Shown: positions 1 to 64,000 of the stretch, one piece after another
How positions within the stretch are numbered: the first letter of the stretch is position 1
Layout: each line of letters opens with the position of its first letter
DNA from: Polyangiaceae bacterium
GTDB lineage: Bacteria; Myxococcota_A; Polyangia; Polyangiales; Polyangiaceae
Direction: 5' to 3'
Length of the DNA stretch: 64,000 nucleotides
Assembly: GCA_009780955.1 (NCBI GenBank)
Contig: WQZB01000001.1
Span: 1-64,000, forward strand
The notes under the pieces: model-generated
Told to the model about the DNA's origin: nothing
What the model saw: only the letters and a program-made list of their open reading frames with translations
Databases searched by the model: none
Made by a program: the position numbers and the translations under genes

Positions 1-528
1 TCCAACCATTTGGCCGGCACCGTATGCGTACTTGTCCTCCTTCGTTCCCACGCTATCAACGACAGCATCGATTCCGAGTTGTGCCACCGCACCTGGTGGG
101 CCAAGCGCCCCGCTCACAACACTTGTGACCAGCCCGATCTCTCCCATGACTTGCGCGTGATGGTTCTGCGCCAAGCTGTCAAATTCTTTGACTCCTGGGA
201 TGGCTTCCGGAATTTTTTGGAGTAATTCTCCCGACTTGTTGAGTAATTCTTTCGACTTTTTGTGTAAGGCGACTGGCTTGTAAATGGGGAGGGTGGAAGG
301 CGAGTTGGGTGGAATGGTTGACAGCTGCGCGTTGACCATGGCGGTGACGTCGGCACCGAATTGCTCGTCCTGGGCTTTCGATGGCTCGGGCAGCGGGGGC
401 GGCTCGGCCCGGCGAGTGACCGAGGCGACGGCTTCTTTTGCTTTTGAAACGGCGTTGTGGGCTCCTTCTTCAGCTTGGTTAAAGGTTTCGCGAGCACGTG
501 ATGAAACAGCATCATACCAATTGCTCAT
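1..528 (-). CDS. Unknown protein, N-terminal part (runs off left edge)
   Basis: An open frame of 176 codons starts with ATG at 528 and continues to base 1 without a stop, so only the N-terminal part is in the window. The product begins MSNWYDAVSSRARETFNQAE. It then has an Ala/Glu-rich helical stretch, a Pro-rich linker (PPPLPEPSK), a Lys-rich helix around residues 85-105, and a Gly/Ala/Val-rich hydrophobic segment around 130-160 (GEIGLVTSVVSGALGPPGAV). I do not recognise a family. The layout (coiled or helical N terminus, then small-residue hydrophobic helices) resembles N-terminal regions of large polymorphic-toxin or Rhs-type proteins, but that is only a guess. No convincing ribosome binding site is visible. 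Confidence 0.6.
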   Translation of the reverse strand, partial: MSNWYDAVSSRARETFNQAEEGAHNAVSKAKEAVASVTRRAEPPPLPEPSKAQDEQFGADVTAMVNAQLSTIPPNSPSTLPIYKPVALHKKSKELLNKSGELLQKIPEAIPGVKEFDSLAQNHHAQVMGEIGLVTSVVSGALGPPGAVAQLGIDAVVDSVGTKEDKYAYGAGQMVG

Positions 529-649
529 GACGGCTTAAGTCGGCCGCTTTCGATGAGAGTTGCGTCGATGACCCAAAATCGTCACGTGCTCGTTATCAAT
601 TCAGTAACGACATAACATTGCAGCGCGCATGTACTGGATGCACGCGGCG

Positions 650-1567
650 TCAGATCGCAAGCAGTTTACTCGAAGCTTCCTGCATCGTGACAAAGGCATA
701 TCCCGCGCGGCGCAGAACATCGACCACGGCAAGGATGGAGTCGGCTTTGCGACCATGCGAAATGCGAACATCGGGTTGATGTGACCGAAGTGCTTCGAGA
801 CCATCGTTGGCGTCGAGCATGTCAATGCCGTGAAGCTCGAGATTGATGAGCGGCTCGCCCACGCACATTCGCGCGAGCAAGCGCGCGCGCGAAGCTCCGG
901 CAAGAGTGACGCTCGTTCCGATGAACGGCAAGCGCACGCCGCGCGTCACCTGAACGGGGATCTCGAGCATTCCTTTGCCACGCCTGTAATAGGGGCGACC
1001 AACGCGATACGGCTGCGTGGGCGCGAGCATTACTTTCGGCGTATCGACGATGGACCGGCTCGTCCTCCCGCGCGCGGCAATGGCCGTGATGGCCAATGCC
1101 TTTGCGACCCAATAGGCAGGACATGGGAACACCGACGCGTCGTAGCGCACGCCGAGCTCGGTAAGGGCATCGAAAACTTCGTCGGTAATCGTGTAGCCTG
1201 GTGCACGAAAACCGAGCGGGCGCACGCCCGCTCCTTTCTCGATGGCGCGGGCGCCTTGCTCGATTTGCCGGAGGATCTCCGCACGCCCGAGACGAACGAA
1301 GTCGTAGCGATGATCGAGCGAATGGTTCGCGATTTCGTGGCCAGCGCGCGCAGCCCGAGCGAGCCCATTCGATGCATTTTGCCGAACGAGATCGCTTCCA
1401 ACTGCGAAGAGCGTCAGCGGAAACGCACCCGCGTTGGCCAATTCACCGAGCCGCCCAAGCGCCACATCGTAAACGAGCGTTGCTGCTTGAGCGGGCGGTA
1501 CTAGGCCGTGAATCTCGAAGTAGTTCGGGATCTCGTCGAGATCGACGCTGATGGAAGCGAGACGCAC
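650..1567 (-). CDS. Polysaccharide deacetylase (NodB homology domain)
   Basis: Likely a metal-dependent carbohydrate esterase 4 enzyme removing N- or O-acetyl groups from a glycan. The NodB signatures are visible: an early SVDLDE motif with the catalytic-type Asp, NHSLDH as the H-S-x-x-H metal site, RAPGY as the arginine motif, and LELHGID near the C terminus. No signal peptide is evident, so it may be cytoplasmic, as in glycan-precursor deacetylases. I prefer the GTG at 1567, preceded by GGGGGAA at good spacing and 25 bases after the tsf stop. A longer frame from 1618 would overlap tsf by 26 bases. It lies downstream of rpsB-tsf on the same strand and may be read through from it. The substrate is unknown. 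Confidence 0.85.
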   Translation of the reverse strand: MRLASISVDLDEIPNYFEIHGLVPPAQAATLVYDVALGRLGELANAGAFPLTLFAVGSDLVRQNASNGLARAARAGHEIANHSLDHRYDFVRLGRAEILRQIEQGARAIEKGAGVRPLGFRAPGYTITDEVFDALTELGVRYDASVFPCPAYWVAKALAITAIAARGRTSRSIVDTPKVMLAPTQPYRVGRPYYRRGKGMLEIPVQVTRGVRLPFIGTSVTLAGASRARLLARMCVGEPLINLELHGIDMLDANDGLEALRSHQPDVRISHGRKADSILAVVDVLRRAGYAFVTMQEASSKLLAI

Positions 1568-1592
1568 CCGCAGTTCCCCCCAAACACCACGC

Positions 1593-2642
1593 TTATGCGC
1601 CGCCAATGGTTTTGGCAACTTCCGCCGCTAGATCCTCGGTTTTCTTCTCGATGCCTTCACCAAGGCCGAAACGAAGAAATGCGTTCAACTTGAGCTCACC
1701 ACCAAGCTTTTTACCAAGTTCTTTTCGGATCGCGTCGATCGAACCCTCGCCCGGCGCCCACACATTGTCTTGGCCGAGAAGCGTAACTTCCGAGTACCAC
1801 TTCGTGACTTTGCCATCGATGATCTTTGGCCACATTGCCTCTGGCGGGCCTTTGCGTGCCTGAGCGGCCTTGCGCTCTTTGGCGAGCTCGGCGGGCGACA
1901 AATCTGTTGCGGCATCGAGCTCTGCGAGGCGAGCCTTTGCGCTTTCGACTTCTTCCTGCATTTGCGCAAAATAGATTTCTTTTTGCTTGTCGATTTGCGA
2001 CTGCGAAAGCTCGCTCTTGTCGACGACGAGCGGGTTCATCGCGGCAACCTGCATGGCGGCATTTTCGACGAAACCCGTGAACTCTGCATGCTTCGTGTCG
2101 GCGGTTGGCGCCTCGGCTGCAATCAGCACGGCAAGCTTGCCGCCTTGGTGGACATAGTCTTTGACGATGCCATTGGGGCCCGACGCTTCTAGGCTGTCCC
2201 AGCGACGCACAACGATGTTCTCGCCAATCGTACCAACGAGCTCTTGGCGGACGAGATCAATCGTTTTTTCGGAACCAGGATAGATTTGCGCACCAAGGTC
2301 GGCGCCCTTCGCTAGTCCTTTTTGGGCTAGGGTTTGCGCGACTGCCAGAACGTTCTTCACGAACGCCTTGAAGTCATCGCCGCGAGCCACGAAGTCTGTT
2401 TGGCAATTGACTTCCACGATGACACCCTTTTTGCCGTCCGCGCTAACCCAAGTAGCCACTTGCCCTTCGGTTGCCACTTTGCCAGCACGCGATGCGGCTT
2501 TAACAATGCCTTTTTTGAGGATGACGTCAACGGCCCCATCGAGATCTCCATCCGCTTCCACAAGTGCATTCTTGCAGTCGGACAGACCGGCATTTGTACG
2601 CGCGCGTAATTCTTTGATGAGTGCGGGGGTAATCGCAGCCAT
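1593..2642 (-). CDS. tsf: Translation elongation factor Ts
   Basis: EF-Ts is the guanine nucleotide exchange factor that recycles EF-Tu from GDP to GTP form in the cytoplasm. The N-terminal UBA-like region (residues 1-45, with RTNAGLSDCKNAL) and the EF-Tu-contacting motif TDFVAR at residues 82-87 are clear. At 349 residues it is longer than the common ~280-300. The extra length lies in the second half, with an Ala/Glu-rich stretch followed by PPEAMWPKIIDGKVTKWYSE, so the second dimerisation region is expanded. It lies 36 bases downstream of rpsB in the classical rpsB-tsf order. Confidence 0.97.
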   Translation of the reverse strand: MAAITPALIKELRARTNAGLSDCKNALVEADGDLDGAVDVILKKGIVKAASRAGKVATEGQVATWVSADGKKGVIVEVNCQTDFVARGDDFKAFVKNVLAVAQTLAQKGLAKGADLGAQIYPGSEKTIDLVRQELVGTIGENIVVRRWDSLEASGPNGIVKDYVHQGGKLAVLIAAEAPTADTKHAEFTGFVENAAMQVAAMNPLVVDKSELSQSQIDKQKEIYFAQMQEEVESAKARLAELDAATDLSPAELAKERKAAQARKGPPEAMWPKIIDGKVTKWYSEVTLLGQDNVWAPGEGSIDAIRKELGKKLGGELKLNAFLRFGLGEGIEKKTEDLAAEVAKTIGGA

Positions 2643-2678
2643 GATGATTTCCTTTTTTTGAATCCGATCGAAAGCAGT

Positions 2679-3536
2679 TTAGCCAGGATTGTTCTCGGAG
2701 CCGCTCTTGTCGCCGCCGCCGCTTTCGCTGTGCCCTTCGCTTGAGCGACCGCGACCGCGTGCGTAGGAGACTTCGGCCGAGGGACCACGATGCCCTTCGT
2801 CGTGCGAGGCGTGATCTTTGCGGCGCTGCGTGCCGTCGATGACGGCGTCGGCCACACGCTGCGTAATGAGCTTTATCGAGCGAATGGCGTCGTCGTTGCC
2901 GGGAATCACGAAGTCGATGAGATCCGGATCGCAATTCGTGTCTGTGATGGCAATGAGCGGAATCGCCAGTTTCTTCGCCTCGCTCACCGCAATCGATTCC
3001 ATCGCTGGGTCGATAATGAACACGGCTGCCGGCAGAACGCTCATGTTCTTCAGACCTCCCACGTACTTCTCGAAGCGCTCACGCTCTTTCTCGAGGCGTG
3101 ACACTTCTTTCTTCGGCAACTGCAAGTACGTGCCGTCTTCCTTCATTCGCTCGAGTTGTCGCATGCGATCAAGGCCTTGCTTGATCGTACGGAAGTTCGT
3201 GAGCGTGCCGCCCAGCCAACGATTTACGACGTAAAACGAGCCCGAGCGCGCGGCTTCTTCTTGCACGATTTCTTGCGCCTGGCGCTTCGTACCAACCATG
3301 AGTAGCTGGCCGCCGCGACCGACCGTGTCGGTAATGAAGTTGAAAGCACGCTGAAAAAGACGGGCGGTTTGATCGAGATCGATGATGTGGATACCGTTAC
3401 GCGAACCATAAATGTACGGGCGCATCTTCGGGTTCCAACGCTTGGTTTGGTGACCGAAGTGAACGCCCGCATCGAGTAGCGAGCGAAGGGGCAACGGGAA
3501 ATCGTTTTTGAGCTGCGGAATTTCCGACTGAGTCAT
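2679..3536 (-). CDS. rpsB: 30S ribosomal protein S2
   Basis: S2 binds the 30S subunit near the 16S helix 26 region and is needed for S1 recruitment. Typical motifs are [19 protein letters not shown] at the N terminus, [14 protein letters not shown], and [22 protein letters not shown]-like sequence late in the protein. I chose the ATG at 3536 ([10 protein letters not shown]). It has AAAGGAAG upstream and matches the family N terminus. The frame stays open to 3920, but that extension is low-complexity and non-homologous. The C-terminal tail after RVADAVIDG is charged and Gly/Ser-rich, which is variable in the family. First gene of the rpsB-tsf operon; the ~200 bases upstream separate it from a divergent lipoprotein gene. 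Confidence 0.97.
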
Positions 3537-3732
3537 GATGTTGCGCTTCCTTTCGGTTGTGCCTCCGCTCCCCTCCGAGGCCAGCAAGTCTGCTACTTGC
3601 ACCGGGCCGACGGTTTGCGCTGGGGAACGTGTGAAGTTTGCAAATTGCGAGAGGGAGCGGCACTTTAGTCGCGCGCCGCTGCACGTCAACCTCTTCGATG
3701 CTATAGAGGCGGCCCTGTTGGAGGCTTGGTCC

Positions 3733-3924
3733 ATGCGCATTGCATCGTTTGCGTTTTTCGCGTTCGCCGCCATCGCGGCCATCGCGTTTGCAGCGTGCGG
3801 ACCGAAGAAGATGCCGCAAGGGCCCGCGCCCGAATACGAAGAGCCCCGAGCGCCGTCGTGGTACGACGCCGGGCCTTCTTCGTCGAGCGAGCCTGCGGAT
3901 GCGGCCGCTGAAGCGGGCAAGTAA
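3733..3924 (+). CDS. Small lipoprotein, 63 aa
   Basis: A short secreted lipoprotein of unknown function. The N terminus is [19 protein letters not shown] followed by AAC, a signal peptide with a lipobox ending at the cysteine. The mature part is only ~40 residues, Pro/Ser/Ala-rich, with acidic residues. The ATG at 3733 has TTGGAGG upstream. It is divergent from rpsB and lies 24 bases before gatC on the same strand, so it may be the first gene of the gatCA-truB transcript. Confidence 0.65.
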
Positions 3925-3948
3925 AACTACGCGTATAGTGCGCGGACT

Positions 3949-4239
3949 ATGGACAAAGCGCAGATTCGTCACATCGCCGAGCTCGCAGAGCTCTCCCTGT
4001 CGAGCGAGGAAGAAGAGCATCTCGCCACCGAGATTGGTGCAATCCTCACGTATGTGGCGGAGCTCGAGGCCCTGGACACGACGAACGTGCCGCCAACCAC
4101 ACACGCGATCCGCGCTGCAGCGCTGGAACAAAGCCTTCGCCCCGACGAAGTCCGCCCCGGGCTATCGCACGACGATGCGCTGGCCCAAGCGCCCAAGGTT
4201 CTACGCGATGGCTTCTCGGTTCCGAGCTTCGTGGAGTAA
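3949..4239 (+). CDS. gatC: Asp-tRNA(Asn)/Glu-tRNA(Gln) amidotransferase subunit C
   Basis: GatC is the small scaffold subunit of the GatCAB amidotransferase, which converts mischarged Glu-tRNA(Gln) and/or Asp-tRNA(Asn) to the correct amide form. The 96-residue product has the family pattern: an N-terminal helix with IRHIAELAELSLS, a central LEALDTTNVPPTTHA, and a C-terminal RPDEVRPGLSHDDAL with APKVLRDGFSVPSFVE. It lies 8 bases before gatA, a standard gatCA pair. No gatB is seen in the window. Confidence 0.95.
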   Translation: MDKAQIRHIAELAELSLSSEEEEHLATEIGAILTYVAELEALDTTNVPPTTHAIRAAALEQSLRPDEVRPGLSHDDALAQAPKVLRDGFSVPSFVE

Positions 4240-4247
4240 AGCGCCGT

Positions 4248-5720
4248 ATGACTGCATCAGGGCTTTCAAAAACCGTCTCCGTCGTCGAACTTGCCGACCG
4301 CGTCCGGCGTGGCGAAACAAGTGCCGTGGCTGTTGCGCATGACACACTTTCGCGCATTGACCAAGACAACGGCAACCTCAACGCCTTTCTCACGGTCACG
4401 CGCGACGAGCTTCTCGAGCAAGCTCACGCCATCGACGAGAAGCGGGCGCGCGGGCAAGCTCTGGGGCCTCTTGCGGGCGTGCCCATTGCGCTGAAAGATG
4501 CACTCTGCACGCGAGGCGTCCGCACCACGTGCGGCTCGAAAATGCTTGCGTCGTATGTGCCGCCGTACGACGCGACCGCGGTGAGCCGACTGCGCGCGGC
4601 CGACGCTCTTCTGCCCGGCAAAACGAATATGGACGAATTCGCCATGGGTTCGTCCAACGAAACCTCCGCGTTCGGTCCTGCGCGAAATCCTCACGACCGA
4701 GAGCGCACACCAGGCGGATCATCCGGCGGCAGTGCGGTCGCTGTCGCATCCGGCATGACCCCCGCCTCGCTTGGAAGCGACACGGGCGGGTCGATCCGCC
4801 AGCCCGCCTCCTTCACCGGCGCCGTTGGCGTGAAGCCCACCTATGGCCGCGTCTCGCGCTTCGGTCTCGTTGCCTTTGCTTCGAGCCTCGACCAAATCGG
4901 TCCATTCGCAAGTGACGTGCGTGGCGCCGCCCGCGTGCTCGGCGTCATCGCGGGTGCCGACGACCGCGACGCAACGTGCTTGCCCGCGCCCGGCGACGAC
5001 TACGAAGGTGCTTGCGGCAAGGCGGTTCGTGGTCTTCGCATTGGCGTGCCCGAGGAATACTTCGGCAGCGGGCTCGATCCCGAGGTCGAGGGAAGCGTGC
5101 GCGCAGCCATAGCGCGTCTCGAAAGCGATGGCGTCATGATCAAGAAAGTGCATCTTGCACATACACGCCATGCCGTTGCAACCTACTACGTCATCGCGAC
5201 CGCCGAGGCATCGAGCAACCTCGCACGCTTCGACGGTGTTCGTTACGGTCTTCGCGTCATGGGAAGCGCCGCAGCGAACAGCAAGCACTCGCAAGGCAGC
5301 GCGCTCAGGGCGATGATCGGCGCAACGCGCGACGCGGGATTCGGTAGCGAAGTAAAAAGGCGCATCTTGCTCGGCACCTTCGTTTTGTCGGCGGGCTACT
5401 ACGACGCCTACTACCTCAAAGCGCAGAAGGTTCGCACACTCATCCGCCGCGACTTCGACAAAGCTTTTGGCGAGGTCGACGCCATCGTGTGTCCCACCTA
5501 CCCAACGCCAGCATTCAGGCTCGGTGAGAAAACGAGCGATCCTCTCGCGATGTATCTCTCCGACGTCTACACGCTGCCCGCGAGCCTCGCGGGACTGCCG
5601 GCGATGAGCGTGCCGTGCGCGCCAACGAAAGCCGGCCTGCCTGTCGGCTTGCAAATCATCGCTCCAGCGCTGAAAGAAACGACGATGTTCGCGCTCGCCT
5701 CGGCAGTGGAAGGACAATAA
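4248..5720 (+). CDS. gatA: Asp-tRNA(Asn)/Glu-tRNA(Gln) amidotransferase subunit A
   Basis: GatA is the amidase-signature subunit that releases ammonia from glutamine for the GatCAB transamidation. The Ser-cisSer-Lys catalytic machinery is visible: Lys in PIALKDALCTRG (around residue 83), the Ser-rich loop GGSSGGSAVAVASG (~155-168) and SLGSDTGGSIRQPA (~175-188). Length 490 aa is normal. The stop at 5720 lies 2 bases before the start I propose for truB, and the 3' end GAAGGACAATAA carries the likely truB ribosome binding site, which suggests translational coupling. Confidence 0.97.
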   Translation: MTASGLSKTVSVVELADRVRRGETSAVAVAHDTLSRIDQDNGNLNAFLTVTRDELLEQAHAIDEKRARGQALGPLAGVPIALKDALCTRGVRTTCGSKMLASYVPPYDATAVSRLRAADALLPGKTNMDEFAMGSSNETSAFGPARNPHDRERTPGGSSGGSAVAVASGMTPASLGSDTGGSIRQPASFTGAVGVKPTYGRVSRFGLVAFASSLDQIGPFASDVRGAARVLGVIAGADDRDATCLPAPGDDYEGACGKAVRGLRIGVPEEYFGSGLDPEVEGSVRAAIARLESDGVMIKKVHLAHTRHAVATYYVIATAEASSNLARFDGVRYGLRVMGSAAANSKHSQGSALRAMIGATRDAGFGSEVKRRILLGTFVLSAGYYDAYYLKAQKVRTLIRRDFDKAFGEVDAIVCPTYPTPAFRLGEKTSDPLAMYLSDVYTLPASLAGLPAMSVPCAPTKAGLPVGLQIIAPALKETTMFALASAVEGQ

Positions 5721-5722
5721 AA

Positions 5723-6760
5723 CTGTCTGGAATTCTTCTTGTCGACAAGCCCAGAGGCCCCACGAGTCATGACGTCGTTGCACGGCTGCGTCGCATCCTC
5801 TGCACACGTCAAATTGGCCACTGTGGAACGCTCGATCCCATGGCAACCGGCGTGCTGGTCGTCGCCGTCGGAGAAGCCACGAAGCTCGTTCCATGGCTTA
5901 CCGCGGATGACAAATCGTACGAGACCACGGTGCGCTTTGGCGTTGGCACGAGCACGCTCGACGCGGACGGACAAGAGACATCGCGCATTCCGATCTCGCA
6001 TGATCTCGCGCAGGCGCTCCTTGCTATCGAACGCGGCGCAAAAGAAATTCCGGAGCCGCTGCACAGCGCCATCGAACGCGAACGCGCGCGCACCGAGCAA
6101 ATCCCTCCGGCATTCTCCGCCGTGCGCGTGAACGGCGAGCGCGCACACAACCTCGCGCGTCGCGGACAGGCGCCAGATCTCGCGCCGCGCCCCGTGGGAC
6201 TGCGTCGCATCGACGTGGTCGGAGCGCGTCTCGATCCCGAACCAGAGCTTCGCCTCGCCATCGAGGTGACGAAAGGCTACTTCGTGCGCTCGCTCGCGCG
6301 CGATCTCGCCGAATCGCTCGGCACTGTGGGGCACTTGACGAGTCTTCGTCGCACGCGTTCGGGTGCCTTCTCGATCGACGATGCGATCTCGATCGATGGC
6401 GCATTCGCCGATCCCGAGGGCGCGATGAATCGCGCCCCTACGTCCAATCAAAACGCATTAGTAGGGGCATATGGCCATACGCCCCTACCGCGCGATGCGC
6501 TCATGTCGCTCGAGCGCGCAGCAGCGATGGCGATGCCCGTGAGCACGCTGACCGCCGATGGCGTTCGCGCCGCTCGCTTCGGACAGCGCGTTCGCCCTGG
6601 TGATCTTCTAGCGCCTCACGCATGCCCGTCGGCCTGGCTCGACGACGACGGCAGGCTCGTTGCCGTTGGACAAGCAGACGCCGATGGCAGCGGCCAAGTC
6701 TTGCGCGGTTTCGTAGGTTCATCGCTAGCTGTTGTCTTCTTCGATGCTTGTGTTCTCTGA
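5723..6760 (+). CDS. truB: tRNA pseudouridine(55) synthase with altered 3' end
   Basis: TruB makes pseudouridine 55 in the T loop of tRNAs. The catalytic region is clear (GHCGTLDPMATGVL, with the Asp after TL), followed by YETTVRFGVGT, IPPAFSAVRVNGERAH and GYFVRSLARDLAESLG. The family N terminus SGILLVDKP begins directly after a CTG codon at 5723, with AAGGA eight bases upstream. No in-frame ATG or GTG lies between the gatA stop and this point, so initiation is probably at CTG. The alternative ATG at 5615 would overlap gatA by ~105 bases. A pair of dispersed palindromes (6418-6488) is inserted in frame. The last ~40 residues are duplicated at 8451-8566, and the terminus here (GSSLAVVFFDACVL) differs from that copy. 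Confidence 0.9.
   Translation: MSGILLVDKPRGPTSHDVVARLRRILCTRQIGHCGTLDPMATGVLVVAVGEATKLVPWLTADDKSYETTVRFGVGTSTLDADGQETSRIPISHDLAQALLAIERGAKEIPEPLHSAIERERARTEQIPPAFSAVRVNGERAHNLARRGQAPDLAPRPVGLRRIDVVGARLDPEPELRLAIEVTKGYFVRSLARDLAESLGTVGHLTSLRRTRSGAFSIDDAISIDGAFADPEGAMNRAPTSNQNALVGAYGHTPLPRDALMSLERAAAMAMPVSTLTADGVRAARFGQRVRPGDLLAPHACPSAWLDDDGRLVAVGQADADGSGQVLRGFVGSSLAVVFFDACVL
6418..6488. repeat. Two dispersed GTAGGGGC palindromes inside truB
   Basis: Two palindromic units lie in the truB reading frame. 6418-6441 reads GGGCGCGATGAATCGCGCCC then CTAC. 6461-6488 begins GTAGGGGCATATGG and is followed by its reverse complement with one mismatch. They encode a non-conserved stretch (RAPTSNQNALVGAYGHTPLP) without breaking the frame. 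The first unit, with flanking GATCCCGA, recurs identically at 54258-54289. Related units are at 19604, 38164, 38210, 54209, 61716, 61768 and 61816. Confidence 0.85.
6609..6716 (+). repeat. Left copy of duplicated truB 3' segment
   Basis: This ~108-base stretch encodes APHACPSAWLDDDGRLVAVG and following residues of truB. It is about 80% identical by my count to 8451-8560. Most differences fall at third codon positions, so both copies evolved as coding sequence before being brought together. The pair flanks a ~1.7-kb segment carrying one gene. Confidence 0.85.
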
Positions 6761-6830
6761 TGCCTCCCGTCGAAGACTTTCGCCAAGAAGTCGACCTAGC
6801 CACGAGCCCACATGCGTAGAGTCATGCGCC

Positions 6831-8408
6831 ATGAGCTTGCCGATCGCGATCACCGACATCCTCCACGGTCACGCCATTGAGTGGGAGCGGCTCGAGTTCA
6901 AGGAGGGCTGGAACCCGCTCAGGGTGCTGCACACGCTCTGCGCGTTCGCCAACGACTTTCGCAACCTCGGCGGCGGCTACGTCGTTATTGGCGTGGCCGA
7001 GAGCAAGGGGCGCCCCGTGTTGCCGCCGGTCGGCATCACGCAGGAGGAGGCCGACCGCATCCAGAAGGAGCTACAGAACCTCGGGCACTCGGCCATCTTC
7101 CCGTCGTACCACCCGCTCGCCGCCCCCTACGTCGTTGACGATAAGTTGGTGCTCGTCCTCTGGGCTCCTGGCGGCCGCAACCGCGCATACCGTGCGAAGA
7201 CCTCGCTCTCGAAGAACAGCACCGAGACAGCCTGGTACATCCGCAAGAACTCCAGCACCGTAAAGGCGGCGGGCGACGATCTCGAAGAGCTTTTGAGCCT
7301 CACGGCATCCGTTCCCTACGACGATCAAGAGAACATCTATGCGAAGGTCGGCGATCTCTCGCGTACCCTCGTCATCGAGTACCTACGCGAGGTGAAGAGC
7401 GACCTCGCGAAACGGACGAAGAAGCTCTCGCTCGAAGAGCTGGGGCGCCGCATGGGTATCGTCAGCGGTGTGCCCGAGATGCCGTTCGCCATCAACGTCG
7501 GGCTGCTCTTCTTCAACCCCGAGCCGTGGCGATTCTTCAAACAGACGCAAATCGATGTCGTCTGGTTCCCCGAGGGACGCGGCGGCGATCGCTTCACCGA
7601 GAAAGAGTTCAAGGGGCCACTCCACCAGATGCTCCGCGATGCGCTCGCGTACATCAAAAAGACCTACCTCTCGACGACAGTCGTGAAGCACAAAGACCGG
7701 GCCGAGGCAGACCGCGTATCCAACTTTCCCTACGAGGCCATCGAAGAAGCGCTCGTCAACGCCGTCTACCACCGCGACTACAACACGCGAGAGCCCATCG
7801 AGGTGACCATCACGGGCGACGAGCTCACCGTCATGAGCTACCCAGGACCCGATCGCTCCGTGAAAACGAGCGATCTCGTGAAGGGCTTGGCCACCTCGCG
7901 GCGCTACAGGAACCGGCGCATCGGCGAGTTTCTCAAGGAACTCGATCTCACCGAGGGGCGCGGCACGGGCATTCCGAAGATCCTCCGCGCCATGAAGAAA
8001 AACGGCTCACCGAGGCCGAAGTTTCGTACCGACGAGTACTACTCGTTCTTCGCGACTGTCTTGCCGATCCATCGCGACGCCAAGGCAGCCGCACCTGACT
8101 TGGGGAGTACGGCAGGCCAAGTTACAGGCCAAGTTACAGGCCAAGTTACAGGCCAAGTTACAGGCCAAGTTACAGGCCAAGTTGCACAGGTCGTCGCACA
8201 CCTCGATGGCGAGCTCACTCGCCAAGAACTCCAGGACGCCGTGGGCGTCGCGAGCCGAGCGCACTTCCGAACCACCTACCTGGACCCAGCGCTCGAAACA
8301 GGCCTCGTCGAGATGACCCAACCCGACAAGCCTAACAGCCGGAGCCAGCGGTACCGTCTGACGCCAGCAGGGAAAAAACTACGCGCGCAGCAGCCGAAGA
8401 AGAAATAG
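6831..8408 (+). CDS. AlbA_2/HATPase_c_4-type putative transcriptional regulator (COG2865-like)
   Basis: This 525-residue protein matches the architecture of COG2865-type proteins. An N-terminal Schlafen AlbA_2-like nucleic-acid/ATP domain (around residues 15-130) contains EFKEGW and FANDFRNLGGGYVVIGV. A GHKL-type ATPase region (~280-410) contains NFPYEAIEEALVNAVYHRDY and EGRGTGIPKIL. A C-terminal winged-helix follows a GQVT tandem repeat (~428-452). The family's function is poorly known; some members sit in defence or phage contexts. I chose the ATG at 6831 (MSLPIAITDILHG); the frame is open upstream to 6732 but non-homologous there. The gene sits between two copies of the truB 3' end, so it looks like inserted cargo. 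No recombinase accompanies it. Confidence 0.85.
   Translation: MSLPIAITDILHGHAIEWERLEFKEGWNPLRVLHTLCAFANDFRNLGGGYVVIGVAESKGRPVLPPVGITQEEADRIQKELQNLGHSAIFPSYHPLAAPYVVDDKLVLVLWAPGGRNRAYRAKTSLSKNSTETAWYIRKNSSTVKAAGDDLEELLSLTASVPYDDQENIYAKVGDLSRTLVIEYLREVKSDLAKRTKKLSLEELGRRMGIVSGVPEMPFAINVGLLFFNPEPWRFFKQTQIDVVWFPEGRGGDRFTEKEFKGPLHQMLRDALAYIKKTYLSTTVVKHKDRAEADRVSNFPYEAIEEALVNAVYHRDYNTREPIEVTITGDELTVMSYPGPDRSVKTSDLVKGLATSRRYRNRRIGEFLKELDLTEGRGTGIPKILRAMKKNGSPRPKFRTDEYYSFFATVLPIHRDAKAAAPDLGSTAGQVTGQVTGQVTGQVTGQVTGQVAQVVAHLDGELTRQELQDAVGVASRAHFRTTYLDPALETGLVEMTQPDKPNSRSQRYRLTPAGKKLRAQQPKKK
8115..8186 (+). repeat. 12-bp tandem repeat coding for GQVT units
   Basis: Six head-to-tail copies of GGCCAAGTTACA (the last reads GGCCAAGTTGCA) encode repeated Gly-Gln-Val-Thr in the linker before the winged-helix domain. 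The near-perfect identity indicates recent slippage-type expansion. Similar Q-V-T-G linkers are common in COG2865 proteins. Confidence 0.95.
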
Positions 8409-8450
8409 CTGATCCGAAGTTAGCCGCTCGGCGAACGGCAGACTTCGGTC

Positions 8451-8566
8451 TAGCCCCTCACGCATGTCCTTCGGCGTGGCTCGATGAAGGCGGAAAGCTC
8501 GTTGCCGTTGGACAAGCGAGCGCCGATGGCAGCGGCCAGGTTCTCAGGGGCTTTGTATCCGCGTAA
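8451..8566 (+). pseudogene. truB 3'-end remnant
   Basis: In one frame this segment encodes APHACPSAWLDEGGKLVAVG, then QASADGSGQVLRGFVSA and a TAA stop at 8564-8566. That closely matches the truB C terminus at 6611-6716. It has no start and lacks the rest of the enzyme. Ending in a clean stop, it is the more plausible ancestral truB terminus, cut off when the intervening 1.7 kb was acquired. It overlaps the 3' end of the convergent TPR gene by 23 bases. Confidence 0.8.
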
Positions 8567-9614
8567 GAGGCTTTTTCTTTTTTTTTGCGAGCCATTTCTT
8601 GGCTTCTGCCGCATTCGCCAAGGGGCCCGAAGGCGCTGCCTTCAGGTACGCACTGTATTCGACCACGGCTTCATTGAACCTGCCGTCGTCGTGCAACCAC
8701 GAACCAAGCCAGTAATGCGCCGGTGCGAATGTCGGATCCGCCTGCGTTGCGACTTTGAGATCGGCGATGGCGCCCGCTTTGTCTTGTGCGGCATACTTGC
8801 ATAATGCACGATTCGCGCGGAAGTCTGCATTGTCTTTGAGCGCGATGGCTTTGTCGAAGGCAACAATGCACTCCGGCACCGCACGCGCCGTTCGAAACTC
8901 GAAGCCAATCGTGCCAAGCAGCGCCGCGTCGTCGCCAGCGACGCGCTCGGCTTGCTTCAACTTCGCGACGGCAAGATCGGTTTTTCGGGCACCCATGAGG
9001 TGGTGCGCGTAGGCAAGGTAGAAGCGCGCATCGTTGGGCGAGAGTCGAATCGCGTCTTCAAATGCCTTTGACGCGGCGTCGACCTCGCCTTTGCCAGAGA
9101 GCGCAACAGCGAGATTGAGCATAACGTTGGCGCTCTTGCGATCGCGTGCGAGCAGTTGGTTGGCAACCGCCACGGCGTCGTCGAACTTCTTCGCCTCGAT
9201 GTAGATCGCCGTGAGATTTTCGGCTGCCTCGTGCAAGTCGGGCGAGAGCGACAGCGCCTTTTTATAATTCGCCTCGGCCGAAGCGGGATCATTGGTTTTT
9301 TCCATGACGACGCCGAGGTAGTAATAAGCGTCGGCCCGCCGTGGGTCATTGCGAATCGCGGTTTCGAACGCTGCGCGTGCGCGCTCCCAGTTTTCTGCCT
9401 TTATCGCCGAAGTACCCTCGGCAAAAGCAGCATCATCGCGAGAAGGCGCGACGGGCGCATCCGCCGAGGCACTAGGCTTGGTGACTGTTTCCGACACGGC
9501 AGATGCCGCCGGCGCGTTCGAACCACCACACGCTGCAAATGCAGCAACTGCAACAGCAATCGCGGCTACAGAAAAAACGTGGCATTGCATCGAGCTGTCT
9601 CCATCATTCATCAT
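8544..9614 (-). CDS. TPR-repeat lipoprotein
   Basis: Predicted lipoprotein with tetratricopeptide repeats, probably a periplasmic or outer-membrane scaffold; partners are unknown. The signal sequence (MQCHVFSVAAIAVAVAAF) ends in AACGGS with a lipobox cysteine. After a Ser/Ala/Pro linker, about six TPR units follow (for example NDPRRADAYYYLGVVMEK and LSPNDARFYLAYAHHL). The end is Lys-rich (AKKWLAKKKKKPLTRIQSP). The start is uncertain: ATG 9614 directly follows the glnD stop (TAAATGATG), while ATG 9590 has GGAG nine bases upstream and begins right at the signal peptide. Either way it is tightly linked to glnD. Confidence 0.85.
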   Translation of the reverse strand: MMNDGDSSMQCHVFSVAAIAVAVAAFAACGGSNAPAASAVSETVTKPSASADAPVAPSRDDAAFAEGTSAIKAENWERARAAFETAIRNDPRRADAYYYLGVVMEKTNDPASAEANYKKALSLSPDLHEAAENLTAIYIEAKKFDDAVAVANQLLARDRKSANVMLNLAVALSGKGEVDAASKAFEDAIRLSPNDARFYLAYAHHLMGARKTDLAVAKLKQAERVAGDDAALLGTIGFEFRTARAVPECIVAFDKAIALKDNADFRANRALCKYAAQDKAGAIADLKVATQADPTFAPAHYWLGSWLHDDGRFNEAVVEYSAYLKAAPSGPLANAAEAKKWLAKKKKKPLTRIQSP

Positions 9615-12440
9615 TTATCCTTGCCCGGTCCATGTGGACTCGGCAGCTGCAGCCAACAAAACTTCGCGGATTTCTTTGAACCGAGGGCCAGGCAAAACTT
9701 TGCTGCCATCGAGCTCGCTCACGTAAAACACGTCGGCAACCTTCGTGCCCTCGGTGTTGATCTTCGACAGCACGATGGTCAAGCCGAGATGATGAATCGC
9801 GCGGGCGAGGCTGAAGAGCAAGCCCGGACGATCTTTTGCGAAAACTTCGACAATGGTGTGACGCGGTGAGGCCCGATCATCGACGGCGACTTCCGAACGA
9901 ACGGCCGGACTCGGGCGCTGTCGCCACGGCGATACCGTTCCGATGCGCTCGCGCAATAGATTTGCAGCGTCGACGCCACCGCTGCAAACGCTCTCGAGAT
10001 CGCGCACGAGCCGAGGCATTGCCTGCGTCACGCCTTCGACCTCGCCGTGCGCGTCGCGAACCCAAAAGAGGTCCACCGCTTCGCTGATACCGTCCGAGAT
10101 CTCGCGAGAGTAAACTTGCGCACCGAGCACTTCGAGCCGGTTCGCCGTGATGGCTGCCGCGATGCGCGCGAGCAGCCCCGGTGCGTCTTCGGCGACGACG
10201 CAGAGCTCGCCTGCTTCTGGATGACGTGACGGAACGAGCGCGGCGTAAACGAACTTGCCTTCGCGCGCGCGCTCGGCGGCCACACGAGCGTGGGCCCCGA
10301 TAGCCTCCGGTGAGTTCGCAAGCAGGTAGCGCTCGGGCATCGATACGACGAAGGCCTCGAGATCGCTCCTTTTGCCTTGCCACACTCCGAATGCGGCTTC
10401 CTTCAGACGCTGCACACGCGCCGTGTCCATCGGGTGCGGGCTCGACTCGGGCGCGGCTGGAACTCCCCCGGCAGTCCCAAGGATGTATGCATCAGATGCA
10501 AAATACAACTCATCGAGCATGCGCGACTTCCACGAAGTCATCGCGGTTGGCGACGTTGTCGTGAGATCGCACATGGTGAGCAGATACAGATTGCGCAACG
10601 CTTCGCGCCCCTGTACCTGCGCGCAGAAGTCTTTCGTCGTGCTCGGGTCGTCGAGATCACGGCGCGTGGCCACGTGGTACATGAGCAGGTGATCGCGGAC
10701 GAGCGCGTGCACTTCGGCGGCTTCGTCGGGCGGTATGCCGAGACGCGGGAGGATGGTGTCGCAAAGCTCGGCGCCGACAATCGAGTGATTTCTCCGCGAA
10801 CCTTTTGCGTCGGGATAGCCCTTGCCAACGTCGTGAAGAAGCGTCGCGAGAAAAAGCGTCTGCGGCCGCGCAATCTCGGCGGCGAGGCGGCTCGCGAGAG
10901 GCCACGCCTGAGCGTTGTCCCCGCGGCAGAGAGCACGGAGCGCATCGACGGCGGCGACGCTGTGAACGTCGACCGTGTAAACGTGGTAAACGTCGTGATG
11001 TACGCGACCGGTGACGGGCGCAAACTCCGGGATCATCGCGAGCACCAGGCCCACCTCGTGGAGCTCGCCAACGATGGATCCGCGGCGCAGCGGGACCTCG
11101 GCCACCGTGCAAAGCAAATCCACGAAGAGACGCCGAGCTTCCGAACTCGATCGAAGCCGTGACGCCCACGATGCATCGGCCGCGGCGCGCGTAATGGTGT
11201 CGCGCGCAAACGGCAGGATGGGCGCCTTCTTCTTCACGCACGCTTCGTAAGCGCGCAGAGCGAGCGCCGGATCGCTCGAGAGCTCACCGGGATTGACCGT
11301 CACCTGTCCGTCGAAGAGCCGAACGCCGCGGCCAAGGTCCACTTCGACCGGCCTATTTCGCCGCCTGATCGGAAGAACGCGCACGAGCAGTGCCTCGCGA
11401 GCGCGCGAGACGACGCGCGCGTGGCCGAAATAATCTTGCATGAAACGCTCGGCGGCCGCGGCACGCTCCGTGTCGCCGATGTCTTGCTCGTTCGAGGACT
11501 CATTCGATACTATTGCATCATGCACGTATCCAATCGCGACAGCGATGGCTTCTTGACGGTCGAAGGCGAGCCGGTCGCTTCTGCGGCCAGCATGAGCGTG
11601 CAGGCGGTTGCGCACGCGCCATAGAAATTCCTCGGCGCACGCAATCTCGTGGGCCTCGCGCGGAACAAGAACGCCGAGACGTACGAGCTCGGTCCACGCT
11701 CCTCCTTCGTAGGCAGGTTTGCGCATCCGAAAGCGTGCGCGTGCTGCCCAGTATGCGATGTCGAGATCGCGCAGCCCTCCAGCGCCGGCCTTCACTTCGG
11801 GCTCGAGCAAGTAGACCGATCCTCCGAAGCGAGCATGCCGCGCGGTTGCTTCTTCTTCGAGACGGGCAGCAAAGCGCCCCAGCTCGCCTTCGCTGAAGAG
11901 ACCGGCGTAGGCGCGCTCTTCGATCGCGTCGAGCAGCGTGCGATCGCCGGCGAGGTAACGCAGATCGAGGAGCGATGTTGCAGTCGCGAGATCCTCTTGT
12001 GCCAGTTCGAGCATTTCTGAGCCGTCAACGACTTGATGGCCCACCGCCAACCCGGCATCCCACAAGGGATAGAGCAGCATATCGGCGAGGCGCGATACGG
12101 CATCGCGATGCTTCGAACCGGAGCTCGTGACGAGACGCACGTCGATGTCGGATCGGAATGCGACCGCACCGCGACCGAGGCTTCCGACAGCGGCGAGGAC
12201 CAGAGGCTCGCCATTGAGAAGATCAGGGGTTCGATGTACGGCTTCGGCAAAGAGCTCAGTGACGAGAGCATCGAGCAAGGCTGCTCGAGCCCTGCCGAGT
12301 CGCAATCCGTCTTCGCCAGCGCCAAGGAGGCGGTCGAGTTCGTCCCAGTGGCGATGCGCTGCCGCGGCGACGTGTTCGCGAGCGGCGTCGCTGGCGGGAG
12401 GCCCCGACGCGGCTTCTGGGGATACAACCTCCTTAATCAT
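9615..12440 (-). CDS. glnD: [Protein-PII] uridylyltransferase / uridylyl-removing enzyme
   Basis: GlnD senses glutamine and uridylylates or deuridylylates the PII signalling protein, controlling nitrogen assimilation. The order of domains is complete: nucleotidyltransferase with GSLGRGAVAFRSDIDVRL (around residues 88-105, G-S...D-x-D), a linker domain, the HD hydrolase domain with LLHDVGKGYPDAKGSRRNHS (around residue 530), and two C-terminal ACT domains (near 745-815, AEDAPGLLARIAAAI, and 860-930, FAKDRPGLLFSLARAI). Length 941 aa is typical. The stop is immediately followed by the TPR lipoprotein gene. It is divergent from the OmpA-family lipoprotein gene, with ~100 bases between. Confidence 0.96.
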   Translation of the reverse strand: MIKEVVSPEAASGPPASDAAREHVAAAAHRHWDELDRLLGAGEDGLRLGRARAALLDALVTELFAEAVHRTPDLLNGEPLVLAAVGSLGRGAVAFRSDIDVRLVTSSGSKHRDAVSRLADMLLYPLWDAGLAVGHQVVDGSEMLELAQEDLATATSLLDLRYLAGDRTLLDAIEERAYAGLFSEGELGRFAARLEEEATARHARFGGSVYLLEPEVKAGAGGLRDLDIAYWAARARFRMRKPAYEGGAWTELVRLGVLVPREAHEIACAEEFLWRVRNRLHAHAGRRSDRLAFDRQEAIAVAIGYVHDAIVSNESSNEQDIGDTERAAAAERFMQDYFGHARVVSRAREALLVRVLPIRRRNRPVEVDLGRGVRLFDGQVTVNPGELSSDPALALRAYEACVKKKAPILPFARDTITRAAADASWASRLRSSSEARRLFVDLLCTVAEVPLRRGSIVGELHEVGLVLAMIPEFAPVTGRVHHDVYHVYTVDVHSVAAVDALRALCRGDNAQAWPLASRLAAEIARPQTLFLATLLHDVGKGYPDAKGSRRNHSIVGAELCDTILPRLGIPPDEAAEVHALVRDHLLMYHVATRRDLDDPSTTKDFCAQVQGREALRNLYLLTMCDLTTTSPTAMTSWKSRMLDELYFASDAYILGTAGGVPAAPESSPHPMDTARVQRLKEAAFGVWQGKRSDLEAFVVSMPERYLLANSPEAIGAHARVAAERAREGKFVYAALVPSRHPEAGELCVVAEDAPGLLARIAAAITANRLEVLGAQVYSREISDGISEAVDLFWVRDAHGEVEGVTQAMPRLVRDLESVCSGGVDAANLLRERIGTVSPWRQRPSPAVRSEVAVDDRASPRHTIVEVFAKDRPGLLFSLARAIHHLGLTIVLSKINTEGTKVADVFYVSELDGSKVLPGPRFKEIREVLLAAAAESTWTGQG

Positions 12441-12544
12441 GAAAAAACGCGCTCGACCTTACCACCGAGCCTTCCCAATGGCGTGTCTTTCCCTTACCCT
12501 GCGCCTTCGCACGCCGGCTCGAGCCGCGCGAGGAGGCACTGGTT

Positions 12545-13147
12545 ATGTTCAAGAATCGTCTTTTTTCATTGATTGCACTTTGCACCGTAGGCGTGCTCGG
12601 CGCCGCGGCGGGTGGCTGCGCTGGGTCGGCGAAGGTATCTGCGGGGGCCACGGAGCCCGCGGCCGAGCCGGCACCGCCGCCACCTGCGCCTACGCACCAA
12701 CACCACCACAGGGCGTTCAAGGCGATCGGTAGGGCGAGGATCGTCAACAACGAGATCCAGATCCCTGGCAAGATCCAGTTCGATCTCGACAAATCGACCA
12801 TCCGAGATTCCGCCGAGACAAAGGAAATTCTGGATACGCTTCTCCAGGAGATGAAGGACAACCCGCAGATCACCAAGCTTCACATCGAAGGCCACACCGA
12901 CAAACAAGGTGACCTCGAACACAACAACAAACTCTCGAAGGCTCGCGCAGACGCTGTTGCAGCTTGGCTCGCGGGCCACGGCATCGACCAATCGCGTATC
13001 GTGACCGTTGGCATGGGTCCGTCGAAACCGATCGCCTCGAATGACACCGAGCAGGGTCGCGAACAGAATCGCCGCACGGAGTTCAAGATTTGGGAAGTCG
13101 ACGGCGAACTAACAGAGGAAGCAAAGGCTGCCGGCGCAACGAAGTAA
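12545..13147 (+). CDS. OmpA-family (Pal-like) lipoprotein
   Basis: Outer-membrane lipoprotein that probably anchors to peptidoglycan. The signal peptide ends AAAGGCAGS with a lipobox cysteine. A Pro/Ala-rich linker with a short His cluster (THQHHHR) precedes the OmpA C-like domain (about residues 75-185), showing FDLDKSTI, IEGHTDKQG, LSKARADAVAAWLAGHGID and NRRTEFKIWE. The Asp and Arg positions typical of diaminopimelate binding (HTD, NRRTEF) are present. Length 200 aa. It is not in an obvious tol-pal cluster, so I do not call it pal. Confidence 0.88.
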   Translation: MFKNRLFSLIALCTVGVLGAAAGGCAGSAKVSAGATEPAAEPAPPPPAPTHQHHHRAFKAIGRARIVNNEIQIPGKIQFDLDKSTIRDSAETKEILDTLLQEMKDNPQITKLHIEGHTDKQGDLEHNNKLSKARADAVAAWLAGHGIDQSRIVTVGMGPSKPIASNDTEQGREQNRRTEFKIWEVDGELTEEAKAAGATK

Positions 13148-13266
13148 TCGCAGGAACAACAACCCTTATTGAGCCCTGGTCATACACGCAGGCTCGTCGA
13201 TCTCGTCGATGTCGAGTGCTGCGTGTTCGGCCTTTGTGCTATTGAGGGGATTCGGATTGCGCACGC

Positions 13267-13350
13267 GCGAAGGTGGCGGAATTGGCAGACGCGCTGGATT
13301 CAGGTTCCAGTGGGGTAACTCCTGTAAGGGTTCAAGTCCCTTCCTTCGCA
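13267..13350 (+). tRNA. tRNA-Leu (anticodon CAG)
   Basis: The acceptor stem GCGAAGG pairs with CCTTCGC at 13343-13349, and A is the discriminator base. The D arm contains GCGGAATTGGCAGAC. The anticodon stem CTGGA/TCCAG encloses loop TTCAGGT with CAG. The long variable arm (TGGGGTAACTCCTGT) fits a class II tRNA. The T arm AAGGG-TTCAAGT-CCCTT is intact. CCA is not encoded. A decayed recombinase gene begins 17 bases downstream, consistent with use of this tRNA as an integration site. Confidence 0.96.
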
Positions 13351-13366
13351 CTGTAAGCTGGCGAAA

Positions 13367-14307
13367 TCATTGAGCGCGGCCGACCCAAAAACCAAAACCC
13401 GGCCAATACCCTGAGCGGGCTTCATGAGCGCCACGGGTAGCGGTGGGAACTGGCAGCACCGTTCCTTGCGGTGGGGTTTTTACGTTGACGTTTTCGAAGT
13501 GCGGTGTGCCCTTCACGTAGTGCTTCGCTGCCGTGCTCTTCGGGCGATGGCCAAGCCATGCGTCCACCCATTGCGAGTCGTAGCCGGCGCGAGCACACCA
13601 TGTGGCGAATGTTGTCCGCCATGAGCGATCGTCAAACGGCAGAAGCGCGTCATTACCTTCGATGAGCTCGGGGGGCGTCGATGCCCGCCGTCGCGAATGC
13701 CTGGCGCGTGATCTCCGGGATCTTTTCGACGTCGCGCACGCGGTCGTCGGAGATCGGAAACATCAATCCCGTGTGGTCCTTCGCTTCGCTGTACATTGCA
13801 CGTAACAGGGCAACGAGCTCGGGATGAATCGGCACGTCGCGGCGCGAGTGCTTCGTCTTCGGATCGCCAATCTCGCCGCTCTTCATGTCTCGAGCGCGCT
13901 GCACCTTGATGACCGGCCGGCCGGTCGTCGAGACGCACGTCATTGGTCCAGCGCAGGCCGTAGAGTTCGGCGGGGCGTAGCCCCGTGAAAGCCTTGACGA
14001 CACACATGCGTCGAAATTCGATCGTCAACGCGGCACACGAAACGAGCTTGAGAAAGTCGGCCGGTTCGAGCGCTTGGCGCTCACGCTCGTCTTCGTCGCG
14101 ATCACTCAACGAGACAGGCGGCTTGATGCCGGCCGACGGATTCGCCGCAAACGGGCCGACGCGCACGGTGCTGTAATCTGGATCGTCGTCGGAGAAGGCT
14201 CGCGAGAGCGGCGCCTTGATCTGGCTGCTCCAAATGTTGAAGCACCACTTCGCAGAGATCTTTTTCTCACGCCGAAGCTTCGCTAGGTTGTCCCGGATCG
14301 CCTTCAC
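13367..14307 (-). pseudogene. Tyrosine recombinase (phage/island integrase), frameshifted
   Basis: Read in three successive frames, the minus strand gives a tyrosine recombinase. The core-binding part (KWCFNIWSSQIKAPLSRAF, then FTGLRPAELYGLRW with the first catalytic Arg) is in frame until ~13925. TKHSRRDVPIHPELVALL and MFPISDDRVRDVEKI are in a second frame to ~13675. SWRTTFATWCARAGYDSQWV, WLGHRP and KHYVKG (catalytic His and Tyr) are in a third. The two shifts fall at a CCGG-repeat tract (13914-13923) and a run of six G. The N terminus is also missing; just upstream at 14304-14372 a 22-codon helix-turn-helix-like fragment (MTTTIRGITALARELG) ends out of frame. The protein would be non-functional. 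Confidence 0.85.
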
Positions 14308-14567
14308 ATCGACTTGGGGCGGGCGCCCAGCTCACGAGCCAGCGCGGTGATTCCGCGGATCGTTGTCGTCATTTGTCAACTCCAAAACAAACACCCTACA
14401 AAAAACACCGCCACTGAACGGATCCTGGGGTCGCAAGCATCCCCCAGAAAATTCGCGTTGGGAGGACCCGAAAGGGGGTGGCGCAAGCCAGTAGGGAGGC
14501 CAGGGAGCCCTTTTCGCGAAGAGACATAGCGCGCGTGCGCACACGTACTGAGGAACAGCCGATTTGA

Positions 14568-14660
14568 CTCCCTACCCTCCCTAGCATGCCTAAGTATTGA
14601 ATACTCCATGGTTATCCGAGGGAGGGTCACCCTCCCTGTCGCCTCCCTAACCCTCCCTGA
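14568..14660. repeat. Cluster of AGGGAGGGT-type motifs
   Basis: In the gene-poor stretch between the recombinase and primase remnants (14308-14646) the minus strand has repeated AGGGAGGGT/TAGGGAGG motifs at ~14568-14582, 14619-14637 and 14638-14660. The middle one is a perfect hairpin (AGGGAGGGT, one base, ACCCTCCCT). An AT-rich palindrome AGTATTGAATACT lies between them. This resembles an iteron or origin-like array next to a P4-type primase gene. The rest of the stretch shows nothing recognisable. Confidence 0.5.
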
Positions 14661-16230
14661 GATGACGTTCGGCAAGCGTGAGGCGGACAAGCGGGTACAT
14701 CATCACGCCATTGCTTTTCCGTGGCGCGTGCCCGAGACCGCGCAGACGTTCTGCGAAGCGGTTGCTCGCGAGCGGTCGATGGCCGTTCTCTGAACACCAT
14801 CCTTTGTAGGCCGAATAGAGTTCGGCTCCTTTGCTGCCGCCGCCACTCAACAGCTCGTCGTTGCGTAACGGTCGAAAGTTAGCGTCGACAAACAGCGCAA
14901 CCTGGTCGGCATTCTTTGGCCACTCCGCGAGAGGCGGCGTGATGGCTGCTTGGGATCGTGTACGCCTTCGCACGAATGAGTCGAGCGGCGCCTTCGAGAA
15001 GCCAACTCACGATCTCCGGCAGCTCGGTGAGGAGCTTCGAGACGATCTCGGGATCACGCGTCGGGTCGTCCTTAAGGTTCCGATTGAACGTGAGGACGAC
15101 GAAGCGGCGCCAGAAGCCTTCGGTCTGGTCGCTCGTGCCGGGGAGTCGATTCGCGGCGAAGTAGTGCCCGGCCTTCGGACGGAACGTCATCGGGCTCTCG
15201 CGGATGATGCGGCCGACAATAGGATCACCAGTGACAATCGCCTTGAAGGCTTCACTCGCGATGATCTCACGCTCGGGGAGCTCGCCCACCGCGTTTAGGT
15301 GCTTGCCGACGAGCATTGCGCGCCGGTATTCCTGGGCCCAGTCCTGCGGCGCGATCGCGCTCGTCGTGCCCGCGGGCATGCATGCGATGATGAGATCGGC
15401 GAGCGTGCTCTTGCTGAACGATCGACCACACGCCGTTCTCCCGCCTGTAGCGCCACGGGTGAAGCTCATCGAAGACGAGCTCGTTACGCGGTCCCAATCG
15501 ATCGATGAGGCGCTCCGCAAGTTCGACGTGGTCGCCCCGCTCGAAAGGACCCAACGCGGTGTTCCGATCGTCGGCCGTGTCGTCGGCAACACGCACGCGC
15601 GCGCTGTCCGCTTCATCGCCGGCGGGCTCATCGTCGTACAATTGCGTGTCGTTCGAGTCCTGCGATAACGGTACGAGCTTGGACAACAAGCGCCCGTCCT
15701 GCAAGAGGTCAGAGACGTCCTTGTAGGGTGCCGGACACTCGAGCGTGACGAGCGAGCGGGCGACGTCACGGAGCGAATTGGCGATCTCGAGTGCGTGCTT
15801 GCGGCCCACGTCATCGCGATCGGCGACGATGACGACGTCACGATCACGAAGGACCTCTCACGCATGCTCCGCAGCGACACGCGCCGTGCATCCGGTGTGC
15901 GTAGAGACCGGCCCCGTTCGCCTCGATGGCGCCGGCAAACTCCTCACGCGAGCAATGCACATACTCGCCAACATGAGTCGTTGTCCTCGACCAAATAGGA
16001 ATCAACGCCCTTCGGGGATCCCGACGTGCACCTCACGGGCTGGCCGGGCACGATCCCCCGGCGAGTCAACTCGAGATCGATTCGCCTGCCGACACGTCCT
16101 CTCACCGGAAGACCGAGCATCCGGCGTTCGACAGTTTGACGATGGGCGAGTGCAGCTTCAGCGACGGAAGCAATGATGTTGATGTCGATGTCGATGTCGA
16201 TCACCACGCCCAGAAAATATGCATGGTGCA
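14647..16230 (-). pseudogene. P4/D5-type phage primase-helicase, multiply frameshifted
   Basis: Pieces of one mobile-element replication protein appear in successive frames on the minus strand. An N-terminal part around 16180-15960 comes first (IASVAEAALAHRQTVERRML). Next is a TOPRIM-like VIVADRDDVGRKHALEIA with ECPAPYKDVSDLLQDGR (~15850-15680). The D5/SF3 helicase part follows: FSKSTLADLIIACMPAG, LNAVGELPEREIIASEAFKA, HYFAANRLPGTSDQTEGFW and RRFVVLTFNR (~15415-15050). The last piece is the C-terminal ELYSAYKGWCSENGHRPLAS (~14850-14650). Frame changes occur near 15860, 15430 and 14955. The usual Gly-Lys of Walker A is disrupted at a shift. Such proteins drive replication of integrated phage-like elements, so this belongs with the recombinase remnant. 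Confidence 0.75.
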
Positions 16231-16268
16231 TGCAAAATGTCGAGACGTAACAGCGCGATACTAATAAG

Positions 16269-16301
16269 AAAACACATGGTACCAACGTACCCTGTGTTTT
16301 T
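16269..16301 (-). terminator. Hairpin terminator after 16300..16962
   Basis: A stem with AAAACACA and GGTAC pairing with GTACC and TGTGTTTT around a short loop starts at the stop codon of the unknown ORF. On the minus strand it runs into TTTTCTTATT, as in a Rho-independent terminator. It is nearly symmetrical and could act in both directions. Confidence 0.6.
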
Positions 16302-16962
16302 ATCGAGGCGTGCGTCGCGTGCGTTTCGCGCGCTTCTTTGCAGGGTCTTGCTGATACCGCTCCACGAAGGACTTGGGCGCCCAACCGCGCTGAGGAACGC
16401 CGTCGTGATCGAGTCCCGCTCGCCATACCCAATTCGCGGCGAGCTTCGCGGCGCCGTTCTTGCGAAATCCGAAACGGTCAACCAACTTTCGCGCGGTCTC
16501 ATATTCAAGCCCGAGGCTCTTATCGATATGTCCAAGAGCAACAATTAGGTTCAAAGTTTGATATTTGTAAAATCGTTGTTCGTCCACGTCGTCGCATTCG
16601 CTCGACGGCTTTATTGGCGTGTACCGTCGAATGGCCTCTTTGATTCGCTCGCGCCGATGGGCCCCTTTGGCTTCTCGATTTTCGAGCGCGGAAACCATCC
16701 GTTCGACCTCAGAGTTTACCGAAGTATCTCCCGTGAGGCGTCTCAGAACCACGATCGCAACGTTCATTGCGTCCACGAACGACGGATCATATGGAGACTC
16801 GTGCTCATGACCCCATTGACGTATGTGAAGTGCGTGCAACGCCGCGAGCGCGAGACGAGTACCGCATTCGAACACGTCGAGGTGGTACGAGACATCGCAC
16901 GAAAAGAGCCCCCAAGCGACCTTGTCCACGTCGAGTGACTCCCCGACTGGTCCCGCGGCCAA
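16300..16962 (-). CDS. Unknown protein in mobile island
   Basis: A 220-codon frame of unknown function starting at a TTG. GTG codons slightly downstream are alternative starts. The product is mostly helical, with a His-containing LHALHIRQWGHEHESPYDPS segment, a central charged helix (ENREAKGAHRRERIKEAIRRY), and a strongly basic end (KKRAKRTRRTPR) suggesting nucleic-acid contact. I recognise no domain. It is intact while both flanking island genes are broken, and it ends in a hairpin terminator. Confidence 0.5.
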   Translation of the reverse strand: MAAGPVGESLDVDKVAWGLFSCDVSYHLDVFECGTRLALAALHALHIRQWGHEHESPYDPSFVDAMNVAIVVLRRLTGDTSVNSEVERMVSALENREAKGAHRRERIKEAIRRYTPIKPSSECDDVDEQRFYKYQTLNLIVALGHIDKSLGLEYETARKLVDRFGFRKNGAAKLAANWVWRAGLDHDGVPQRGWAPKSFVERYQQDPAKKRAKRTRRTPR

Positions 16963-17147
16963 TTCGCAGGGGGAAGGGGCCAGGGGGCGAAGCGAACGAC
17001 CGGGACCGAGATTGGCTCAAATCGGTTCTCGCGTCCACAGGTCGAGATCGGGGTCGGCGACGTGGCGTCCGGAGAGATTTTTTCAGGGTCAAGGGGCCAC
17101 CCGACGGATTGCCGAAGCAGTCCTTCGGGTGGCGGTGGCGGGACGAT

Positions 17148-17978
17148 TCAGCGCCGTTTGTGTGTTCGTCGCTGACGCGCCGGCGGCTTCATGGCGGGAG
17201 CTTGAGGCGGCGGGTCGGCATCTTCGATCTTCGGCTTGAGTCTTGAACGATACGACTCGCCTTCGACAACGAAGTCGTAGGCGGAGTTGCGGAAGCGATC
17301 GACGGCGCTCTGCGCGAGCAAGACATCGTCGAACATCGCGAGCCACTCGGCGGTGTCACGATTGGATGTAATGATCATCGAGCCGCGGCCGGTGCGTTCG
17401 AGGAAAAGTTGATACACATCTTTGCTCTCTTCCTTCGACATCGCATCGAGCGCGAAGTCGTCGAGGATGAGCAGATCGACGGTGGTGAGCGCGATCATCT
17501 CGGCATCGCGCGAGTTGTCGAACCTGCTTTGCTGAAGCCGCTTCAACGTTCTGTCGGCACGCGCGAACTTGACGTGATAGCCGTGGTTGCACGCGATGTG
17601 ACCGAGCGCACTGGCGAGGAAGGTCTTGCCGACGCCGACAGGTCCGAGAATGCAGACGTGACGATGCGTCTGGAGGAAGCGAAGGCTCACCAGCTCATGG
17701 AGCACCTTCTTGTCGAACGAGATCTTCGCTGTCTTGTCCCAAAACTCCATCTTCATCGATGGGTCGAGTCCAGCTTCGGTCGCGCGCAGGTTGGCCGCGG
17801 CGCTGTCGCGACGTGCAATCTCGTCGGTGAGGATCGTCAGCAGCAGCTCGTCGAACGCCATCTGTTGCTTGTCGGCGAGCAGGAGTCTGTCCGGGAGGGT
17901 CTCGGCGATGCGGCCAAGGCGAAGACGCTTGAGTGCGTCGACGAGGTCTGAGTTGAGTGCATGCGTGGAGGCAATCAT
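17148..17978 (-). CDS. istB: IS21-like transposition helper ATPase IstB
   Basis: IstB is the AAA+ helper of IS21 transposase, loading on target DNA and licensing strand transfer. The 276-residue product has Walker A GPVGVGKTFLASALG, Walker B LLILDDFAL, the sensor-type ITSNRDTAEW and the C-terminal RFRNSAYDFVVEGESYR. I chose ATG 17978 (MIASTHALNSDLVDALKRL), which has a perfect AGGAGG upstream and overlaps the istA stop by ATGA. The gene itself looks intact; its partner is not. Confidence 0.95.
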   Translation of the reverse strand: MIASTHALNSDLVDALKRLRLGRIAETLPDRLLLADKQQMAFDELLLTILTDEIARRDSAAANLRATEAGLDPSMKMEFWDKTAKISFDKKVLHELVSLRFLQTHRHVCILGPVGVGKTFLASALGHIACNHGYHVKFARADRTLKRLQQSRFDNSRDAEMIALTTVDLLILDDFALDAMSKEESKDVYQLFLERTGRGSMIITSNRDTAEWLAMFDDVLLAQSAVDRFRNSAYDFVVEGESYRSRLKPKIEDADPPPQAPAMKPPARQRRTHKRR

Positions 17979-18820
17979 GCGTTGTCCTCCTTGGTGTTCT
18001 TTGTCTCGGAGAGCCGCGTTTCGAACTGCTCGTTGGGACGAGCGAAGCGAGGCGGACGCGCGCCGGATCGACGAACACCTTGCGCGCCTGCGCATAGTCG
18101 AGAAAGGCCGGCACGAGCATTGGCGTCAACGCGTCCGGGTCGAGCACCATGGCCTTGGTGTTGTCCGGGATAATCGTCTTGATGACGCCACCGAAAAACA
18201 TCCACGCGCGGTCGAGCCCCTCGCAGACGGTCTCGGTGGTCTGTCGAAACGTCGGCCAAACGAACTGGTAGCGGCTGTAAACAAGGGTGATGATGAGCGC
18301 CCAGAGCACGCGCTTTTTGCCACTCTCGTCGTCGACGAGCAGACCCATCTTGCCGAAGTCGACCTGCGCCTCCTGACCGGGCGGCGGATCATCGACGCGC
18401 ACGGTAGACGGCTTTTCTCGCCATTGGAGTTTGTCATGCGCGAAGCGCCAGAGCGTGTGGTAGCTGGCGCGCAGGCCGTGATCTCGAACGAGCAACGCGT
18501 GGACCTTGCGCAGGCGCAGAGGGCGCGATTCGCGGTCGCCACAGAGCCAACGCTCGATGAGCGGACGGTACTGCGTGATCTCGCTCCGCTCGCCACTCGT
18601 GGGTGCGATGGGACGCCTGCACGCGCTGCGCGACCTCGTGCACCTGGTCGTCGGTGAGCTCGTGCCCGCCGTCGAACAGGCTCTTGGCTATCGTCGTGTA
18701 GCGTGCCGATGTCTTGCGGTCCACGCCCGCCGCTTGGGCGATCTTCCTGTCGCTCTGTCCCGCCGACCAGCGGCGGAGGATTTCCTTCACATCGATCATG
18801 GTTAGCTCCCTGAAGGGCAT
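17975..18820 (-). pseudogene. istA: IS21-like transposase IstA, frameshifted and internally deleted
   Basis: The N-terminal DNA-binding part (MPFRELTMIDVKEILRRWSA, HTH with KIAQAAGVDRKT) is in one frame to ~18630. The following RPLIERWL region and the start of the DDE catalytic domain (QAQVDFGKMGLLVDD, FGGVIKTIIPDNTKAMV, two of the acidic residues) are in a second frame. The sequence then jumps from FVDPARVR to a short C-terminal tail (NEQFETRLSETKNTKEDNA) that ends in the ATGA overlap with istB. About 200-300 residues, including the catalytic Glu region, are missing compared with normal ~500-residue IstA. Confidence 0.85.
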
Positions 18821-18893
18821 CGATTCCTCCTCGACGGCGACCGGCGCCATCGTCGGGGATGAATCTCGATCACTTCAGGTCGCTCTCTCCGAG

Positions 18894-19048
18894 TGGCCCC
18901 TTGACCCTGCAAAAACAGGCTCTGAGGTGGCCCCTTGAGGCTGCAAAAATTGCCTCCTCACCCCCTCGCCGGTGGCCCCTTCATCCTGCAAAGGGCTGGC
19001 CCTTGAGGCTGCAAAAATTGCCTTCAGCTGGCCCCTTGAGCCTGCAAA
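18894..19048 (+). repeat. Five IS21 terminal repeats in direct order
   Basis: Five copies of TGGCCCCTTGAnnCTGCAAA start at 18894, 18928, 18973, 18997 and 19029, spaced 24-45 bases apart. They match, in opposite orientation, the single copy at 17078-17099. Five at one end is more than the two or three usual for the family. Confidence 0.85.
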
Positions 19049-19054
19049 CTGGCA

Positions 19055-19587
19055 GCTTGTAGTCTTGACGCCACCTACGGAATCAACGGAACCGGGAAAT
19101 GGTACTCTACGGCCTGGCGAGCTATTGGCGATGCCTTGTTCGAAACCGATGGAAGCGTTGATTTGCTAGCGGTCAAAACAAAGCACGACCCCATACGTCT
19201 ATTCGCTTGTTCAACTCGACAAAAAAGCCAGCTTGCGGCCACGGTGGATTTGCCGCTTGATGGCGGCTCTGGCGGCATCACGCGTGCCGCCGACGGCCGC
19301 TACCTTGTTGCTGGAGGCCAGCTCCAGCCGGCAGGCAACATTTTCATGGCTGTCGCCTATTACAAATCTAATTTGACGCGCGATACGTCCATTGGCAATC
19401 AAGATGGCATCGTTCCCATACCCGTCTCCACCGCCTTAACCAATCCACCGAATGGGTCTGTGCGCGGGGTTGGCTTGCGCGCCGTATACATACCCGACGG
19501 CTCGCGCACGGTCGTTGTGGCCAGTAACAGGGTATGAACGCAGGCACCCTCGTCGAGCACCTCGTCGTGGCGCGCATTTGGAATTAG
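19055..19587 (+). pseudogene. Truncated delta-60 repeat beta-propeller protein
   Basis: The frame is open from the IS end and reads LDATYGINGTGKWYST, the classic delta-60 blade motif (LDxTFGxxG). Two more blades follow (ITRAADGRYLVAGGQLQ, IPDGSRTVVVASNR). The frame stops at 19535-19537. A shift of one base there would continue into MNAGTLVEHLVVARIWN and a stop at 19585-19587, which looks like a genuine delta-60 C terminus. The gene is therefore cut at its 5' end by the IS/island and frameshifted near its 3' end. It converges on an intact delta-60 lipoprotein gene. Confidence 0.75.
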
Positions 19588-19603
19588 GACGCATTCCTTG
19601 GTT

Positions 19604-19631
19604 GTAGGGGCGTATGGCCATACGCCCCTGC
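19604..19631. repeat. GTAGGGGC palindrome
   Basis: GTAGGGGCGTATGG is followed by its reverse complement with one mismatch at the end. It lies between the convergent ends of the truncated and intact delta-60 genes, where such a hairpin could act as a bidirectional transcription stop. Confidence 0.85.
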
Positions 19632-19648
19632 CTGCCATGCCCTCGCCC

Positions 19649-21370
19649 CTACTGCCACAAGCCGTAAATCACGGCGCCGTTCTCGCCACTGCCCGCAACG
19701 AGAATTCGGTAGCTACTAGGCTGAATCGCAATGGCATTGAATGTCGGGACGGGCTGTGTTGTTTCAACGAAAGAGCCCCCGTTACCGAATGTTGTGTCCG
19801 GCTCAAGTTGGTTTGTTGGCTTAATCCGCGTGACGCGAGCTTCATTAATCGTGTCGCCGCCGCCAATGAGGGGATTCGTCGTGGCATTGCCCGCAGCCAC
19901 GATAAGGCCATCGCTTTGCATGGTTACAGTATTAAACGATGCGTTTGAGCCTTGGTCTGCACTGGTCGTGACGTTGCGAGGCTGAGGATTGGCTGCCGGT
20001 GAAACCAGACCAACGGTATAGTATAGTGAGTTATTTCCGGCGTTGCCAACCACAGCGTAAGAGGCGCCGTCGCCCGATGCGGCGAAACCGAACCCCTGAT
20101 AACCGCTTCCAAACGAAAATCCACCAGAGCCAGTACCAAACGTTGGATCGAGCGTGCCGTCGGCCATTTTGTAACGCGCAACGTAGAAATATGGGGAGGC
20201 CTCCGGTATCACGTTCGTCGTGTCCGTTCCGCCAACGACGAACGTGCCATCAGCTGCCGGCGCAATGCCGATGAAAGAACGGTCAGAAGTCGTGACGACA
20301 GCAGGATCAGGTGTGCCATTTGCCAACACGTGCACGACAACACCCGTGCTGCTGTAGATGGTCCCGTTCATGATAATAGCGTTGAACGTACCTGCGACAA
20401 GAATCGAGCTGTCTGCGAGTGTTGCCACACCGTATCCTATCGACGGATAAGAGAAATCCGTCCCTGAAAGCGGCTGGCGCGACGGGGTGTTGTTGCTTGT
20501 GTCTTTCGCCCCATTCGCATTGACCCGTACAACCGTCATCTGCTGCTGCGGGACGATCACCCCCACCCCGACTTCTACACCCACATTAGAATCCCCAACA
20601 CAAACAATCTTGCCAGTTGTTGAATCGACCGTCAGCGCGTGAATCGCACCGGTCGTCGGAAGATCCGCATCTTGCACGTTCACGTTGAAATTCGAGTCAA
20701 AGGTCCCATCCGCCGAATAACGATCGAGCAACCAGCCATCACCGCCGGCAGCAGCGCCGCCGGCCAGGATCGATCCATCGGATTGAACATAAATAGCGTT
20801 ATACGTTGACTCCGCGCCTGCGCCGTTCGATACAATCCCGTTAGCCCCATTCGTGCCAAAAGTCTGGTCAACGGTGCCGGGATTGTCGGCAATGAAAATC
20901 GTAATTTGCGTGTTCAGCGTCGTGTTCGTTGGAAAGAGAAGGTGCGCTGGGTTCGCACCAAGGGGCGCGGTTGTTGTGGCCGTCAACGAAATGGTGCCCG
21001 TGTTCTGACCGTCTGGAATCGTCAACGAGGCCGGGTTTGCCGTCACACCCTTTGGAAGATCGGGTATCGATATCGCAGAAATATCACCCGTAATGCCATT
21101 GCGATTCACCGTGACGCTCATCTGACCTGGCGCACCGCCCCGGCGAAGCAAGAGCGTGGTTGGGCTGACAACAACGCTCGGCTTGCCGGGTTCGGGATTA
21201 CCGCCCCCGCCGCCTTCATTCGTTGGCCCGCCGTCTTCGGTGATCAGCGTTGTCTCGTCAAAGCCGAGAATGGTGGAACAGCCGCCCAACAACACCGCCA
21301 ACGCCGCAAGTGGAATCGCCAGACGCGTGACGCGAAAGAACGGAGAGTAAGCTACGGGTTTCATCGCCAC
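19649..21370 (-). CDS. Delta-60 repeat beta-propeller lipoprotein
   Basis: A 573-residue exported lipoprotein of unknown ligand. The signal peptide (RLAIPLAALAVLLGGC) has a lipobox cysteine and is followed by an acidic/Gly linker (EDGGPTNEGGGGG). Next is an Ig-like or BACON-like segment (SVVVSPTTLLLRRG to ITIFIADNP, about residues 65-155). Repeated delta-60 blades make up the rest (VDQTFGTNG, LDPTFGTGSGG, PDTTFGNGGSF). It ends YGLWQ like other family members. It starts at ATG 21370 or 21364 and is divergent from pyrC, with 68 bases between. Confidence 0.85.
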   Translation of the reverse strand: MAMKPVAYSPFFRVTRLAIPLAALAVLLGGCSTILGFDETTLITEDGGPTNEGGGGGNPEPGKPSVVVSPTTLLLRRGGAPGQMSVTVNRNGITGDISAISIPDLPKGVTANPASLTIPDGQNTGTISLTATTTAPLGANPAHLLFPTNTTLNTQITIFIADNPGTVDQTFGTNGANGIVSNGAGAESTYNAIYVQSDGSILAGGAAAGGDGWLLDRYSADGTFDSNFNVNVQDADLPTTGAIHALTVDSTTGKIVCVGDSNVGVEVGVGVIVPQQQMTVVRVNANGAKDTSNNTPSRQPLSGTDFSYPSIGYGVATLADSSILVAGTFNAIIMNGTIYSSTGVVVHVLANGTPDPAVVTTSDRSFIGIAPAADGTFVVGGTDTTNVIPEASPYFYVARYKMADGTLDPTFGTGSGGFSFGSGYQGFGFAASGDGASYAVVGNAGNNSLYYTVGLVSPAANPQPRNVTTSADQGSNASFNTVTMQSDGLIVAAGNATTNPLIGGGDTINEARVTRIKPTNQLEPDTTFGNGGSFVETTQPVPTFNAIAIQPSSYRILVAGSGENGAVIYGLWQ

Positions 21371-21438
21371 CGCGATACTACCCCTTCCAATTGAGCGCCT
21401 GCTAGCCCTTACTTGCCCACCGTGCTACTGCGCGGCGC

Positions 21439-22839
21439 ATGCCGAGCAGCGCGAGCAGGCCGCCTTCCTCGAGCGACTACGACGTTCTGGTTTTTCGCGG
21501 CGTGCGTGCCATTGATCCGTTGTCGAACCTCGATGCAATCGTCGATGTCGTTGTTGAAGGTAAAGTCATTAAGCGCGTCGGCCCAAACGCCGCCGTCAGC
21601 CTTGCAGGCCTTGCCGACCTCGGCGGTCCTGGTGGGCAGCGCGTTTTCGATGTTCCGCACGCGCCTCGGGCGCTTCTTCTTCCCGGGCTCTTCGATCTTC
21701 ACACGCACTTGCGCGAGCCCGGCCAAGAATACAAGGAAGATCTCGAAAGTGGTCTCGGCGCCGCAGCCGCAGGCGGCTTTACCGACGTGTGCGCGATGCC
21801 AAACACGCGCCCGGTCAACGACAACCGCGCCATCACCGAAATGCTCTCGTACAAGTCGCGCGCGCTCGGTGGCACACGCCTGCACCCCATTGCCGCCATC
21901 ACGGTTGGCCAAAAAGGCGAAGTTCTCACCGAAATGGCCGACTTGAAGGCTGGCGGTGCCATTGCCGTCAGCGACGACGGCTACTGCGTCACGCGCAGCG
22001 ATGTCATGCGCCGCGCGCTCGAATACGCAAGCACCTTCGACCTTCCCGTCATTCAGCACTGCGAAGACCACGCCCTCACTGCCGGCGCGCAAATGCACGA
22101 AGGCGCGATGTCGACGAAGCTTGGTCTACGCGGCTGGCCGCGCGTTGCCGAAGACATCATCGTGGCCCGCGACGTGATTCTTGCAGAATACACGCGAGCG
22201 AAATACCACGTTGCCCACATTTCGACGCTTGGTGCCGTTCGTATTCTGCGCGAAGCCAAGTCGCGCGGGGTTCCCGTCACCGCAGAAGTCACCCCGCATC
22301 ACTTGCTTCTGACCGACGCTTTGCTTCTTGGTTACAACACGGCCTGCAAAGTCAACCCGCCACTTCGCGAAAAGGGCGACTTGGAAGCGCTCTACGAAGC
22401 GTTAGCCGACGGCACCATCGACTGCGTTGCAACCGACCATGCCCCGCACTCGTCGCTCGAAAAAGACTGCGATCTCACCGACGCTTCGCCCGGCATGATC
22501 GGCCTCGAGCTATGCGTTCCACTCATGCTCGGCCTTGTGCACAAAGGCATTGTCCCGCTGCAACGGCTCGTTCATGCGCTCACAGCGGCGCCAGCGAAAA
22601 TCGCTGGGCTACCGCCTTCGCGCATCAAAGAAGGCGCCGAGGCCAATCTCACGCTCGTCGATCCCAGCGCAGAGTGGACAGTGACAGCTGACCGGTTGCG
22701 CAGCAAAAGCAAAAATACGCCGTTTTTAGGCCAAAACGTGACTGGCATGGTGGTGATGACAATCGTAAGCGGCGTGGTCGCGTTCGACGCCAGCGCCAAG
22801 CTCGGTTACGAGCAATCGAGACAAGCGAGACCCAAATGA
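21439..22839 (+). CDS. pyrC: Dihydroorotase
   Basis: Catalyses cyclisation of carbamoyl-aspartate to dihydroorotate in pyrimidine synthesis. Class I (pyrC2/AllB-like) signatures are present: metal ligands in DLHTHLREPG (around residue 88), GGFTDVCAMPNTRPV, IQHCEDHALT, YHVAHIST, and CVATDHAPHS with the catalytic Asp. The carboxylated-lysine position usual in class I is not obvious to me by eye, so I leave that open. The last four bases overlap carA (ATGA), giving a pyrC-carA pair. Confidence 0.95.
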   Translation: MPSSASRPPSSSDYDVLVFRGVRAIDPLSNLDAIVDVVVEGKVIKRVGPNAAVSLAGLADLGGPGGQRVFDVPHAPRALLLPGLFDLHTHLREPGQEYKEDLESGLGAAAAGGFTDVCAMPNTRPVNDNRAITEMLSYKSRALGGTRLHPIAAITVGQKGEVLTEMADLKAGGAIAVSDDGYCVTRSDVMRRALEYASTFDLPVIQHCEDHALTAGAQMHEGAMSTKLGLRGWPRVAEDIIVARDVILAEYTRAKYHVAHISTLGAVRILREAKSRGVPVTAEVTPHHLLLTDALLLGYNTACKVNPPLREKGDLEALYEALADGTIDCVATDHAPHSSLEKDCDLTDASPGMIGLELCVPLMLGLVHKGIVPLQRLVHALTAAPAKIAGLPPSRIKEGAEANLTLVDPSAEWTVTADRLRSKSKNTPFLGQNVTGMVVMTIVSGVVAFDASAKLGYEQSRQARPK

Positions 22840-23978
22840 GCGCGAATGCGACGAATCTAGAACCTGCCTACCTCGTGCTGGCTGACGGCACCACGTTTCC
22901 TGGGCATTGCTACGGTGCGCGCGGCACAACCACGGGCGAGGCCGTGTTCACAACCACGATGACCGGCTACCAAGAGGTTCTCACCGACCCTTCGTACTGC
23001 GGTCAAATCGTGACGATGACCGCGCCAGAAATCGGCAACGTCGGCATCAACGCGCTCGACACAGAATCGGTGAGCGGCAAGCCCCAAGCGTGCGGTTTCG
23101 TGCTTCGCGACGCAAGCCCGATCGCATCGAGCTGGCGCTCGGAGCAAACGCTCGAAGCCTACCTTGCCGAGCACGGCATCGTTGCCATTGGCGGCGTCGA
23201 CACCCGAAAGCTCACACGCCACCTTCGCGATCATGGCGCGCAGAACGCCGCCATTGGTACGAAGTCGCCAAGCGAGCTTTTGCGCGCCGCGCGCAATGCG
23301 CCGCCTATGAACGGCCTCGATCTGGTCAAGCGCGTAACACCAAAAGAGCCCTACACATTCACCGAGGGCCTTGGCGATTGGTGCGCCGATCCCGCGAGCC
23401 CCGCGCGGCCCGCAAAGGCACGAGAGCATCACGTAGTGGCCATTGATTACGGCGTGAAAAAGAACATTTTGCGCTGCCTGGTGAACGCCGGCTGCCGCGT
23501 TACCGTGGTACCTGCAACCACGAGCGCGAAAAGCATTCTCGATCTTTGCCCTGACGGCATTTTTCTCTCGAACGGCCCGGGCGATCCATCGGCCGTTGGT
23601 TACGCGGTAGAAATCCTTCGCGAGCTCATTGGGAAAAAACCCATCTTCGGCATATGCCTCGGCCACCAGCTTCTTGCTCTCGCCCTTGGTGGCAAAACGT
23701 ACAAGCTAAAGTTTGGTCACCGCGGCTCGAACCAACCCGTCAAAGATCTTGCAACGGGCAGAATCGAAATCACAACGCAAAACCACGGCTTCTGCGTTGA
23801 TCTCACTTCGCTCCCAGCTGGCATTGAATCTACGCACGTGCACTTGAACGACGGAACGAGCGAAGGGCTCAGCGCGAAAGGCGCGCGCGCGTTTAGCGTG
23901 CAATACCACCCGGAAGCATCGGCCGGGCCCCACGACTCGTTCTACTTGTTCGACCGCTTCGTCGGCATGATGGCGTGA
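22836..23978 (+). CDS. carA: Carbamoyl-phosphate synthase small subunit
   Basis: Glutamine amidotransferase subunit that feeds ammonia to CarB for carbamoyl phosphate, used in arginine and pyrimidine synthesis. N-terminal domain motifs are GEAVFTTTMTGYQEVLTDPS and IGGVDTRKLTRHLRDHGAQ. The class I GATase domain has LSNGPGDPSAVGY, the nucleophile in FGICLGHQLLALALGG (Cys near residue 272), and YHPEASAGPHD with the His and Glu of the triad. Length 380 aa is normal. It is coupled to pyrC. carB is not in the window. Confidence 0.97.
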   Translation: MSANATNLEPAYLVLADGTTFPGHCYGARGTTTGEAVFTTTMTGYQEVLTDPSYCGQIVTMTAPEIGNVGINALDTESVSGKPQACGFVLRDASPIASSWRSEQTLEAYLAEHGIVAIGGVDTRKLTRHLRDHGAQNAAIGTKSPSELLRAARNAPPMNGLDLVKRVTPKEPYTFTEGLGDWCADPASPARPAKAREHHVVAIDYGVKKNILRCLVNAGCRVTVVPATTSAKSILDLCPDGIFLSNGPGDPSAVGYAVEILRELIGKKPIFGICLGHQLLALALGGKTYKLKFGHRGSNQPVKDLATGRIEITTQNHGFCVDLTSLPAGIESTHVHLNDGTSEGLSAKGARAFSVQYHPEASAGPHDSFYLFDRFVGMMA

Positions 23979-23994
23979 TGGTGAGCGAGCGAGC

Positions 23995-25434
<1,440 letters not shown>

Positions 25435-25441
25435 ACTAGAA

Positions 25442-25512
25442 GGGTGTTTATCAGCCGTCGCGAGCGCCGCGAGACCAAGGCGGGCCCGAGGAGCCCGCGT
25501 AAGCGTACGTGG
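25442..25512 (-). repeat. Partial copy of AGAGCATGTTTACCAGCC-ended element
   Basis: This stretch (GGTGTTTATCAGCCGTCGCG, then GAGGAGCCCGCGTAAGCGTA) matches the right half of the complete element at 59970-60118, read in reverse. It sits immediately after the rimO stop. An internal GCGGGC...GCCCGC hairpin could serve as a terminator. Confidence 0.75.
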
Positions 25513-25547
25513 ACGAGCGAGTTCGACTTACGCGTTCGATCTCACCG

Positions 25548-28427
25548 ATGAAAACATGGCTCCGGCCACTACCTTTTGCGCTTGCTCTTGCGTACGCGCT
25601 AGCCCGCGTCGGGCGCACGCCGATTGACCGTGCTGCGCCAAGTGAGGAGGCTGCGCTCTGCACCGCTCTCGGGCAGCAAGGCGTCACGTGCGCGGCAGGC
25701 GACGTGCTTTGGGTCAACCGCCCGGCCGGAATTTTCGGCACGCTCACAGGTAGCGCGCGAGCGCTCGTCCGTGGCCACGCGAAAGGCGCGGATGCCGAAG
25801 CGGACCTTTACCTCGTGAGCGCGCGCCTTTCACCAGAAGGGACTCTTCTTGAAGTCGGCGACATTCACAATCTGACTCAAACCAACGATGCGGATGAGGG
25901 CGCGCCAGTGCGCATAGGCTCGCGCATTGCGTACGTTGTCTCCATCGACGGTCGTCCAGAAGCCGTGCACGTACTCGACCTTGGCGGTCACGGCAGAGAG
26001 GACTATGGCGATCTCACGTTTGTACAGAAGCTGCAGACGAAAATCGCCGACCGACAGAAGACCGGACAATGGCGAGGCATACGTCGCACGGTTTTCACAC
26101 TCGCGCAGGCGTCAGCTGCAGCCGATCTCGCGGTGGGTCCAGGTGGCATGTTCGAAGTGCGCCTCGACGCCGGGAACGGCACCGCAAGTTTCCTCATCGA
26201 TCCCATAAACGAAAGAATCGTTTCCGGCGACTCGTATGCGCACGCTGCTGCGCCCGCGGCTTTGACCAAGCCGCCGACGTTCGGGCCTTGGATGAGCGAC
26301 CGTTTGCGCGCCGCATCGTGGTTCGGCGACGAGAAAAACCAAATGCTCAAGGCCATCGTTTTCACCGGCGAAGAGTGGCTGAAAACTTGGAAGCATAGAA
26401 TCACCGGCGACACGAGTGAGAAAGACGTCGCCGAAGACATTGCCGCGCTTGCCGCCCCCACAACAGCAACCTTTACCGATCCGGAAATCGGCTGGCCCCC
26501 CAAGCCCCTAGAGCCAATACTCAAGCCGCCGCTCGCCGGCGAAGGCAAGTGGATCTTGCTCGACAAGGACGCGTTCATCACGCCGATTCCCGGCGTACCT
26601 TCCCCCTTTCTTACAACGTTCGTCCGCACCGATCCCGCGGCCTTGTACACACGAGTGTATATTACACTTTGGGATCCGCGACTCGTGCAGCTCCACATGC
26701 AGGCAGGCACGATCGAACCCGTCAGCGCCACCGGAGCCGTAGGCACGGGGCAAATCCCGCGCACGCCCGAAGTGATGAAACGCGTGGTTGCCGCCTTCAA
26801 CGGCGGCTTTCAAGCAACCCACGGCCAATATGGAATGCAAGTGGGCGGCATGCTTTATCTGCCGCCGAAGCCTTACGCGGCAACCGTGATGGATCTCGAC
26901 GACGGTTCGACCGCGTTTGGCGCGTGGCCACGTAGCACCGAGGTGCCAGAGGAAATCATCTCGTTTCGTCAGAACATGACGGCCTTGGTGCAGAACGACA
27001 AATACAACCCGTGGGGACGCACGTGGTGGGGCGGCGTTCCTCCTGGCTGGCACGACGCGATTCACACCACGAGGAGCGGCCTTTGCCTCACGAAGGAAAA
27101 CTTCGTCGCCTACTTTTGGGGCAACGACATTGGGCCCGAGCCGCTCGGCCGGGCCATGCTCGCGGCGCGCTGTGCTTTTGGCATTCACCTCGACATGAAT
27201 CCTGGGCTTGCAGGCTTCGAGTTCTATAACGTGCGTTATGCAAGCAATTTCGAGCCGCTCGGCAGATCCCTGCAGCCGGACTGGGAGGTCGAAGGAACGC
27301 TCAAAGACATGCCCAATCTCAAGTTCCGCTCGAGGCGCATGATCAAAAGCATGGGGCACATTCTTTTTCCAAGGTACATCCACCGCGATGCGCGCGACTT
27401 CTTTTACCTGACCGCGCGACCCGTGCTGCCAGGCGCACCAATAAGCGCGCCAACGAGCGGCGCAGGTGGAGGCGATGGCGGCGGAGCGAGCGGAGCAAAC
27501 GGGAACGACGGCGACAGCGGCCTGTTTCGCACCAAAGGACTTCCGCAGCATGGCTACCCCTACGCCGTGGCAACGACGAGCATGCGGCTCGGACCTTTGC
27601 CCACGGATCGGCGCGTGCGCATCCTTCGACTCGACCCTCGCACTGTGGCGGCCGCCCCAGCAGTCACCCCAGAAAGCACGGCGCGCACGACAAGGGCGCC
27701 AACGGAAGCGTCGCAAGCGTCGCCGCTCGTGGTCACCTTCGGCCTCGCGAGCAGCGCAAACGGCGCAAACGGAACCCAACACCACGCCCAATCGCCGCCT
27801 TTCCACGTACCGGGCCACGCTACGGCCGACGCGCACCCAGCCGATCGCAAGCTCTGTCTGGGTGGCCACGCTTTGACCATCGACAAGGCTTGCTCGGCCG
27901 GCGCAGTCGCGATTGCCGACCTACTTCCACCGTCGAGTCCTGCATCCGCCAATGCGCGCACCGCCGCCGGGATCTCCGACGAAAACGGCATGCTACAATG
28001 GATTGAGTTATTGCCAGAAGACAGCGCCAACTCTGCCACGGCCGAGGCCATGCTGAATCTGCTCGCACGCATTGGGTGCTCTTCACGCGGCCTGGTCGCA
28101 GGTGATGTTCGCGCGTGGCTTGGCGGTGCTCTCGACATCGGCGGAGAGCCAGCGGCTGCGCCGCCTGGCGGTGGTGGCGTGCGTCTCGTCCGGACGCCTT
28201 CCCCTGGCGCACACGCCTATTTCGACCCAACGGTGGTGGTGCCAGCATCGGTGTGGGCGCCGCTTCAAGCCCAACGTGTGAAATGGCGTCCTACACTTGC
28301 GCCCCCGGAAAAACCAGATGCGTCCGCAAGCGGGGCAACGCACGGTACCGCTCCACCGTCTGAATCTGCCACGCCAGCTATGCCAGCCACACCACGAGCG
28401 ACTCGCGGCGAACCACATCGCGAATAG
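25548..28427 (+). CDS. Large exported protein with phosphodiester glycosidase-like (NAGPA/DUF2233) region
   Basis: A 959-residue protein with an N-terminal hydrophobic segment (MKTWLRPLPFALALAYALAR), so probably exported or membrane-anchored. Residues ~360-560 resemble NAGPA-type phosphodiester glycosidase domains: YITLWDPRLVQLHMQAG, VVAAFNGGFQATHGQYGMQV with the characteristic F-N-G-G-F, AVMDLDDGS-like sequence, and ARCAFGIHLDMNPGLAGFEF. The second half is low-complexity Ala/Pro/Gly-rich, with two His- and Cys-containing blocks. I chose ATG 25548 because it starts the signal segment; the frame is open upstream to 25509. The substrate is unknown. It precedes the PEGA gene by 68 bases. Confidence 0.7.
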   Translation: MKTWLRPLPFALALAYALARVGRTPIDRAAPSEEAALCTALGQQGVTCAAGDVLWVNRPAGIFGTLTGSARALVRGHAKGADAEADLYLVSARLSPEGTLLEVGDIHNLTQTNDADEGAPVRIGSRIAYVVSIDGRPEAVHVLDLGGHGREDYGDLTFVQKLQTKIADRQKTGQWRGIRRTVFTLAQASAAADLAVGPGGMFEVRLDAGNGTASFLIDPINERIVSGDSYAHAAAPAALTKPPTFGPWMSDRLRAASWFGDEKNQMLKAIVFTGEEWLKTWKHRITGDTSEKDVAEDIAALAAPTTATFTDPEIGWPPKPLEPILKPPLAGEGKWILLDKDAFITPIPGVPSPFLTTFVRTDPAALYTRVYITLWDPRLVQLHMQAGTIEPVSATGAVGTGQIPRTPEVMKRVVAAFNGGFQATHGQYGMQVGGMLYLPPKPYAATVMDLDDGSTAFGAWPRSTEVPEEIISFRQNMTALVQNDKYNPWGRTWWGGVPPGWHDAIHTTRSGLCLTKENFVAYFWGNDIGPEPLGRAMLAARCAFGIHLDMNPGLAGFEFYNVRYASNFEPLGRSLQPDWEVEGTLKDMPNLKFRSRRMIKSMGHILFPRYIHRDARDFFYLTARPVLPGAPISAPTSGAGGGDGGGASGANGNDGDSGLFRTKGLPQHGYPYAVATTSMRLGPLPTDRRVRILRLDPRTVAAAPAVTPESTARTTRAPTEASQASPLVVTFGLASSANGANGTQHHAQSPPFHVPGHATADAHPADRKLCLGGHALTIDKACSAGAVAIADLLPPSSPASANARTAAGISDENGMLQWIELLPEDSANSATAEAMLNLLARIGCSSRGLVAGDVRAWLGGALDIGGEPAAAPPGGGGVRLVRTPSPGAHAYFDPTVVVPASVWAPLQAQRVKWRPTLAPPEKPDASASGATHGTAPPSESATPAMPATPRATRGEPHRE

Positions 28428-28495
28428 GTGCTCGCCAAGAACGCACTCGAGCGCTACGGTTTTGCGGGTTCGAGGCTCGTGAGCGGAGACGCGAG

Positions 28496-29959
28496 ATGTC
28501 AGACGATAACAACGACGATTCGGACTTCGACGACATCTTCGATCGCCTCATCATGAAGGGGTCGGCAGCCACGGCCGCCGCGACTCAGCCACCAGAATCG
28601 GGTGCCTCGGATGCACCGCAATCTGGCGCAACGAAGAAAGCCTACGGCCGTGAGGGTAATCTCAAGTCGGACGAATACGAATACGACGCGGAAGATAACG
28701 ACGACGTGGCCACGGCAATCTTCGACAAGGACACCATGGGCCTGAGCATGGTCAGGGCAATCACTAGCCCTCCGCCAGCGCAACCAGCGAAGCCAGTGCC
28801 ACCAACGCCATTGCGTGCATTGCGCAGCACCACGACGCCACCGCCGCTGCCCCGTAGCACCACGACGCAAAAACCACCGCCGCTCCCCCCACCACTGCCC
28901 CGTACGGCGCAAAAACCGCCGGTGCTGCCCCCACCTCAAGTGCGCCGCAGCACTTCACCACCACCTCCCCCGCCCAACCACACGAACCCCAATCAACCAA
29001 GCACGGCGCAATCAAAGACGGAACCGTTGCAGATGCCTGCGGCACGTGCATCGTCGCCTCCAACCAATGCACCAACGGCCAATGCGCCAACTTCATCGAC
29101 CACGTCAGCGCCTCTTGCGGACATACCCAAACTGCCATTCGCCAGCGACGAAGTGGAAGAGATGCCCATCGTTGCGACGAGGCGAGGCCCGCGTTGGCTG
29201 GGCAAGGGTTGGATGCTTGCCGTCCTATTTCTAGGCGTATTCGGTCTTGTGATTGCCTTGATGATGTCGCTCGAGGGCACGATTGTCGTGAATGTGTCGA
29301 ATGCGAAAGGCTCAACGGTGAGCCGCCTCGAGGTTTACGTCGACGGCACGAAGCGCTGTGACACGGCCCCGTGCATTCTCACCAACATACCGGTGGGAGT
29401 TCACCAGGTGAAGCTTCTAGCACAAGGCTTCGAACCGCCCGCCGAACGAGGGGTGACGATCGAGTGGCGCAAAAGCACGACACTCGACTTCACGCTAGTT
29501 ACGCAAAGCGCTGGTACCGGCTTCAAGGCTGCGAGCACGCAGCCCGGCGTGGAGCTTACCGTCAACGGCAAATCTGTCGGATCGCTCCCGCAAGAGATTC
29601 GTGATCTGTCGCCGGGTGATTACAAGCTTCAATTCAGCGGCTACTACTACGCCCCACTCAACAAAACCGTGACCATTACGCCGAACGAGATGGTCGATCT
29701 TGGCGACATAGTGCTCAAAGTGGTCAAAGGCGCGGTGACCATCGAGCTTGATACGCCGGGTGCGAAGGTCACCCTCGTGTCAGGAACCAATCGCAAAGAG
29801 CTATCCGATTTCCACAAGCCAATGGAATTCGACGCCAACGCGCATTGGCAGCTCGAAGCAACGAAAAGCGGCTTTGAAAACTACGTGCAAGCCATTCGTT
29901 TCGACGACGGGCAGGCCGAAAAAACAATTGTTATCAAATTGAATCCGAAAAGCCCGTAA
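28496..29959 (+). CDS. PEGA-domain membrane protein
   Basis: A 487-residue single-pass membrane protein. Residues 1-235 are acidic then very Pro-rich (PPPLPRSTTTQKPPPLPPPL), probably a disordered cytoplasmic region. One transmembrane helix follows (GWMLAVLFLGVFGLVIALMM, about 240-260). The outside part has three or four PEGA-like beta repeats (VSRLEVYVDGTKRCDTAPC, GVELTVNGKSVGSLPQEIRD, LDTPGAKVTLVSGTNR). PEGA domains are common in surface-layer and signalling proteins. Two pilin-like genes and a TPR gene follow on the same strand, so an envelope function is likely. Confidence 0.75.
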   Translation: MSDDNNDDSDFDDIFDRLIMKGSAATAAATQPPESGASDAPQSGATKKAYGREGNLKSDEYEYDAEDNDDVATAIFDKDTMGLSMVRAITSPPPAQPAKPVPPTPLRALRSTTTPPPLPRSTTTQKPPPLPPPLPRTAQKPPVLPPPQVRRSTSPPPPPPNHTNPNQPSTAQSKTEPLQMPAARASSPPTNAPTANAPTSSTTSAPLADIPKLPFASDEVEEMPIVATRRGPRWLGKGWMLAVLFLGVFGLVIALMMSLEGTIVVNVSNAKGSTVSRLEVYVDGTKRCDTAPCILTNIPVGVHQVKLLAQGFEPPAERGVTIEWRKSTTLDFTLVTQSAGTGFKAASTQPGVELTVNGKSVGSLPQEIRDLSPGDYKLQFSGYYYAPLNKTVTITPNEMVDLGDIVLKVVKGAVTIELDTPGAKVTLVSGTNRKELSDFHKPMEFDANAHWQLEATKSGFENYVQAIRFDDGQAEKTIVIKLNPKSP

Positions 29960-30108
29960 CGCCGTTCGGCAGACGGCAAAGCGCAAGTGTTGTATGGTCG
30001 AGGTTCATATTTCCCGTGTCACGAACGCGTCAGCGCCCGGGCTTGCCCGACTCGTCCTCCATACTTTGCGAATTTCGCGCTATCGTTCATTCCGTGACGG
30101 GTTTCGTA

Positions 30109-30705
30109 ATGCCCGAAAATGAAAGGGCAAGTGCAACACTAGGGCGCGCTCGCACGTCCATACCATGCGCCCGCGGCTTCTCCGCGCTTGAAATCGTGAA
30201 CTTCCTCGCGCTCGCAGCAATGGTGAGCGCCCTTGGGATGTACTCGGTCGCGCGTTACGTCCGTCATGCGAAGACCATCGAGGCAACGAGCTCGCTCACA
30301 TCCCTTGCTGGAGCCGCCGCTGAATTCTACGAGAACTCTGACGCCACGCAGCCGGCAGGCGCCTCGCCTCAAGCTGTTCATGCGATGCGTCACTTTCCGC
30401 CAAGCTCGCGCGTCCCTGTTCCGGAAGATCCTTTGAGTGTTCGCGGCAAGCGTTACCAGAGCAACATGGCTGATTGGGCTGCAAGCCCATGGCGTGATCT
30501 GCATTTTTCAATCGTTCAGCCGCAGTGCTACCAGTATTCGTTCGATGCTCAAGGTGCCGGCGCCTCTGCAAAGGCAACTGTCGTGGCCCAAGGCGATCTC
30601 GACGGCGACGGAGTTCGCTCGATGTACTCGCTCAGCATCGAAGCCGATCCATCGATGAACGCACAAGTTTCCAAAACGATCGTGCGGCAAGATCCCGAAG
30701 AGTGA
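30109..30705 (+). CDS. Type IV pilin-like / pseudopilin protein A
   Basis: A short basic leader ends in CARG, followed by FSALEIVNFLALAAMVSALG. That is a class III (prepilin peptidase) signal with Gly at -1, Phe at +1 and Glu at +5, then a hydrophobic helix. The globular part has two Cys-poor stretches and ends with AQGDLDGDGVRSMYS, a D-x-D-G-D-G loop typical of calcium binding. It probably assembles in a type IV pilus or type II secretion-like filament. The start is uncertain: ATG 30109 gives a 29-residue leader, and the frame is open to 30016. Protein B follows 6 bases downstream with the same loop. Confidence 0.65.
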   Translation: MPENERASATLGRARTSIPCARGFSALEIVNFLALAAMVSALGMYSVARYVRHAKTIEATSSLTSLAGAAAEFYENSDATQPAGASPQAVHAMRHFPPSSRVPVPEDPLSVRGKRYQSNMADWAASPWRDLHFSIVQPQCYQYSFDAQGAGASAKATVVAQGDLDGDGVRSMYSLSIEADPSMNAQVSKTIVRQDPEE

Positions 30706-30711
30706 CACGCC

Positions 30712-31188
30712 ATGCGCCGTTTCACGCCTGTCGAACTCGCAGTCGGTGTTGCGCTCGTCGGCTCGGTGCTCGCAGTCGCTGTGCCTGCGTTCGTGCGCGA
30801 GCTTCATGCTTCATACTTCGTCGAGCCGGTCGACGGGCTTACGCGCATTGGCAACGGCGCGGTGAGCTACGCCGAGATGCATGGCCGCTTTCCAGACTCG
30901 GCGCCTTTGACACCCCCAACTCCGCCGCGAGGCCATAAAGCGCCCGATCCGCCAGGAACGTGGGACGGCCACGCATGGTCGGCGCTAGGTTTTCGCCCCG
31001 TCGCAGATGGCGTACCGCACGCCTACGCATTTTCGTTCGACGGCACTGGCAACGCGTTCATAGCGCAGGCCCATGGCGATCTCGACGGCGACGGAATCGT
31101 CAGCACCTTCGAGATCCGCGGATACGCGCCAGCCGGTGAAGCGCCGCGGGTGATGCCGGGTATGTACATCGAATCAGAGCTCGAATGA
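30712..31188 (+). CDS. Type IV pilin-like / pseudopilin protein B
   Basis: A 158-residue protein beginning MRRFTPVELAVGVALVGSVL, a prepilin-like N terminus with Phe +1 and Glu +5, but Arg instead of the near-invariant Gly at -1, so cleavage by prepilin peptidase is doubtful. The C-terminal part contains HGDLDGDGIVSTFEI, parallel to protein A, and an AYAFSFDGTGNAF beta segment. The two genes look like diverged paralogues co-translated in one operon. The stop codon at 31186-31188 merges with a copy of the AGAGCATGTTTACCAGCC repeat. Confidence 0.7.
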   Translation: MRRFTPVELAVGVALVGSVLAVAVPAFVRELHASYFVEPVDGLTRIGNGAVSYAEMHGRFPDSAPLTPPTPPRGHKAPDPPGTWDGHAWSALGFRPVADGVPHAYAFSFDGTGNAFIAQAHGDLDGDGIVSTFEIRGYAPAGEAPRVMPGMYIESELE

Positions 31189-31230
31189 GAGCATGTTTAC
31201 CAGCCTGCTGCGCGCCGCGGTGAGCCTGCA
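31187..31230 (+). repeat. Partial copy of AGAGCATGTTTACCAGCC element
   Basis: GAGAGCATGTTTACCAGCCT followed by GCTGCGCG matches the left end of the element at 59970. It starts within the stop codon of the upstream gene and fills the gap to the next ATG, so it forms the leader of the TPR gene. Only the first ~30 bases are well conserved. Confidence 0.75.
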
Positions 31231-31974
31231 ATGAGCACGCAGTCCACGCGCTGGCGCCTCGAGCCTTTCGCTGCGTATGCATTCGTGGCGATATGTGCAT
31301 TATGCATCGCGCTCATTCAACCCTCGTTGGCAGCACACGCGCACGAGATCCGCCAGCGCGACGACGTTTTCTTTCTTCCACCGCCAGCTGAACTTCGCAC
31401 CATGACGCTCGGCTACCGCGCGGCTATAATCGACCTTTTCTGGGCAAAGCTCACGGTGGAATACGGCGCGCACTGGCAAGACAAGCGCGCCTTTCCGAAC
31501 GTCACGCGTTACATCGATGGCATTCTTGCGATAGAGCCTGATTTCCCACCGCTCTACCGATTCGTCGATACCTTCCTCGTTTTCACCCCCACAGGTGCCA
31601 CGGCGGACGACGCTCGCAAGGCACGTGCGTACCTCGAACGCGGAACGCGCGAGCGGCCCAACGACGCTTCCGTGTGGCTACAATATGGGCAATTTTTGGC
31701 TTTTGTTGCGCCGTCGTTTCTGAAAGACAAAAGCGAGATTGAAAACTACCGTGCCCAGGGCGCCGCAGCCATGGCCCGTTCCGTGGAACTTGGCGCGGAC
31801 GCCCAGCACGCGCTCGCTGCCTCGGCGATCATGTCGAAGGCAGGGCAAGCCAAAGCAACGATAGCCTTTTTGCAACGCGCCTATGCGATCTCTGACGATC
31901 CGGATACACGTCAAAAAATACGGCTCAAGCTCGAAGAGCTCCATGCCGCCGCCGAATCGGACAACGCGCGTTGA
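31231..31974 (+). CDS. Membrane-anchored TPR-like protein
   Basis: A 247-residue protein with one N-terminal membrane helix (FAAYAFVAICALCIALIQPS) and a helical, TPR-like outside part (YRAAIIDLFWAKLTVEYGAH, ARAYLERGTRERPNDASVWL, AAMARSVELGADAQHALAAS). The function is unknown. It comes last in the run PEGA protein, two pilin-like proteins and TPR, and may be an assembly or scaffold factor for that group. The ATG at 31231 immediately follows the repeat-derived leader, with no strong ribosome binding site visible. Confidence 0.65.
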   Translation: MSTQSTRWRLEPFAAYAFVAICALCIALIQPSLAAHAHEIRQRDDVFFLPPPAELRTMTLGYRAAIIDLFWAKLTVEYGAHWQDKRAFPNVTRYIDGILAIEPDFPPLYRFVDTFLVFTPTGATADDARKARAYLERGTRERPNDASVWLQYGQFLAFVAPSFLKDKSEIENYRAQGAAAMARSVELGADAQHALAASAIMSKAGQAKATIAFLQRAYAISDDPDTRQKIRLKLEELHAAAESDNAR

Positions 31975-31986
31975 CGCGCCACACGC

Positions 31987-32598
31987 TCACCAGGTATAGC
32001 CTGCGCTCGGTGGCGCGGCGTCTTGCTGGGCGTCTGCGCCAGTGTCCGCGCCTGCGTCTGGATCGGTGTTATCCGTTCCTGCGTCGTTTAGGATATCTGG
32101 ATCTTCGCGGAAACAGAACCTGAGTGCAGCAAATGGAAGTAGCGTACCCGGGTTGTCCGGATCTTCCGGTGTATGCAACCCCTCTCCGTGCAGTGCCGCA
32201 GGGTCGTAAGTGTAGACGACCTTATCCTGCATCTGCCCGCCAACGCCTCCGTATGCAATGACAACGGAGATTGGAAAGGTTGCCGACCAATCGAAGTGTT
32301 CACCCTTCTGATTCCCGGTGATGGGTCCAATCGAATCCGAATTGAGAACACTTAGGGTGTCTCCGTTGGCAAAATAGAAAGTACCATTCCCGTCCAATCC
32401 AGTGAATGCCGAATAGAAAACATCAGCGGCGGAGGCAGCACCTACGTTGCAATCCGTGTCTGGAACGGCCGCCTGGACGGCCTCACTTGGCGGGGCCTCC
32501 GACGGAATGTCTGCGCCGTGGGTGGCGCATGCGCCAGCCCCAACTGCGGATGCCAGTGCAATGGGTGCAACATACACAAGAGTGTTCATGAATCGCAT
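31987..32598 (-). CDS. Lipoprotein of unknown function
   Basis: A 203-residue exported protein. The signal (MRFMNTLVYVAPIALASAVG) ends GAGAC with a lipobox-type Cys. The mature protein contains DCNVGAASAADVFYSAFTGL, a beta-rich middle and an Asp/Ala-rich tail (DAGADTGADAQQDAAPPSAG) typical of surface lipoproteins in this window. I chose ATG 32598, which has GGGAGGGATCC just upstream; the frame continues to 32646. It converges on the TPR gene with 12 bases between. No family is recognised. Confidence 0.65.
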   Translation of the reverse strand: MRFMNTLVYVAPIALASAVGAGACATHGADIPSEAPPSEAVQAAVPDTDCNVGAASAADVFYSAFTGLDGNGTFYFANGDTLSVLNSDSIGPITGNQKGEHFDWSATFPISVVIAYGGVGGQMQDKVVYTYDPAALHGEGLHTPEDPDNPGTLLPFAALRFCFREDPDILNDAGTDNTDPDAGADTGADAQQDAAPPSAGYTW

Positions 32599-32775
32599 CG
32601 GATCCCTCCCTTTTTCAACGATGGAATCGCTGGAGCTGTAGTGCAATCGGCTTGCCTAACACTACTGCCGGAACTTCGTTCCGGGCTTCGGCGAGATGGG
32701 CGTAAGCGCATGGTGCGTTCGTGACGAAACGCCACTCGTTGACAGAGAGGACCACAACACCTTATTCGGCTAACC

Positions 32776-33861
32776 GTGTCGCGAACGGAAACATCGCTGT
32801 CCGTGCTCGCCGGTCAGCTCCTTGTGAGTGGTCTTTCAGCCGCGGAGATGTCGGCGAGTGAAAGACGCACTTTTGCCTCTGGCGAGCGCGGCGGAGTCGT
32901 TCTTTTCAAGCGTAACCTGACGCGGTCAATCATCGATGTAGCAAAACTCATTGCATCCGTGCAGAGTGCAATGCCCCTGCCCGCACTCGTTGCGGTCGAT
33001 CAGGAAGGCGGCCGCGTAGTGCGCCTTGGGCCGCCCGCACTTGCCCTGCCTGCCATGCGCCGGCTCGGCAATCTTGGCGACGCTGACTTGCTCACGCGCG
33101 TCGCGTGTGCCCAGGCCAAAGAGCTCCGCGCACTCGGCTTTACAATGAGTTTTTCGCCCGTGGCCGATGTGCACACGCGCGCCGAAAACCCAATCATCGG
33201 CGACAGAGCCTTTGCCGAAACACCCGAGGCCGTGGCCCGCTTTGCAGGCGCGTGGGCCGATGGCCTATCGCAAGGCGGCATTCTTACTTGTGCCAAGCAC
33301 TTCCCCGGTCACGGGGACACCACGGGTGACTCGCATCTCGTTCTGCCGCGCGTCGAGAGATCACAAGCCGATCTCGACCGCATCGAGATTGCGCCATTCC
33401 GTGCGCTCGCCCGGCGGCCAAGCATCGACGCCATGATGACCGCGCACGTGGTTTACCCCAGCATCGACGCCGAGCAGCCCGCCACGCTGTCGCGTGCAAT
33501 ATGCAGCGATCTATTGCGAACCAAGCTCGGGTTTCGCGGCGTTCTGTTCTCCGACGATCTCGAAATGAAGGCCATTTCGCTTTCTCCTGGTGATGCAGCA
33601 ATCTCCGCGATTGTTGCAGGTTGCGATGTTGTGCTCGCGTGCTCGAAAGCCGAAGTTGCCGACGAGATTCATGCCGCGCTCACCCGCGAAGCCGAAGGTA
33701 GCAGCGCATTTCGCGCGCGCTGCGAGCAAGCCTTTGAGCGCGCCATTGCCATGCGAAAGCGCGTGGCGCCGACGCCCGTGACCGATGCCGCTCTGCTCGC
33801 AGAAATTTTTGCGGGCAGCGCCCCTATTTCCAAAGAGCTCGATCGAAGGCTTGCAGGCTGA
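32776..33861 (+). CDS. nagZ: Beta-N-acetylhexosaminidase (glycoside hydrolase family 3)
   Basis: NagZ removes terminal N-acetylglucosamine from cytoplasmic muropeptides in peptidoglycan recycling. GH3/NagZ signatures are VAVDQEGGRVVRL, the flexible catalytic loop KHFPGHGDTTGDSH (~174-187, with the Asp-His acid/base pair), MTAHVVYPSID, and the nucleophile region GVLFSDDLEMKAI. There is no signal peptide, consistent with a cytoplasmic location. Length 361 aa. It starts with GTG or a nearby codon (MSRTETSLSVLAGQLL). It converges on the riboswitch-controlled lipoprotein gene. Confidence 0.92.
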   Translation: MSRTETSLSVLAGQLLVSGLSAAEMSASERRTFASGERGGVVLFKRNLTRSIIDVAKLIASVQSAMPLPALVAVDQEGGRVVRLGPPALALPAMRRLGNLGDADLLTRVACAQAKELRALGFTMSFSPVADVHTRAENPIIGDRAFAETPEAVARFAGAWADGLSQGGILTCAKHFPGHGDTTGDSHLVLPRVERSQADLDRIEIAPFRALARRPSIDAMMTAHVVYPSIDAEQPATLSRAICSDLLRTKLGFRGVLFSDDLEMKAISLSPGDAAISAIVAGCDVVLACSKAEVADEIHAALTREAEGSSAFRARCEQAFERAIAMRKRVAPTPVTDAALLAEIFAGSAPISKELDRRLAG

Positions 33862-33884
33862 GAGCGCAGAGCGCGCTTAACTAC

Positions 33885-35240
33885 TTATCGTGGCCAGACT
33901 TCCGCGCCACTAAGGTACGTGCCGGCGTTGTTGGTGAATGGGTTTTCACCAATCGTTTCGACGATCGGCACCACATCCTCGTCGCCTGCGGCTGGGAATG
34001 GCACACGAACGATGTCGATCGAGTCGGTATCGTAATTCTTTTGCGCGCCAACAATTGAATTGTTGCCGTCAAAGGCAAATGCGTCGATGCCACCAGGAAT
34101 CTCGATGCCAAGCGTGTTTGACTGCGGATTCCAGAAAAAAGTTTGCCCATAGAAACCGACCGCTGCGCGACTCGCATCTGCGTAAGCAAGCATCACCGGA
34201 AAGCCGTAGTTGTTCAAAGAAAGCAATGTTGAAGCCTGCCCCGTTGCGAGATCCACACCCTCAATGATGCGCTGTTGTATGTCACCAGGAGAACCATCGT
34301 CATTTGCAATATTGCACCCTGCATGCATCACGATGAGCCGGTCGAGCGCGGCGTCGTAAACAAAGGCGTTGCCGTTGATGGGAGGGTTGTAACCGGCAAG
34401 CACAATGCCACCTCCAGGGCCTGTGCCGCCAAGATCGACAAGGCTATCGGTTGTCATGTCGATCGCGATGATTGTGGGCTTTGATTCGCTGCAAACAATA
34501 GTATATCCATCTGGCGCCACCTTCGTGAGATCGACGTTTCCAAGAAGGACATACAAAAGGTTTTTCGCCGGAACGAAAACCGCGGATGTCATGTCAACCA
34601 CGCCGTCGCTGTCTTTTGGCTGAACGAGCGACGATAGATCAATGTACGAATCTGGCACGCCATTGCTTACGGTCTTTGTCGTGTCGATGACCGCAATGCG
34701 GTTGCGATTGTAGCGAAGAACGTAGCCTTTCGTGCATGTCGGAACGAACACGCCAGACGGATCGGCATAGTCCTGCCCACCAGCCACGCTATCGTCCGAA
34801 GCCACATTCCAGCTCGAGAGCGCGTTCCACGGCGCATTCGGGTCGAGCCTGACAACGAGATCTTCCGACTGATCCATCAAGTACGGCGCCGAAACCGAGG
34901 ATGTTGCGCCAAAGCCAGCAAATGGAAAGTGCCCTTCAACCTCGTTCGTTTGCAGATTGAAGACAGCAAGCTCGCTGTCGGTCGACCCGCCTGTCAAAAG
35001 CAGTCGCGGTGCGATCCCGCTCGTGTCGACACATGACGAAGCGCTCGCAGAATCTCCCGCATCGTCGTCAGCACCCTGCCCCGCTTCGACCAAGTCGCCA
35101 TCGTTACCGGCGTCATTGCTAGTCTCGTTGGCGTCGTTGCCATTGGCCACGGGATTGAGAACCGTGTCATCGCCGCAAGCCCAGAGAAGCCATGCGCTCG
35201 AGAAAACGAGCGCCGCAAAACCAAAATATGTGCGATTCAT
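33885..35240 (-). CDS. Cobalamin-riboswitch-controlled beta-propeller lipoprotein
   Basis: A 451-residue predicted surface lipoprotein. The signal MNRTYFGFAALVFSSAWLL ends WAC (lipobox-type Cys). An acidic linker (NDANETSNDAGNDGDLVEAG) separates it from a repeated beta-rich domain resembling YVTN/YncE-type propeller blades (LAVFNLQTNEVEGHFPFAG, RIAVIDTTKTVSNGVPDSYI, IIAIDMTTDSLVDLGG, AFVYDAALDRLIVMHAG, GVDLATGQASTLLSL). ATG 35240 has AGAGGA upstream. The gene stands alone directly downstream of a cobalamin riboswitch. From established knowledge, Bacteroides BtuG is a beta-propeller surface lipoprotein that binds cobalamin, so a corrinoid-capture role is an attractive inference here. Homology to BtuG is not shown. 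Confidence 0.8.
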   Translation of the reverse strand: MNRTYFGFAALVFSSAWLLWACGDDTVLNPVANGNDANETSNDAGNDGDLVEAGQGADDDAGDSASASSCVDTSGIAPRLLLTGGSTDSELAVFNLQTNEVEGHFPFAGFGATSSVSAPYLMDQSEDLVVRLDPNAPWNALSSWNVASDDSVAGGQDYADPSGVFVPTCTKGYVLRYNRNRIAVIDTTKTVSNGVPDSYIDLSSLVQPKDSDGVVDMTSAVFVPAKNLLYVLLGNVDLTKVAPDGYTIVCSESKPTIIAIDMTTDSLVDLGGTGPGGGIVLAGYNPPINGNAFVYDAALDRLIVMHAGCNIANDDGSPGDIQQRIIEGVDLATGQASTLLSLNNYGFPVMLAYADASRAAVGFYGQTFFWNPQSNTLGIEIPGGIDAFAFDGNNSIVGAQKNYDTDSIDIVRVPFPAAGDEDVVPIVETIGENPFTNNAGTYLSGAEVWPR

Positions 35241-35251
35241 TTTTTTCCTCT

Positions 35252-35273
35252 GCTTGCGCACGCCCGCGCAAGC
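35252..35273 (-). promoter_or_regulatory. Hairpin between riboswitch and ribosome binding site
   Basis: On the minus strand GCTTGCGC, a six-base loop and GCGCAAGC form an eight-pair perfect stem, ending one or two bases before AGAGGA and 11 bases before the ATG. It is the likely expression-platform element. A T-run (GGTTTTTG) lies just upstream, so both translational and transcriptional control are possible. Confidence 0.5.
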
Positions 35274-35282
35274 CGCAAAAAC

Positions 35283-35456
35283 CGAGGGTTACCGATTGTG
35301 GCCCGGTCTCCGGACTTTCGGATCATCCTCGCCCGAGCCCTTCCCAGATCGCAGCATGGCTGCCTTGACCCAGTGGATTGCTCGAGTTCGTCCCCGATTA
35401 CCGTGGCGGGTGCCGCGCCGGCATTTCACCGACTTCCCTTGTGAACACGTGCCCTA
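35283..35456 (-). promoter_or_regulatory. Cobalamin (B12) riboswitch
   Basis: Read on the minus strand, the region shows the conserved cobalamin aptamer. AGGGCACGTG is followed by GGGAAGTCGGTGAAATGCCG, then GCGGCACCCGCCACGGTAA (the B12 box region, close to GCCACTGTAA). Further on are CCACTGGG, GGGAAGGGCTCGGGCGAGGA and AGTCCGGAGACCGGGCC. This order and spacing fit class I cobalamin riboswitches, which repress their gene when adenosylcobalamin is bound. It lies directly upstream of the beta-propeller lipoprotein gene and downstream of the coaBC stop, so it controls only the lipoprotein gene. Confidence 0.9.
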
Positions 35457-35565
35457 AAAGATGTAGGGGTTGCGTCACGACCACTTGCGGGTGATGGCAC
35501 TTGTCGGCGGCGATGCCGAGAAGCCCGTTCACAGAACGCCAGATACCTGGCGATCGCTCATTGGG

Positions 35566-36801
35566 TCAAGCGCGGAGTTTTTCGGCAAGCCTGGTCAGGA
35601 TTTTGTCGGCAAGATCTTCTTTTTTGCCATGCTCGAATGGCGACGCACCTTGGGCGGAAACCATGCAGATGCGATTGGTGCGCCGGCCAAGCGACTCGTG
35701 CGAGGCATTGGCAACGATCCAATCGACATTCTTCGTTACAAGCTTTTTCTTTGCGTAATCAATCACAAGTGCATCGTCACCCGTCTCGAGCGCAAACGCG
35801 ACGAGCACCGGCCGGGCGCCCAACCGGCGCGCGCCAATCTCGCCAATCAGATCGGGGTTGTGCACGAGCACGAGCGGCTCGGGCTCGGCCGCCGTTTTCT
35901 TGATCTTTGCGGTTCGACTTACGGCGGGCCTGAAATCGGCGACCGCCGCTGCCATCACGAGTGCATCGGCGCCGCTAAGATCATCGCCAAGAAGCGACCA
36001 GAGTGCATTCTGCATGTCGAGCGCCGTCTCCACGTTGTGGCGAACCACCCCCGGAGGCGTTGCTTGCGCAACGGGTCCTGCAACGAGATCGACATGGGCG
36101 CCACGAACTTGCGCGCGCGCCGCGATCGCGAAACCCATCTTGCCGCTCGAACGATTCCCAAGATACCTCACCGGATCGATGGGCTCGCGCGTTGGCCCTG
36201 CAGTTACGACGATGCGCATGCCTTCGAGATCGCGCGGTGCGCAAAGTGCGGCGATGGCCCGGGCAATCGCCGCAGGTTCTTGCATGCGGCCCATTCCTCT
36301 TTCGCCAGATGCCACGGGCCCCTTCAAAGGACCGCAAAAAACGACTCGGCCCTGTCGCCGGAGCTCTTTGACGTTACGCCGAGTTGCTGGGTGCTTCCAC
36401 ATCCGCGGATGCATGGCCGGCGCAACGAGAATCGGTCCGCGCGCGCAAAGCGCCGTAGCGGTAACGAGATCGTCGGCGCGCCCATGCGCAAGCCGCGCAA
36501 GCACGTCGGCCGTTGCCGGTACAATGGCGAGCACGTCGGCGCGCGCTGCCATCGATACATGCATCTCGCCCGAAAACGCCGGATCCCACATGTCGGTAGC
36601 AACCGCGTGCCCGCAGATCCCAGCGAAAGTGACAGGCCCAACGAAGCGCGCGGCCGACGCCGTCATCATGGGCAGAACGCTTGCGCCGGCTTTGATGCAA
36701 AGCCGCGCGACCTCTACGGCTTTGTATGCCGCGATGCTGCCAGTTACCGCAAGCACCACGCACCGGCCCGCCAGTCCCGTCATTGCCGCAAGTTCCGTCA
36801 T
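35566..36801 (-). CDS. coaBC: Bifunctional phosphopantothenoylcysteine decarboxylase / phosphopantothenate-cysteine ligase
   Basis: CoaBC makes 4'-phosphopantetheine on the route to coenzyme A. The N-terminal flavin-binding CoaC half has VVLAVTGSIAAYKAVEVARL, the catalytic-His region GEMHVSMAARADVLAIVPAT and the flap SGERGMGRM. The C-terminal CoaB half has VTAGPTREPIDPVRYLGNRS, SSGKMG, AADFRP-type sequence (VMAAAVADFRPA) and the KKKLVTKNVDWIVAN lysine motif. Length 411 aa. Start ATG 36801 (MTELAAMTG). Confidence 0.95.
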   Translation of the reverse strand: MTELAAMTGLAGRCVVLAVTGSIAAYKAVEVARLCIKAGASVLPMMTASAARFVGPVTFAGICGHAVATDMWDPAFSGEMHVSMAARADVLAIVPATADVLARLAHGRADDLVTATALCARGPILVAPAMHPRMWKHPATRRNVKELRRQGRVVFCGPLKGPVASGERGMGRMQEPAAIARAIAALCAPRDLEGMRIVVTAGPTREPIDPVRYLGNRSSGKMGFAIAARAQVRGAHVDLVAGPVAQATPPGVVRHNVETALDMQNALWSLLGDDLSGADALVMAAAVADFRPAVSRTAKIKKTAAEPEPLVLVHNPDLIGEIGARRLGARPVLVAFALETGDDALVIDYAKKKLVTKNVDWIVANASHESLGRRTNRICMVSAQGASPFEHGKKEDLADKILTRLAEKLRA

Positions 36802-36824
36802 TTGCCCTCCGCAGCGTGGCTATG

Positions 36825-37008
36825 CTAGCCCAGATAATTTATGACGACTCCACTCAGACGTGCCGATCCTCTCGCTGCGAAGGGCGTACGGCGCTCCTCG
36901 AGCCTGCGACGTACTTACAGTACGCCTCGGCTCTGCGGTGCGGCGTGCGCCCTTCTCGCTTCGGTCTCGGCCGTCTGCAGAAATCGCGTCATGAATTATC
37001 TGGGCTAG
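36825..37008. mobile_element. 184-bp foldback element (MITE-like)
   Basis: The ends are near-perfect inverted repeats of 22 bases (CTAGCCCAGATAATT at 36825 onward; its complement AATTATCTGGGCTAG ends at 37008; one mismatch). Inner arms also pair (GAAGGGCGTACGGCGC against GCGGCGTGCGCCCTTC), so the whole element folds into one long hairpin. It has no coding capacity and fills the gap between coaBC and ychF. No second copy is in the window. Confidence 0.75.
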
Positions 37009-37036
37009 TGCGGCCTAACAAAACTTCGACAGGATT

Positions 37037-38137
37037 ATGGCGCTTTCCATCGGCATCGTCGGGCTTCCGAACGTCGGAAAATCTACGCTCTTCAACTCGC
37101 TGTCGTCGGCCAAAGCCGAGGCTGCAAACTACCCGTTTTGCACCATTGAGCCGAACGTTGGCGTGGTCATGGTTCCCGACGTTCGCCTGGAAAAGATCGA
37201 CGCGGTGGTTCATTCCGAGCGCATCGTTCCCACGGCAATCAACTTCGTCGACATTGCCGGACTGGTGCGCGGAGCATCGAAGGGTGAAGGCCTTGGCAAC
37301 CAGTTTTTGAGCCACATTCGCGAGGCCAACGCGATCGTGCAGGTCGCCCGATGTTTCGAAGATCCGAATGTGGTCCATGTCGAAAACAAAGTCGATCCGG
37401 TGGCTGACGTCATGACGGTCACCACCGAGCTTTGCCTCAAAGACCTCGAAACGGTGCAAAAGCGTCTCGATCGAGCCAGGAAAATGGCCAAAGGCAACGA
37501 TCCGAAAGAGAAGCTTGCCTGCGAGATAGGTGAGGCACTCACCAAGCACCTCGATGGCGGCAAGCCCGCACGCACCGCCTCACTTCCCAACTCGGTCGAC
37601 GCCGTTGCCATCGTCCGCGAAATGCACCTATTGACGGCAAAACCCACATTCTATGTTGCGAATATCGATGAAGCATCGATTTCGAATCTGGGCAACAATC
37701 GACACTATCAGGCGCTCGAGCAGCTTGCGGAATCCGAATCAACGTTCGTGGTTCCCGTTTGCGCCGCTCTCGAATCGCAAATCGCCGAGCTCGACCCGAA
37801 AGACAGGCCCGAATTCCTCGAAAGCGTTGGGCTGAAAGAACCAGGCCTTCATGCCGTGATTCGTGCAGGGTACAAGTTACTGGGTTTGTTGACGTTCTTT
37901 ACGGCAGGCAAGCCAGAAGTCCGCGCATGGACCACAAAGGTTGGCGCAAAAGCACCCCAGGCAGCCGGCGTCATTCACACCGACTTCGAGAAAGGCTTTA
38001 TCAAGGCCGAAGTGATGTGGTGGGAAGATCTTGTCACGCTTGGCAGCGAAGCCAAGTGCCGTGACGCCGGTAAGCTCGCCATTGAAGGCAAGGAATATGT
38101 CATGCGCGACGGGGACGTCGTTCACTTCCGAGTCTAA
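37037..38137 (+). CDS. ychF: Ribosome-binding ATPase YchF/OLA1
   Basis: Obg-family P-loop protein that hydrolyses ATP and associates with ribosomes. The G1 motif is GLPNVGKST (residues 9-17). VDIAGLVRGASKGEGLGNQF is the G3 region. The specificity motif is NIDE instead of NKxD, typical of the ATP preference. The C-terminal TGS domain ends VMRDGDVVHFRV. Length 366 aa is normal. It starts at ATG 37037 just after the foldback element. Confidence 0.96.
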   Translation: MALSIGIVGLPNVGKSTLFNSLSSAKAEAANYPFCTIEPNVGVVMVPDVRLEKIDAVVHSERIVPTAINFVDIAGLVRGASKGEGLGNQFLSHIREANAIVQVARCFEDPNVVHVENKVDPVADVMTVTTELCLKDLETVQKRLDRARKMAKGNDPKEKLACEIGEALTKHLDGGKPARTASLPNSVDAVAIVREMHLLTAKPTFYVANIDEASISNLGNNRHYQALEQLAESESTFVVPVCAALESQIAELDPKDRPEFLESVGLKEPGLHAVIRAGYKLLGLLTFFTAGKPEVRAWTTKVGAKAPQAAGVIHTDFEKGFIKAEVMWWEDLVTLGSEAKCRDAGKLAIEGKEYVMRDGDVVHFRV

Positions 38138-38163
38138 TGTTTAGAACGGTTTCATGTTGATGT

Positions 38164-38249
38164 GGGGCAGGCACGGGGGCCTGCCCCTACAGCCAAAAAA
38201 TGCATATTCGTAGGGGCGGCCGCTTCCCGTATACAGGGGGGGCCGCCCC
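38164..38249. repeat. Two GTAGGGGC-type palindromes after ychF
   Basis: 38164-38190 is a hairpin (GGGGCAGGC/GCCTGCCCC, ending CTAC). 38210-38249 starts GTAGGGGCGGCCGC and closes with GGCCGCCCC around a longer loop. Both belong to the GTAGGGGC family by their ends while differing in the inner stem. They lie just downstream of the ychF stop. Confidence 0.8.
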
Positions 38250-38284
38250 ATAAAGGGCACCCACAAGGGATACCAACGCGCGGG

Positions 38285-38722
38285 CTATGTCGGCGGCACT
38301 GGGCCGCCAAAGCATCCTGCAAACCGCGCAAGCCACAGCGCCACGAGCAAAAGCGCTGTCACCAGGAGACCCATGCATGCCCATCGCGTACGCACCGACG
38401 CCCCCCACCTGCCCGAGCGCCAGTAGCCGACAATCTCTATTCCCGCGAAAGCTGCTGCCAGCAGCATCACAAGCCACACGAGCGGATGCATGGCCGTAGC
38501 GGCCGCAAAATCGCCTCGCAGCACAAGGCGCGTGGCACGCGTGAGCCCACATGTTGGGCAAGGCAAACCCGTCGCCAAACGCAGCGGGCACGGCCAGCCG
38601 ACAAAAAGAATGAAAGCGGCCAACGCGACGAACGCCAGCGGCAAGCTCAGAGCATGTTTACCAGCCTGCTGCGCGAATCGATGCGTCGGTTGGGCGCTGC
38701 GGTGCCTGCGCACGTACCACAA
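38285..38722 (-). CDS. DUF2752 membrane protein
   Basis: A small protein with three membrane helices and the DUF2752 signature GLPCPTCGLTRATRLVLRGD followed by AMHPLVW. The function of the family is not established. The frame opens at a TTG (38722), but its first ~26 codons lie inside a copy of the AGAGCATGTTTACCAGCC repeat and are not DUF2752-like. A TTG at 38644 (LPLAFVALAAFILFVGW) would start exactly at the first helix and is as likely. The upstream TM2 gene ends 10 bases before 38722. Confidence 0.7.
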   Translation of the reverse strand: MWYVRRHRSAQPTHRFAQQAGKHALSLPLAFVALAAFILFVGWPCPLRLATGLPCPTCGLTRATRLVLRGDFAAATAMHPLVWLVMLLAAAFAGIEIVGYWRSGRWGASVRTRWACMGLLVTALLLVALWLARFAGCFGGPVPPT

Positions 38723-38725
38723 CGT
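38647..38725 (+). repeat. Left half of AGAGCATGTTTACCAGCC element
   Basis: The sequence from CAGAGCATGTTTACCAGCCT to CGTACCACAACGT matches the left half of the complete copy at 59970-60050 with few differences. The right half is absent. The repeat overlaps the 5' end of the DUF2752 frame and lies between it and the TM2 gene. Confidence 0.85.
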
Positions 38726-38732
38726 TTCAAAT

Positions 38733-39836
38733 TCAATGCAGGAGCGGACGGCCGCGACTGTCGGTGAACTTATGGGTGAACAGCATGATGAAATCGATCA
38801 ATATCCAGATTCCGAGACCACCAAGGGTTATCGTTTGAATGGCGGCGGTGACGTAGCGCCTCGTGTACCAGCGGTGGGCACCAAGCCAGCCAAAGAAAAA
38901 GCAAAGCACCAAGGCGACCATCCGCGATCTGTCGCTTCGCGCCGCGATTGCGTTGGGCGCGTCGACGCCCGGTATCTGGGCAGCGCCAGGCATGCCAGGC
39001 ATGATCGGCGCACCACCAGCATACGGCTGCATGGCCTGATTGGGCTGATTGCCAAAGTCGTAATAAGGCGGCTGTTGCACGGGTGCGGGAGTGCTCCAAT
39101 CGTGTGGGGTGGCGTATAGATTGGCTTGCGGAGAGTAGGCAGGAGGCGCGCCGTAAAGATTGTCGGCCTGAGGCGGCGGAGCGCCGCCGCTATACATGGC
39201 ACCGGGGCCGGCGTCTTGCGGTGCTCCGCCTCCGCCGTACATACCGGCACCGGCAGCACCAGCATGAGGCTCGCGCTCGCCAAAAGCCGCTGCAGGCTCA
39301 AAAGGATTATATGGCGGCACTCCCCCGCTCAAGTCTATTGCCATTGTGGGGGCGAGCGGGTTCGGAACTTCCTCTGCTACTGGTACTGGCGCAGCCGGCG
39401 CTAGTCCTGGTGCTGCTACTGGCGCTACCGCCACCGCCGGCATCGGCATCGTGCCAAAAGGCATTCCGCCAAGGTTCGGCGCGATCTGCGGAGCCACCCC
39501 AACGATTGTGCCCTTGATTCGGCTAGGCTTTCCGGGCGCCGCACCGGTTGCGGGGATCCCCATCGCGCCAGCCAGGGGCGCGCCAGCCAGGGGCGCGCCA
39601 GCCATGCCGCCTGGCGCTGCCCCCATTGGAGGCGCTTCGGCCGTAAAGGAAGGAACCGATTGGACAGGCGGAACAACCGGAAGAGACGGAAGCTGCGCTC
39701 CTGGCTGATTCATCATCAGCATCGTGCCTTTGAACTTCGTAGGGCCCGCCGGGCTCAGACTTTTTAGCGAAAACTGGCACTTGCTACACGATGTCGCCGT
39801 TTCCGAATTTTGGATTCCACAGTTCGGACAGAACAC
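38733..39836 (-). CDS. Zinc-ribbon / TM2-domain membrane protein
   Basis: A 367-residue protein. The N-terminal zinc ribbon is MFCPNCGIQNSETATSCSKC (two CxxC pairs). A long low-complexity Pro/Gly/Ala region follows (residues ~40-290), including direct repeats of AGAPLAG. The C-terminal TM2 domain is two helices with MVALVLCFFFGWLGAHRWYT and ILIDFIMLFTHKFTD. TM2 proteins are small membrane proteins of unclear function; the zinc-ribbon plus disordered linker design is common in Myxococcota. Confidence 0.85.
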   Translation of the reverse strand: MFCPNCGIQNSETATSCSKCQFSLKSLSPAGPTKFKGTMLMMNQPGAQLPSLPVVPPVQSVPSFTAEAPPMGAAPGGMAGAPLAGAPLAGAMGIPATGAAPGKPSRIKGTIVGVAPQIAPNLGGMPFGTMPMPAVAVAPVAAPGLAPAAPVPVAEEVPNPLAPTMAIDLSGGVPPYNPFEPAAAFGEREPHAGAAGAGMYGGGGAPQDAGPGAMYSGGAPPPQADNLYGAPPAYSPQANLYATPHDWSTPAPVQQPPYYDFGNQPNQAMQPYAGGAPIMPGMPGAAQIPGVDAPNAIAARSDRSRMVALVLCFFFGWLGAHRWYTRRYVTAAIQTITLGGLGIWILIDFIMLFTHKFTDSRGRPLLH

Positions 39837-40045
39837 GAAAACCTCCTGCCGCTCGCCCGGATGACCGCACGAGATCGTACGTCAAGAGCATAGCGGCATG
39901 AGCGCATGATCGGAAAGAAGAGAGAGAATCGTCCGAGCGTCTCTTGACCAAAGATGGGCTGGTCGCCTTGTTCCCGCCTTATCCCTTGACGCCCATGCTC
40001 CCACCATGTCTCCGGACCACGGCTCAAACACCCAACGTCGTTCCT

Positions 40046-40074
40046 TGACACACCGACGGCCTTCGATTTAGACC
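40046..40074 (+). promoter_or_regulatory. Possible sigma-70-type promoter for nuo genes
   Basis: TTGACA at 40046-40051 and TTAGAC at 40069-40074, separated by 17 bases, lie ~65 bases before nuoE. The -10 match is weak. The rest of the ~300-base gap (39837-40140) shows nothing else I can identify. Confidence 0.35.
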
Positions 40075-40140
40075 GTCAGTTCAAAAGCGGTCTAGCTTGC
40101 ACCGCGTTCCCCCAGCTTTCTACGTGATTTTACGCTACCC

Positions 40141-40620
40141 ATGCCTTTTGCACTAAGCCCAGAACGCGACCGCGAACTCAACGAAATCCTCAAGCGATAT
40201 CCCACAAAAATGGCTGCATGCATCCCGGCGCTTCACCTTTGCCAGGATCAAAATGGTTGGGTCAGCGACGAGGTCATTGCTTGGGTCTCCCAAAGGCTCG
40301 ACCTGCCTCCTGCACACGTGAAGGGCGTTGTCACGTTTTATACGCTCTTCAATCAAAAACCTGTCGGCAAGCATCAAGTTTGGGTGTGCCGTACCCTGCC
40401 ATGCGCGCTTCGTGGCGCCGGCGAGCTGCTCTCGCATTGCGAAAAGCACCTCGGCATCAAGGCGGGTGAAACGACGAGCGACGGAACGATCACGCTACGC
40501 ACGGCAGAATGCCTTGCCAGCTGCGCAACTGCACCGATGATGCAAGTCGACAAAGACTATCACGAGAACCTAACACTCGATGAAGTCGACAAGATTCTCG
40601 ACAAGCTCCGGCAAAGCTAA
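40141..40620 (+). CDS. nuoE: NADH-quinone oxidoreductase subunit E
   Basis: Thioredoxin-fold [2Fe-2S] subunit (N1a) of the complex I electron-input module. The four ligand cysteines are visible: Cys83 and Cys88 (VCRTLPCALRG) and Cys124 and Cys128 (AECLASCATAP). The N-terminal helix bundle contains CIPALHLCQDQNGWVSDEVI. Length 159 aa. First gene of the nuoEF-JKLMN run, 51 bases before nuoF. Confidence 0.96.
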   Translation: MPFALSPERDRELNEILKRYPTKMAACIPALHLCQDQNGWVSDEVIAWVSQRLDLPPAHVKGVVTFYTLFNQKPVGKHQVWVCRTLPCALRGAGELLSHCEKHLGIKAGETTSDGTITLRTAECLASCATAPMMQVDKDYHENLTLDEVDKILDKLRQS

Positions 40621-40671
40621 AAAAGCCCAAAAAAGCTAAGCGACGAACCTGCCATCCTCCGCCACACCATC

Positions 40672-42048
40672 ATGTTGAAGCGAACGAACTACCTCACGAA
40701 GGTCTACGGTCTGCCGAATGGCTGGCAGCTTTACACCTACGAACGCCAAGCCAATGGCTATGAAGCCGCGCGCCGCGTGCTCACGACCATGACGCCCGAG
40801 CAAGTCGTTGGCGAAGCGAAGAAAGCGAACATCCGCGGGCGTGGTGGCGCAGGCTTCCCAATGGGCGTGAAGTGGAGCTTCATGCGGCCTCACCCAACCA
40901 AGCCCGCCTACCTCGTCATCAACGCCGACGAAGGCGAACCAGGAACGCACAAAGACCGTACGCTGATGGAGCAGAATCCGCACGCCATCATCGAAGGGTG
41001 CATCATCGGCTGCTACGCAATCGGCGCGCACGTCGCGTACATTTACGTGCGCGACGAATTGCATCGGTCGAAAGAGCGGCTTTGGGGAGCCATCAGAGAA
41101 GCAAAAAGCAAGGGATATCTCGGCCCGCGTCCGTTTGGCAAAGACCACGCAGTCGACGTGGTCGTTCACACGGGCGCTGGCGCTTACATTTGCGGCGAAG
41201 AAACAGCGCTTCTCAACTCGCTCGAAGGCCGGCGCGGCGAGCCTCGCCTCAAACCCCCATTTCCTGCCCAAGCCGGCGCGTTTGGCTGCCCAACGACAGT
41301 CAACAACCTAGAAACCATTGCTGCGGTTCCAACCGCGTTTTTGATCGGCTGCGAAGAGTTCAGCAAACTGTCGGCTATCCACCACTTGAACGACGGCGGC
41401 GTGCGCCTTTACGGCGTCAACGGTCACGTGAAAAAACCGGGCGTTTTTGAGTGCGCCGTTGGCCTTACACTCCGCGAACTGATTTACGATCTTGGCGGCG
41501 GCATAAAGGACGACAAAAAATTATTTGCCGTAATCCCGGGCGGCTCGTCCACGCCGGTGCTCCGCGCCGGAGACATCGTTTCCGCGCCCGATGAGAAATC
41601 GCTGCTGCACCCGTGGCATGGCAGAAGCGTTCTCGACGTGCCGCTCGGCGTCGACACGTTCCGCAACCTTGGCACCATGCTCGGCACTTGCTGCACAACC
41701 GTCATGGCCGAAGGCACTGACCCAGTCTTAGCCTTTCACAACTTGATGCAGTTTTATCGCCACGAGTCGTGCGGTCAGTGCACGCCGTGCCGCGAGGGTT
41801 CGGCTTGGCTTTTTCGTATTGCCGAAAAGCTGGTAGTAGGCACCTGTTCGATGGACGAACTAAACCAGCTTCACGACATCGCGAACAACATCATGGGCAA
41901 CACGATCTGCGCGTTCGGTGAAGGTACTGCAATGCCGGCTCTCGGGTTTCTCAAGAAGTTTCGCAAAGAGTTCGAGGCGCATGTCAAAGGCGAGCAAGGC
42001 GCCAACAACATACGCAGCAGCAGCCTCGCCATCGAGCCTCTTTTCTGA
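40672..42048 (+). CDS. nuoF: NADH-quinone oxidoreductase subunit F
   Basis: NADH- and FMN-binding subunit that accepts electrons from NADH. Signatures are the Gly-rich RGRGGAGFPMGVKWSFM (~55-70), NADEGEPGTHKDR, GAGAYICGEETALLNSLEG, and the N3 [4Fe-4S] motif ESCGQCTPCREG (~364-375) with a further Cys in GNTICAFGEG. Length 458 aa. nuoG, normally next, is not present; nuoJ follows after 40 bases. Confidence 0.97.
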   Translation: MLKRTNYLTKVYGLPNGWQLYTYERQANGYEAARRVLTTMTPEQVVGEAKKANIRGRGGAGFPMGVKWSFMRPHPTKPAYLVINADEGEPGTHKDRTLMEQNPHAIIEGCIIGCYAIGAHVAYIYVRDELHRSKERLWGAIREAKSKGYLGPRPFGKDHAVDVVVHTGAGAYICGEETALLNSLEGRRGEPRLKPPFPAQAGAFGCPTTVNNLETIAAVPTAFLIGCEEFSKLSAIHHLNDGGVRLYGVNGHVKKPGVFECAVGLTLRELIYDLGGGIKDDKKLFAVIPGGSSTPVLRAGDIVSAPDEKSLLHPWHGRSVLDVPLGVDTFRNLGTMLGTCCTTVMAEGTDPVLAFHNLMQFYRHESCGQCTPCREGSAWLFRIAEKLVVGTCSMDELNQLHDIANNIMGNTICAFGEGTAMPALGFLKKFRKEFEAHVKGEQGANNIRSSSLAIEPLF

Positions 42049-42088
42049 CTTTCTGACTTTCCTAGTTAAAAAGCGCGAAGGAAAAGCC

Positions 42089-42781
42089 GTGAACACCGAC
42101 TTTGTAATTGGACAGGCCTACTTCTGGATTTGCGCCGCCGTCGCGCTTGCCGGCGCATTCATGACCGTAATCGCCAAAAACCCGATCCGCGGTGCCATGG
42201 GTCTGCTTCTCATGGTTCTCGCTGTAGCGGGCCTTTTCTTGGCGCTGCACGCACAGTTCCTCGCGGCCATTCAGCTCATTGTCTACGCGGGCGCAATCGT
42301 CGTTCTTTTCATCTTCGTCATTATGATCCTTGGGCCAAGCGCCTCTCTACCGAGTCCTACCGAATCGGACGACTCTCACGCGTCGCCGCCACCATCGCGC
42401 GGGCTCGGACTCGGCACGCGCACCTTTGGTGCTGCCCTCTTTGCCATTTCTAGCCTTGCAGCCATGTGGTTTCTCATTCGGGCAATGCCTGCTTTGCCCG
42501 CTTCCCCCAAAGAGCGACTGCTCGCCGATACACCGGCCGACTTTGGCAGCATCGAGAAATTCGGGAGTATTCTTTTTGGTCCCGCGCTCGTCCCGTTTGA
42601 ACTCTCGAGCGCCCTGCTGATGGTCGCCATCGTCGGCGCAGTTGCCGTTGCTCGCGGCCGCACGCGCGCGGACCTCGTCGTTCGCAACGACAAAGGACGC
42701 ACGAACCCGCAAAACGCGGCTGCTGCAACCGGACCAGCAGCCACGCCCACTAGCCCCACTAGCCAGGAGGCGCACTCGTGA
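42089..42781 (+). CDS. nuoJ: NADH-quinone oxidoreductase subunit J
   Basis: Membrane subunit of the proton-pumping arm. Five hydrophobic helices are visible, with NPIRGAMGLLLMVLAVAGLF, FLAAIQLIVYAGAIVVLFIF (the conserved helix 3 region) and a last helix SSALLMVAIVGAVAVARG. The C-terminal tail (NPQNAAAATGPAATPTSPTS) is extra. I chose GTG 42089 (VNTDFVIGQAYFWIC), which has AAGGAAAAG upstream; the frame is open back to 41918 inside nuoF. The stop overlaps the nuoK start (GTGA). Confidence 0.93.
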   Translation: MNTDFVIGQAYFWICAAVALAGAFMTVIAKNPIRGAMGLLLMVLAVAGLFLALHAQFLAAIQLIVYAGAIVVLFIFVIMILGPSASLPSPTESDDSHASPPPSRGLGLGTRTFGAALFAISSLAAMWFLIRAMPALPASPKERLLADTPADFGSIEKFGSILFGPALVPFELSSALLMVAIVGAVAVARGRTRADLVVRNDKGRTNPQNAAAATGPAATPTSPTSQEAHS

Positions 42782-43083
42782 TCCCTGCCCAGTACTACAT
42801 CGTGGTGAGCGCCTTGCTCTTCACAATCGGCGGCGTGGGTTTCCTTTTCCGTCGCAACGTTCTTGTCGCGCTGATGAGCATCGAGATCATGCTAAACGCC
42901 GTGAACCTCGCGCTCGTCGCTTTCAACCGCACACTCCAGAACGCGCAGACCGGTCAGGTCTTCGCCTTCTTCCTCATCGCTGCCGAGGCCGCCGAAGTCG
43001 CCGTTGGTCTCGCCATTGTCCTTTCGCTCTTCCGCCTGCATCGCACGGTGCAGTCGGACGACGTGGCCCTCCTCAAGAACTGA
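42778..43083 (+). CDS. nuoK: NADH-quinone oxidoreductase subunit K
   Basis: Small three-helix antiporter-like subunit. It shows FLFRRNVLVALMSIEIMLNA with the conserved Glu, and FFLIAAEAAEVAVGLAIVLS with the second buried Glu. Length 101 aa is exact for the family. It starts with GTG overlapping the nuoJ stop by four bases and is followed by nuoL after 19 bases. Confidence 0.97.
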   Translation: MIPAQYYIVVSALLFTIGGVGFLFRRNVLVALMSIEIMLNAVNLALVAFNRTLQNAQTGQVFAFFLIAAEAAEVAVGLAIVLSLFRLHRTVQSDDVALLKN

Positions 43084-43102
43084 AAGAACAGACCGCTCCG
43101 CT

Positions 43103-45706
43103 ATGAAGGCTCTGTTTTCCCTGTTCCCTCAACAAGACTTCTCCCTGCTCGCAGTCGTTCTGCTCATGCCTCTTTTGGGGGCATTCGTGAACGGCGTTTT
43201 CGGCAAGCGTCTCGGCAAATCGGCCGTTCGTTTGATGGCCCTATCGGCCGTCGGCGTGAGCTGCGTCGCTGCCATCGTCACGTTCGTGGCGCTTGCCTAC
43301 TCCGGAGACGCAGCAAGCGCCGCAACGGCCGGCGGGCACGACGCCATGCACCACCAACCCAAGCTTTTTTGGACGGCTTGGGAATGGATGCGCACCTCGC
43401 GCCTCGTTGGAGGAAGCGACGTGCCTGTACCCATCGACCTTCGCTTCAGCGTCGACGCACTCTCAGGCGTCATGATGCTCGTGGTGACCGGCGTGGGATT
43501 CCTCATCCACCTATACGCGACTTCGTACATGGATGGCGACAAGGCATATTGGCGCTTTTTCTGTTACCTAAACCTTTTCATCTTCTCCATGTTGGTCCTC
43601 ATTCTCGGGGACAACCTCGCGGTGCTTTTCGTCGGTTGGGAAGGCGTCGGCCTCTGCAGCTATCTGCTCATCGGCTTCTGGTACGAAAAGCTTCCAAACG
43701 CGGCGGCAGGCAAGAAGGCGTTCATTGCGAACCGCATTGGTGACTTCGGCCTCCTCGTCGGGATGTTTTTGCTTGTATACTACACTGGTGCGCTCGATTG
43801 GACGGGCATTCATAATGGCGCTCACAACTTGCTCCCGTCATCTGGCAGCGAGCCCGTGTACCTCTGGCCAGTCGGCGGCATCGAGCGACAAGACATCGTG
43901 TTTGGCGGCGTGACGATCCCGCTGCATTATCTGCAGCCCAAAGTACCTTTCACCATCACGGCAGCCACCGCGGTAGGTCTCGCGCTATTCCTTGGTTGCA
44001 CCGGCAAAAGCGCGCAAATTCCGCTCTACGTCTGGCTGCCCGACGCCATGGCGGGTCCAACACCGGTGAGCGCGCTCATTCACGCGGCCACCATGGTCAC
44101 CGCCGGCATTTACTTGGTGTGCCGCCTTTCTTTCGTGTTCGTGCTGTCGCCGTTCGTCATGACGGTCATTGCGTTCACCGGTGCGCTCACGGCCCTTTTC
44201 GCGGCAACGATTGCGCTCGTGCAAAACGACATCAAGAAGGTGCTTGCCTATTCCACGGTCAGCCAGCTTGGCTTCATGTTCCTCGGCGTAGGCGTTGGGG
44301 CATTCACCGCCGGCTTCTTCCACGTTTTCACGCATGCTTTCTTCAAAGCCTGCTTGTTCCTTGGTGCCGGCAGCGTCATCCACGCGATGCATGGTCGCAT
44401 TCACGACGACAACAAGTCGCAAGACATGCGCAACATGGGCGGCCTGCGAAAGCACATGCCTTACACCTTTTGGACGTTTGTCGTGTCCACGGCCGCCATC
44501 ATCGGTTTTCCTTTCACGAGCGGCTGGTTTTCGAAAGACGAGATCCTTGCTAGCGCGCTCATCAACAAGTCCGTTAGCCCGTACGCCAGCCAACTTGCGG
44601 CCCAAAAAGTCGACGTGTGGACGGCGCCAACATGGGCGCCTTGGCTGCTTTGGGCCATTGGCGTTATCGCCGCAACGCTCACTGCATTCTACATGTGCCG
44701 CTGCGTGATCCTCACGTTCTGGGGTGATTTCCGCGGCTGGACTATTGGTCACTCCTCCGAGCCGCCGCTCACCAAGCATGACGAGCACCACGACGGCGAC
44801 CACGGCGACGATTCCCACCACCACGAGGAAGCAGATCTCTCCCAGCCAGGTCCACCGCCCCACGAGTCGCCGTTGCCGATGACGGGCCCACTCATTGCCC
44901 TGGGCGCGATGGCGGTGCTCGCAGGGGCTCTCAATCCGGTGGCACTCAAGGTATTTTCGCACAGTTGGTCCTGGCTCCCCATGGAACAATGGCTCGATCC
45001 CGTTTTCCACGAGGCGTCCGCCGGCGTTGCCTCCGCTGCAGCAAACGAAGAGGGAACGCTCCTTCGCGAGCACATTTCCCTCGGTGGGGCATTTGCTGCT
45101 TTTGCCATCGGCACCGTGGTTGCAATTTACATATATATCCTTCGACATGGCAAGCCAGCCCAGGCCGTCGCCGCGAGATCGGGCAGGCTCTATGATCTCG
45201 TGCTCGACAAGTGGCGCATCGACGAGCTTTACAACGTCACCGTGGTGGGTGGCGTCGACGCCCTTGCCGAAACATCGGTGGCCGTCGACCAAGGCGTCAT
45301 CGACTTCGTTCTTGCGCGCCTCTCGTCGTTCATCGTCACATTCTTCGGTACGATTCTGCGCCGGCTACAAAACGGCCTAGTTTACGCCTACGCCGCGTTC
45401 ATGGTCATTGGAATGGCGTACCTTGGTTGGTTTTTCATCCAACCGCACGCCGATTTGCACGTTTCCGATAGCGGCCATGGCGACTACGTCGTCTCAGCAG
45501 GACCGGGTATTGGCTACACGTTCAAGTGGTATCCCAACACCAACGGTGAGCCGCAAACCAAGGGCTTCACGAGCACGAGCTCGCTCAAGCTACATATCGA
45601 GGAAGGCGCGTCGCAGACCGTAAAAGTCGAAGTTTCAAACGCGTTCGGCCTCACCGCAACAGAGCAAAAGCTCGTGTCGCGTCCACAGGTTGAAAGCCAG
45701 CGGTGA
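43103..45706 (+). CDS. nuoL: NADH-quinone oxidoreductase subunit L with C-terminal extension
   Basis: Distal antiporter-like proton-pumping subunit. Conserved features are GWEGVGLCSYLLIGFWYE, KKAFIANRIGDFGLLVGMF, LYVWLPDAMAGPTPVSALIH and FTHAFFKACLFLGAGSVIHA. Length 867 aa is well over the usual 600-700. Two additions stand out: a His/Asp-rich loop (HDEHHDGDHGDDSHHHEE, about residues 555-572) before the C-terminal helices, and a soluble tail of ~85 residues after the last helix (VSAGPGIGYTFKWYPNTN to TVKVEVSNAFGLTATEQKLV) that resembles an Ig/PKD-like beta domain. I chose ATG 43103 (MKALFSLFPQQDF). Confidence 0.93.
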   Translation: MKALFSLFPQQDFSLLAVVLLMPLLGAFVNGVFGKRLGKSAVRLMALSAVGVSCVAAIVTFVALAYSGDAASAATAGGHDAMHHQPKLFWTAWEWMRTSRLVGGSDVPVPIDLRFSVDALSGVMMLVVTGVGFLIHLYATSYMDGDKAYWRFFCYLNLFIFSMLVLILGDNLAVLFVGWEGVGLCSYLLIGFWYEKLPNAAAGKKAFIANRIGDFGLLVGMFLLVYYTGALDWTGIHNGAHNLLPSSGSEPVYLWPVGGIERQDIVFGGVTIPLHYLQPKVPFTITAATAVGLALFLGCTGKSAQIPLYVWLPDAMAGPTPVSALIHAATMVTAGIYLVCRLSFVFVLSPFVMTVIAFTGALTALFAATIALVQNDIKKVLAYSTVSQLGFMFLGVGVGAFTAGFFHVFTHAFFKACLFLGAGSVIHAMHGRIHDDNKSQDMRNMGGLRKHMPYTFWTFVVSTAAIIGFPFTSGWFSKDEILASALINKSVSPYASQLAAQKVDVWTAPTWAPWLLWAIGVIAATLTAFYMCRCVILTFWGDFRGWTIGHSSEPPLTKHDEHHDGDHGDDSHHHEEADLSQPGPPPHESPLPMTGPLIALGAMAVLAGALNPVALKVFSHSWSWLPMEQWLDPVFHEASAGVASAAANEEGTLLREHISLGGAFAAFAIGTVVAIYIYILRHGKPAQAVAARSGRLYDLVLDKWRIDELYNVTVVGGVDALAETSVAVDQGVIDFVLARLSSFIVTFFGTILRRLQNGLVYAYAAFMVIGMAYLGWFFIQPHADLHVSDSGHGDYVVSAGPGIGYTFKWYPNTNGEPQTKGFTSTSSLKLHIEEGASQTVKVEVSNAFGLTATEQKLVSRPQVESQR

Positions 45707-47712
45707 TCGAAATGGCAACGAAGACATCTCATTCCGCCGCTTCCCTTCCCGCAGTGCCCAGACATTCGGCGTGGGTCTTTCCCGCCTTCTTCGTCCTCGC
45801 CCTGGTCATCCTCGTCGTTGTGCTGACGCAGCTTTTTGGCCACGCGGGCGGCACAGGCGCATTCAGCCCACCCAACGCAATGATCGGCGCCATCGTCCCG
45901 GTAAGTGTTGCCGCCATCGTCGCGGCACTCATTCCTAGCCGCCAGGGCTATCGCGTTCGCCTTGCTCTCGCACTCATCGCGGCTCTTTTCGCGATCTTCG
46001 TTACACGCCTTTGGCCGAACGCGCTGAACGTGCAGGCAGCCGCTACGTCTGACGCGCCAACCACGCCAACCACACTGGCCGAGATGCCAACGCTCCTTTC
46101 GTGGCTCATTGGTTTACCCATGGCAGGCGCGATTGCCATTCTGTTTTTGCCGCGTCAAACCCCGCGCCTTCTCAAAGCCACAACGTTCGTCATCATGATC
46201 GCCACGCTCTTTGCAGCCATGCCGCTGCTTCGCGTCGACATGGGTCGCACCTACCATTTCAACCAAGACGTGGTGTGGATCGAACGCTTTGGCATCCACT
46301 ACCACGTGGCGCTCGATGGCATTTCGCTCTGGCTCGTCGTGCTCACGGTGTTCATCACGCCCATCGCCACGTACGTGTCCTTTGGCTCCATCGACAAGCG
46401 CATCAAAGACTGGTGCTTTTCGCTGCTCTTGCTCGAGAGCGCGATGATCGGCTCGTTCGTCGCGCTCGATCTATTCCTTTTCTACGTCTTCTGGGAACTC
46501 ATGCTCATCCCGATGTACGTGATGATCGGAGTCTGGGGTGGCACGAACCGCATCAAGAGCGCGCTCAAATTCTTCCTCTACACGATGACGGGCAGCTTGC
46601 TCATGCTCGCTGCGATTTTGTATGCAGGATACACGTACGGCCAGCTCACAGGCACATCCTCCTTCGACTACTTCGAGGTTGGGCGCATCGCCTTCCCCAT
46701 GCACGTGCAAAAATGGCTCTATTGGGGCTTTGCAATCTCGTTCTTCATCAAAGTCCCAATGTTCCCAGTGCACACGTGGCTGCCCGACGCGCATACCGAG
46801 GCTCCCACAGCCGGCTCGATCATCCTTGCTGCCGTCATGCTGAAAATGGGTACCTACGGTTACCTGCGCTTCTGCATGGGGCTATTTCCTGAGGCGGCTT
46901 CGCAATACGCCCCAACGCTCGCGAGCGTGGCCGTGCTCGGCGGCATTCTGTACGGCGCGCTTTGCGCCTGGCGCCAAGACGACGTCAAGCGCCTCGTTGC
47001 CTATTCGTCGGTCGCGCACCTGGGTTACGTCATGCTCGGCCTGTTCGCCGCGACCGCGTCAAGCATCGAAGGCTCTGTCCTTCAAATGGTCAACCACGGC
47101 ATCACAACGGGCGCGCTCTTTCTTCTCGTCGGCGTCATCTACGATCGCCGCCACACACGCCTGCTCGATGACTTCGGCGGGCTCGCCAAAGTAATGCCAG
47201 TCTACGCGGCTCTTTTCGTCATCGCTTCCATGGCAAGCGTAGGTTTGCCCGGCACCAATGGTTTCGTAGGCGAGTTTCTGATCATCATCGGCACGTTCGT
47301 CTCGAACAAGCTTGGTCACGTCAATGGTGTGCAAGCGGTGCTTGCCGCAATAGGCGTCATTCTCGCAGCTCTCTACATGCTTACGGCGATCCAGAAAATG
47401 TTCTTTGGTCCCATCACGCGCGCCGAAAACAAGCACGTCACCGACATCAACGCTCGTGAAGTCCTCGCGGTCGCTCCTCTCATGATCGCCATCTTCGTCA
47501 TTGGTTTGGCCCCAAACCTTCTCCTTTCCCAAATGCACGGCGCCGTTTCCCGCGTGATCGACGACATGACTGCGCGCGTCAGAGAAAGCACCCCTCCTTT
47601 CGAGGGTCCAATCAAGCTTCTCCCCCGCAGCGCCAATGCGCCGAAGCCGCCCATCCCCATCACAAATGCGGCAGAGGCAATCGCGACTACCCCTGGCGCA
47701 ACGGCGCAATAA
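45703..47712 (+). CDS. nuoM: NADH-quinone oxidoreductase subunit M with N-terminal extension
   Basis: Antiporter-like proton-pumping subunit. Family motifs are ISLWLVVLTVFITPI, FYVFWELMLIPMYVMIGVWG (key Glu), KVPMFPVHTWLPDAHTEAPT, DVKRLVAYSSVAHLGYVMLG and VNHGITTGALFLLVGVIYDR. The 669-residue length exceeds the usual ~500-550. The family start (MPTLLSWLIGLPMAGA) is at about residue 128, and the preceding segment adds about three predicted helices. GTG 45703 overlaps the nuoL stop; ATG 45712 is an alternative. Confidence 0.93.
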   Translation: MIEMATKTSHSAASLPAVPRHSAWVFPAFFVLALVILVVVLTQLFGHAGGTGAFSPPNAMIGAIVPVSVAAIVAALIPSRQGYRVRLALALIAALFAIFVTRLWPNALNVQAAATSDAPTTPTTLAEMPTLLSWLIGLPMAGAIAILFLPRQTPRLLKATTFVIMIATLFAAMPLLRVDMGRTYHFNQDVVWIERFGIHYHVALDGISLWLVVLTVFITPIATYVSFGSIDKRIKDWCFSLLLLESAMIGSFVALDLFLFYVFWELMLIPMYVMIGVWGGTNRIKSALKFFLYTMTGSLLMLAAILYAGYTYGQLTGTSSFDYFEVGRIAFPMHVQKWLYWGFAISFFIKVPMFPVHTWLPDAHTEAPTAGSIILAAVMLKMGTYGYLRFCMGLFPEAASQYAPTLASVAVLGGILYGALCAWRQDDVKRLVAYSSVAHLGYVMLGLFAATASSIEGSVLQMVNHGITTGALFLLVGVIYDRRHTRLLDDFGGLAKVMPVYAALFVIASMASVGLPGTNGFVGEFLIIIGTFVSNKLGHVNGVQAVLAAIGVILAALYMLTAIQKMFFGPITRAENKHVTDINAREVLAVAPLMIAIFVIGLAPNLLLSQMHGAVSRVIDDMTARVRESTPPFEGPIKLLPRSANAPKPPIPITNAAEAIATTPGATAQ

Positions 47713-47722
47713 AGGAATCGAC

Positions 47723-49237
47723 ATGGCGTTTGCATTTGCGTTCCTTCTCTCTCCTCTGCTCGTCGTTGCTGGCGGCGCGCTGCTGCTCATGCTCGCCGAA
47801 GCGTTCACGAGCAAACGCGGTCGTGGCGATCATGGCGATCGTGCCTCAGGGCTTGCGCTTGGCACCACAGTGGTCTTTGCGGCCGGCTTTGCATTCTCGC
47901 TCGGCGTCTGGCTTGGCGACATCGAAGCCGTTGCCGGAGCAGACGCACTCGCTCCTTGGATTGTCATCGATCGCTTCACCATCTTCTTCGACGGCATCCT
48001 CTGCCTTGGCGGCGCCATCACATCGCTCATTGCGGGTGGCTACCTACCGGAACACAAACTCGATCGGGGCGAATTCTATTCGCTACTCTTGTTATCCACG
48101 GTCGGCGCGATGATGCTCGCTGCCGCCGGCGACTTGCTCACGGTGCTGCTCGGCCTCGAAACAATGTCGATTGGCGCCTACGCGATGACCGCGTTCCGCC
48201 ACACCTCGAAGCGCTCGGCAGAAGGCGCACTCAAGTACTTTTTGCTTGGCTCGTTCGCCTCCGCGCTCCTTCTTTATGGCTTCGCACTTCTTTATGGTGC
48301 CACAGGTCATACCGACCTTGCAGGCATCGGCGAAGTCGTCAAAGTCGGCGGCACTCACTCGCCAATGATCGTCGTGGCACTCGTCCTCGTGCTCGTTGGC
48401 CTCGCGTTCAAGATCTCGGCGGTGCCTTTCCACATGTGGACACCAGACGCGTACGAGGGCGCGCCGACTCCCGCCACAACGTACATGGCCTCGGTCGTGA
48501 AGGCAGGCGGCTTTGCGATGCTCCTTCGCGTTCTTTTCACATGCTTCGGCGACAAGGCCTCCATGTCATGGTCGGCGGGTTGGCCGCCGATGCTCGCGTG
48601 GATTGCCGTGATCACAATGACGGTGGCCAACCTCATTGCCGGCCAGCAAGAGTCGGTCAAGCGCATGCTCGCGTACTCGAGCATCGCACACGCCGGCTAC
48701 CTCCTTATTGGCGTTGTTGGCGCCATGCACTCAATGCCTCAAGCGAGCGCAACAGTGCTTTTCTATCTTCTCACGTACATGGTTTCGACGGCGGGTGCCT
48801 TTGGCTCGCTCGTTCTTTGCGGCAGCCGCGGAATGGAAGCGGTCAGCTATGAAGATCTCGCGGGCATCGGTCGTCGTCATCCGCCGGCAGCCCTTGCCTT
48901 CTCGCTGTTTCTTATTTCGCTCGCGGGCATTCCCCCCACTGCGGGCTTTTTCGGCAAGTGGTTCGTGTTCCGCGCGGCCATCGATTCAGGCTTCTACGCA
49001 CTGACGATCATCGCGTTCATGAACAGCGTCGTTGCCGCTTACTACTACCTGCGCGTGCTCGTATTCATGTACATGCGCGAACCCGCGGCAGGCATGACCA
49101 CCTCTGTGCCCATGCGCTCTGGCTACGTCACCGCGGCCCTCTTGCTCTCGGCAATCCTCGTTCTGCTCCTTGGCATTGCGCCAAGCCAATCGCTCGACAT
49201 GGCGATAAAGGCCGCATCGATCTTTGGCAGTAGTTAG
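47723..49237 (+). CDS. nuoN: NADH-quinone oxidoreductase subunit N
   Basis: Third antiporter-like subunit of complex I. Motifs: LLTVLLGLETMSIGAYAMTA (key Glu), ALKYFLLGSFASALLLYGFA, KISAVPFHMWTPDAYEGAPT, KRMLAYSSIAHAGYLLIGVV and AGIPPTAGFFGKWFVFRAAI. Length 504 aa is normal. ATG 47723 has AAAGGA upstream. Last nuo gene here; a lipoprotein gene follows after 17 bases and may be co-transcribed. Confidence 0.96.
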   Translation: MAFAFAFLLSPLLVVAGGALLLMLAEAFTSKRGRGDHGDRASGLALGTTVVFAAGFAFSLGVWLGDIEAVAGADALAPWIVIDRFTIFFDGILCLGGAITSLIAGGYLPEHKLDRGEFYSLLLLSTVGAMMLAAAGDLLTVLLGLETMSIGAYAMTAFRHTSKRSAEGALKYFLLGSFASALLLYGFALLYGATGHTDLAGIGEVVKVGGTHSPMIVVALVLVLVGLAFKISAVPFHMWTPDAYEGAPTPATTYMASVVKAGGFAMLLRVLFTCFGDKASMSWSAGWPPMLAWIAVITMTVANLIAGQQESVKRMLAYSSIAHAGYLLIGVVGAMHSMPQASATVLFYLLTYMVSTAGAFGSLVLCGSRGMEAVSYEDLAGIGRRHPPAALAFSLFLISLAGIPPTAGFFGKWFVFRAAIDSGFYALTIIAFMNSVVAAYYYLRVLVFMYMREPAAGMTTSVPMRSGYVTAALLLSAILVLLLGIAPSQSLDMAIKAASIFGSS

Positions 49238-49254
49238 AGCGCGCCACAATTTCC

Positions 49255-50175
49255 GTGAAGTTCCATTTTTTTGCCGTTGCTCTCCTCGCAAGCTTCGCAA
49301 GCAGTTGCACAAAGCCAAACGCCGAAACGAAAGAGCAACGCAAACTTGTCCCGTCGGCTCCATCGGCGACAAAAGCAGCTCCGACCGCAACGTCGTCAAC
49401 AGCCAAGGCAGACAGCACAGACAGCAAAGTCGTCAACGCGATTGCACTGCCTACGGCATCTGTCGCGGCATGGGTCAACCCAGACAACCTCCCCGCATAC
49501 AATGGCCCAACCGGAGCCATCGAAGGCACGATTTGGGTGACAGGCGATCCCGCTCAAGGTACGCCTGCAGACTTCACGAAATGCCCTGAAGCCTCGAGCA
49601 CGTGGGGACACGCCTTCCGCGAGGGCATGTCTCCCGCCGTTGGCGCGCCCAAACCAGAGGCGCGGCCACTCGAAGATGCCGTTGTCGTCGTCACTGGTTA
49701 CAAAGGCTTTTTCGTGCCCGAAAAAAAAGAGAGCAAAGATATCGTCATTGACGGTTGCGCATACAAAGAACGAACCGTAACGCTTACCTTTGGTCAGCGC
49801 CTCGATGTGCGGAATCTTTCGAAAGACTTCTGGGCACCAATACTTCAGCCAAGAACACGGCAAGTGACCATGATGGCGGCGCCAAAAGCCGATCCCGTCC
49901 GCCTTTACCCGCAGAAGCCTGGCCACTGGCTCCTTGTCGATGCGGACCGCAAGTACGCCGTCGTCGACGTGTACGCGTTCCTTCATCCGCTGCACGCCTC
50001 AACCGACGCTCGAGGCCACTATCGCATCGATGGCGTGCCCGTTGGCCCGCTCCGAGTAAGCACTATGCACCCGCATGTTACGGGCAACGCCGAAGCCGAC
50101 ATCGACGTCCAAGCGAACGTCGTACACAACGTCGATCTCGTCCTAAAGAACGAAGCGGCCGCCACAGCACGCTAA
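49255..50175 (+). CDS. Lipoprotein with cupredoxin/carboxypeptidase-regulatory-like domain
   Basis: A 306-residue exported lipoprotein. The signal MKFHFFAVALLASFASSC has a lipobox-type Cys; a Ser/Thr/Ala linker follows to ~residue 85. The rest resembles proteins with a cupredoxin-like beta domain (GAIEGTIWVTG, AVVVVTGYKGFF, IDGCAYKERTVTLTFGQRLD) followed by a carboxypeptidase-regulatory-like unit (STDARGHYRIDGVPVGPLRV and a VVHNVDLVL end). It starts with GTG at 49255. The function is unknown; location after nuoN suggests an envelope or respiratory role, as inference only. Confidence 0.75.
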   Translation: MKFHFFAVALLASFASSCTKPNAETKEQRKLVPSAPSATKAAPTATSSTAKADSTDSKVVNAIALPTASVAAWVNPDNLPAYNGPTGAIEGTIWVTGDPAQGTPADFTKCPEASSTWGHAFREGMSPAVGAPKPEARPLEDAVVVVTGYKGFFVPEKKESKDIVIDGCAYKERTVTLTFGQRLDVRNLSKDFWAPILQPRTRQVTMMAAPKADPVRLYPQKPGHWLLVDADRKYAVVDVYAFLHPLHASTDARGHYRIDGVPVGPLRVSTMHPHVTGNAEADIDVQANVVHNVDLVLKNEAAATAR

Positions 50176-50186
50176 AGCGATTGTCT

Positions 50187-51734
50187 TCACGGAATGGGTG
50201 ATGGCGCGGAGCACCTCTTGGCGAGAAGGCTTCGATCGATTCTCCACGCGCGCACGTCGCATCGAGATTCGCCGGCCGCTCGCCCGAAATCGACGAGCGT
50301 GTCGGAGGGAAATTCGCGGAGCGACTCGAGCTCTGCGTCAGGACGACCGGTGCAATCCTGATCGACGATCACGTTGATCCCCTTCTCCACCAGGTAGCAG
50401 TCTACCCGCCCCGCGAAGATGTACGGATGGATGTCATCGTTGACGAGCCCGTCGATGTTGACGATCCGCGAGCCCGAGAAATACCCCGCAATTCCTGCGT
50501 TCCACGCGGCGCCCGGCGCAAACTCAGGATGCGCGCGGAGCCACGCGCCACCCGCGACGGCGCGCGATTGATGTGGCCAGATCGGAATCCTCGTCATCCA
50601 GAGCGCGAGGGCGATGACCGCCACCGCGACGCCGAAGCCGACCGCGAGCCCGCGCCCTCGACACACTCGGCATGACGCCGCGCCCGCGCAAAGCGCGGCC
50701 GGTACCATCGCATAGATGCAGTACCAGGGCATGACTGCACTCACCTTTTGCATGTAAATTACAGTAATTCCGCCCAAGGCGATCAACGACGCGACGAGGA
50801 GATGGCGAGCGTCGATGCCGAGAGCAGGAGCGCGCTCGGATGGACGCCGAAGCCAACGTGCGAGCACCACGCCCACAACCACGAGGGAAAGAAACAAGGC
50901 GATGGCCCATGTGCGTGGCGTCTCGATCTGCCAAAATGCTGGCGCAAACGCGCGGGTCACAACGCCAAGGATCCGCCCCGGTGCCACACCGCTCGCGCTC
51001 CAGTGCGCCTTCATGCGTGCATTCGCTTGGACGAAAAAACCGGAGTGCAAGTAGACGAATGCGCTCACGACGCCGACGCCCGCCACGCTCGCGACCGTAC
51101 CGATGACCGCCGGTCGCGCGAGGCGCCAACTTCGATCTTGTCTCCACGACGCGATGAGGAAGACCGCGAGCGTGAGCACGACGGGCACGACAGCATCCGT
51201 ACGCGCGATCGGCAAAAGGAACGCGCACATCCACGCTCGCTTCCAGTTTCCTCGAGACACGCTGGACAGAAACGCCGCGTAGAGAGCAAAGACGTAGGGC
51301 CACTCCATCAACATCCGAGGGCACGAGAGCGCCGCTCCCGTTGTGCAGACGACGAGCACTCCAGGCAGCGCGCCCTCGCCGAAACGGTCGGACGCGAGCG
51401 TACCGAGCATCCACGCGGCCGCGGCGGTAAGCGCGTAGGCGAGGAACGTGTGCACCACGAGCAAGCGATGGGTCTGCTCGATCGAAAAAAGAGGCGCCAA
51501 CAGCGCGGCCACGTGAGCGTGGAGGAGGTGAAATCCAGTCGTTGTGGAAATGCCGTTGTCGAAGGACCACGCGCCGATGGCCGCGCGATTCGCTCCGAGG
51601 TTCAAATAGTAAAATCCATCGTCGGGAACGAACGTCACCTGCTCGTCGACGGGCATGCGTGCGAACTGAACCCACGCCAGCAACAAAGCCGTGACAACCA
51701 GCGCTCGAAAGAGAAGTACGGCGTGCAACCGCAT
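50187..51734 (-). CDS. Multi-pass membrane protein, GT-C glycosyltransferase-like
   Basis: A 515-residue protein with about ten membrane helices. The first outside loop has VPDDGFYYLNLGANRAAIGA, with a D-D pair after helix 1 typical of GT-C fold enzymes that use lipid-linked sugar donors. It is followed by SFDNGISTTTGFHLLHAHVA. A soluble C-terminal domain (GIAGYFSGSRIVNIDGLVND to VIVDQDC) is also common in this group. The donor and acceptor are unknown. It converges on the lipoprotein gene at 49255-50175 with 11 bases between. Confidence 0.75.
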   Translation of the reverse strand: MRLHAVLLFRALVVTALLLAWVQFARMPVDEQVTFVPDDGFYYLNLGANRAAIGAWSFDNGISTTTGFHLLHAHVAALLAPLFSIEQTHRLLVVHTFLAYALTAAAAWMLGTLASDRFGEGALPGVLVVCTTGAALSCPRMLMEWPYVFALYAAFLSSVSRGNWKRAWMCAFLLPIARTDAVVPVVLTLAVFLIASWRQDRSWRLARPAVIGTVASVAGVGVVSAFVYLHSGFFVQANARMKAHWSASGVAPGRILGVVTRAFAPAFWQIETPRTWAIALFLSLVVVGVVLARWLRRPSERAPALGIDARHLLVASLIALGGITVIYMQKVSAVMPWYCIYAMVPAALCAGAASCRVCRGRGLAVGFGVAVAVIALALWMTRIPIWPHQSRAVAGGAWLRAHPEFAPGAAWNAGIAGYFSGSRIVNIDGLVNDDIHPYIFAGRVDCYLVEKGINVIVDQDCTGRPDAELESLREFPSDTLVDFGRAAGESRCDVRAWRIDRSLLAKRCSAPSPIP

Positions 51735-51816
51735 GGGTCCCGCATACTACTCTCGGATCCACTTACCAAGCTCCGTGGGCCACTATCGCGATGCGCGATG
51801 AGAATATCGATGCGGG

Positions 51817-53028
51817 TCAAGGCTTCGGAGCGACAACGCCTCGCGCAGCAAGATCGACGAGCAGCGGCCCGCCAAGCGGATCGTGCGGAGCCATCGGAAC
51901 CCGACCTACACGATCGAGCCAGCTTCGCGCAATCTCCACCCCCGCCAATCGCGCAAGCCGATCGGCAAAAACAAGCGCACATATCTCGGGAGATTCGCTC
52001 ACCACCTCGTCAGGCCCCGACGAAGAGATCACCTCAACATCCTCCTTCGGTGCCATGGATGCGATCGTTGCAAGCACCATGTGCGCAGCATCTGCACCGG
52101 GATCCGCACGCGCAACCGTTCGCGCAACGGACAGTGCTGCGGCTCGATCACCAAGGAGCAGGGCGCGCGCCGCAACCTCCGCGAGCGGAACACGTCCGCG
52201 CGTTGCTCGCACGAGGGCAACATCCAAAGCTTTTCGCGCGAGAGCTTCATCGACCGCAAGGCGTGCGACCGTGGGATCACGAGGCCCGCGCACGCCAAGC
52301 TCGCGCGGCGCATCAGCCAGCGCTGCTGCAACCTCACGTGCCAAAACGAGATGCCCTGCCTCCAGCAACTCGAGCGCGCCGATCTCCACAGGTGCCGTGT
52401 GTGCTGGCGCGGTGGTGACAAGGCCTTCGAGACCGCGCGCCACGAGATAGGCATCATCATGCGAACGCCCCCAGTGGGCGAGCGCACTCCACGCAACAGC
52501 GTTGTCGCGGTGCTCGAGTGTTAGCGCGACGGCTAGCACCCGCCCCGACACACCGGCACGCCGAGCATGGATCTTTAGCAGCACGGCATCGAGAGGAGCG
52601 GCTTCGGGATCGGCCTGCGTGGCTTGCCATGCGAGCGCTTCGGCAACGCCGAGTCGCCCTCGCTGCTCAGCGCATCTCGCTTTTGCGGCAAGTGCACCAG
52701 CGTACGTTGGGTCGATCCGGAGTGCCTTGGAAAATGCATCGTCGGCTGCACGGTCACTTGCGTTGCGACAGCAGCTCGCCTCGCCGACACGCGACCAGAT
52801 TTCCGCGTCGCTATCGTCTTTGTGCGCGGCAAGCAAGAAAGCCGCTAGCGCGGAATCGATGTCACCCGATGCCTCGGCGAGCACACCGCGCAGGTAGTAC
52901 GCGTACGCGTCTGCAGGCACCTCCGCCCCACGCACGACGTGGCCATCGTAAACGCGATCGACCCCGCCCGTGCCTGCGCAACCAATCGCCGAGGCTGCAA
53001 CCAGAAGCCCGAACACTACACGCTTCAT
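51817..53028 (-). CDS. TPR-like lipoprotein
   Basis: A 403-residue lipoprotein. Signal MKRVVFGLLVAASAIGC (lipobox AIGC). TPR-type repeats follow: AYAYYLRGVLAEASGDIDSA, AEIWSRVGEASCCRN, FSKALRIDPTYAGALAAKAR. The rest is helical and Ala-rich without clear motifs. Its ATG overlaps the hisC stop by four bases, so the two are translationally coupled, though no functional link to histidine synthesis is apparent. Confidence 0.8.
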   Translation of the reverse strand: MKRVVFGLLVAASAIGCAGTGGVDRVYDGHVVRGAEVPADAYAYYLRGVLAEASGDIDSALAAFLLAAHKDDSDAEIWSRVGEASCCRNASDRAADDAFSKALRIDPTYAGALAAKARCAEQRGRLGVAEALAWQATQADPEAAPLDAVLLKIHARRAGVSGRVLAVALTLEHRDNAVAWSALAHWGRSHDDAYLVARGLEGLVTTAPAHTAPVEIGALELLEAGHLVLAREVAAALADAPRELGVRGPRDPTVARLAVDEALARKALDVALVRATRGRVPLAEVAARALLLGDRAAALSVARTVARADPGADAAHMVLATIASMAPKEDVEVISSSGPDEVVSESPEICALVFADRLARLAGVEIARSWLDRVGRVPMAPHDPLGGPLLVDLAARGVVAPKP

Positions 53029-54161
53029 CGATAAAGGCGACGAAGCGACGCCATGAGTCGCTCGCTCTCGGCCTCGGTTCCAATCGTGATTCGAAGCTGC
53101 GAAGTGAGTCGCCCGCCGAGCGCATGAAAACTACGCACGAGAATTCCATCTTCGAGCAGGTGAGAAACAACGCCCTGGGCCGACCTTGGAGTCTTCACCC
53201 ACAGAAAGTTCGCAGCACTTGGCATTACGAAAAACCCGTCGAGTGAGCCAATCGCCGCGGCAAGAGACTCGCGCACGCGGATAACGCGCGTAACCTCGCC
53301 CATGATCTCGCCCCATGCCTCGTGGCTCTCGAGAACGGCAGCCGCAACAGCCTGGCTTATGGCGCTAAGATTGTACGGCTGGCGCGTTTTGTCGATCTCT
53401 GTAACGAGCCCGGCGTCTGCCTCGAGCCAACCAATGCGCAGCGCCGCAAGACCAATTTTGCTCAGCGTGCGTAGAAAGCCGACGTGATCATGCTGCGTGC
53501 GTATGCCCCGCAGCGATGCGCTCTTGCCATTCGTAGAGGCATAGTCGACATACGCTTCGTCGATGATTGTGAATGCCGGCGAGGCCCCGTCTGCACATGC
53601 CCGAACGATCTGCTCGAGCCTGTCGCCAGACATGCGATTGCCCGTAGGGTTGTTCGGACTCGCAAGGAAAACGATGTTCGGCTTCTTCTGCATAATTGCA
53701 CGATGCATCGAAGAAACGTCGAGATCCCACGACGCGTCGAGCGGCACCTGGGCAGACTCGAGACCATGCACGCGAGAGGTGACCGCATACATCACAAACG
53801 TCGGCGTTGGCGACAACACAACGGCGTGCGTTGCCTCGTCTCTCGGTCGCGCAAAGGCGTTCACGACGAGCGCGATGAGCTCGTCGGACCCGGCTCCCAC
53901 GAGCAAATCGCTCTCACGGGCGCCCGTGCGCATGGCCAACGCTGCCTTCAAGCGGAGCGCACGCGGATCGGGATAGCGCTCGAGTTGCACGCTTTCCATC
54001 GCGCAACGGACTGCATCGCGCACCGCCGGGGAATCGGCCCGAGGCGCCTCGTTGGCATCGAGCTTGACCGTAACCCCGGGCGGCACATGCGGAACATAAG
54101 CCGACAGCTCCGCGAGCTCGGGCCGGAGCAGCGGGCGAAGTCGATCGTACGCAGACAACAT
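53025..54161 (-). CDS. hisC: Histidinol-phosphate aminotransferase
   Basis: PLP enzyme transferring the amino group in histidine synthesis. Fold type I features are visible: LDANEAPRADSPAV, GAGSDELIALVVNAFARP, the ASPNNPTGNRMSG cofactor-phenolate Asn, FTIIDEAYVDYAS with the PLP Asp and Tyr, and the Schiff-base Lys in RTLSKIGLAALRIGW. Length 378 aa. A related specificity (aromatic or imidazole-acetol) cannot be excluded because no other his genes are nearby. It is followed by a coupled TPR lipoprotein gene. Confidence 0.88.
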   Translation of the reverse strand: MLSAYDRLRPLLRPELAELSAYVPHVPPGVTVKLDANEAPRADSPAVRDAVRCAMESVQLERYPDPRALRLKAALAMRTGARESDLLVGAGSDELIALVVNAFARPRDEATHAVVLSPTPTFVMYAVTSRVHGLESAQVPLDASWDLDVSSMHRAIMQKKPNIVFLASPNNPTGNRMSGDRLEQIVRACADGASPAFTIIDEAYVDYASTNGKSASLRGIRTQHDHVGFLRTLSKIGLAALRIGWLEADAGLVTEIDKTRQPYNLSAISQAVAAAVLESHEAWGEIMGEVTRVIRVRESLAAAIGSLDGFFVMPSAANFLWVKTPRSAQGVVSHLLEDGILVRSFHALGGRLTSQLRITIGTEAESERLMASLRRLYR

Positions 54162-54208
54162 CGTTTCAGGTTACTACAACCAACAAAACGCAAATAACGT
54201 GATTGTCG

Positions 54209-54289
54209 GTAGGGGCGCCATTCATGGCGCCCGGCCGCGGCATTTTCGAAATTGACTGATCCCGAGGGCGCGATGAATCGCGCCCCTAC
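54209..54289. repeat. Two GTAGGGGC palindromes between hisC and lon-like gene
   Basis: 54209-54233 starts GTAGGGGCGCCATTCATGGCGC and closes with CC. 54266-54289 reads GGGCGCGATGAATCGCGCCC then CTAC and is identical, with flank, to the unit inside truB at 6418. The second unit contains the stop codon of the lon-like gene (TAG of GTAGGGGC on the minus strand). Confidence 0.85.
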
Positions 54290-57200
54290 CTAGAACGGTA
54301 ATCTCCCCCGTCGGACAATTCCCCGTGGTTCACATCGTCCATCGACTCGAGCGCCGGCGGGCCATGCGTATGTTGCGCTTCGGCTGCGCGCAAACGTTCG
54401 GCGATTTCAATGATACGCCGCTCGACGCGGCCGAAAACGCTCGCAGCCGGGAAGCGCCCCGACGTGTCGCGATCGCCCGCCGAGACCCCTGTGAGAACCT
54501 CGATACCTTGCGCGACCGTGCTGACTGCATAGAGATGAAATTGCTCTTCTCGAATGGCCCTTGCAACGTCTTCACGCAAGACGAGATGCTCAAGGTTTGC
54601 TCGCGGCAAAAGCACACCCTGTTTGCCGGTGAGGCCACGTGCGCGACACAAATCGAAAAACCCTTCAATTTTCGCACACACTCCGCCAATGGCCTGGATC
54701 TCGCCAAGCTGATTGACGCTACCTGTAACGGCAATGCCCTGGTCGATCGCAACGTCAGACAGGGCCGAGAGCACGCCAAACAGCTCGCTCGACGAGGCGC
54801 TGTCGCCATCGATTTCGCCGTAGCTTTGCTCGAAGGCGATCTGCGCTTTGAGGCTGAGCGGGCGCTCTTGGCCAAACATGCGCGCAAGGTAGCCGCGGAT
54901 GATCGCGACGCCCTTGGTGTGGATGGCGCCGCCGAGCTGCGCCTCGTGCTCCACGTCGACGATGCCCTCGCGACCGAGCGCGACAACGGCTGTAATGCGC
55001 ATTGGCTGGCCGAACTCGACGTCACCTGCAGAATACACAGAAAGACCGTTGACAACGCCAACGCGGAAGCCGTCGGTGTCGAGCGAGACCTCGCCACGAA
55101 TCGTCAGCTCACGGATGTGGCGCTCGGCCGAGCCCGCACGCTCGCGGCGTTCGCGCCAGGCAACTTCGATGTCGTCGGCCGTAACCACGGCGCCGGGCGG
55201 GCCAGGCGGAAGGATGGACGCGCGGAATGGTTTGGACTCGAGCGAGGCCGTGCTGTCGCCCGAAACATCGGCTCCGCCAAGGGCGCGCGCCGAGGCAAGT
55301 GCGCTTGCAAACGCCGTGGTCTCCTCGAGCGGGGAGAGGCTCAGCGACAACTTCTGGCGATCGCCGGCAAGGCGCGTGGCAAGATCGAGCAGACGCGCGC
55401 GCGCCGATCGATCGAGCGTAGCCCACTCGCGCTCGCGCGCCATGTTCGTCAAGTAGCCATCAAGCGCGCGAAGGGTGTCGAGCGTGCGGGGGATGGATGG
55501 CTCAATTTCCACTTTTACACGGAAAAGCGCGGCGAAATCGGCGTCGGCATCGAGCAACGCAGCATAGACCTCGGGTGGGCCCACGAGCACGACGCGCACG
55601 CGAATCGGCACGGGCACAGGCCTGAGCGTCGTGGCGTAAAGACCGAGTGGCCCGAGCGGATCTTCGGCGCCGATGCGACGCTCGCGAAGCACACGCTTCA
55701 TGCGCTCCCAGATGATGGGATCGGTCATCAGATCAGCGGCCCGCACCACGAGCACGCCACCGGACGCCGCGTGGAGCGACCCAGGACGGATGCGGGTGAA
55801 GTCCGTGAGTAATGCACCGAAACGAGCGCGACGTTCGAGATAGCCGAAGAGATTGGGGTAGGTCGGGTTCGTCTCGTACACCACGAGGGGTGCCGCGCCC
55901 TCGGCGTGGGCAACGAGGAGATTGACCTTGAACCGGCTTAGCCTGGTGGCGTGCTCGGGGTCGACCTCGGGCGTGTTGTGGTCGCCACTACCGCCACTGC
56001 CACCCGGGTAATTCTGGCCATTGTCGCTGTTGCCCTCGGCCGCGCGGAGCGCAGAAGGTTCGGGCTCGAGGAAATCTCGCCAGTCGGCAATGAGCGCCTT
56101 CTCGACGCTGCCAATGTACTGCGTGACGTCGTCGCCGAGACCTTCGAGAAGCTTTTGCACCTCCTCGCACGCGCGAACAATGGCCCTTTCCGACAAGCGT
56201 GCCATCGCCTCTTCGCGCGCGGCATCGAAGCGTGCACTTTGCTCGCGCACAGCCGCCGCGGCTTTCTCGACTTCATGTGTAAGGCGATCTTCGGCTTCCC
56301 CAAGTGCGCGCTTGGTGGACTCGTCGAGCGCCGAGAACTGCTCGGCCGACAGTGGCTTGCCGTGCAGGATGGGGAACGTTTGCACGCCGCCCTGTACCGA
56401 ACGGATGCCAAAGCCAAGGGTTTTTGCCGTTGACTCGAGCCCTGTCAGCACCGCACGGTTCTTGACCTCGAGCTCGCGCGCCAATTGCTGCGTTGCCCAC
56501 CTCGCTTCTTCGTGTTGTACAAGGTTGGGGATTTCTTGGCGAAGCCTGTCGATGAGCGCTTCCATCGCGGCAACGAGCGCCACGCCTGCACCGGCAAGGA
56601 CCATGAGCGGCTTCGGCGCCTCTGGCTTGTCGAAGTCGTGAACGTAAACGATGTCCGGCGGCGTAGCCCGACCCTCTGCGAATCGTTCGGCAAACCGGAC
56701 GATGTCGTCTTCAATCATCACCTGAGGATCGGCAGACACGAAAACGTGAAAGCTTGGTTCGCGCGCCGCGAGCCCCAGCGTGAGCGCGCGACGCGCAACA
56801 GGCCCGACAAGATCGAACAGACCGCCGATCGCTTGCGGCGTTTCCGGAAGCGATTCTGGATCCGTGTGCTGCGTTACGAGCTCGGACGGAATGCGAAACG
56901 GAACTCGACCCGAACCAGGCAGCGGAGCCGCGTTGGCTTCGAGCCACGCCCGCACCGGAGCGCTGAACGGAGGCGGCGCTTCGCTGAGCGGGGCGCGGCT
57001 CCGCAGAAAGTCACCACCGACGGAATCGGGCGACGCTGGGGCATGGACCGAGCTTGCTTCGTTTGCAGGCGATACCGATACGTCACAATTCGCGTTCGTC
57101 GCGTTCGTCGCGTTCGCAGAAACACTTGCCTCGCCACGCTCATCGACGCGGTGGTGCGAGTGCCTTATCGAGACCGTAGATCTAGACCGTGGCCGTGCGA

Positions 57201-57315
57201 CCGATCGCGACGGACGCGCAGGCGTGGTTTCTGCACGATTCGTGACAGGCAGAGAAGCAGGGCACGTGCCTTTGCCTCCTGCCCGCGATGAACTTGATTT
57301 GCCACGCTGGGCCAT
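54286..57315 (-). CDS. Lon-like ATP-dependent protease (COG1067/AAA_32 type)
   Basis: A ~1009-residue protein of the Lon-related COG1067 group. An Ala/Ser-rich N-terminal extension (~150 residues) precedes the AAA_32-like region (VYVHDFDKPEAPKPLMVLAG, a long coiled coil, then VYETNPTYPNLFGYLERRAR and GGVLVVRAADLM). A C-terminal S16 protease domain has the catalytic Ser in DGDSASSSELFGVLSAL (~838) and Lys in QAIGGVCAKIEGFFDLC (~881). I see no standard Walker A, as is usual for this family. I chose ATG 57315 (MAQRGKSSSSRAGGKG); the frame extends to 57408. It is divergent from the FHA-cyclase gene. Its stop codon lies in a dispersed palindrome. Confidence 0.9.
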   Translation of the reverse strand: MAQRGKSSSSRAGGKGTCPASLPVTNRAETTPARPSRSVARPRSRSTVSIRHSHHRVDERGEASVSANATNATNANCDVSVSPANEASSVHAPASPDSVGGDFLRSRAPLSEAPPPFSAPVRAWLEANAAPLPGSGRVPFRIPSELVTQHTDPESLPETPQAIGGLFDLVGPVARRALTLGLAAREPSFHVFVSADPQVMIEDDIVRFAERFAEGRATPPDIVYVHDFDKPEAPKPLMVLAGAGVALVAAMEALIDRLRQEIPNLVQHEEARWATQQLARELEVKNRAVLTGLESTAKTLGFGIRSVQGGVQTFPILHGKPLSAEQFSALDESTKRALGEAEDRLTHEVEKAAAAVREQSARFDAAREEAMARLSERAIVRACEEVQKLLEGLGDDVTQYIGSVEKALIADWRDFLEPEPSALRAAEGNSDNGQNYPGGSGGSGDHNTPEVDPEHATRLSRFKVNLLVAHAEGAAPLVVYETNPTYPNLFGYLERRARFGALLTDFTRIRPGSLHAASGGVLVVRAADLMTDPIIWERMKRVLRERRIGAEDPLGPLGLYATTLRPVPVPIRVRVVLVGPPEVYAALLDADADFAALFRVKVEIEPSIPRTLDTLRALDGYLTNMAREREWATLDRSARARLLDLATRLAGDRQKLSLSLSPLEETTAFASALASARALGGADVSGDSTASLESKPFRASILPPGPPGAVVTADDIEVAWRERRERAGSAERHIRELTIRGEVSLDTDGFRVGVVNGLSVYSAGDVEFGQPMRITAVVALGREGIVDVEHEAQLGGAIHTKGVAIIRGYLARMFGQERPLSLKAQIAFEQSYGEIDGDSASSSELFGVLSALSDVAIDQGIAVTGSVNQLGEIQAIGGVCAKIEGFFDLCRARGLTGKQGVLLPRANLEHLVLREDVARAIREEQFHLYAVSTVAQGIEVLTGVSAGDRDTSGRFPAASVFGRVERRIIEIAERLRAAEAQHTHGPPALESMDDVNHGELSDGGDYRSR

Positions 57316-57439
57316 CCCCACGTAGCGTACCAGACGAGGCCCCTTGGGACAGAACTTCCGCCAAGTCGTGCTAATCTGATTAGCCCAACTTTTTTCTTCC
57401 TGTGCCACGAAGTCCGGTCACGGTACGATTGCTTACGAA

Positions 57440-59473
57440 ATGGCGCGGTTGATCCTCGCGACAGCCGGAGGGCACCGCACGATTGAACTGCGGGCCATCA
57501 ACAGTCTCGGCCGTCACCCCGACAATTCGATTCAGCTCCTCGACAAAATCGTGTCGAAAGAGCATTGCACTGTCGAGCAGCGCGATGGCGGTTTCGTCCT
57601 CCGCGACCTCGGAAGTCTCAACGGCACCTACGTCAATGGCGAGCGCGTGCGCGGAGAAATGCCATTGCGTCATGGCGACGAGATCGCGCTCGGGTCAACG
57701 CGCGCCCGCTTCGACGACGGTGTCGGACCGGCAATCGACCTCAGCGCCGCGCCAGTGTCACCAGGTCCGCCGCCATTGGCGGGCTCGCCAGTCTCGTTAG
57801 CCTCGTTCGCTCCGGCCGCCCCAATGGCGCCCCCCCCAATGTCTCCATCGGCTGCCACGCCGTCTGCTGCACATTCGCCGTCGTCGTACCCGCCGCCCCC
57901 ACCACTGCCGCCTCCACCGCCCCCACCTCCGCAGCCGGCGGTCAGCAAGAGCGGAAGTGTCCCGCCGCCGAAACTTGGTACGAGCTTGATGTCTGCGTAC
58001 ATGGGCGGGCCTTCGAATGCGTCAAGCCCCGCGGCTGTCCCCTCCCCTGCGGCGATTCCGGCTGCTCCATCTGCGGCAGCGGCCGGCACGCCAGGCGCAC
58101 CGAAGGCCGCTGCACCTCCCGCGCCTGCACGCAAGGTCGATCCGCCCACACATCACTACATTACCCCTCGAGTGAACTTCGCCGGACCACGCGTCGATGT
58201 GCTCGACTCGGCACGCGCGATCGGCACGCAAATCGCCGCGCAAACCAAGGCCTTCGTTGCGTACGAGCAGATCGCGCACGATCCGCAACAGCTCCGCGTC
58301 GACTACGAGCGCCTGCGACTCACCTGGGAGCTCACGCGCGACATCGGTCTCGAGCGCGAACTCGACCCGCTACTTTATAAAATCTTGTTGTCACTCTTCA
58401 AGTTCGTGAAGGCCGACCGCGGCGTCATTCTCCTTAGCGACGAAGAAGGCACACTGCAGCCGCGCGCCACCCATCGCCGCGACGGCACCAACAAGCCAAT
58501 TCAAGTTTCGTCGACCATTCTCAACCACGTCATCACCGAACGAGCGAGCGTGCTCACGCACGACGCCTCGCTGGATTTCGCCTCTTCCAAAGGGAAATCC
58601 ATGATCTTGAATCGCATCTCGAGCGCCATTGTCGTGCCCCTGCTCCACGAGAAAGAGGTGCTCGGCGCGCTGTGGCTCGATAGCGAATCGCTGGCCCAGT
58701 TCCAGCAAAAAGATCTCGAGCTTGTCACCACCGTTGGCCACCAAGCTGCCATGTTCATCGAAAATAGCCTTCTCGCGAAGAAGATCGAACAAGAGATCAC
58801 GACGCGCGAGCACTTCAGTCGGCTTCTTTCGCCGAATGTTGCCGAGCAGGTGATCTCGGGCAATCTCGAAGTGAAAAAGGGCGGTGTTCTCGTTCCCGAC
58901 TGCACGGTGTTCAACAGCGACATCCGCGGCTTCACACGAATGAGCGAAGGCGCCACGGCCGACGTCATCAACGAGCTTTTGAACGAGTATTTCGAGCTCA
59001 TGGTCGAAACGATCTTCAAGTATGAAGGCACGCTCGACAAGTTCATGGGCGACGGCATCATGGCCTTCTGGGGCGCACCCATGAGCCATCCTGACGATCC
59101 CATCCGAAGCGTGCAATGCGCACTCGATCAGATGGAAGTGCTCGGTCGCTTCAATCGCAAGCGCATCGAAGCAGGCGCGCCCCCGCTCTCGATCGGTATC
59201 GGACTTCACACCGGGCCGCTCGTCGCCGGCTACGTGGGAAGCTCAAAAGCCATGAGCTACACCGTTATCGGCGACACGGCGAACACGAGTGCACGCCTCT
59301 GCAGTATTGCCCTCGCCGGCCAAATCATCGTCAGCGAACCCACGCTAGCGCGTCTCGGGGCACGTTTCGAAGTCGACGAGCTTGCGCCCGCCCACCTTAA
59401 AGGCAAAGAGAAGCCCCTCCGCATTTTCAACGTCAAGCGCGAGAAGCCCAGCGCCGCCGCTAAGGTCGGCTAA
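57440..59473 (+). CDS. FHA-GAF-class III adenylate/guanylate cyclase
   Basis: A 677-residue signalling protein. The N-terminal FHA domain (SLGRHPDNSIQLLDKIVSKE, DLGSLNGTYVNG) binds phosphothreonine. A ~140-residue Pro/Ala-rich linker leads to a GAF domain (~310-460; ADRGVILLSDEEG, SAIVVPLLHEKEVLGALWLD). The C-terminal class III cyclase (~485-665) has both metal Asp residues (VFNSDIRGFTRMSE and MGDGIMAFWGAP), Lys in LDKFMGD as in adenylate cyclases, and GDTANTSARL for the transition-state Asn/Arg. cAMP production in response to Ser/Thr-kinase signalling is likely. Start ATG 57440. Confidence 0.92.
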   Translation: MARLILATAGGHRTIELRAINSLGRHPDNSIQLLDKIVSKEHCTVEQRDGGFVLRDLGSLNGTYVNGERVRGEMPLRHGDEIALGSTRARFDDGVGPAIDLSAAPVSPGPPPLAGSPVSLASFAPAAPMAPPPMSPSAATPSAAHSPSSYPPPPPLPPPPPPPPQPAVSKSGSVPPPKLGTSLMSAYMGGPSNASSPAAVPSPAAIPAAPSAAAAGTPGAPKAAAPPAPARKVDPPTHHYITPRVNFAGPRVDVLDSARAIGTQIAAQTKAFVAYEQIAHDPQQLRVDYERLRLTWELTRDIGLERELDPLLYKILLSLFKFVKADRGVILLSDEEGTLQPRATHRRDGTNKPIQVSSTILNHVITERASVLTHDASLDFASSKGKSMILNRISSAIVVPLLHEKEVLGALWLDSESLAQFQQKDLELVTTVGHQAAMFIENSLLAKKIEQEITTREHFSRLLSPNVAEQVISGNLEVKKGGVLVPDCTVFNSDIRGFTRMSEGATADVINELLNEYFELMVETIFKYEGTLDKFMGDGIMAFWGAPMSHPDDPIRSVQCALDQMEVLGRFNRKRIEAGAPPLSIGIGLHTGPLVAGYVGSSKAMSYTVIGDTANTSARLCSIALAGQIIVSEPTLARLGARFEVDELAPAHLKGKEKPLRIFNVKREKPSAAAKVG

Positions 59474-59588
59474 TCGCGTCACAGCCGGGGCAGTCTGGAA
59501 CAGTAGAGCTCGTCATAGCTCCCACATAGCGCCCAGATGCCGGCGGCAAATCACCAACGCGGCCGCGGCGTGAGCGTGGCGGTACGTC

Positions 59589-59611
59589 TAATGCAGTCCT
59601 CGGTGCATTAT
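59589..59611 (+). promoter_or_regulatory. Inverted repeat overlapping start of small membrane protein gene
   Basis: TAATGCA, eight bases, then TGCATTA. The right arm runs into the ATG at 59610. No ribosome binding site is visible. It could be an operator or an RNA hairpin limiting initiation; chance is not excluded. Confidence 0.3.
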
Positions 59612-59972
59612 GATTTCCGCCAAAAGCATTCAGAAAGACGCTGACAAGTTCCTCCGAAATGCGACGCACGCATTGCCAGTGCTATCGGCGCTTGCCTTTA
59701 TGCGCAAAAGAGAACGTACGCGCCTGATCCCTTGGCTCCTTGGAGCCATTGGTGTCGCAGCGTTCGGCAGCATCGCCGCGGTGCTCATCTTCAGCCCGCG
59801 CTCGCGCGACCGTGCGCTCGGAGCTGCGAAGGACGCCTATGGTCGGATTTCCGATCAATTCGAGTCGCTCGGCATTGGCGATCGATTTGGCCTCGGCGAT
59901 CGGCGCGCCAAACGCGTTACCGACGGACTCGCGTCATCGGAAAGCGCAGACTACGGACCAACCGGCTTCTGA
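59610..59972 (+). CDS. Small membrane protein, unknown function
   Basis: A 120-residue protein with a basic N-terminal part (FMRKRERTRLIPW), one membrane helix (LLGAIGVAAFGSIAAVLIF) and an amphipathic C-terminal region (DAYGRISDQFESLGIGDRFG), reminiscent of YtxH-type general-stress proteins but without a firm match. The last codon TGA is part of the inverted-repeat element that follows. Confidence 0.6.
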   Translation: MISAKSIQKDADKFLRNATHALPVLSALAFMRKRERTRLIPWLLGAIGVAAFGSIAAVLIFSPRSRDRALGAAKDAYGRISDQFESLGIGDRFGLGDRRAKRVTDGLASSESADYGPTGF

Positions 59973-60118
59973 GAGCATGTTTACCAGCCTGCTACGCGAA
60001 TCGATGCGTCGGTTGGACGTTGCGGTGCCTGCGCACGTACCACAACGTACGCTTACGCGGGCTCCTCACGTCCGCCCTAGCCTCAATTCGCTCGCGACGG
60101 CTGGTAAACATGCTCTGA
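59970..60118. mobile_element. Complete 149-bp element with inverted-repeat ends (MITE-like)
   Basis: TGAGAGCATGTTTACCAGCC at the left and GGCTGGTAAACATGCTCTGA at the right are inverted repeats with one mismatch. The interior has no gene. Partial copies occur at 25442-25512 (right half), 31187-31230 and 38647-38725 (left half). The left end forms the stop codon of the preceding gene, as it does at 31186. Non-autonomous, with no transposase recognised for it here. Confidence 0.8.
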
Positions 60119-60288
60119 GCGACCGCGCATGACACGGCCGCACGCTTGTGCTGGGCGGAAATGCTGCTATATGTCGCAGTACTGTGGAAATAGATCGCGC
60201 CAAGACAAAACAAGCGGTATGGCGATGTGAACGAAGTCGGATCGCCTGCCGCGCTTCCCGGCCTACCGAATGCACTTTCACTAATGAC

Positions 60289-61707
60289 ATGTTCCGCTTT
60301 GTTCGAATCGCACTTGTTACTTCCACTTTGATCGCACTTTGGGCCTGCAACCAAAACTCCTCCGGCGACACGGGCTCAGGGACCGAGTCGCCCGATCCAA
60401 AGCAGCCTGCGGGCCCTGGGGATTCGGATCCCTATGTGCATTACGATATCAATCACATTCTCGAGACTGGACAATCCAATTCAGTCGGTCTCGGGGCCGC
60501 CCCTCCCATCACGCTTACTCAACCGTTCACGAACATCATGTTCAACACCGGCGTGATGACGGCCACCGACTGCGATGGCAACGGCTGCATGACGCAGGAA
60601 ACGCCAACCAGCTTCGTGCCGCTCGTCGAGGGCATGTATTACATCGACGACTACCATGAGACCGCGTCTTCAGGGCTCGGCAACCTCGCTTCTCGCCTTG
60701 GTACGGAAAAGTACCAGCTCGCGAAACACGACGTTCTCGTCAGTCTGCATGGGCGCAGTGGATACACGTACGCCTGCGTGCGCAAAAATGGCTGCGACTT
60801 CTACGGGCCCCCAGGGAACCCGTACACTGTGCCGTTTGACGACGGCATGATCCAAGTCCAAGCCGGCATGACGCTCGCGAAGGCCGCGGGCAAGTCGTAT
60901 GTCGTGCGCGCCGTCACAGCCATTCATGGCGAGAGCGATCACTACGCGTACGTCAATCCAGGCGAGGTGGAATTTCCCATGCCAAGCACCGACGGGCAGA
61001 CGATGCTCGCCGACTACAGCGACGCGATGATCGAGTGGCAGAAAGACTACGAGGAAAGCGTTAAAACGATCACAAATCAGACCGAGCACGTTCCGCTCAT
61101 CATGCTGCAGATGAGCAATTGGAACGACGTTCCGAACAGCCCAATCCCGACCTTTCAGCTTTCTGCCCATGTGCGTGCACCTGGCAAGGTTGTCGTCGCA
61201 GCGCCCGGTTATCCATTCAGCTACGCAGACGACTGCCTGCACTTCGACAATGTCTCCGAGCGGCGCATCGGTGAATACTTTGCGAAGGTTTACGCGCGCA
61301 TCATCTTCCAGGGCCAGACATGGGAACCTGTGCGCCCGAAAAACATTACACTCTCCGGCAATGTCATCACCGCACAATTCTACGTGCCGAGCCCGCCGCT
61401 CGTCATCGACACCCAACGCGTCGTTGATCCAGGCAACTTCGGATTCGAATACACCGACGACAGTAGCACGCCGCCGGCAATCTCAAACGTTGCGCTTGAC
61501 GGTCCAGACACGGTGAAAATCACGCTCGACAGCACCCCAACGGCCACGGGGAAACGCCTGCGCTACGCGTTCACCGCCGTGCCTGGCACCTGCCCCGGCC
61601 CGGAACTGGGCCCACGCGGCAACCTGCGAGATTCGGACGACACACCGTCGAACTACAACAATGAGCTCTACAACTGGGGCGTGACGTTCGACGAGCCGGT
61701 CAACTGA
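60289..61707 (+). CDS. SGNH-type esterase lipoprotein (sialate O-acetylesterase-like)
   Basis: A 472-residue exported lipoprotein. Signal MFRFVRIALVTSTLIALWAC, then a Ser/Asp-rich linker. Catalytic blocks of SASA/SGNH carbohydrate esterases are visible: ILETGQSNSVGLG (nucleophile Ser, ~61-68), AIHGESDHY (~212-220, block III Gly/Glu-Ser-Asp) and DDCLHFDN (~314-321, catalytic Asp and His). A C-terminal beta domain follows (~345-470). It probably deacetylates a polysaccharide outside the cell. ATG 60289 starts exactly at the signal peptide. It is followed by a GH43-type gene, also exported. Confidence 0.82.
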   Translation: MFRFVRIALVTSTLIALWACNQNSSGDTGSGTESPDPKQPAGPGDSDPYVHYDINHILETGQSNSVGLGAAPPITLTQPFTNIMFNTGVMTATDCDGNGCMTQETPTSFVPLVEGMYYIDDYHETASSGLGNLASRLGTEKYQLAKHDVLVSLHGRSGYTYACVRKNGCDFYGPPGNPYTVPFDDGMIQVQAGMTLAKAAGKSYVVRAVTAIHGESDHYAYVNPGEVEFPMPSTDGQTMLADYSDAMIEWQKDYEESVKTITNQTEHVPLIMLQMSNWNDVPNSPIPTFQLSAHVRAPGKVVVAAPGYPFSYADDCLHFDNVSERRIGEYFAKVYARIIFQGQTWEPVRPKNITLSGNVITAQFYVPSPPLVIDTQRVVDPGNFGFEYTDDSSTPPAISNVALDGPDTVKITLDSTPTATGKRLRYAFTAVPGTCPGPELGPRGNLRDSDDTPSNYNNELYNWGVTFDEPVN

Positions 61708-61715
61708 GGTTGTAT

Positions 61716-61841
61716 GTAGGGGCGTATGGCCATACGCCCCTACTACGAATGCGTGGTCGTTACGGTTGGGCGCCATGAATGGCGCCCCTACGAAATAGGC
61801 GTTTTGTTGTTCCCCGTAGGGGCACCCCTTGTGGGCGCCCC
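61716..61841. repeat. Three GTAGGGGC palindromes
   Basis: 61716-61743 is a perfect 28-base palindrome beginning GTAGGGGCGTATGG. 61768-61791 reads GGGCGCCATGAATGGCGCCC then CTAC. 61816-61841 starts GTAGGGGCACCCCTTGTGGG. All three lie in the 367-base gap after the esterase gene; the rest of the gap (61842-62074) shows nothing I recognise. Confidence 0.85.
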
Positions 61842-62074
61842 CGCCTTGAATCCGCGTCGTGAATCATCCGCGCGAATGCGCGTAATGCGCACACAATTTG
61901 CGAATCAAGGCGAATCGGCCTTGCGACAATCGATATTGTCAGGCACGTTTCTTTGCCTGGCGCACGCCTCCGTCGACGACCGGGTACCCACCCCGGGACG
62001 GTAGTGTGCGCTCGTTCTCGGTGTCTCCGCCCGGACTGGGTCCGTTACGGCGACACCGGGCACCAATATCACGC

Positions 62075-63232
62075 ATGATACCACCTTACATAAAATTGCT
62101 TATTGCCTCCACGATCGCCGCTTCTACGGTCGCGGCGGCCCCTCCCCCAACTCCAACGCCGTCTCCAACGCAGTCCCAGGGCATCGCTGGCGACCTTGCG
62201 ATACCGACGGACGGACCGGCGAAATCGGCGAAGCCGGCACAAGAAAGCGACTCCCTGCCTACCTTGGGCGGTGACTTCGCCGACCCGTTCGTTCTGCGCG
62301 CGAATGGCACCTACTACGCGTTCGCAACGAATGCTGGCGGCAAGAACATTCACGCGGCGCGCTCGACCGACCTCAAAACGTGGAGCGACGTGGATGATCC
62401 GCTCCCTGCCTTGCCGTCCTGGGCGCAAGCCAACGAGGGCCTCACGTGGGCTCCAACCGTTCTAAAGCGAGATAACGGCTTTGTGCTCTATTACACGGCG
62501 CGAGACAAAGCCTCGGGCCTGCAGTGCATCGGACGCGCTACGTCGACCGCACCGGAAGGTCCCTACGTCGACGATTCGACCGAACCCTTCATTTGCCAAG
62601 TGACGGCGCCGCAAGCGCTCTGCGGATCGATCGATCCGAGTCCCTTCGTCGATGACAATGGCGATCCGTATCTCGTGTGGAAGAGCGACGAGAATGCCGC
62701 GCCGTGCCATGGCAATTCACGGCTATGGAGCCAAAAACTCACTTCCGACGGCCGCAGCCTGGCCGGTACGCCAACCCCGCTTTTGCAGCGCGATCGCGCT
62801 TGGGAGGCGCCGCTCATCGAAGGCCCAAGTATGGTCAAAGCAGCGGGCAAGTATTACCTATTTTACTCAGCCAATTGGTGGGAGAGCGCCAATTACGCAA
62901 TTGGATATGCAGAATGCCAAGGACCGCTCGGCCCATGCGAAAAGCGCACGACCGATCGCCCTCTCGTTGCGTCGAGTAGCGGGGCACTCGGCCCCGGCGG
63001 CCAGGAATTCGTCACCGACGAAAAAGGTCAATTGTGGATGGCGTACCATGCCTGGTCACAACCCACCGTCGGGTACGCGAACGGCGGAGCGCGATCGCTG
63101 CATATGACGCCAGTTTCCTTCGAGAACGGCATTCCAACATTCGGTGTTCCCACCGCAAACTCGCCATCTCCAGCGGTCGACGTGGCGACATCCAAAGAGT
63201 CCCAACCTGCCAAATCGAAATCGAATGGGTAG
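62075..63232 (+). CDS. Exported glycoside hydrolase family 43-type protein
   Basis: A 385-residue protein with a signal peptide (MIPPYIKLLIASTIAASTVA) and a Pro/Thr-rich linker. The five-bladed propeller of GH43 is suggested by the three acidic sites: GGDFADPFVLRANGTYYAFA (base Asp), IDPSPFVDDNGDPYLVWKSD (pKa-modulating Asp) and LIEGPSMVKAAGKYYLFYSA (acid Glu). WAPTVLKRDNGFVLYYTARD is also typical. It likely cleaves arabinan- or xylan-like linkages, but the specificity is unclear. ATG 62075 was chosen at the signal peptide; the frame is open back to 61898. Confidence 0.88.
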   Translation: MIPPYIKLLIASTIAASTVAAAPPPTPTPSPTQSQGIAGDLAIPTDGPAKSAKPAQESDSLPTLGGDFADPFVLRANGTYYAFATNAGGKNIHAARSTDLKTWSDVDDPLPALPSWAQANEGLTWAPTVLKRDNGFVLYYTARDKASGLQCIGRATSTAPEGPYVDDSTEPFICQVTAPQALCGSIDPSPFVDDNGDPYLVWKSDENAAPCHGNSRLWSQKLTSDGRSLAGTPTPLLQRDRAWEAPLIEGPSMVKAAGKYYLFYSANWWESANYAIGYAECQGPLGPCEKRTTDRPLVASSSGALGPGGQEFVTDEKGQLWMAYHAWSQPTVGYANGGARSLHMTPVSFENGIPTFGVPTANSPSPAVDVATSKESQPAKSKSNG

Positions 63233-63254
63233 ATGCGCGTGGTAAAGGGGGGCG

Positions 63255-64000
63255 ATGGTTTGCCAGCGTTTCCCAGCCTTCCTAGCGGTTCTTGCCCTTT
63301 TCGGCAGCGCAGGCTGCGCCGCGGCCGCGGCTCCCGCTTCGCAGGTCCCTCACGCGCGCGCCGCGATCGACCGCGTGCATGCTACACAAGACTGCGGGCT
63401 CGGCATCCATGCGCAAGCGAAGATTGATCGCTTTGCGCGTGGCGGGCGCATTCGCACCGATCTGCTACTGTTCGCACTCTGGCCCGAGCGCCTGCGTATG
63501 GACATTCTTGGTCCGATGAATTCGGGCACGGTCGCAACCCTCACGACCGACGAGGGTAAATTTTCGTTGCTCGACTTGCGCGAAAAACGATTTTACGTCG
63601 GCAGCACATCGGCATGCAACATTGCACGCCTCACGCACGTGCCGGTGCCCGGTCACGTGCTTGTTTCGCTATTGCGCGGCGATGTTCCGGTTCTCAAGCA
63701 CGACGAAGGCGCATCGTCGGTTGTATGGAGCACGCGCGGCTACTACGTCATCAAGATTGCCGGCGCGAATGACACGGAAGAAGAAATCCATATTGCGCCT
63801 TTCGCCAATGACTTCGGCAAGCCCTGGCAGCAGCAGCGCATGCGCGTCATCGAAGTCGAAGTCTTGCAGCAAGGCGTTGTGCTTTACCGCGCCGAGCTTA
63901 GCGACGAAAAACAGGCGGAAATGTCGAAGCCACGCATCGATCCGGACGGAATCGACCCGCCTGAGATGCCGAGCGGCCCCTTTTGCGCTGCCAGTCTCCC
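63255..64000 (+). CDS. LolB/DUF4292-like lipoprotein (runs off right edge)
   Basis: An open frame from ATG 63255, with AAAGGGGGGCG upstream, continues to the window end without a stop (248 codons visible). Signal MVCQRFPAFLAVLALFGSAG is followed by a lipobox Cys and an Ala run. The mature part (RIRTDLLLFALWPERLRMDI, GTVATLTTDEGKFSLLDLRE, FYVGSTSACNIARL) resembles the half-barrel of LolB-like/DUF4292 outer-membrane lipoproteins. The function is inferred weakly. It follows the GH43 gene by 22 bases. Confidence 0.7.
   Translation, partial: MVCQRFPAFLAVLALFGSAGCAAAAAPASQVPHARAAIDRVHATQDCGLGIHAQAKIDRFARGGRIRTDLLLFALWPERLRMDILGPMNSGTVATLTTDEGKFSLLDLREKRFYVGSTSACNIARLTHVPVPGHVLVSLLRGDVPVLKHDEGASSVVWSTRGYYVIKIAGANDTEEEIHIAPFANDFGKPWQQQRMRVIEVEVLQQGVVLYRAELSDEKQAEMSKPRIDPDGIDPPEMPSGPFCAASL

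Follow-up and report, generated by a model that had tools for sequence, protein, structure and literature searches.

A cobalamin riboswitch precedes the gene for a predicted BtuG-like corrinoid-capture lipoprotein in Myxococcota

INTRODUCTION

BtuG (8bai, 8bmx, 8okv, and 3dsm; DUF5074) is an exported lipoprotein with a seven-bladed β-propeller, under B12-riboswitch control. BtuG binds B12 directly, BtuG2 carries a charge of −18e, and Trp194 of BtuG2 narrows the pocket (PMC10404256). According to Wexler et al., BtuG is restricted to the Bacteroidetes (PMC6143338). Riboswitches also control BtuJ (DUF4465) and BtuH, which are accessory lipoproteins in B12 uptake (PMC13398666, PMC8941943). XusB (9hqk) is a propeller lipoprotein with ferrichrome as its ligand. 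For YVTN/YncE-type propellers (1l0q and 3vgz), we know of no tie to B12 control. A search of open-access papers yielded none that describes a counterpart of BtuG or cobalamin riboswitches in myxobacteria. Here, we compare these systems with a locus of a Polyangiaceae bacterium, in which a cobalamin riboswitch directly precedes a lone lipoprotein gene.

RESULTS

The stretch of DNA analyzed here (the window) comprises 64,000 nucleotides. A preliminary description, made from the sequence alone, had placed a cobalamin aptamer at 35283-35456 on the minus strand. Using cmscan, we found that the minus strand at 35284-35499 matches the full cobalamin riboswitch model RF00174 (model positions 1-189) with 82.6 bits and an E value of 8e-19, the gathering cut-off being 31.5 bits; the aptamer is, thus, confirmed as a significant covariance-model match and is slightly longer than first described. 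It is the only RF00174 match found in the genome (4,199,173 bases in 112 contigs; 98.7% complete). The riboswitch is located between coaBC (35566-36801), which lies upstream on the same strand as the lipoprotein gene, and the lipoprotein gene itself. The L5 loop segment of the aptamer, as read from the sequence, is CCCGC at 35406-35410 (minus strand), and the pattern CCCGC-AC is present in 17 of 22 leaders.

The lipoprotein gene (33885-35240, minus strand) encodes a protein of 451 amino acids with an ATG start codon. An open reading frame with a GTG start codon (33885-35261) also exists; however, the ATG at 35240 is the likely start codon because it is preceded by the ribosome-binding site AGAGGA (35246-35251, minus strand), while the GTG falls within a leader hairpin (P13; see below). 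The gene is monocistronic, and the next gene downstream, which is β-N-acetylhexosaminidase-like, is on the opposite strand (32776-33861). At its N-terminus, the protein has the lipobox LLWAC22 followed by GDD, and the predicted lipid-attachment residue Cys22 is encoded at 35175-35177 (minus strand); lipobox-type N-termini are also present in the homologues of alignment A1, and in this respect the protein resembles BtuG. An acidic, Asp/Ala-rich linker follows and leads to the C-terminal domain (residues ~69-451; ~380 residues), which has a net charge of −28 and which the model and profiles described below support as a β-propeller. These features agree with the suggestion in the preliminary description that a single exported lipoprotein gene lies behind the riboswitch.

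Between the aptamer and the ribosome-binding site, and directly before the latter, is a hairpin, P13/L13 (GCTTGCGC-GGGCGT-GCGCAAGC; 35252-35273, minus strand). Its loop, L13 (GCGGG; 35263-35267), is complementary to the L5 segment CCCGC. In folding of the end of the leader, the P13 hairpin forms, and the whole stretch is not more stable than shuffled sequences (z −0.67). Most genus mates have a P13/L13 hairpin before the ribosome-binding site, with differing stem sequences. Across the leaders of relatives, 93% of the cells in P13 are paired vs 80% in shuffles, and both sides have changed in four of eight pairs. The covariation score of 0.434 was equaled in none of 500 shuffles, and the signal was lost when the partners were slid by 1-3 columns. 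We note that the set comprises nine rows picked because the hairpin is present and that related sequences may beat shuffles for other reasons; the covariation is, therefore, support for a real hairpin and not proof. Cobalamin riboswitches are known to form an L5-L13 kissing loop. By analogy, B12 should switch off translation of the lipoprotein gene, and we infer a translational OFF mechanism.

Homologues were found in each of the 11 genus mates that were searched, as well as in further genera of the same family, and they occur in 21 of 58 genomes when the window's own genome is counted. When coordinates were compared, 18 of the 22 homologues in Polyangia aligned in A1 were directly preceded by a riboswitch on their own strand, the four exceptions being those of G004 and G006 and two of the three copies in G030. 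Further members were identified by searching 379 genomes from the phylum with profile A1, the weakest matches being short and possibly other proteins. Among 20 loci followed up using this profile, 15 have a riboswitch just upstream, and at one further locus a lipoprotein gene separates the two, the riboswitch being ~1.1 kb upstream; because two of the 20 loci come from genomes already in the first homologue set, this set is only partly independent. A scan of a contig collection yielded one relative only, and a search among plasmids with a homologue as the query yielded no match. These data support that the riboswitch-gene pair is conserved in related genomes across many genera and that the family shares cobalamin-riboswitch control with BtuG.

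The genes recognized behind 31 riboswitches, i.e., that of the window and 30 in relatives, encode these lipoproteins, BtuB, a lipoprotein with a VDGPG motif, MetE, and NrdA, which fits a B12 regulon. The VDGPG lipoproteins (motif VDGPGxDFxVFEN) are another lipoprotein family with a weak match to LIC_13355 lipoproteins; their genes adjoin btuB or cobalamin riboswitches (L071, 15337-16041; L104, 7321-8115; L106, 9700-10356; L105, 9112-9852; and L063, 3938-4831), and their products are possibly corrinoid binders as well. In addition, unnamed reading frames, mostly with lipoprotein-like starts, are located directly behind cobalamin riboswitches at L020, L025, L005, L009, L017, L018, and L022; those at L020 and L025 have a W-G-x-HGGPM-like motif in common.

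On its own, the window protein had no match in Pfam, NCBIfam, or the PDB. The YVTN repeat model TIGR02276 did not match it and matched 3 of 22 homologues (best E value 0.0099), and no match to DUF4465 was found for the window protein or its homologues. An AlphaFold model built from the window protein and L056 only, and for that reason of modest confidence, has a pLDDT of 56 and a pTM of 0.59. In Foldseek, this model matched the propeller of quinohemoprotein amine dehydrogenase (3.9e-8), BtuG3 with cyanocobalamin (5.9e-8), and BtuG2 (3.8e-7). VIA-align placed it on BtuG3 (8okv) with Z 18.5 at 3.9 Å over 286 residues and on XusB with Z 16.6, and many other propellers scored similarly. Nearly all of the structural matches listed for the model are β-propellers, the blade count being uncertain at this pLDDT. 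Together with the propellers of the YVTN and BtuG types matched by profile, as described next, the model gives the propeller fold that had been proposed from the repeats good support. The comparison with BtuG and YncE folds, thus, favors a propeller and does not single out BtuG, as other propellers score like it.

Profile A5 was built from 22 diverse members, most of them riboswitch linked. Its best match in the PDB is the archaeal YVTN protein 1l0q (E value 9.7e-9), which shares the blade pattern, and the next nine matches, surface-layer/YncE-labeled sequences that include BtuG2 and BtuG3, have E values from 6.3e-5 to 9.7e-4. Lower matches are to hydrazine synthase (0.0098), glutamine cyclotransferase (0.033), and YncE (0.18). 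While 1l0q matches in several registers, the BtuG match is largely confined to a single colinear register (profile 159-261 against chain 78-166), which points to remote homology. Of the corrin-contacting parts of BtuG, only the region of Trp194 could be aligned; here, a conserved L-x-R/N-x-D motif of the family falls near Trp194 of BtuG2, as counted from alignment offsets with gaps. Profile A1 matched BtuG proteins at an E value of about 1. PF16819 (DUF5074), which includes BtuG, was not matched above its cut-off: the window protein had no family match, one of 22 homologues had an E value of 0.2, and L146 had an E value of 0.26. Because DUF5074 was not matched and profiles A1 and A4 (the latter described below) show no clear relation, we did not assign the lipoprotein to BtuG. 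No sequence match between XusB and the window family was found.

The preliminary description had stated that no BtuB, BtuCDF, or synthesis gene is adjacent. This is correct for the locus but not for the genome, since contig C53 carries a gene for a btuB-like receptor, for which TonB-B12 is the best model in NCBIfam (E value 7e-27, with a score below the cut-off of that model). No riboswitch was found upstream of this gene. A second lipoprotein family is encoded directly behind btuB in seven loci, including that on C53; thus, adjacency to btuB, as for BtuG, is absent at the window locus and present for a remote paralogue in its own genome and in relatives. Using hhalign, we found that this btuB-adjacent family matches the window family with a probability of 98.2% and an E value of 5.5e-14. 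Based on this remote profile relation, it is probably also a propeller; its profile A4 had no propeller match in the PDB. Because the genome has a btuB-like gene with a propeller-like partner, the window lipoprotein is a solo family member that does not stand in for an absent uptake system.

In G030, a riboswitch and btuB come first, followed by btuC, btuD, btuF, a DUF7676 gene, and two copies of the lipoprotein gene, one with its own riboswitch. TonB-B12 is the best model for the btuB-like receptor, and corrinoid models are the best for the permease and the ATPase; none of these scores reaches the curated cut-off. Elsewhere in the phylum, G059 has the order riboswitch, lipoprotein, propeller, and TonB receptor. 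Most genus mates keep a lone lipoprotein gene, and no close BtuB was found in them (best identity 27-32%). A TonB receptor that is 27-32% identical to BtuB is encoded at G010:C32:29816-31213 and in similar places across the genus and is a candidate partner of the lipoprotein.

In the window's own genome, we identified a MetH-sized open reading frame with a B12-binding domain, four more such domains, a class II ribonucleotide reductase (RNR), and one FecCD permease; MetE and CbiC were searched for in this genome and not found. The presence of MetH and class II RNR together with the absence of MetE and CbiC suggests that the host probably depends on imported corrinoid. Among 58 relatives, CbiC, a marker of corrin-ring synthesis, is present in only 2 and B12-binding domains are present in 57, so most of these lineages probably scavenge corrinoids. 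In the closest relative, G010, metE and the class I gene nrdA each lie behind their own cobalamin riboswitch (L057; G010:C18). A ribonucleotide reductase match at G000:C51:2188-3105 has an in-frame TGA and may be a decaying second ribonucleotide reductase; an intact class II gene is located elsewhere.

DISCUSSION

The lipoprotein described here resembles BtuG in being an exported propeller lipoprotein under B12-riboswitch control with an acidic domain, in having relatives that adjoin btuB, and in a weak colinear profile match. It differs from BtuG in that its gene stands alone, in its occurrence in Myxococcota and not Bacteroidetes, in the lack of a DUF5074 match, in a very low sequence identity, in the conserved R/N-x-D motif where the alignment places Trp194 of BtuG2, and in that corrinoid binding is here only predicted. 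It is also distinct from BtuJ, which is a jellyroll, and from BtuH, which binds B12 via a C-terminal globular domain. The preliminary description had proposed an independent, undescribed cobalamin-binding surface protein. The literature search agrees with "undescribed," in that no counterpart in myxobacteria was found in open-access papers; independent invention is disfavored by the remote relation to BtuG detected with profile A5. Based on these comparisons, the window lipoprotein probably works like BtuG, to which it would be distantly related.

It is, in our view, quite probable that the locus forms a one-gene unit for corrinoid capture that is repressed by B12, with putative corrinoid binding. 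Because the riboswitch linkage is conserved and related propellers are encoded beside btuB or TonB receptors, a BtuG-like corrinoid-capture lipoprotein is the best reading of these sequence comparisons. At low cellular cobalamin, P13/L13 would be undocked from L5, leaving the ribosome-binding site free and allowing the lipoprotein to be made. It would then be exported, lipidated at Cys22, and tethered on the outer membrane by the flexible acidic linker, where the strongly acidic propeller would bind corrinoids and hand them to a TonB-dependent receptor, for which the BtuB-like protein of contig C53, with its own propeller-like partner, is the candidate. From the receptor, the corrinoid would pass to the single FecCD-type (BtuC-like) permease. 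Once cobalamin occupies the aptamer, the L5-L13 kissing contact would close the leader and block translation. The location on the outer-membrane surface, the corrinoid ligand, and the hand-over to BtuB are predictions of this scheme.

The lipoprotein could instead capture another ligand that is useful under B12 scarcity, such as a metal (e.g., cobalt) or a siderophore-like compound. Propellers bind many ligands, the ferrichrome-binding XusB is among the structural matches of our model, and the zinc metallochaperone model AztD weakly matches one family member (E value 0.019). However, the genes of relatives immediately follow btuB or share an operon with a riboswitch and a TonB receptor, and the sequence profile prefers BtuG. 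A metal ligand is further disfavored by the lack of a His cluster at invariant positions; the invariant Cys250 and Cys309 could form a disulfide. On balance, we regard a different ligand as unlikely. Just as improbable, in our view, is that the protein is a structural or periplasm-facing part of B12 uptake that does not itself bind corrinoid. This possibility would fit the solo genes in genomes without a close btuB, and the protein may face either side of the membrane, but B12 is bound directly by BtuG, the profile match that has a known corrinoid role, and the domain is acidic, as in BtuG2 (PMC10404256).

That the riboswitch and the gene are side by side by chance or decay, with the riboswitch serving another gene or none, might be suspected from the single riboswitch in the genome, with none detected upstream of its btuB-like gene. 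This possibility is barely credible given that the linkage is kept across many genera and that an intact, covarying expression platform is present at the ribosome-binding site; we rejected it based on the conserved linkage, including that at the follow-up loci.

The reading of the locus as a corrinoid-capture unit may extend to the family. As a serious possibility that falls short of being probable, a large unnamed family of propeller lipoproteins under riboswitch control in Myxococcota may capture corrinoids at the cell surface, often without an adjacent or recognizable BtuB and via a different receptor, with prey perhaps the source of the corrinoids. If so, BtuG-type capture would be ancient or have arisen convergently and would reach far outside the Bacteroidetes. 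A riboswitch-controlled propeller family in Polyangia and other Myxococcota would mean that corrinoids are captured at the cell surface in a further phylum, which is known for its predators, and would supply diverged sequences with which to probe what makes propellers bind corrin.
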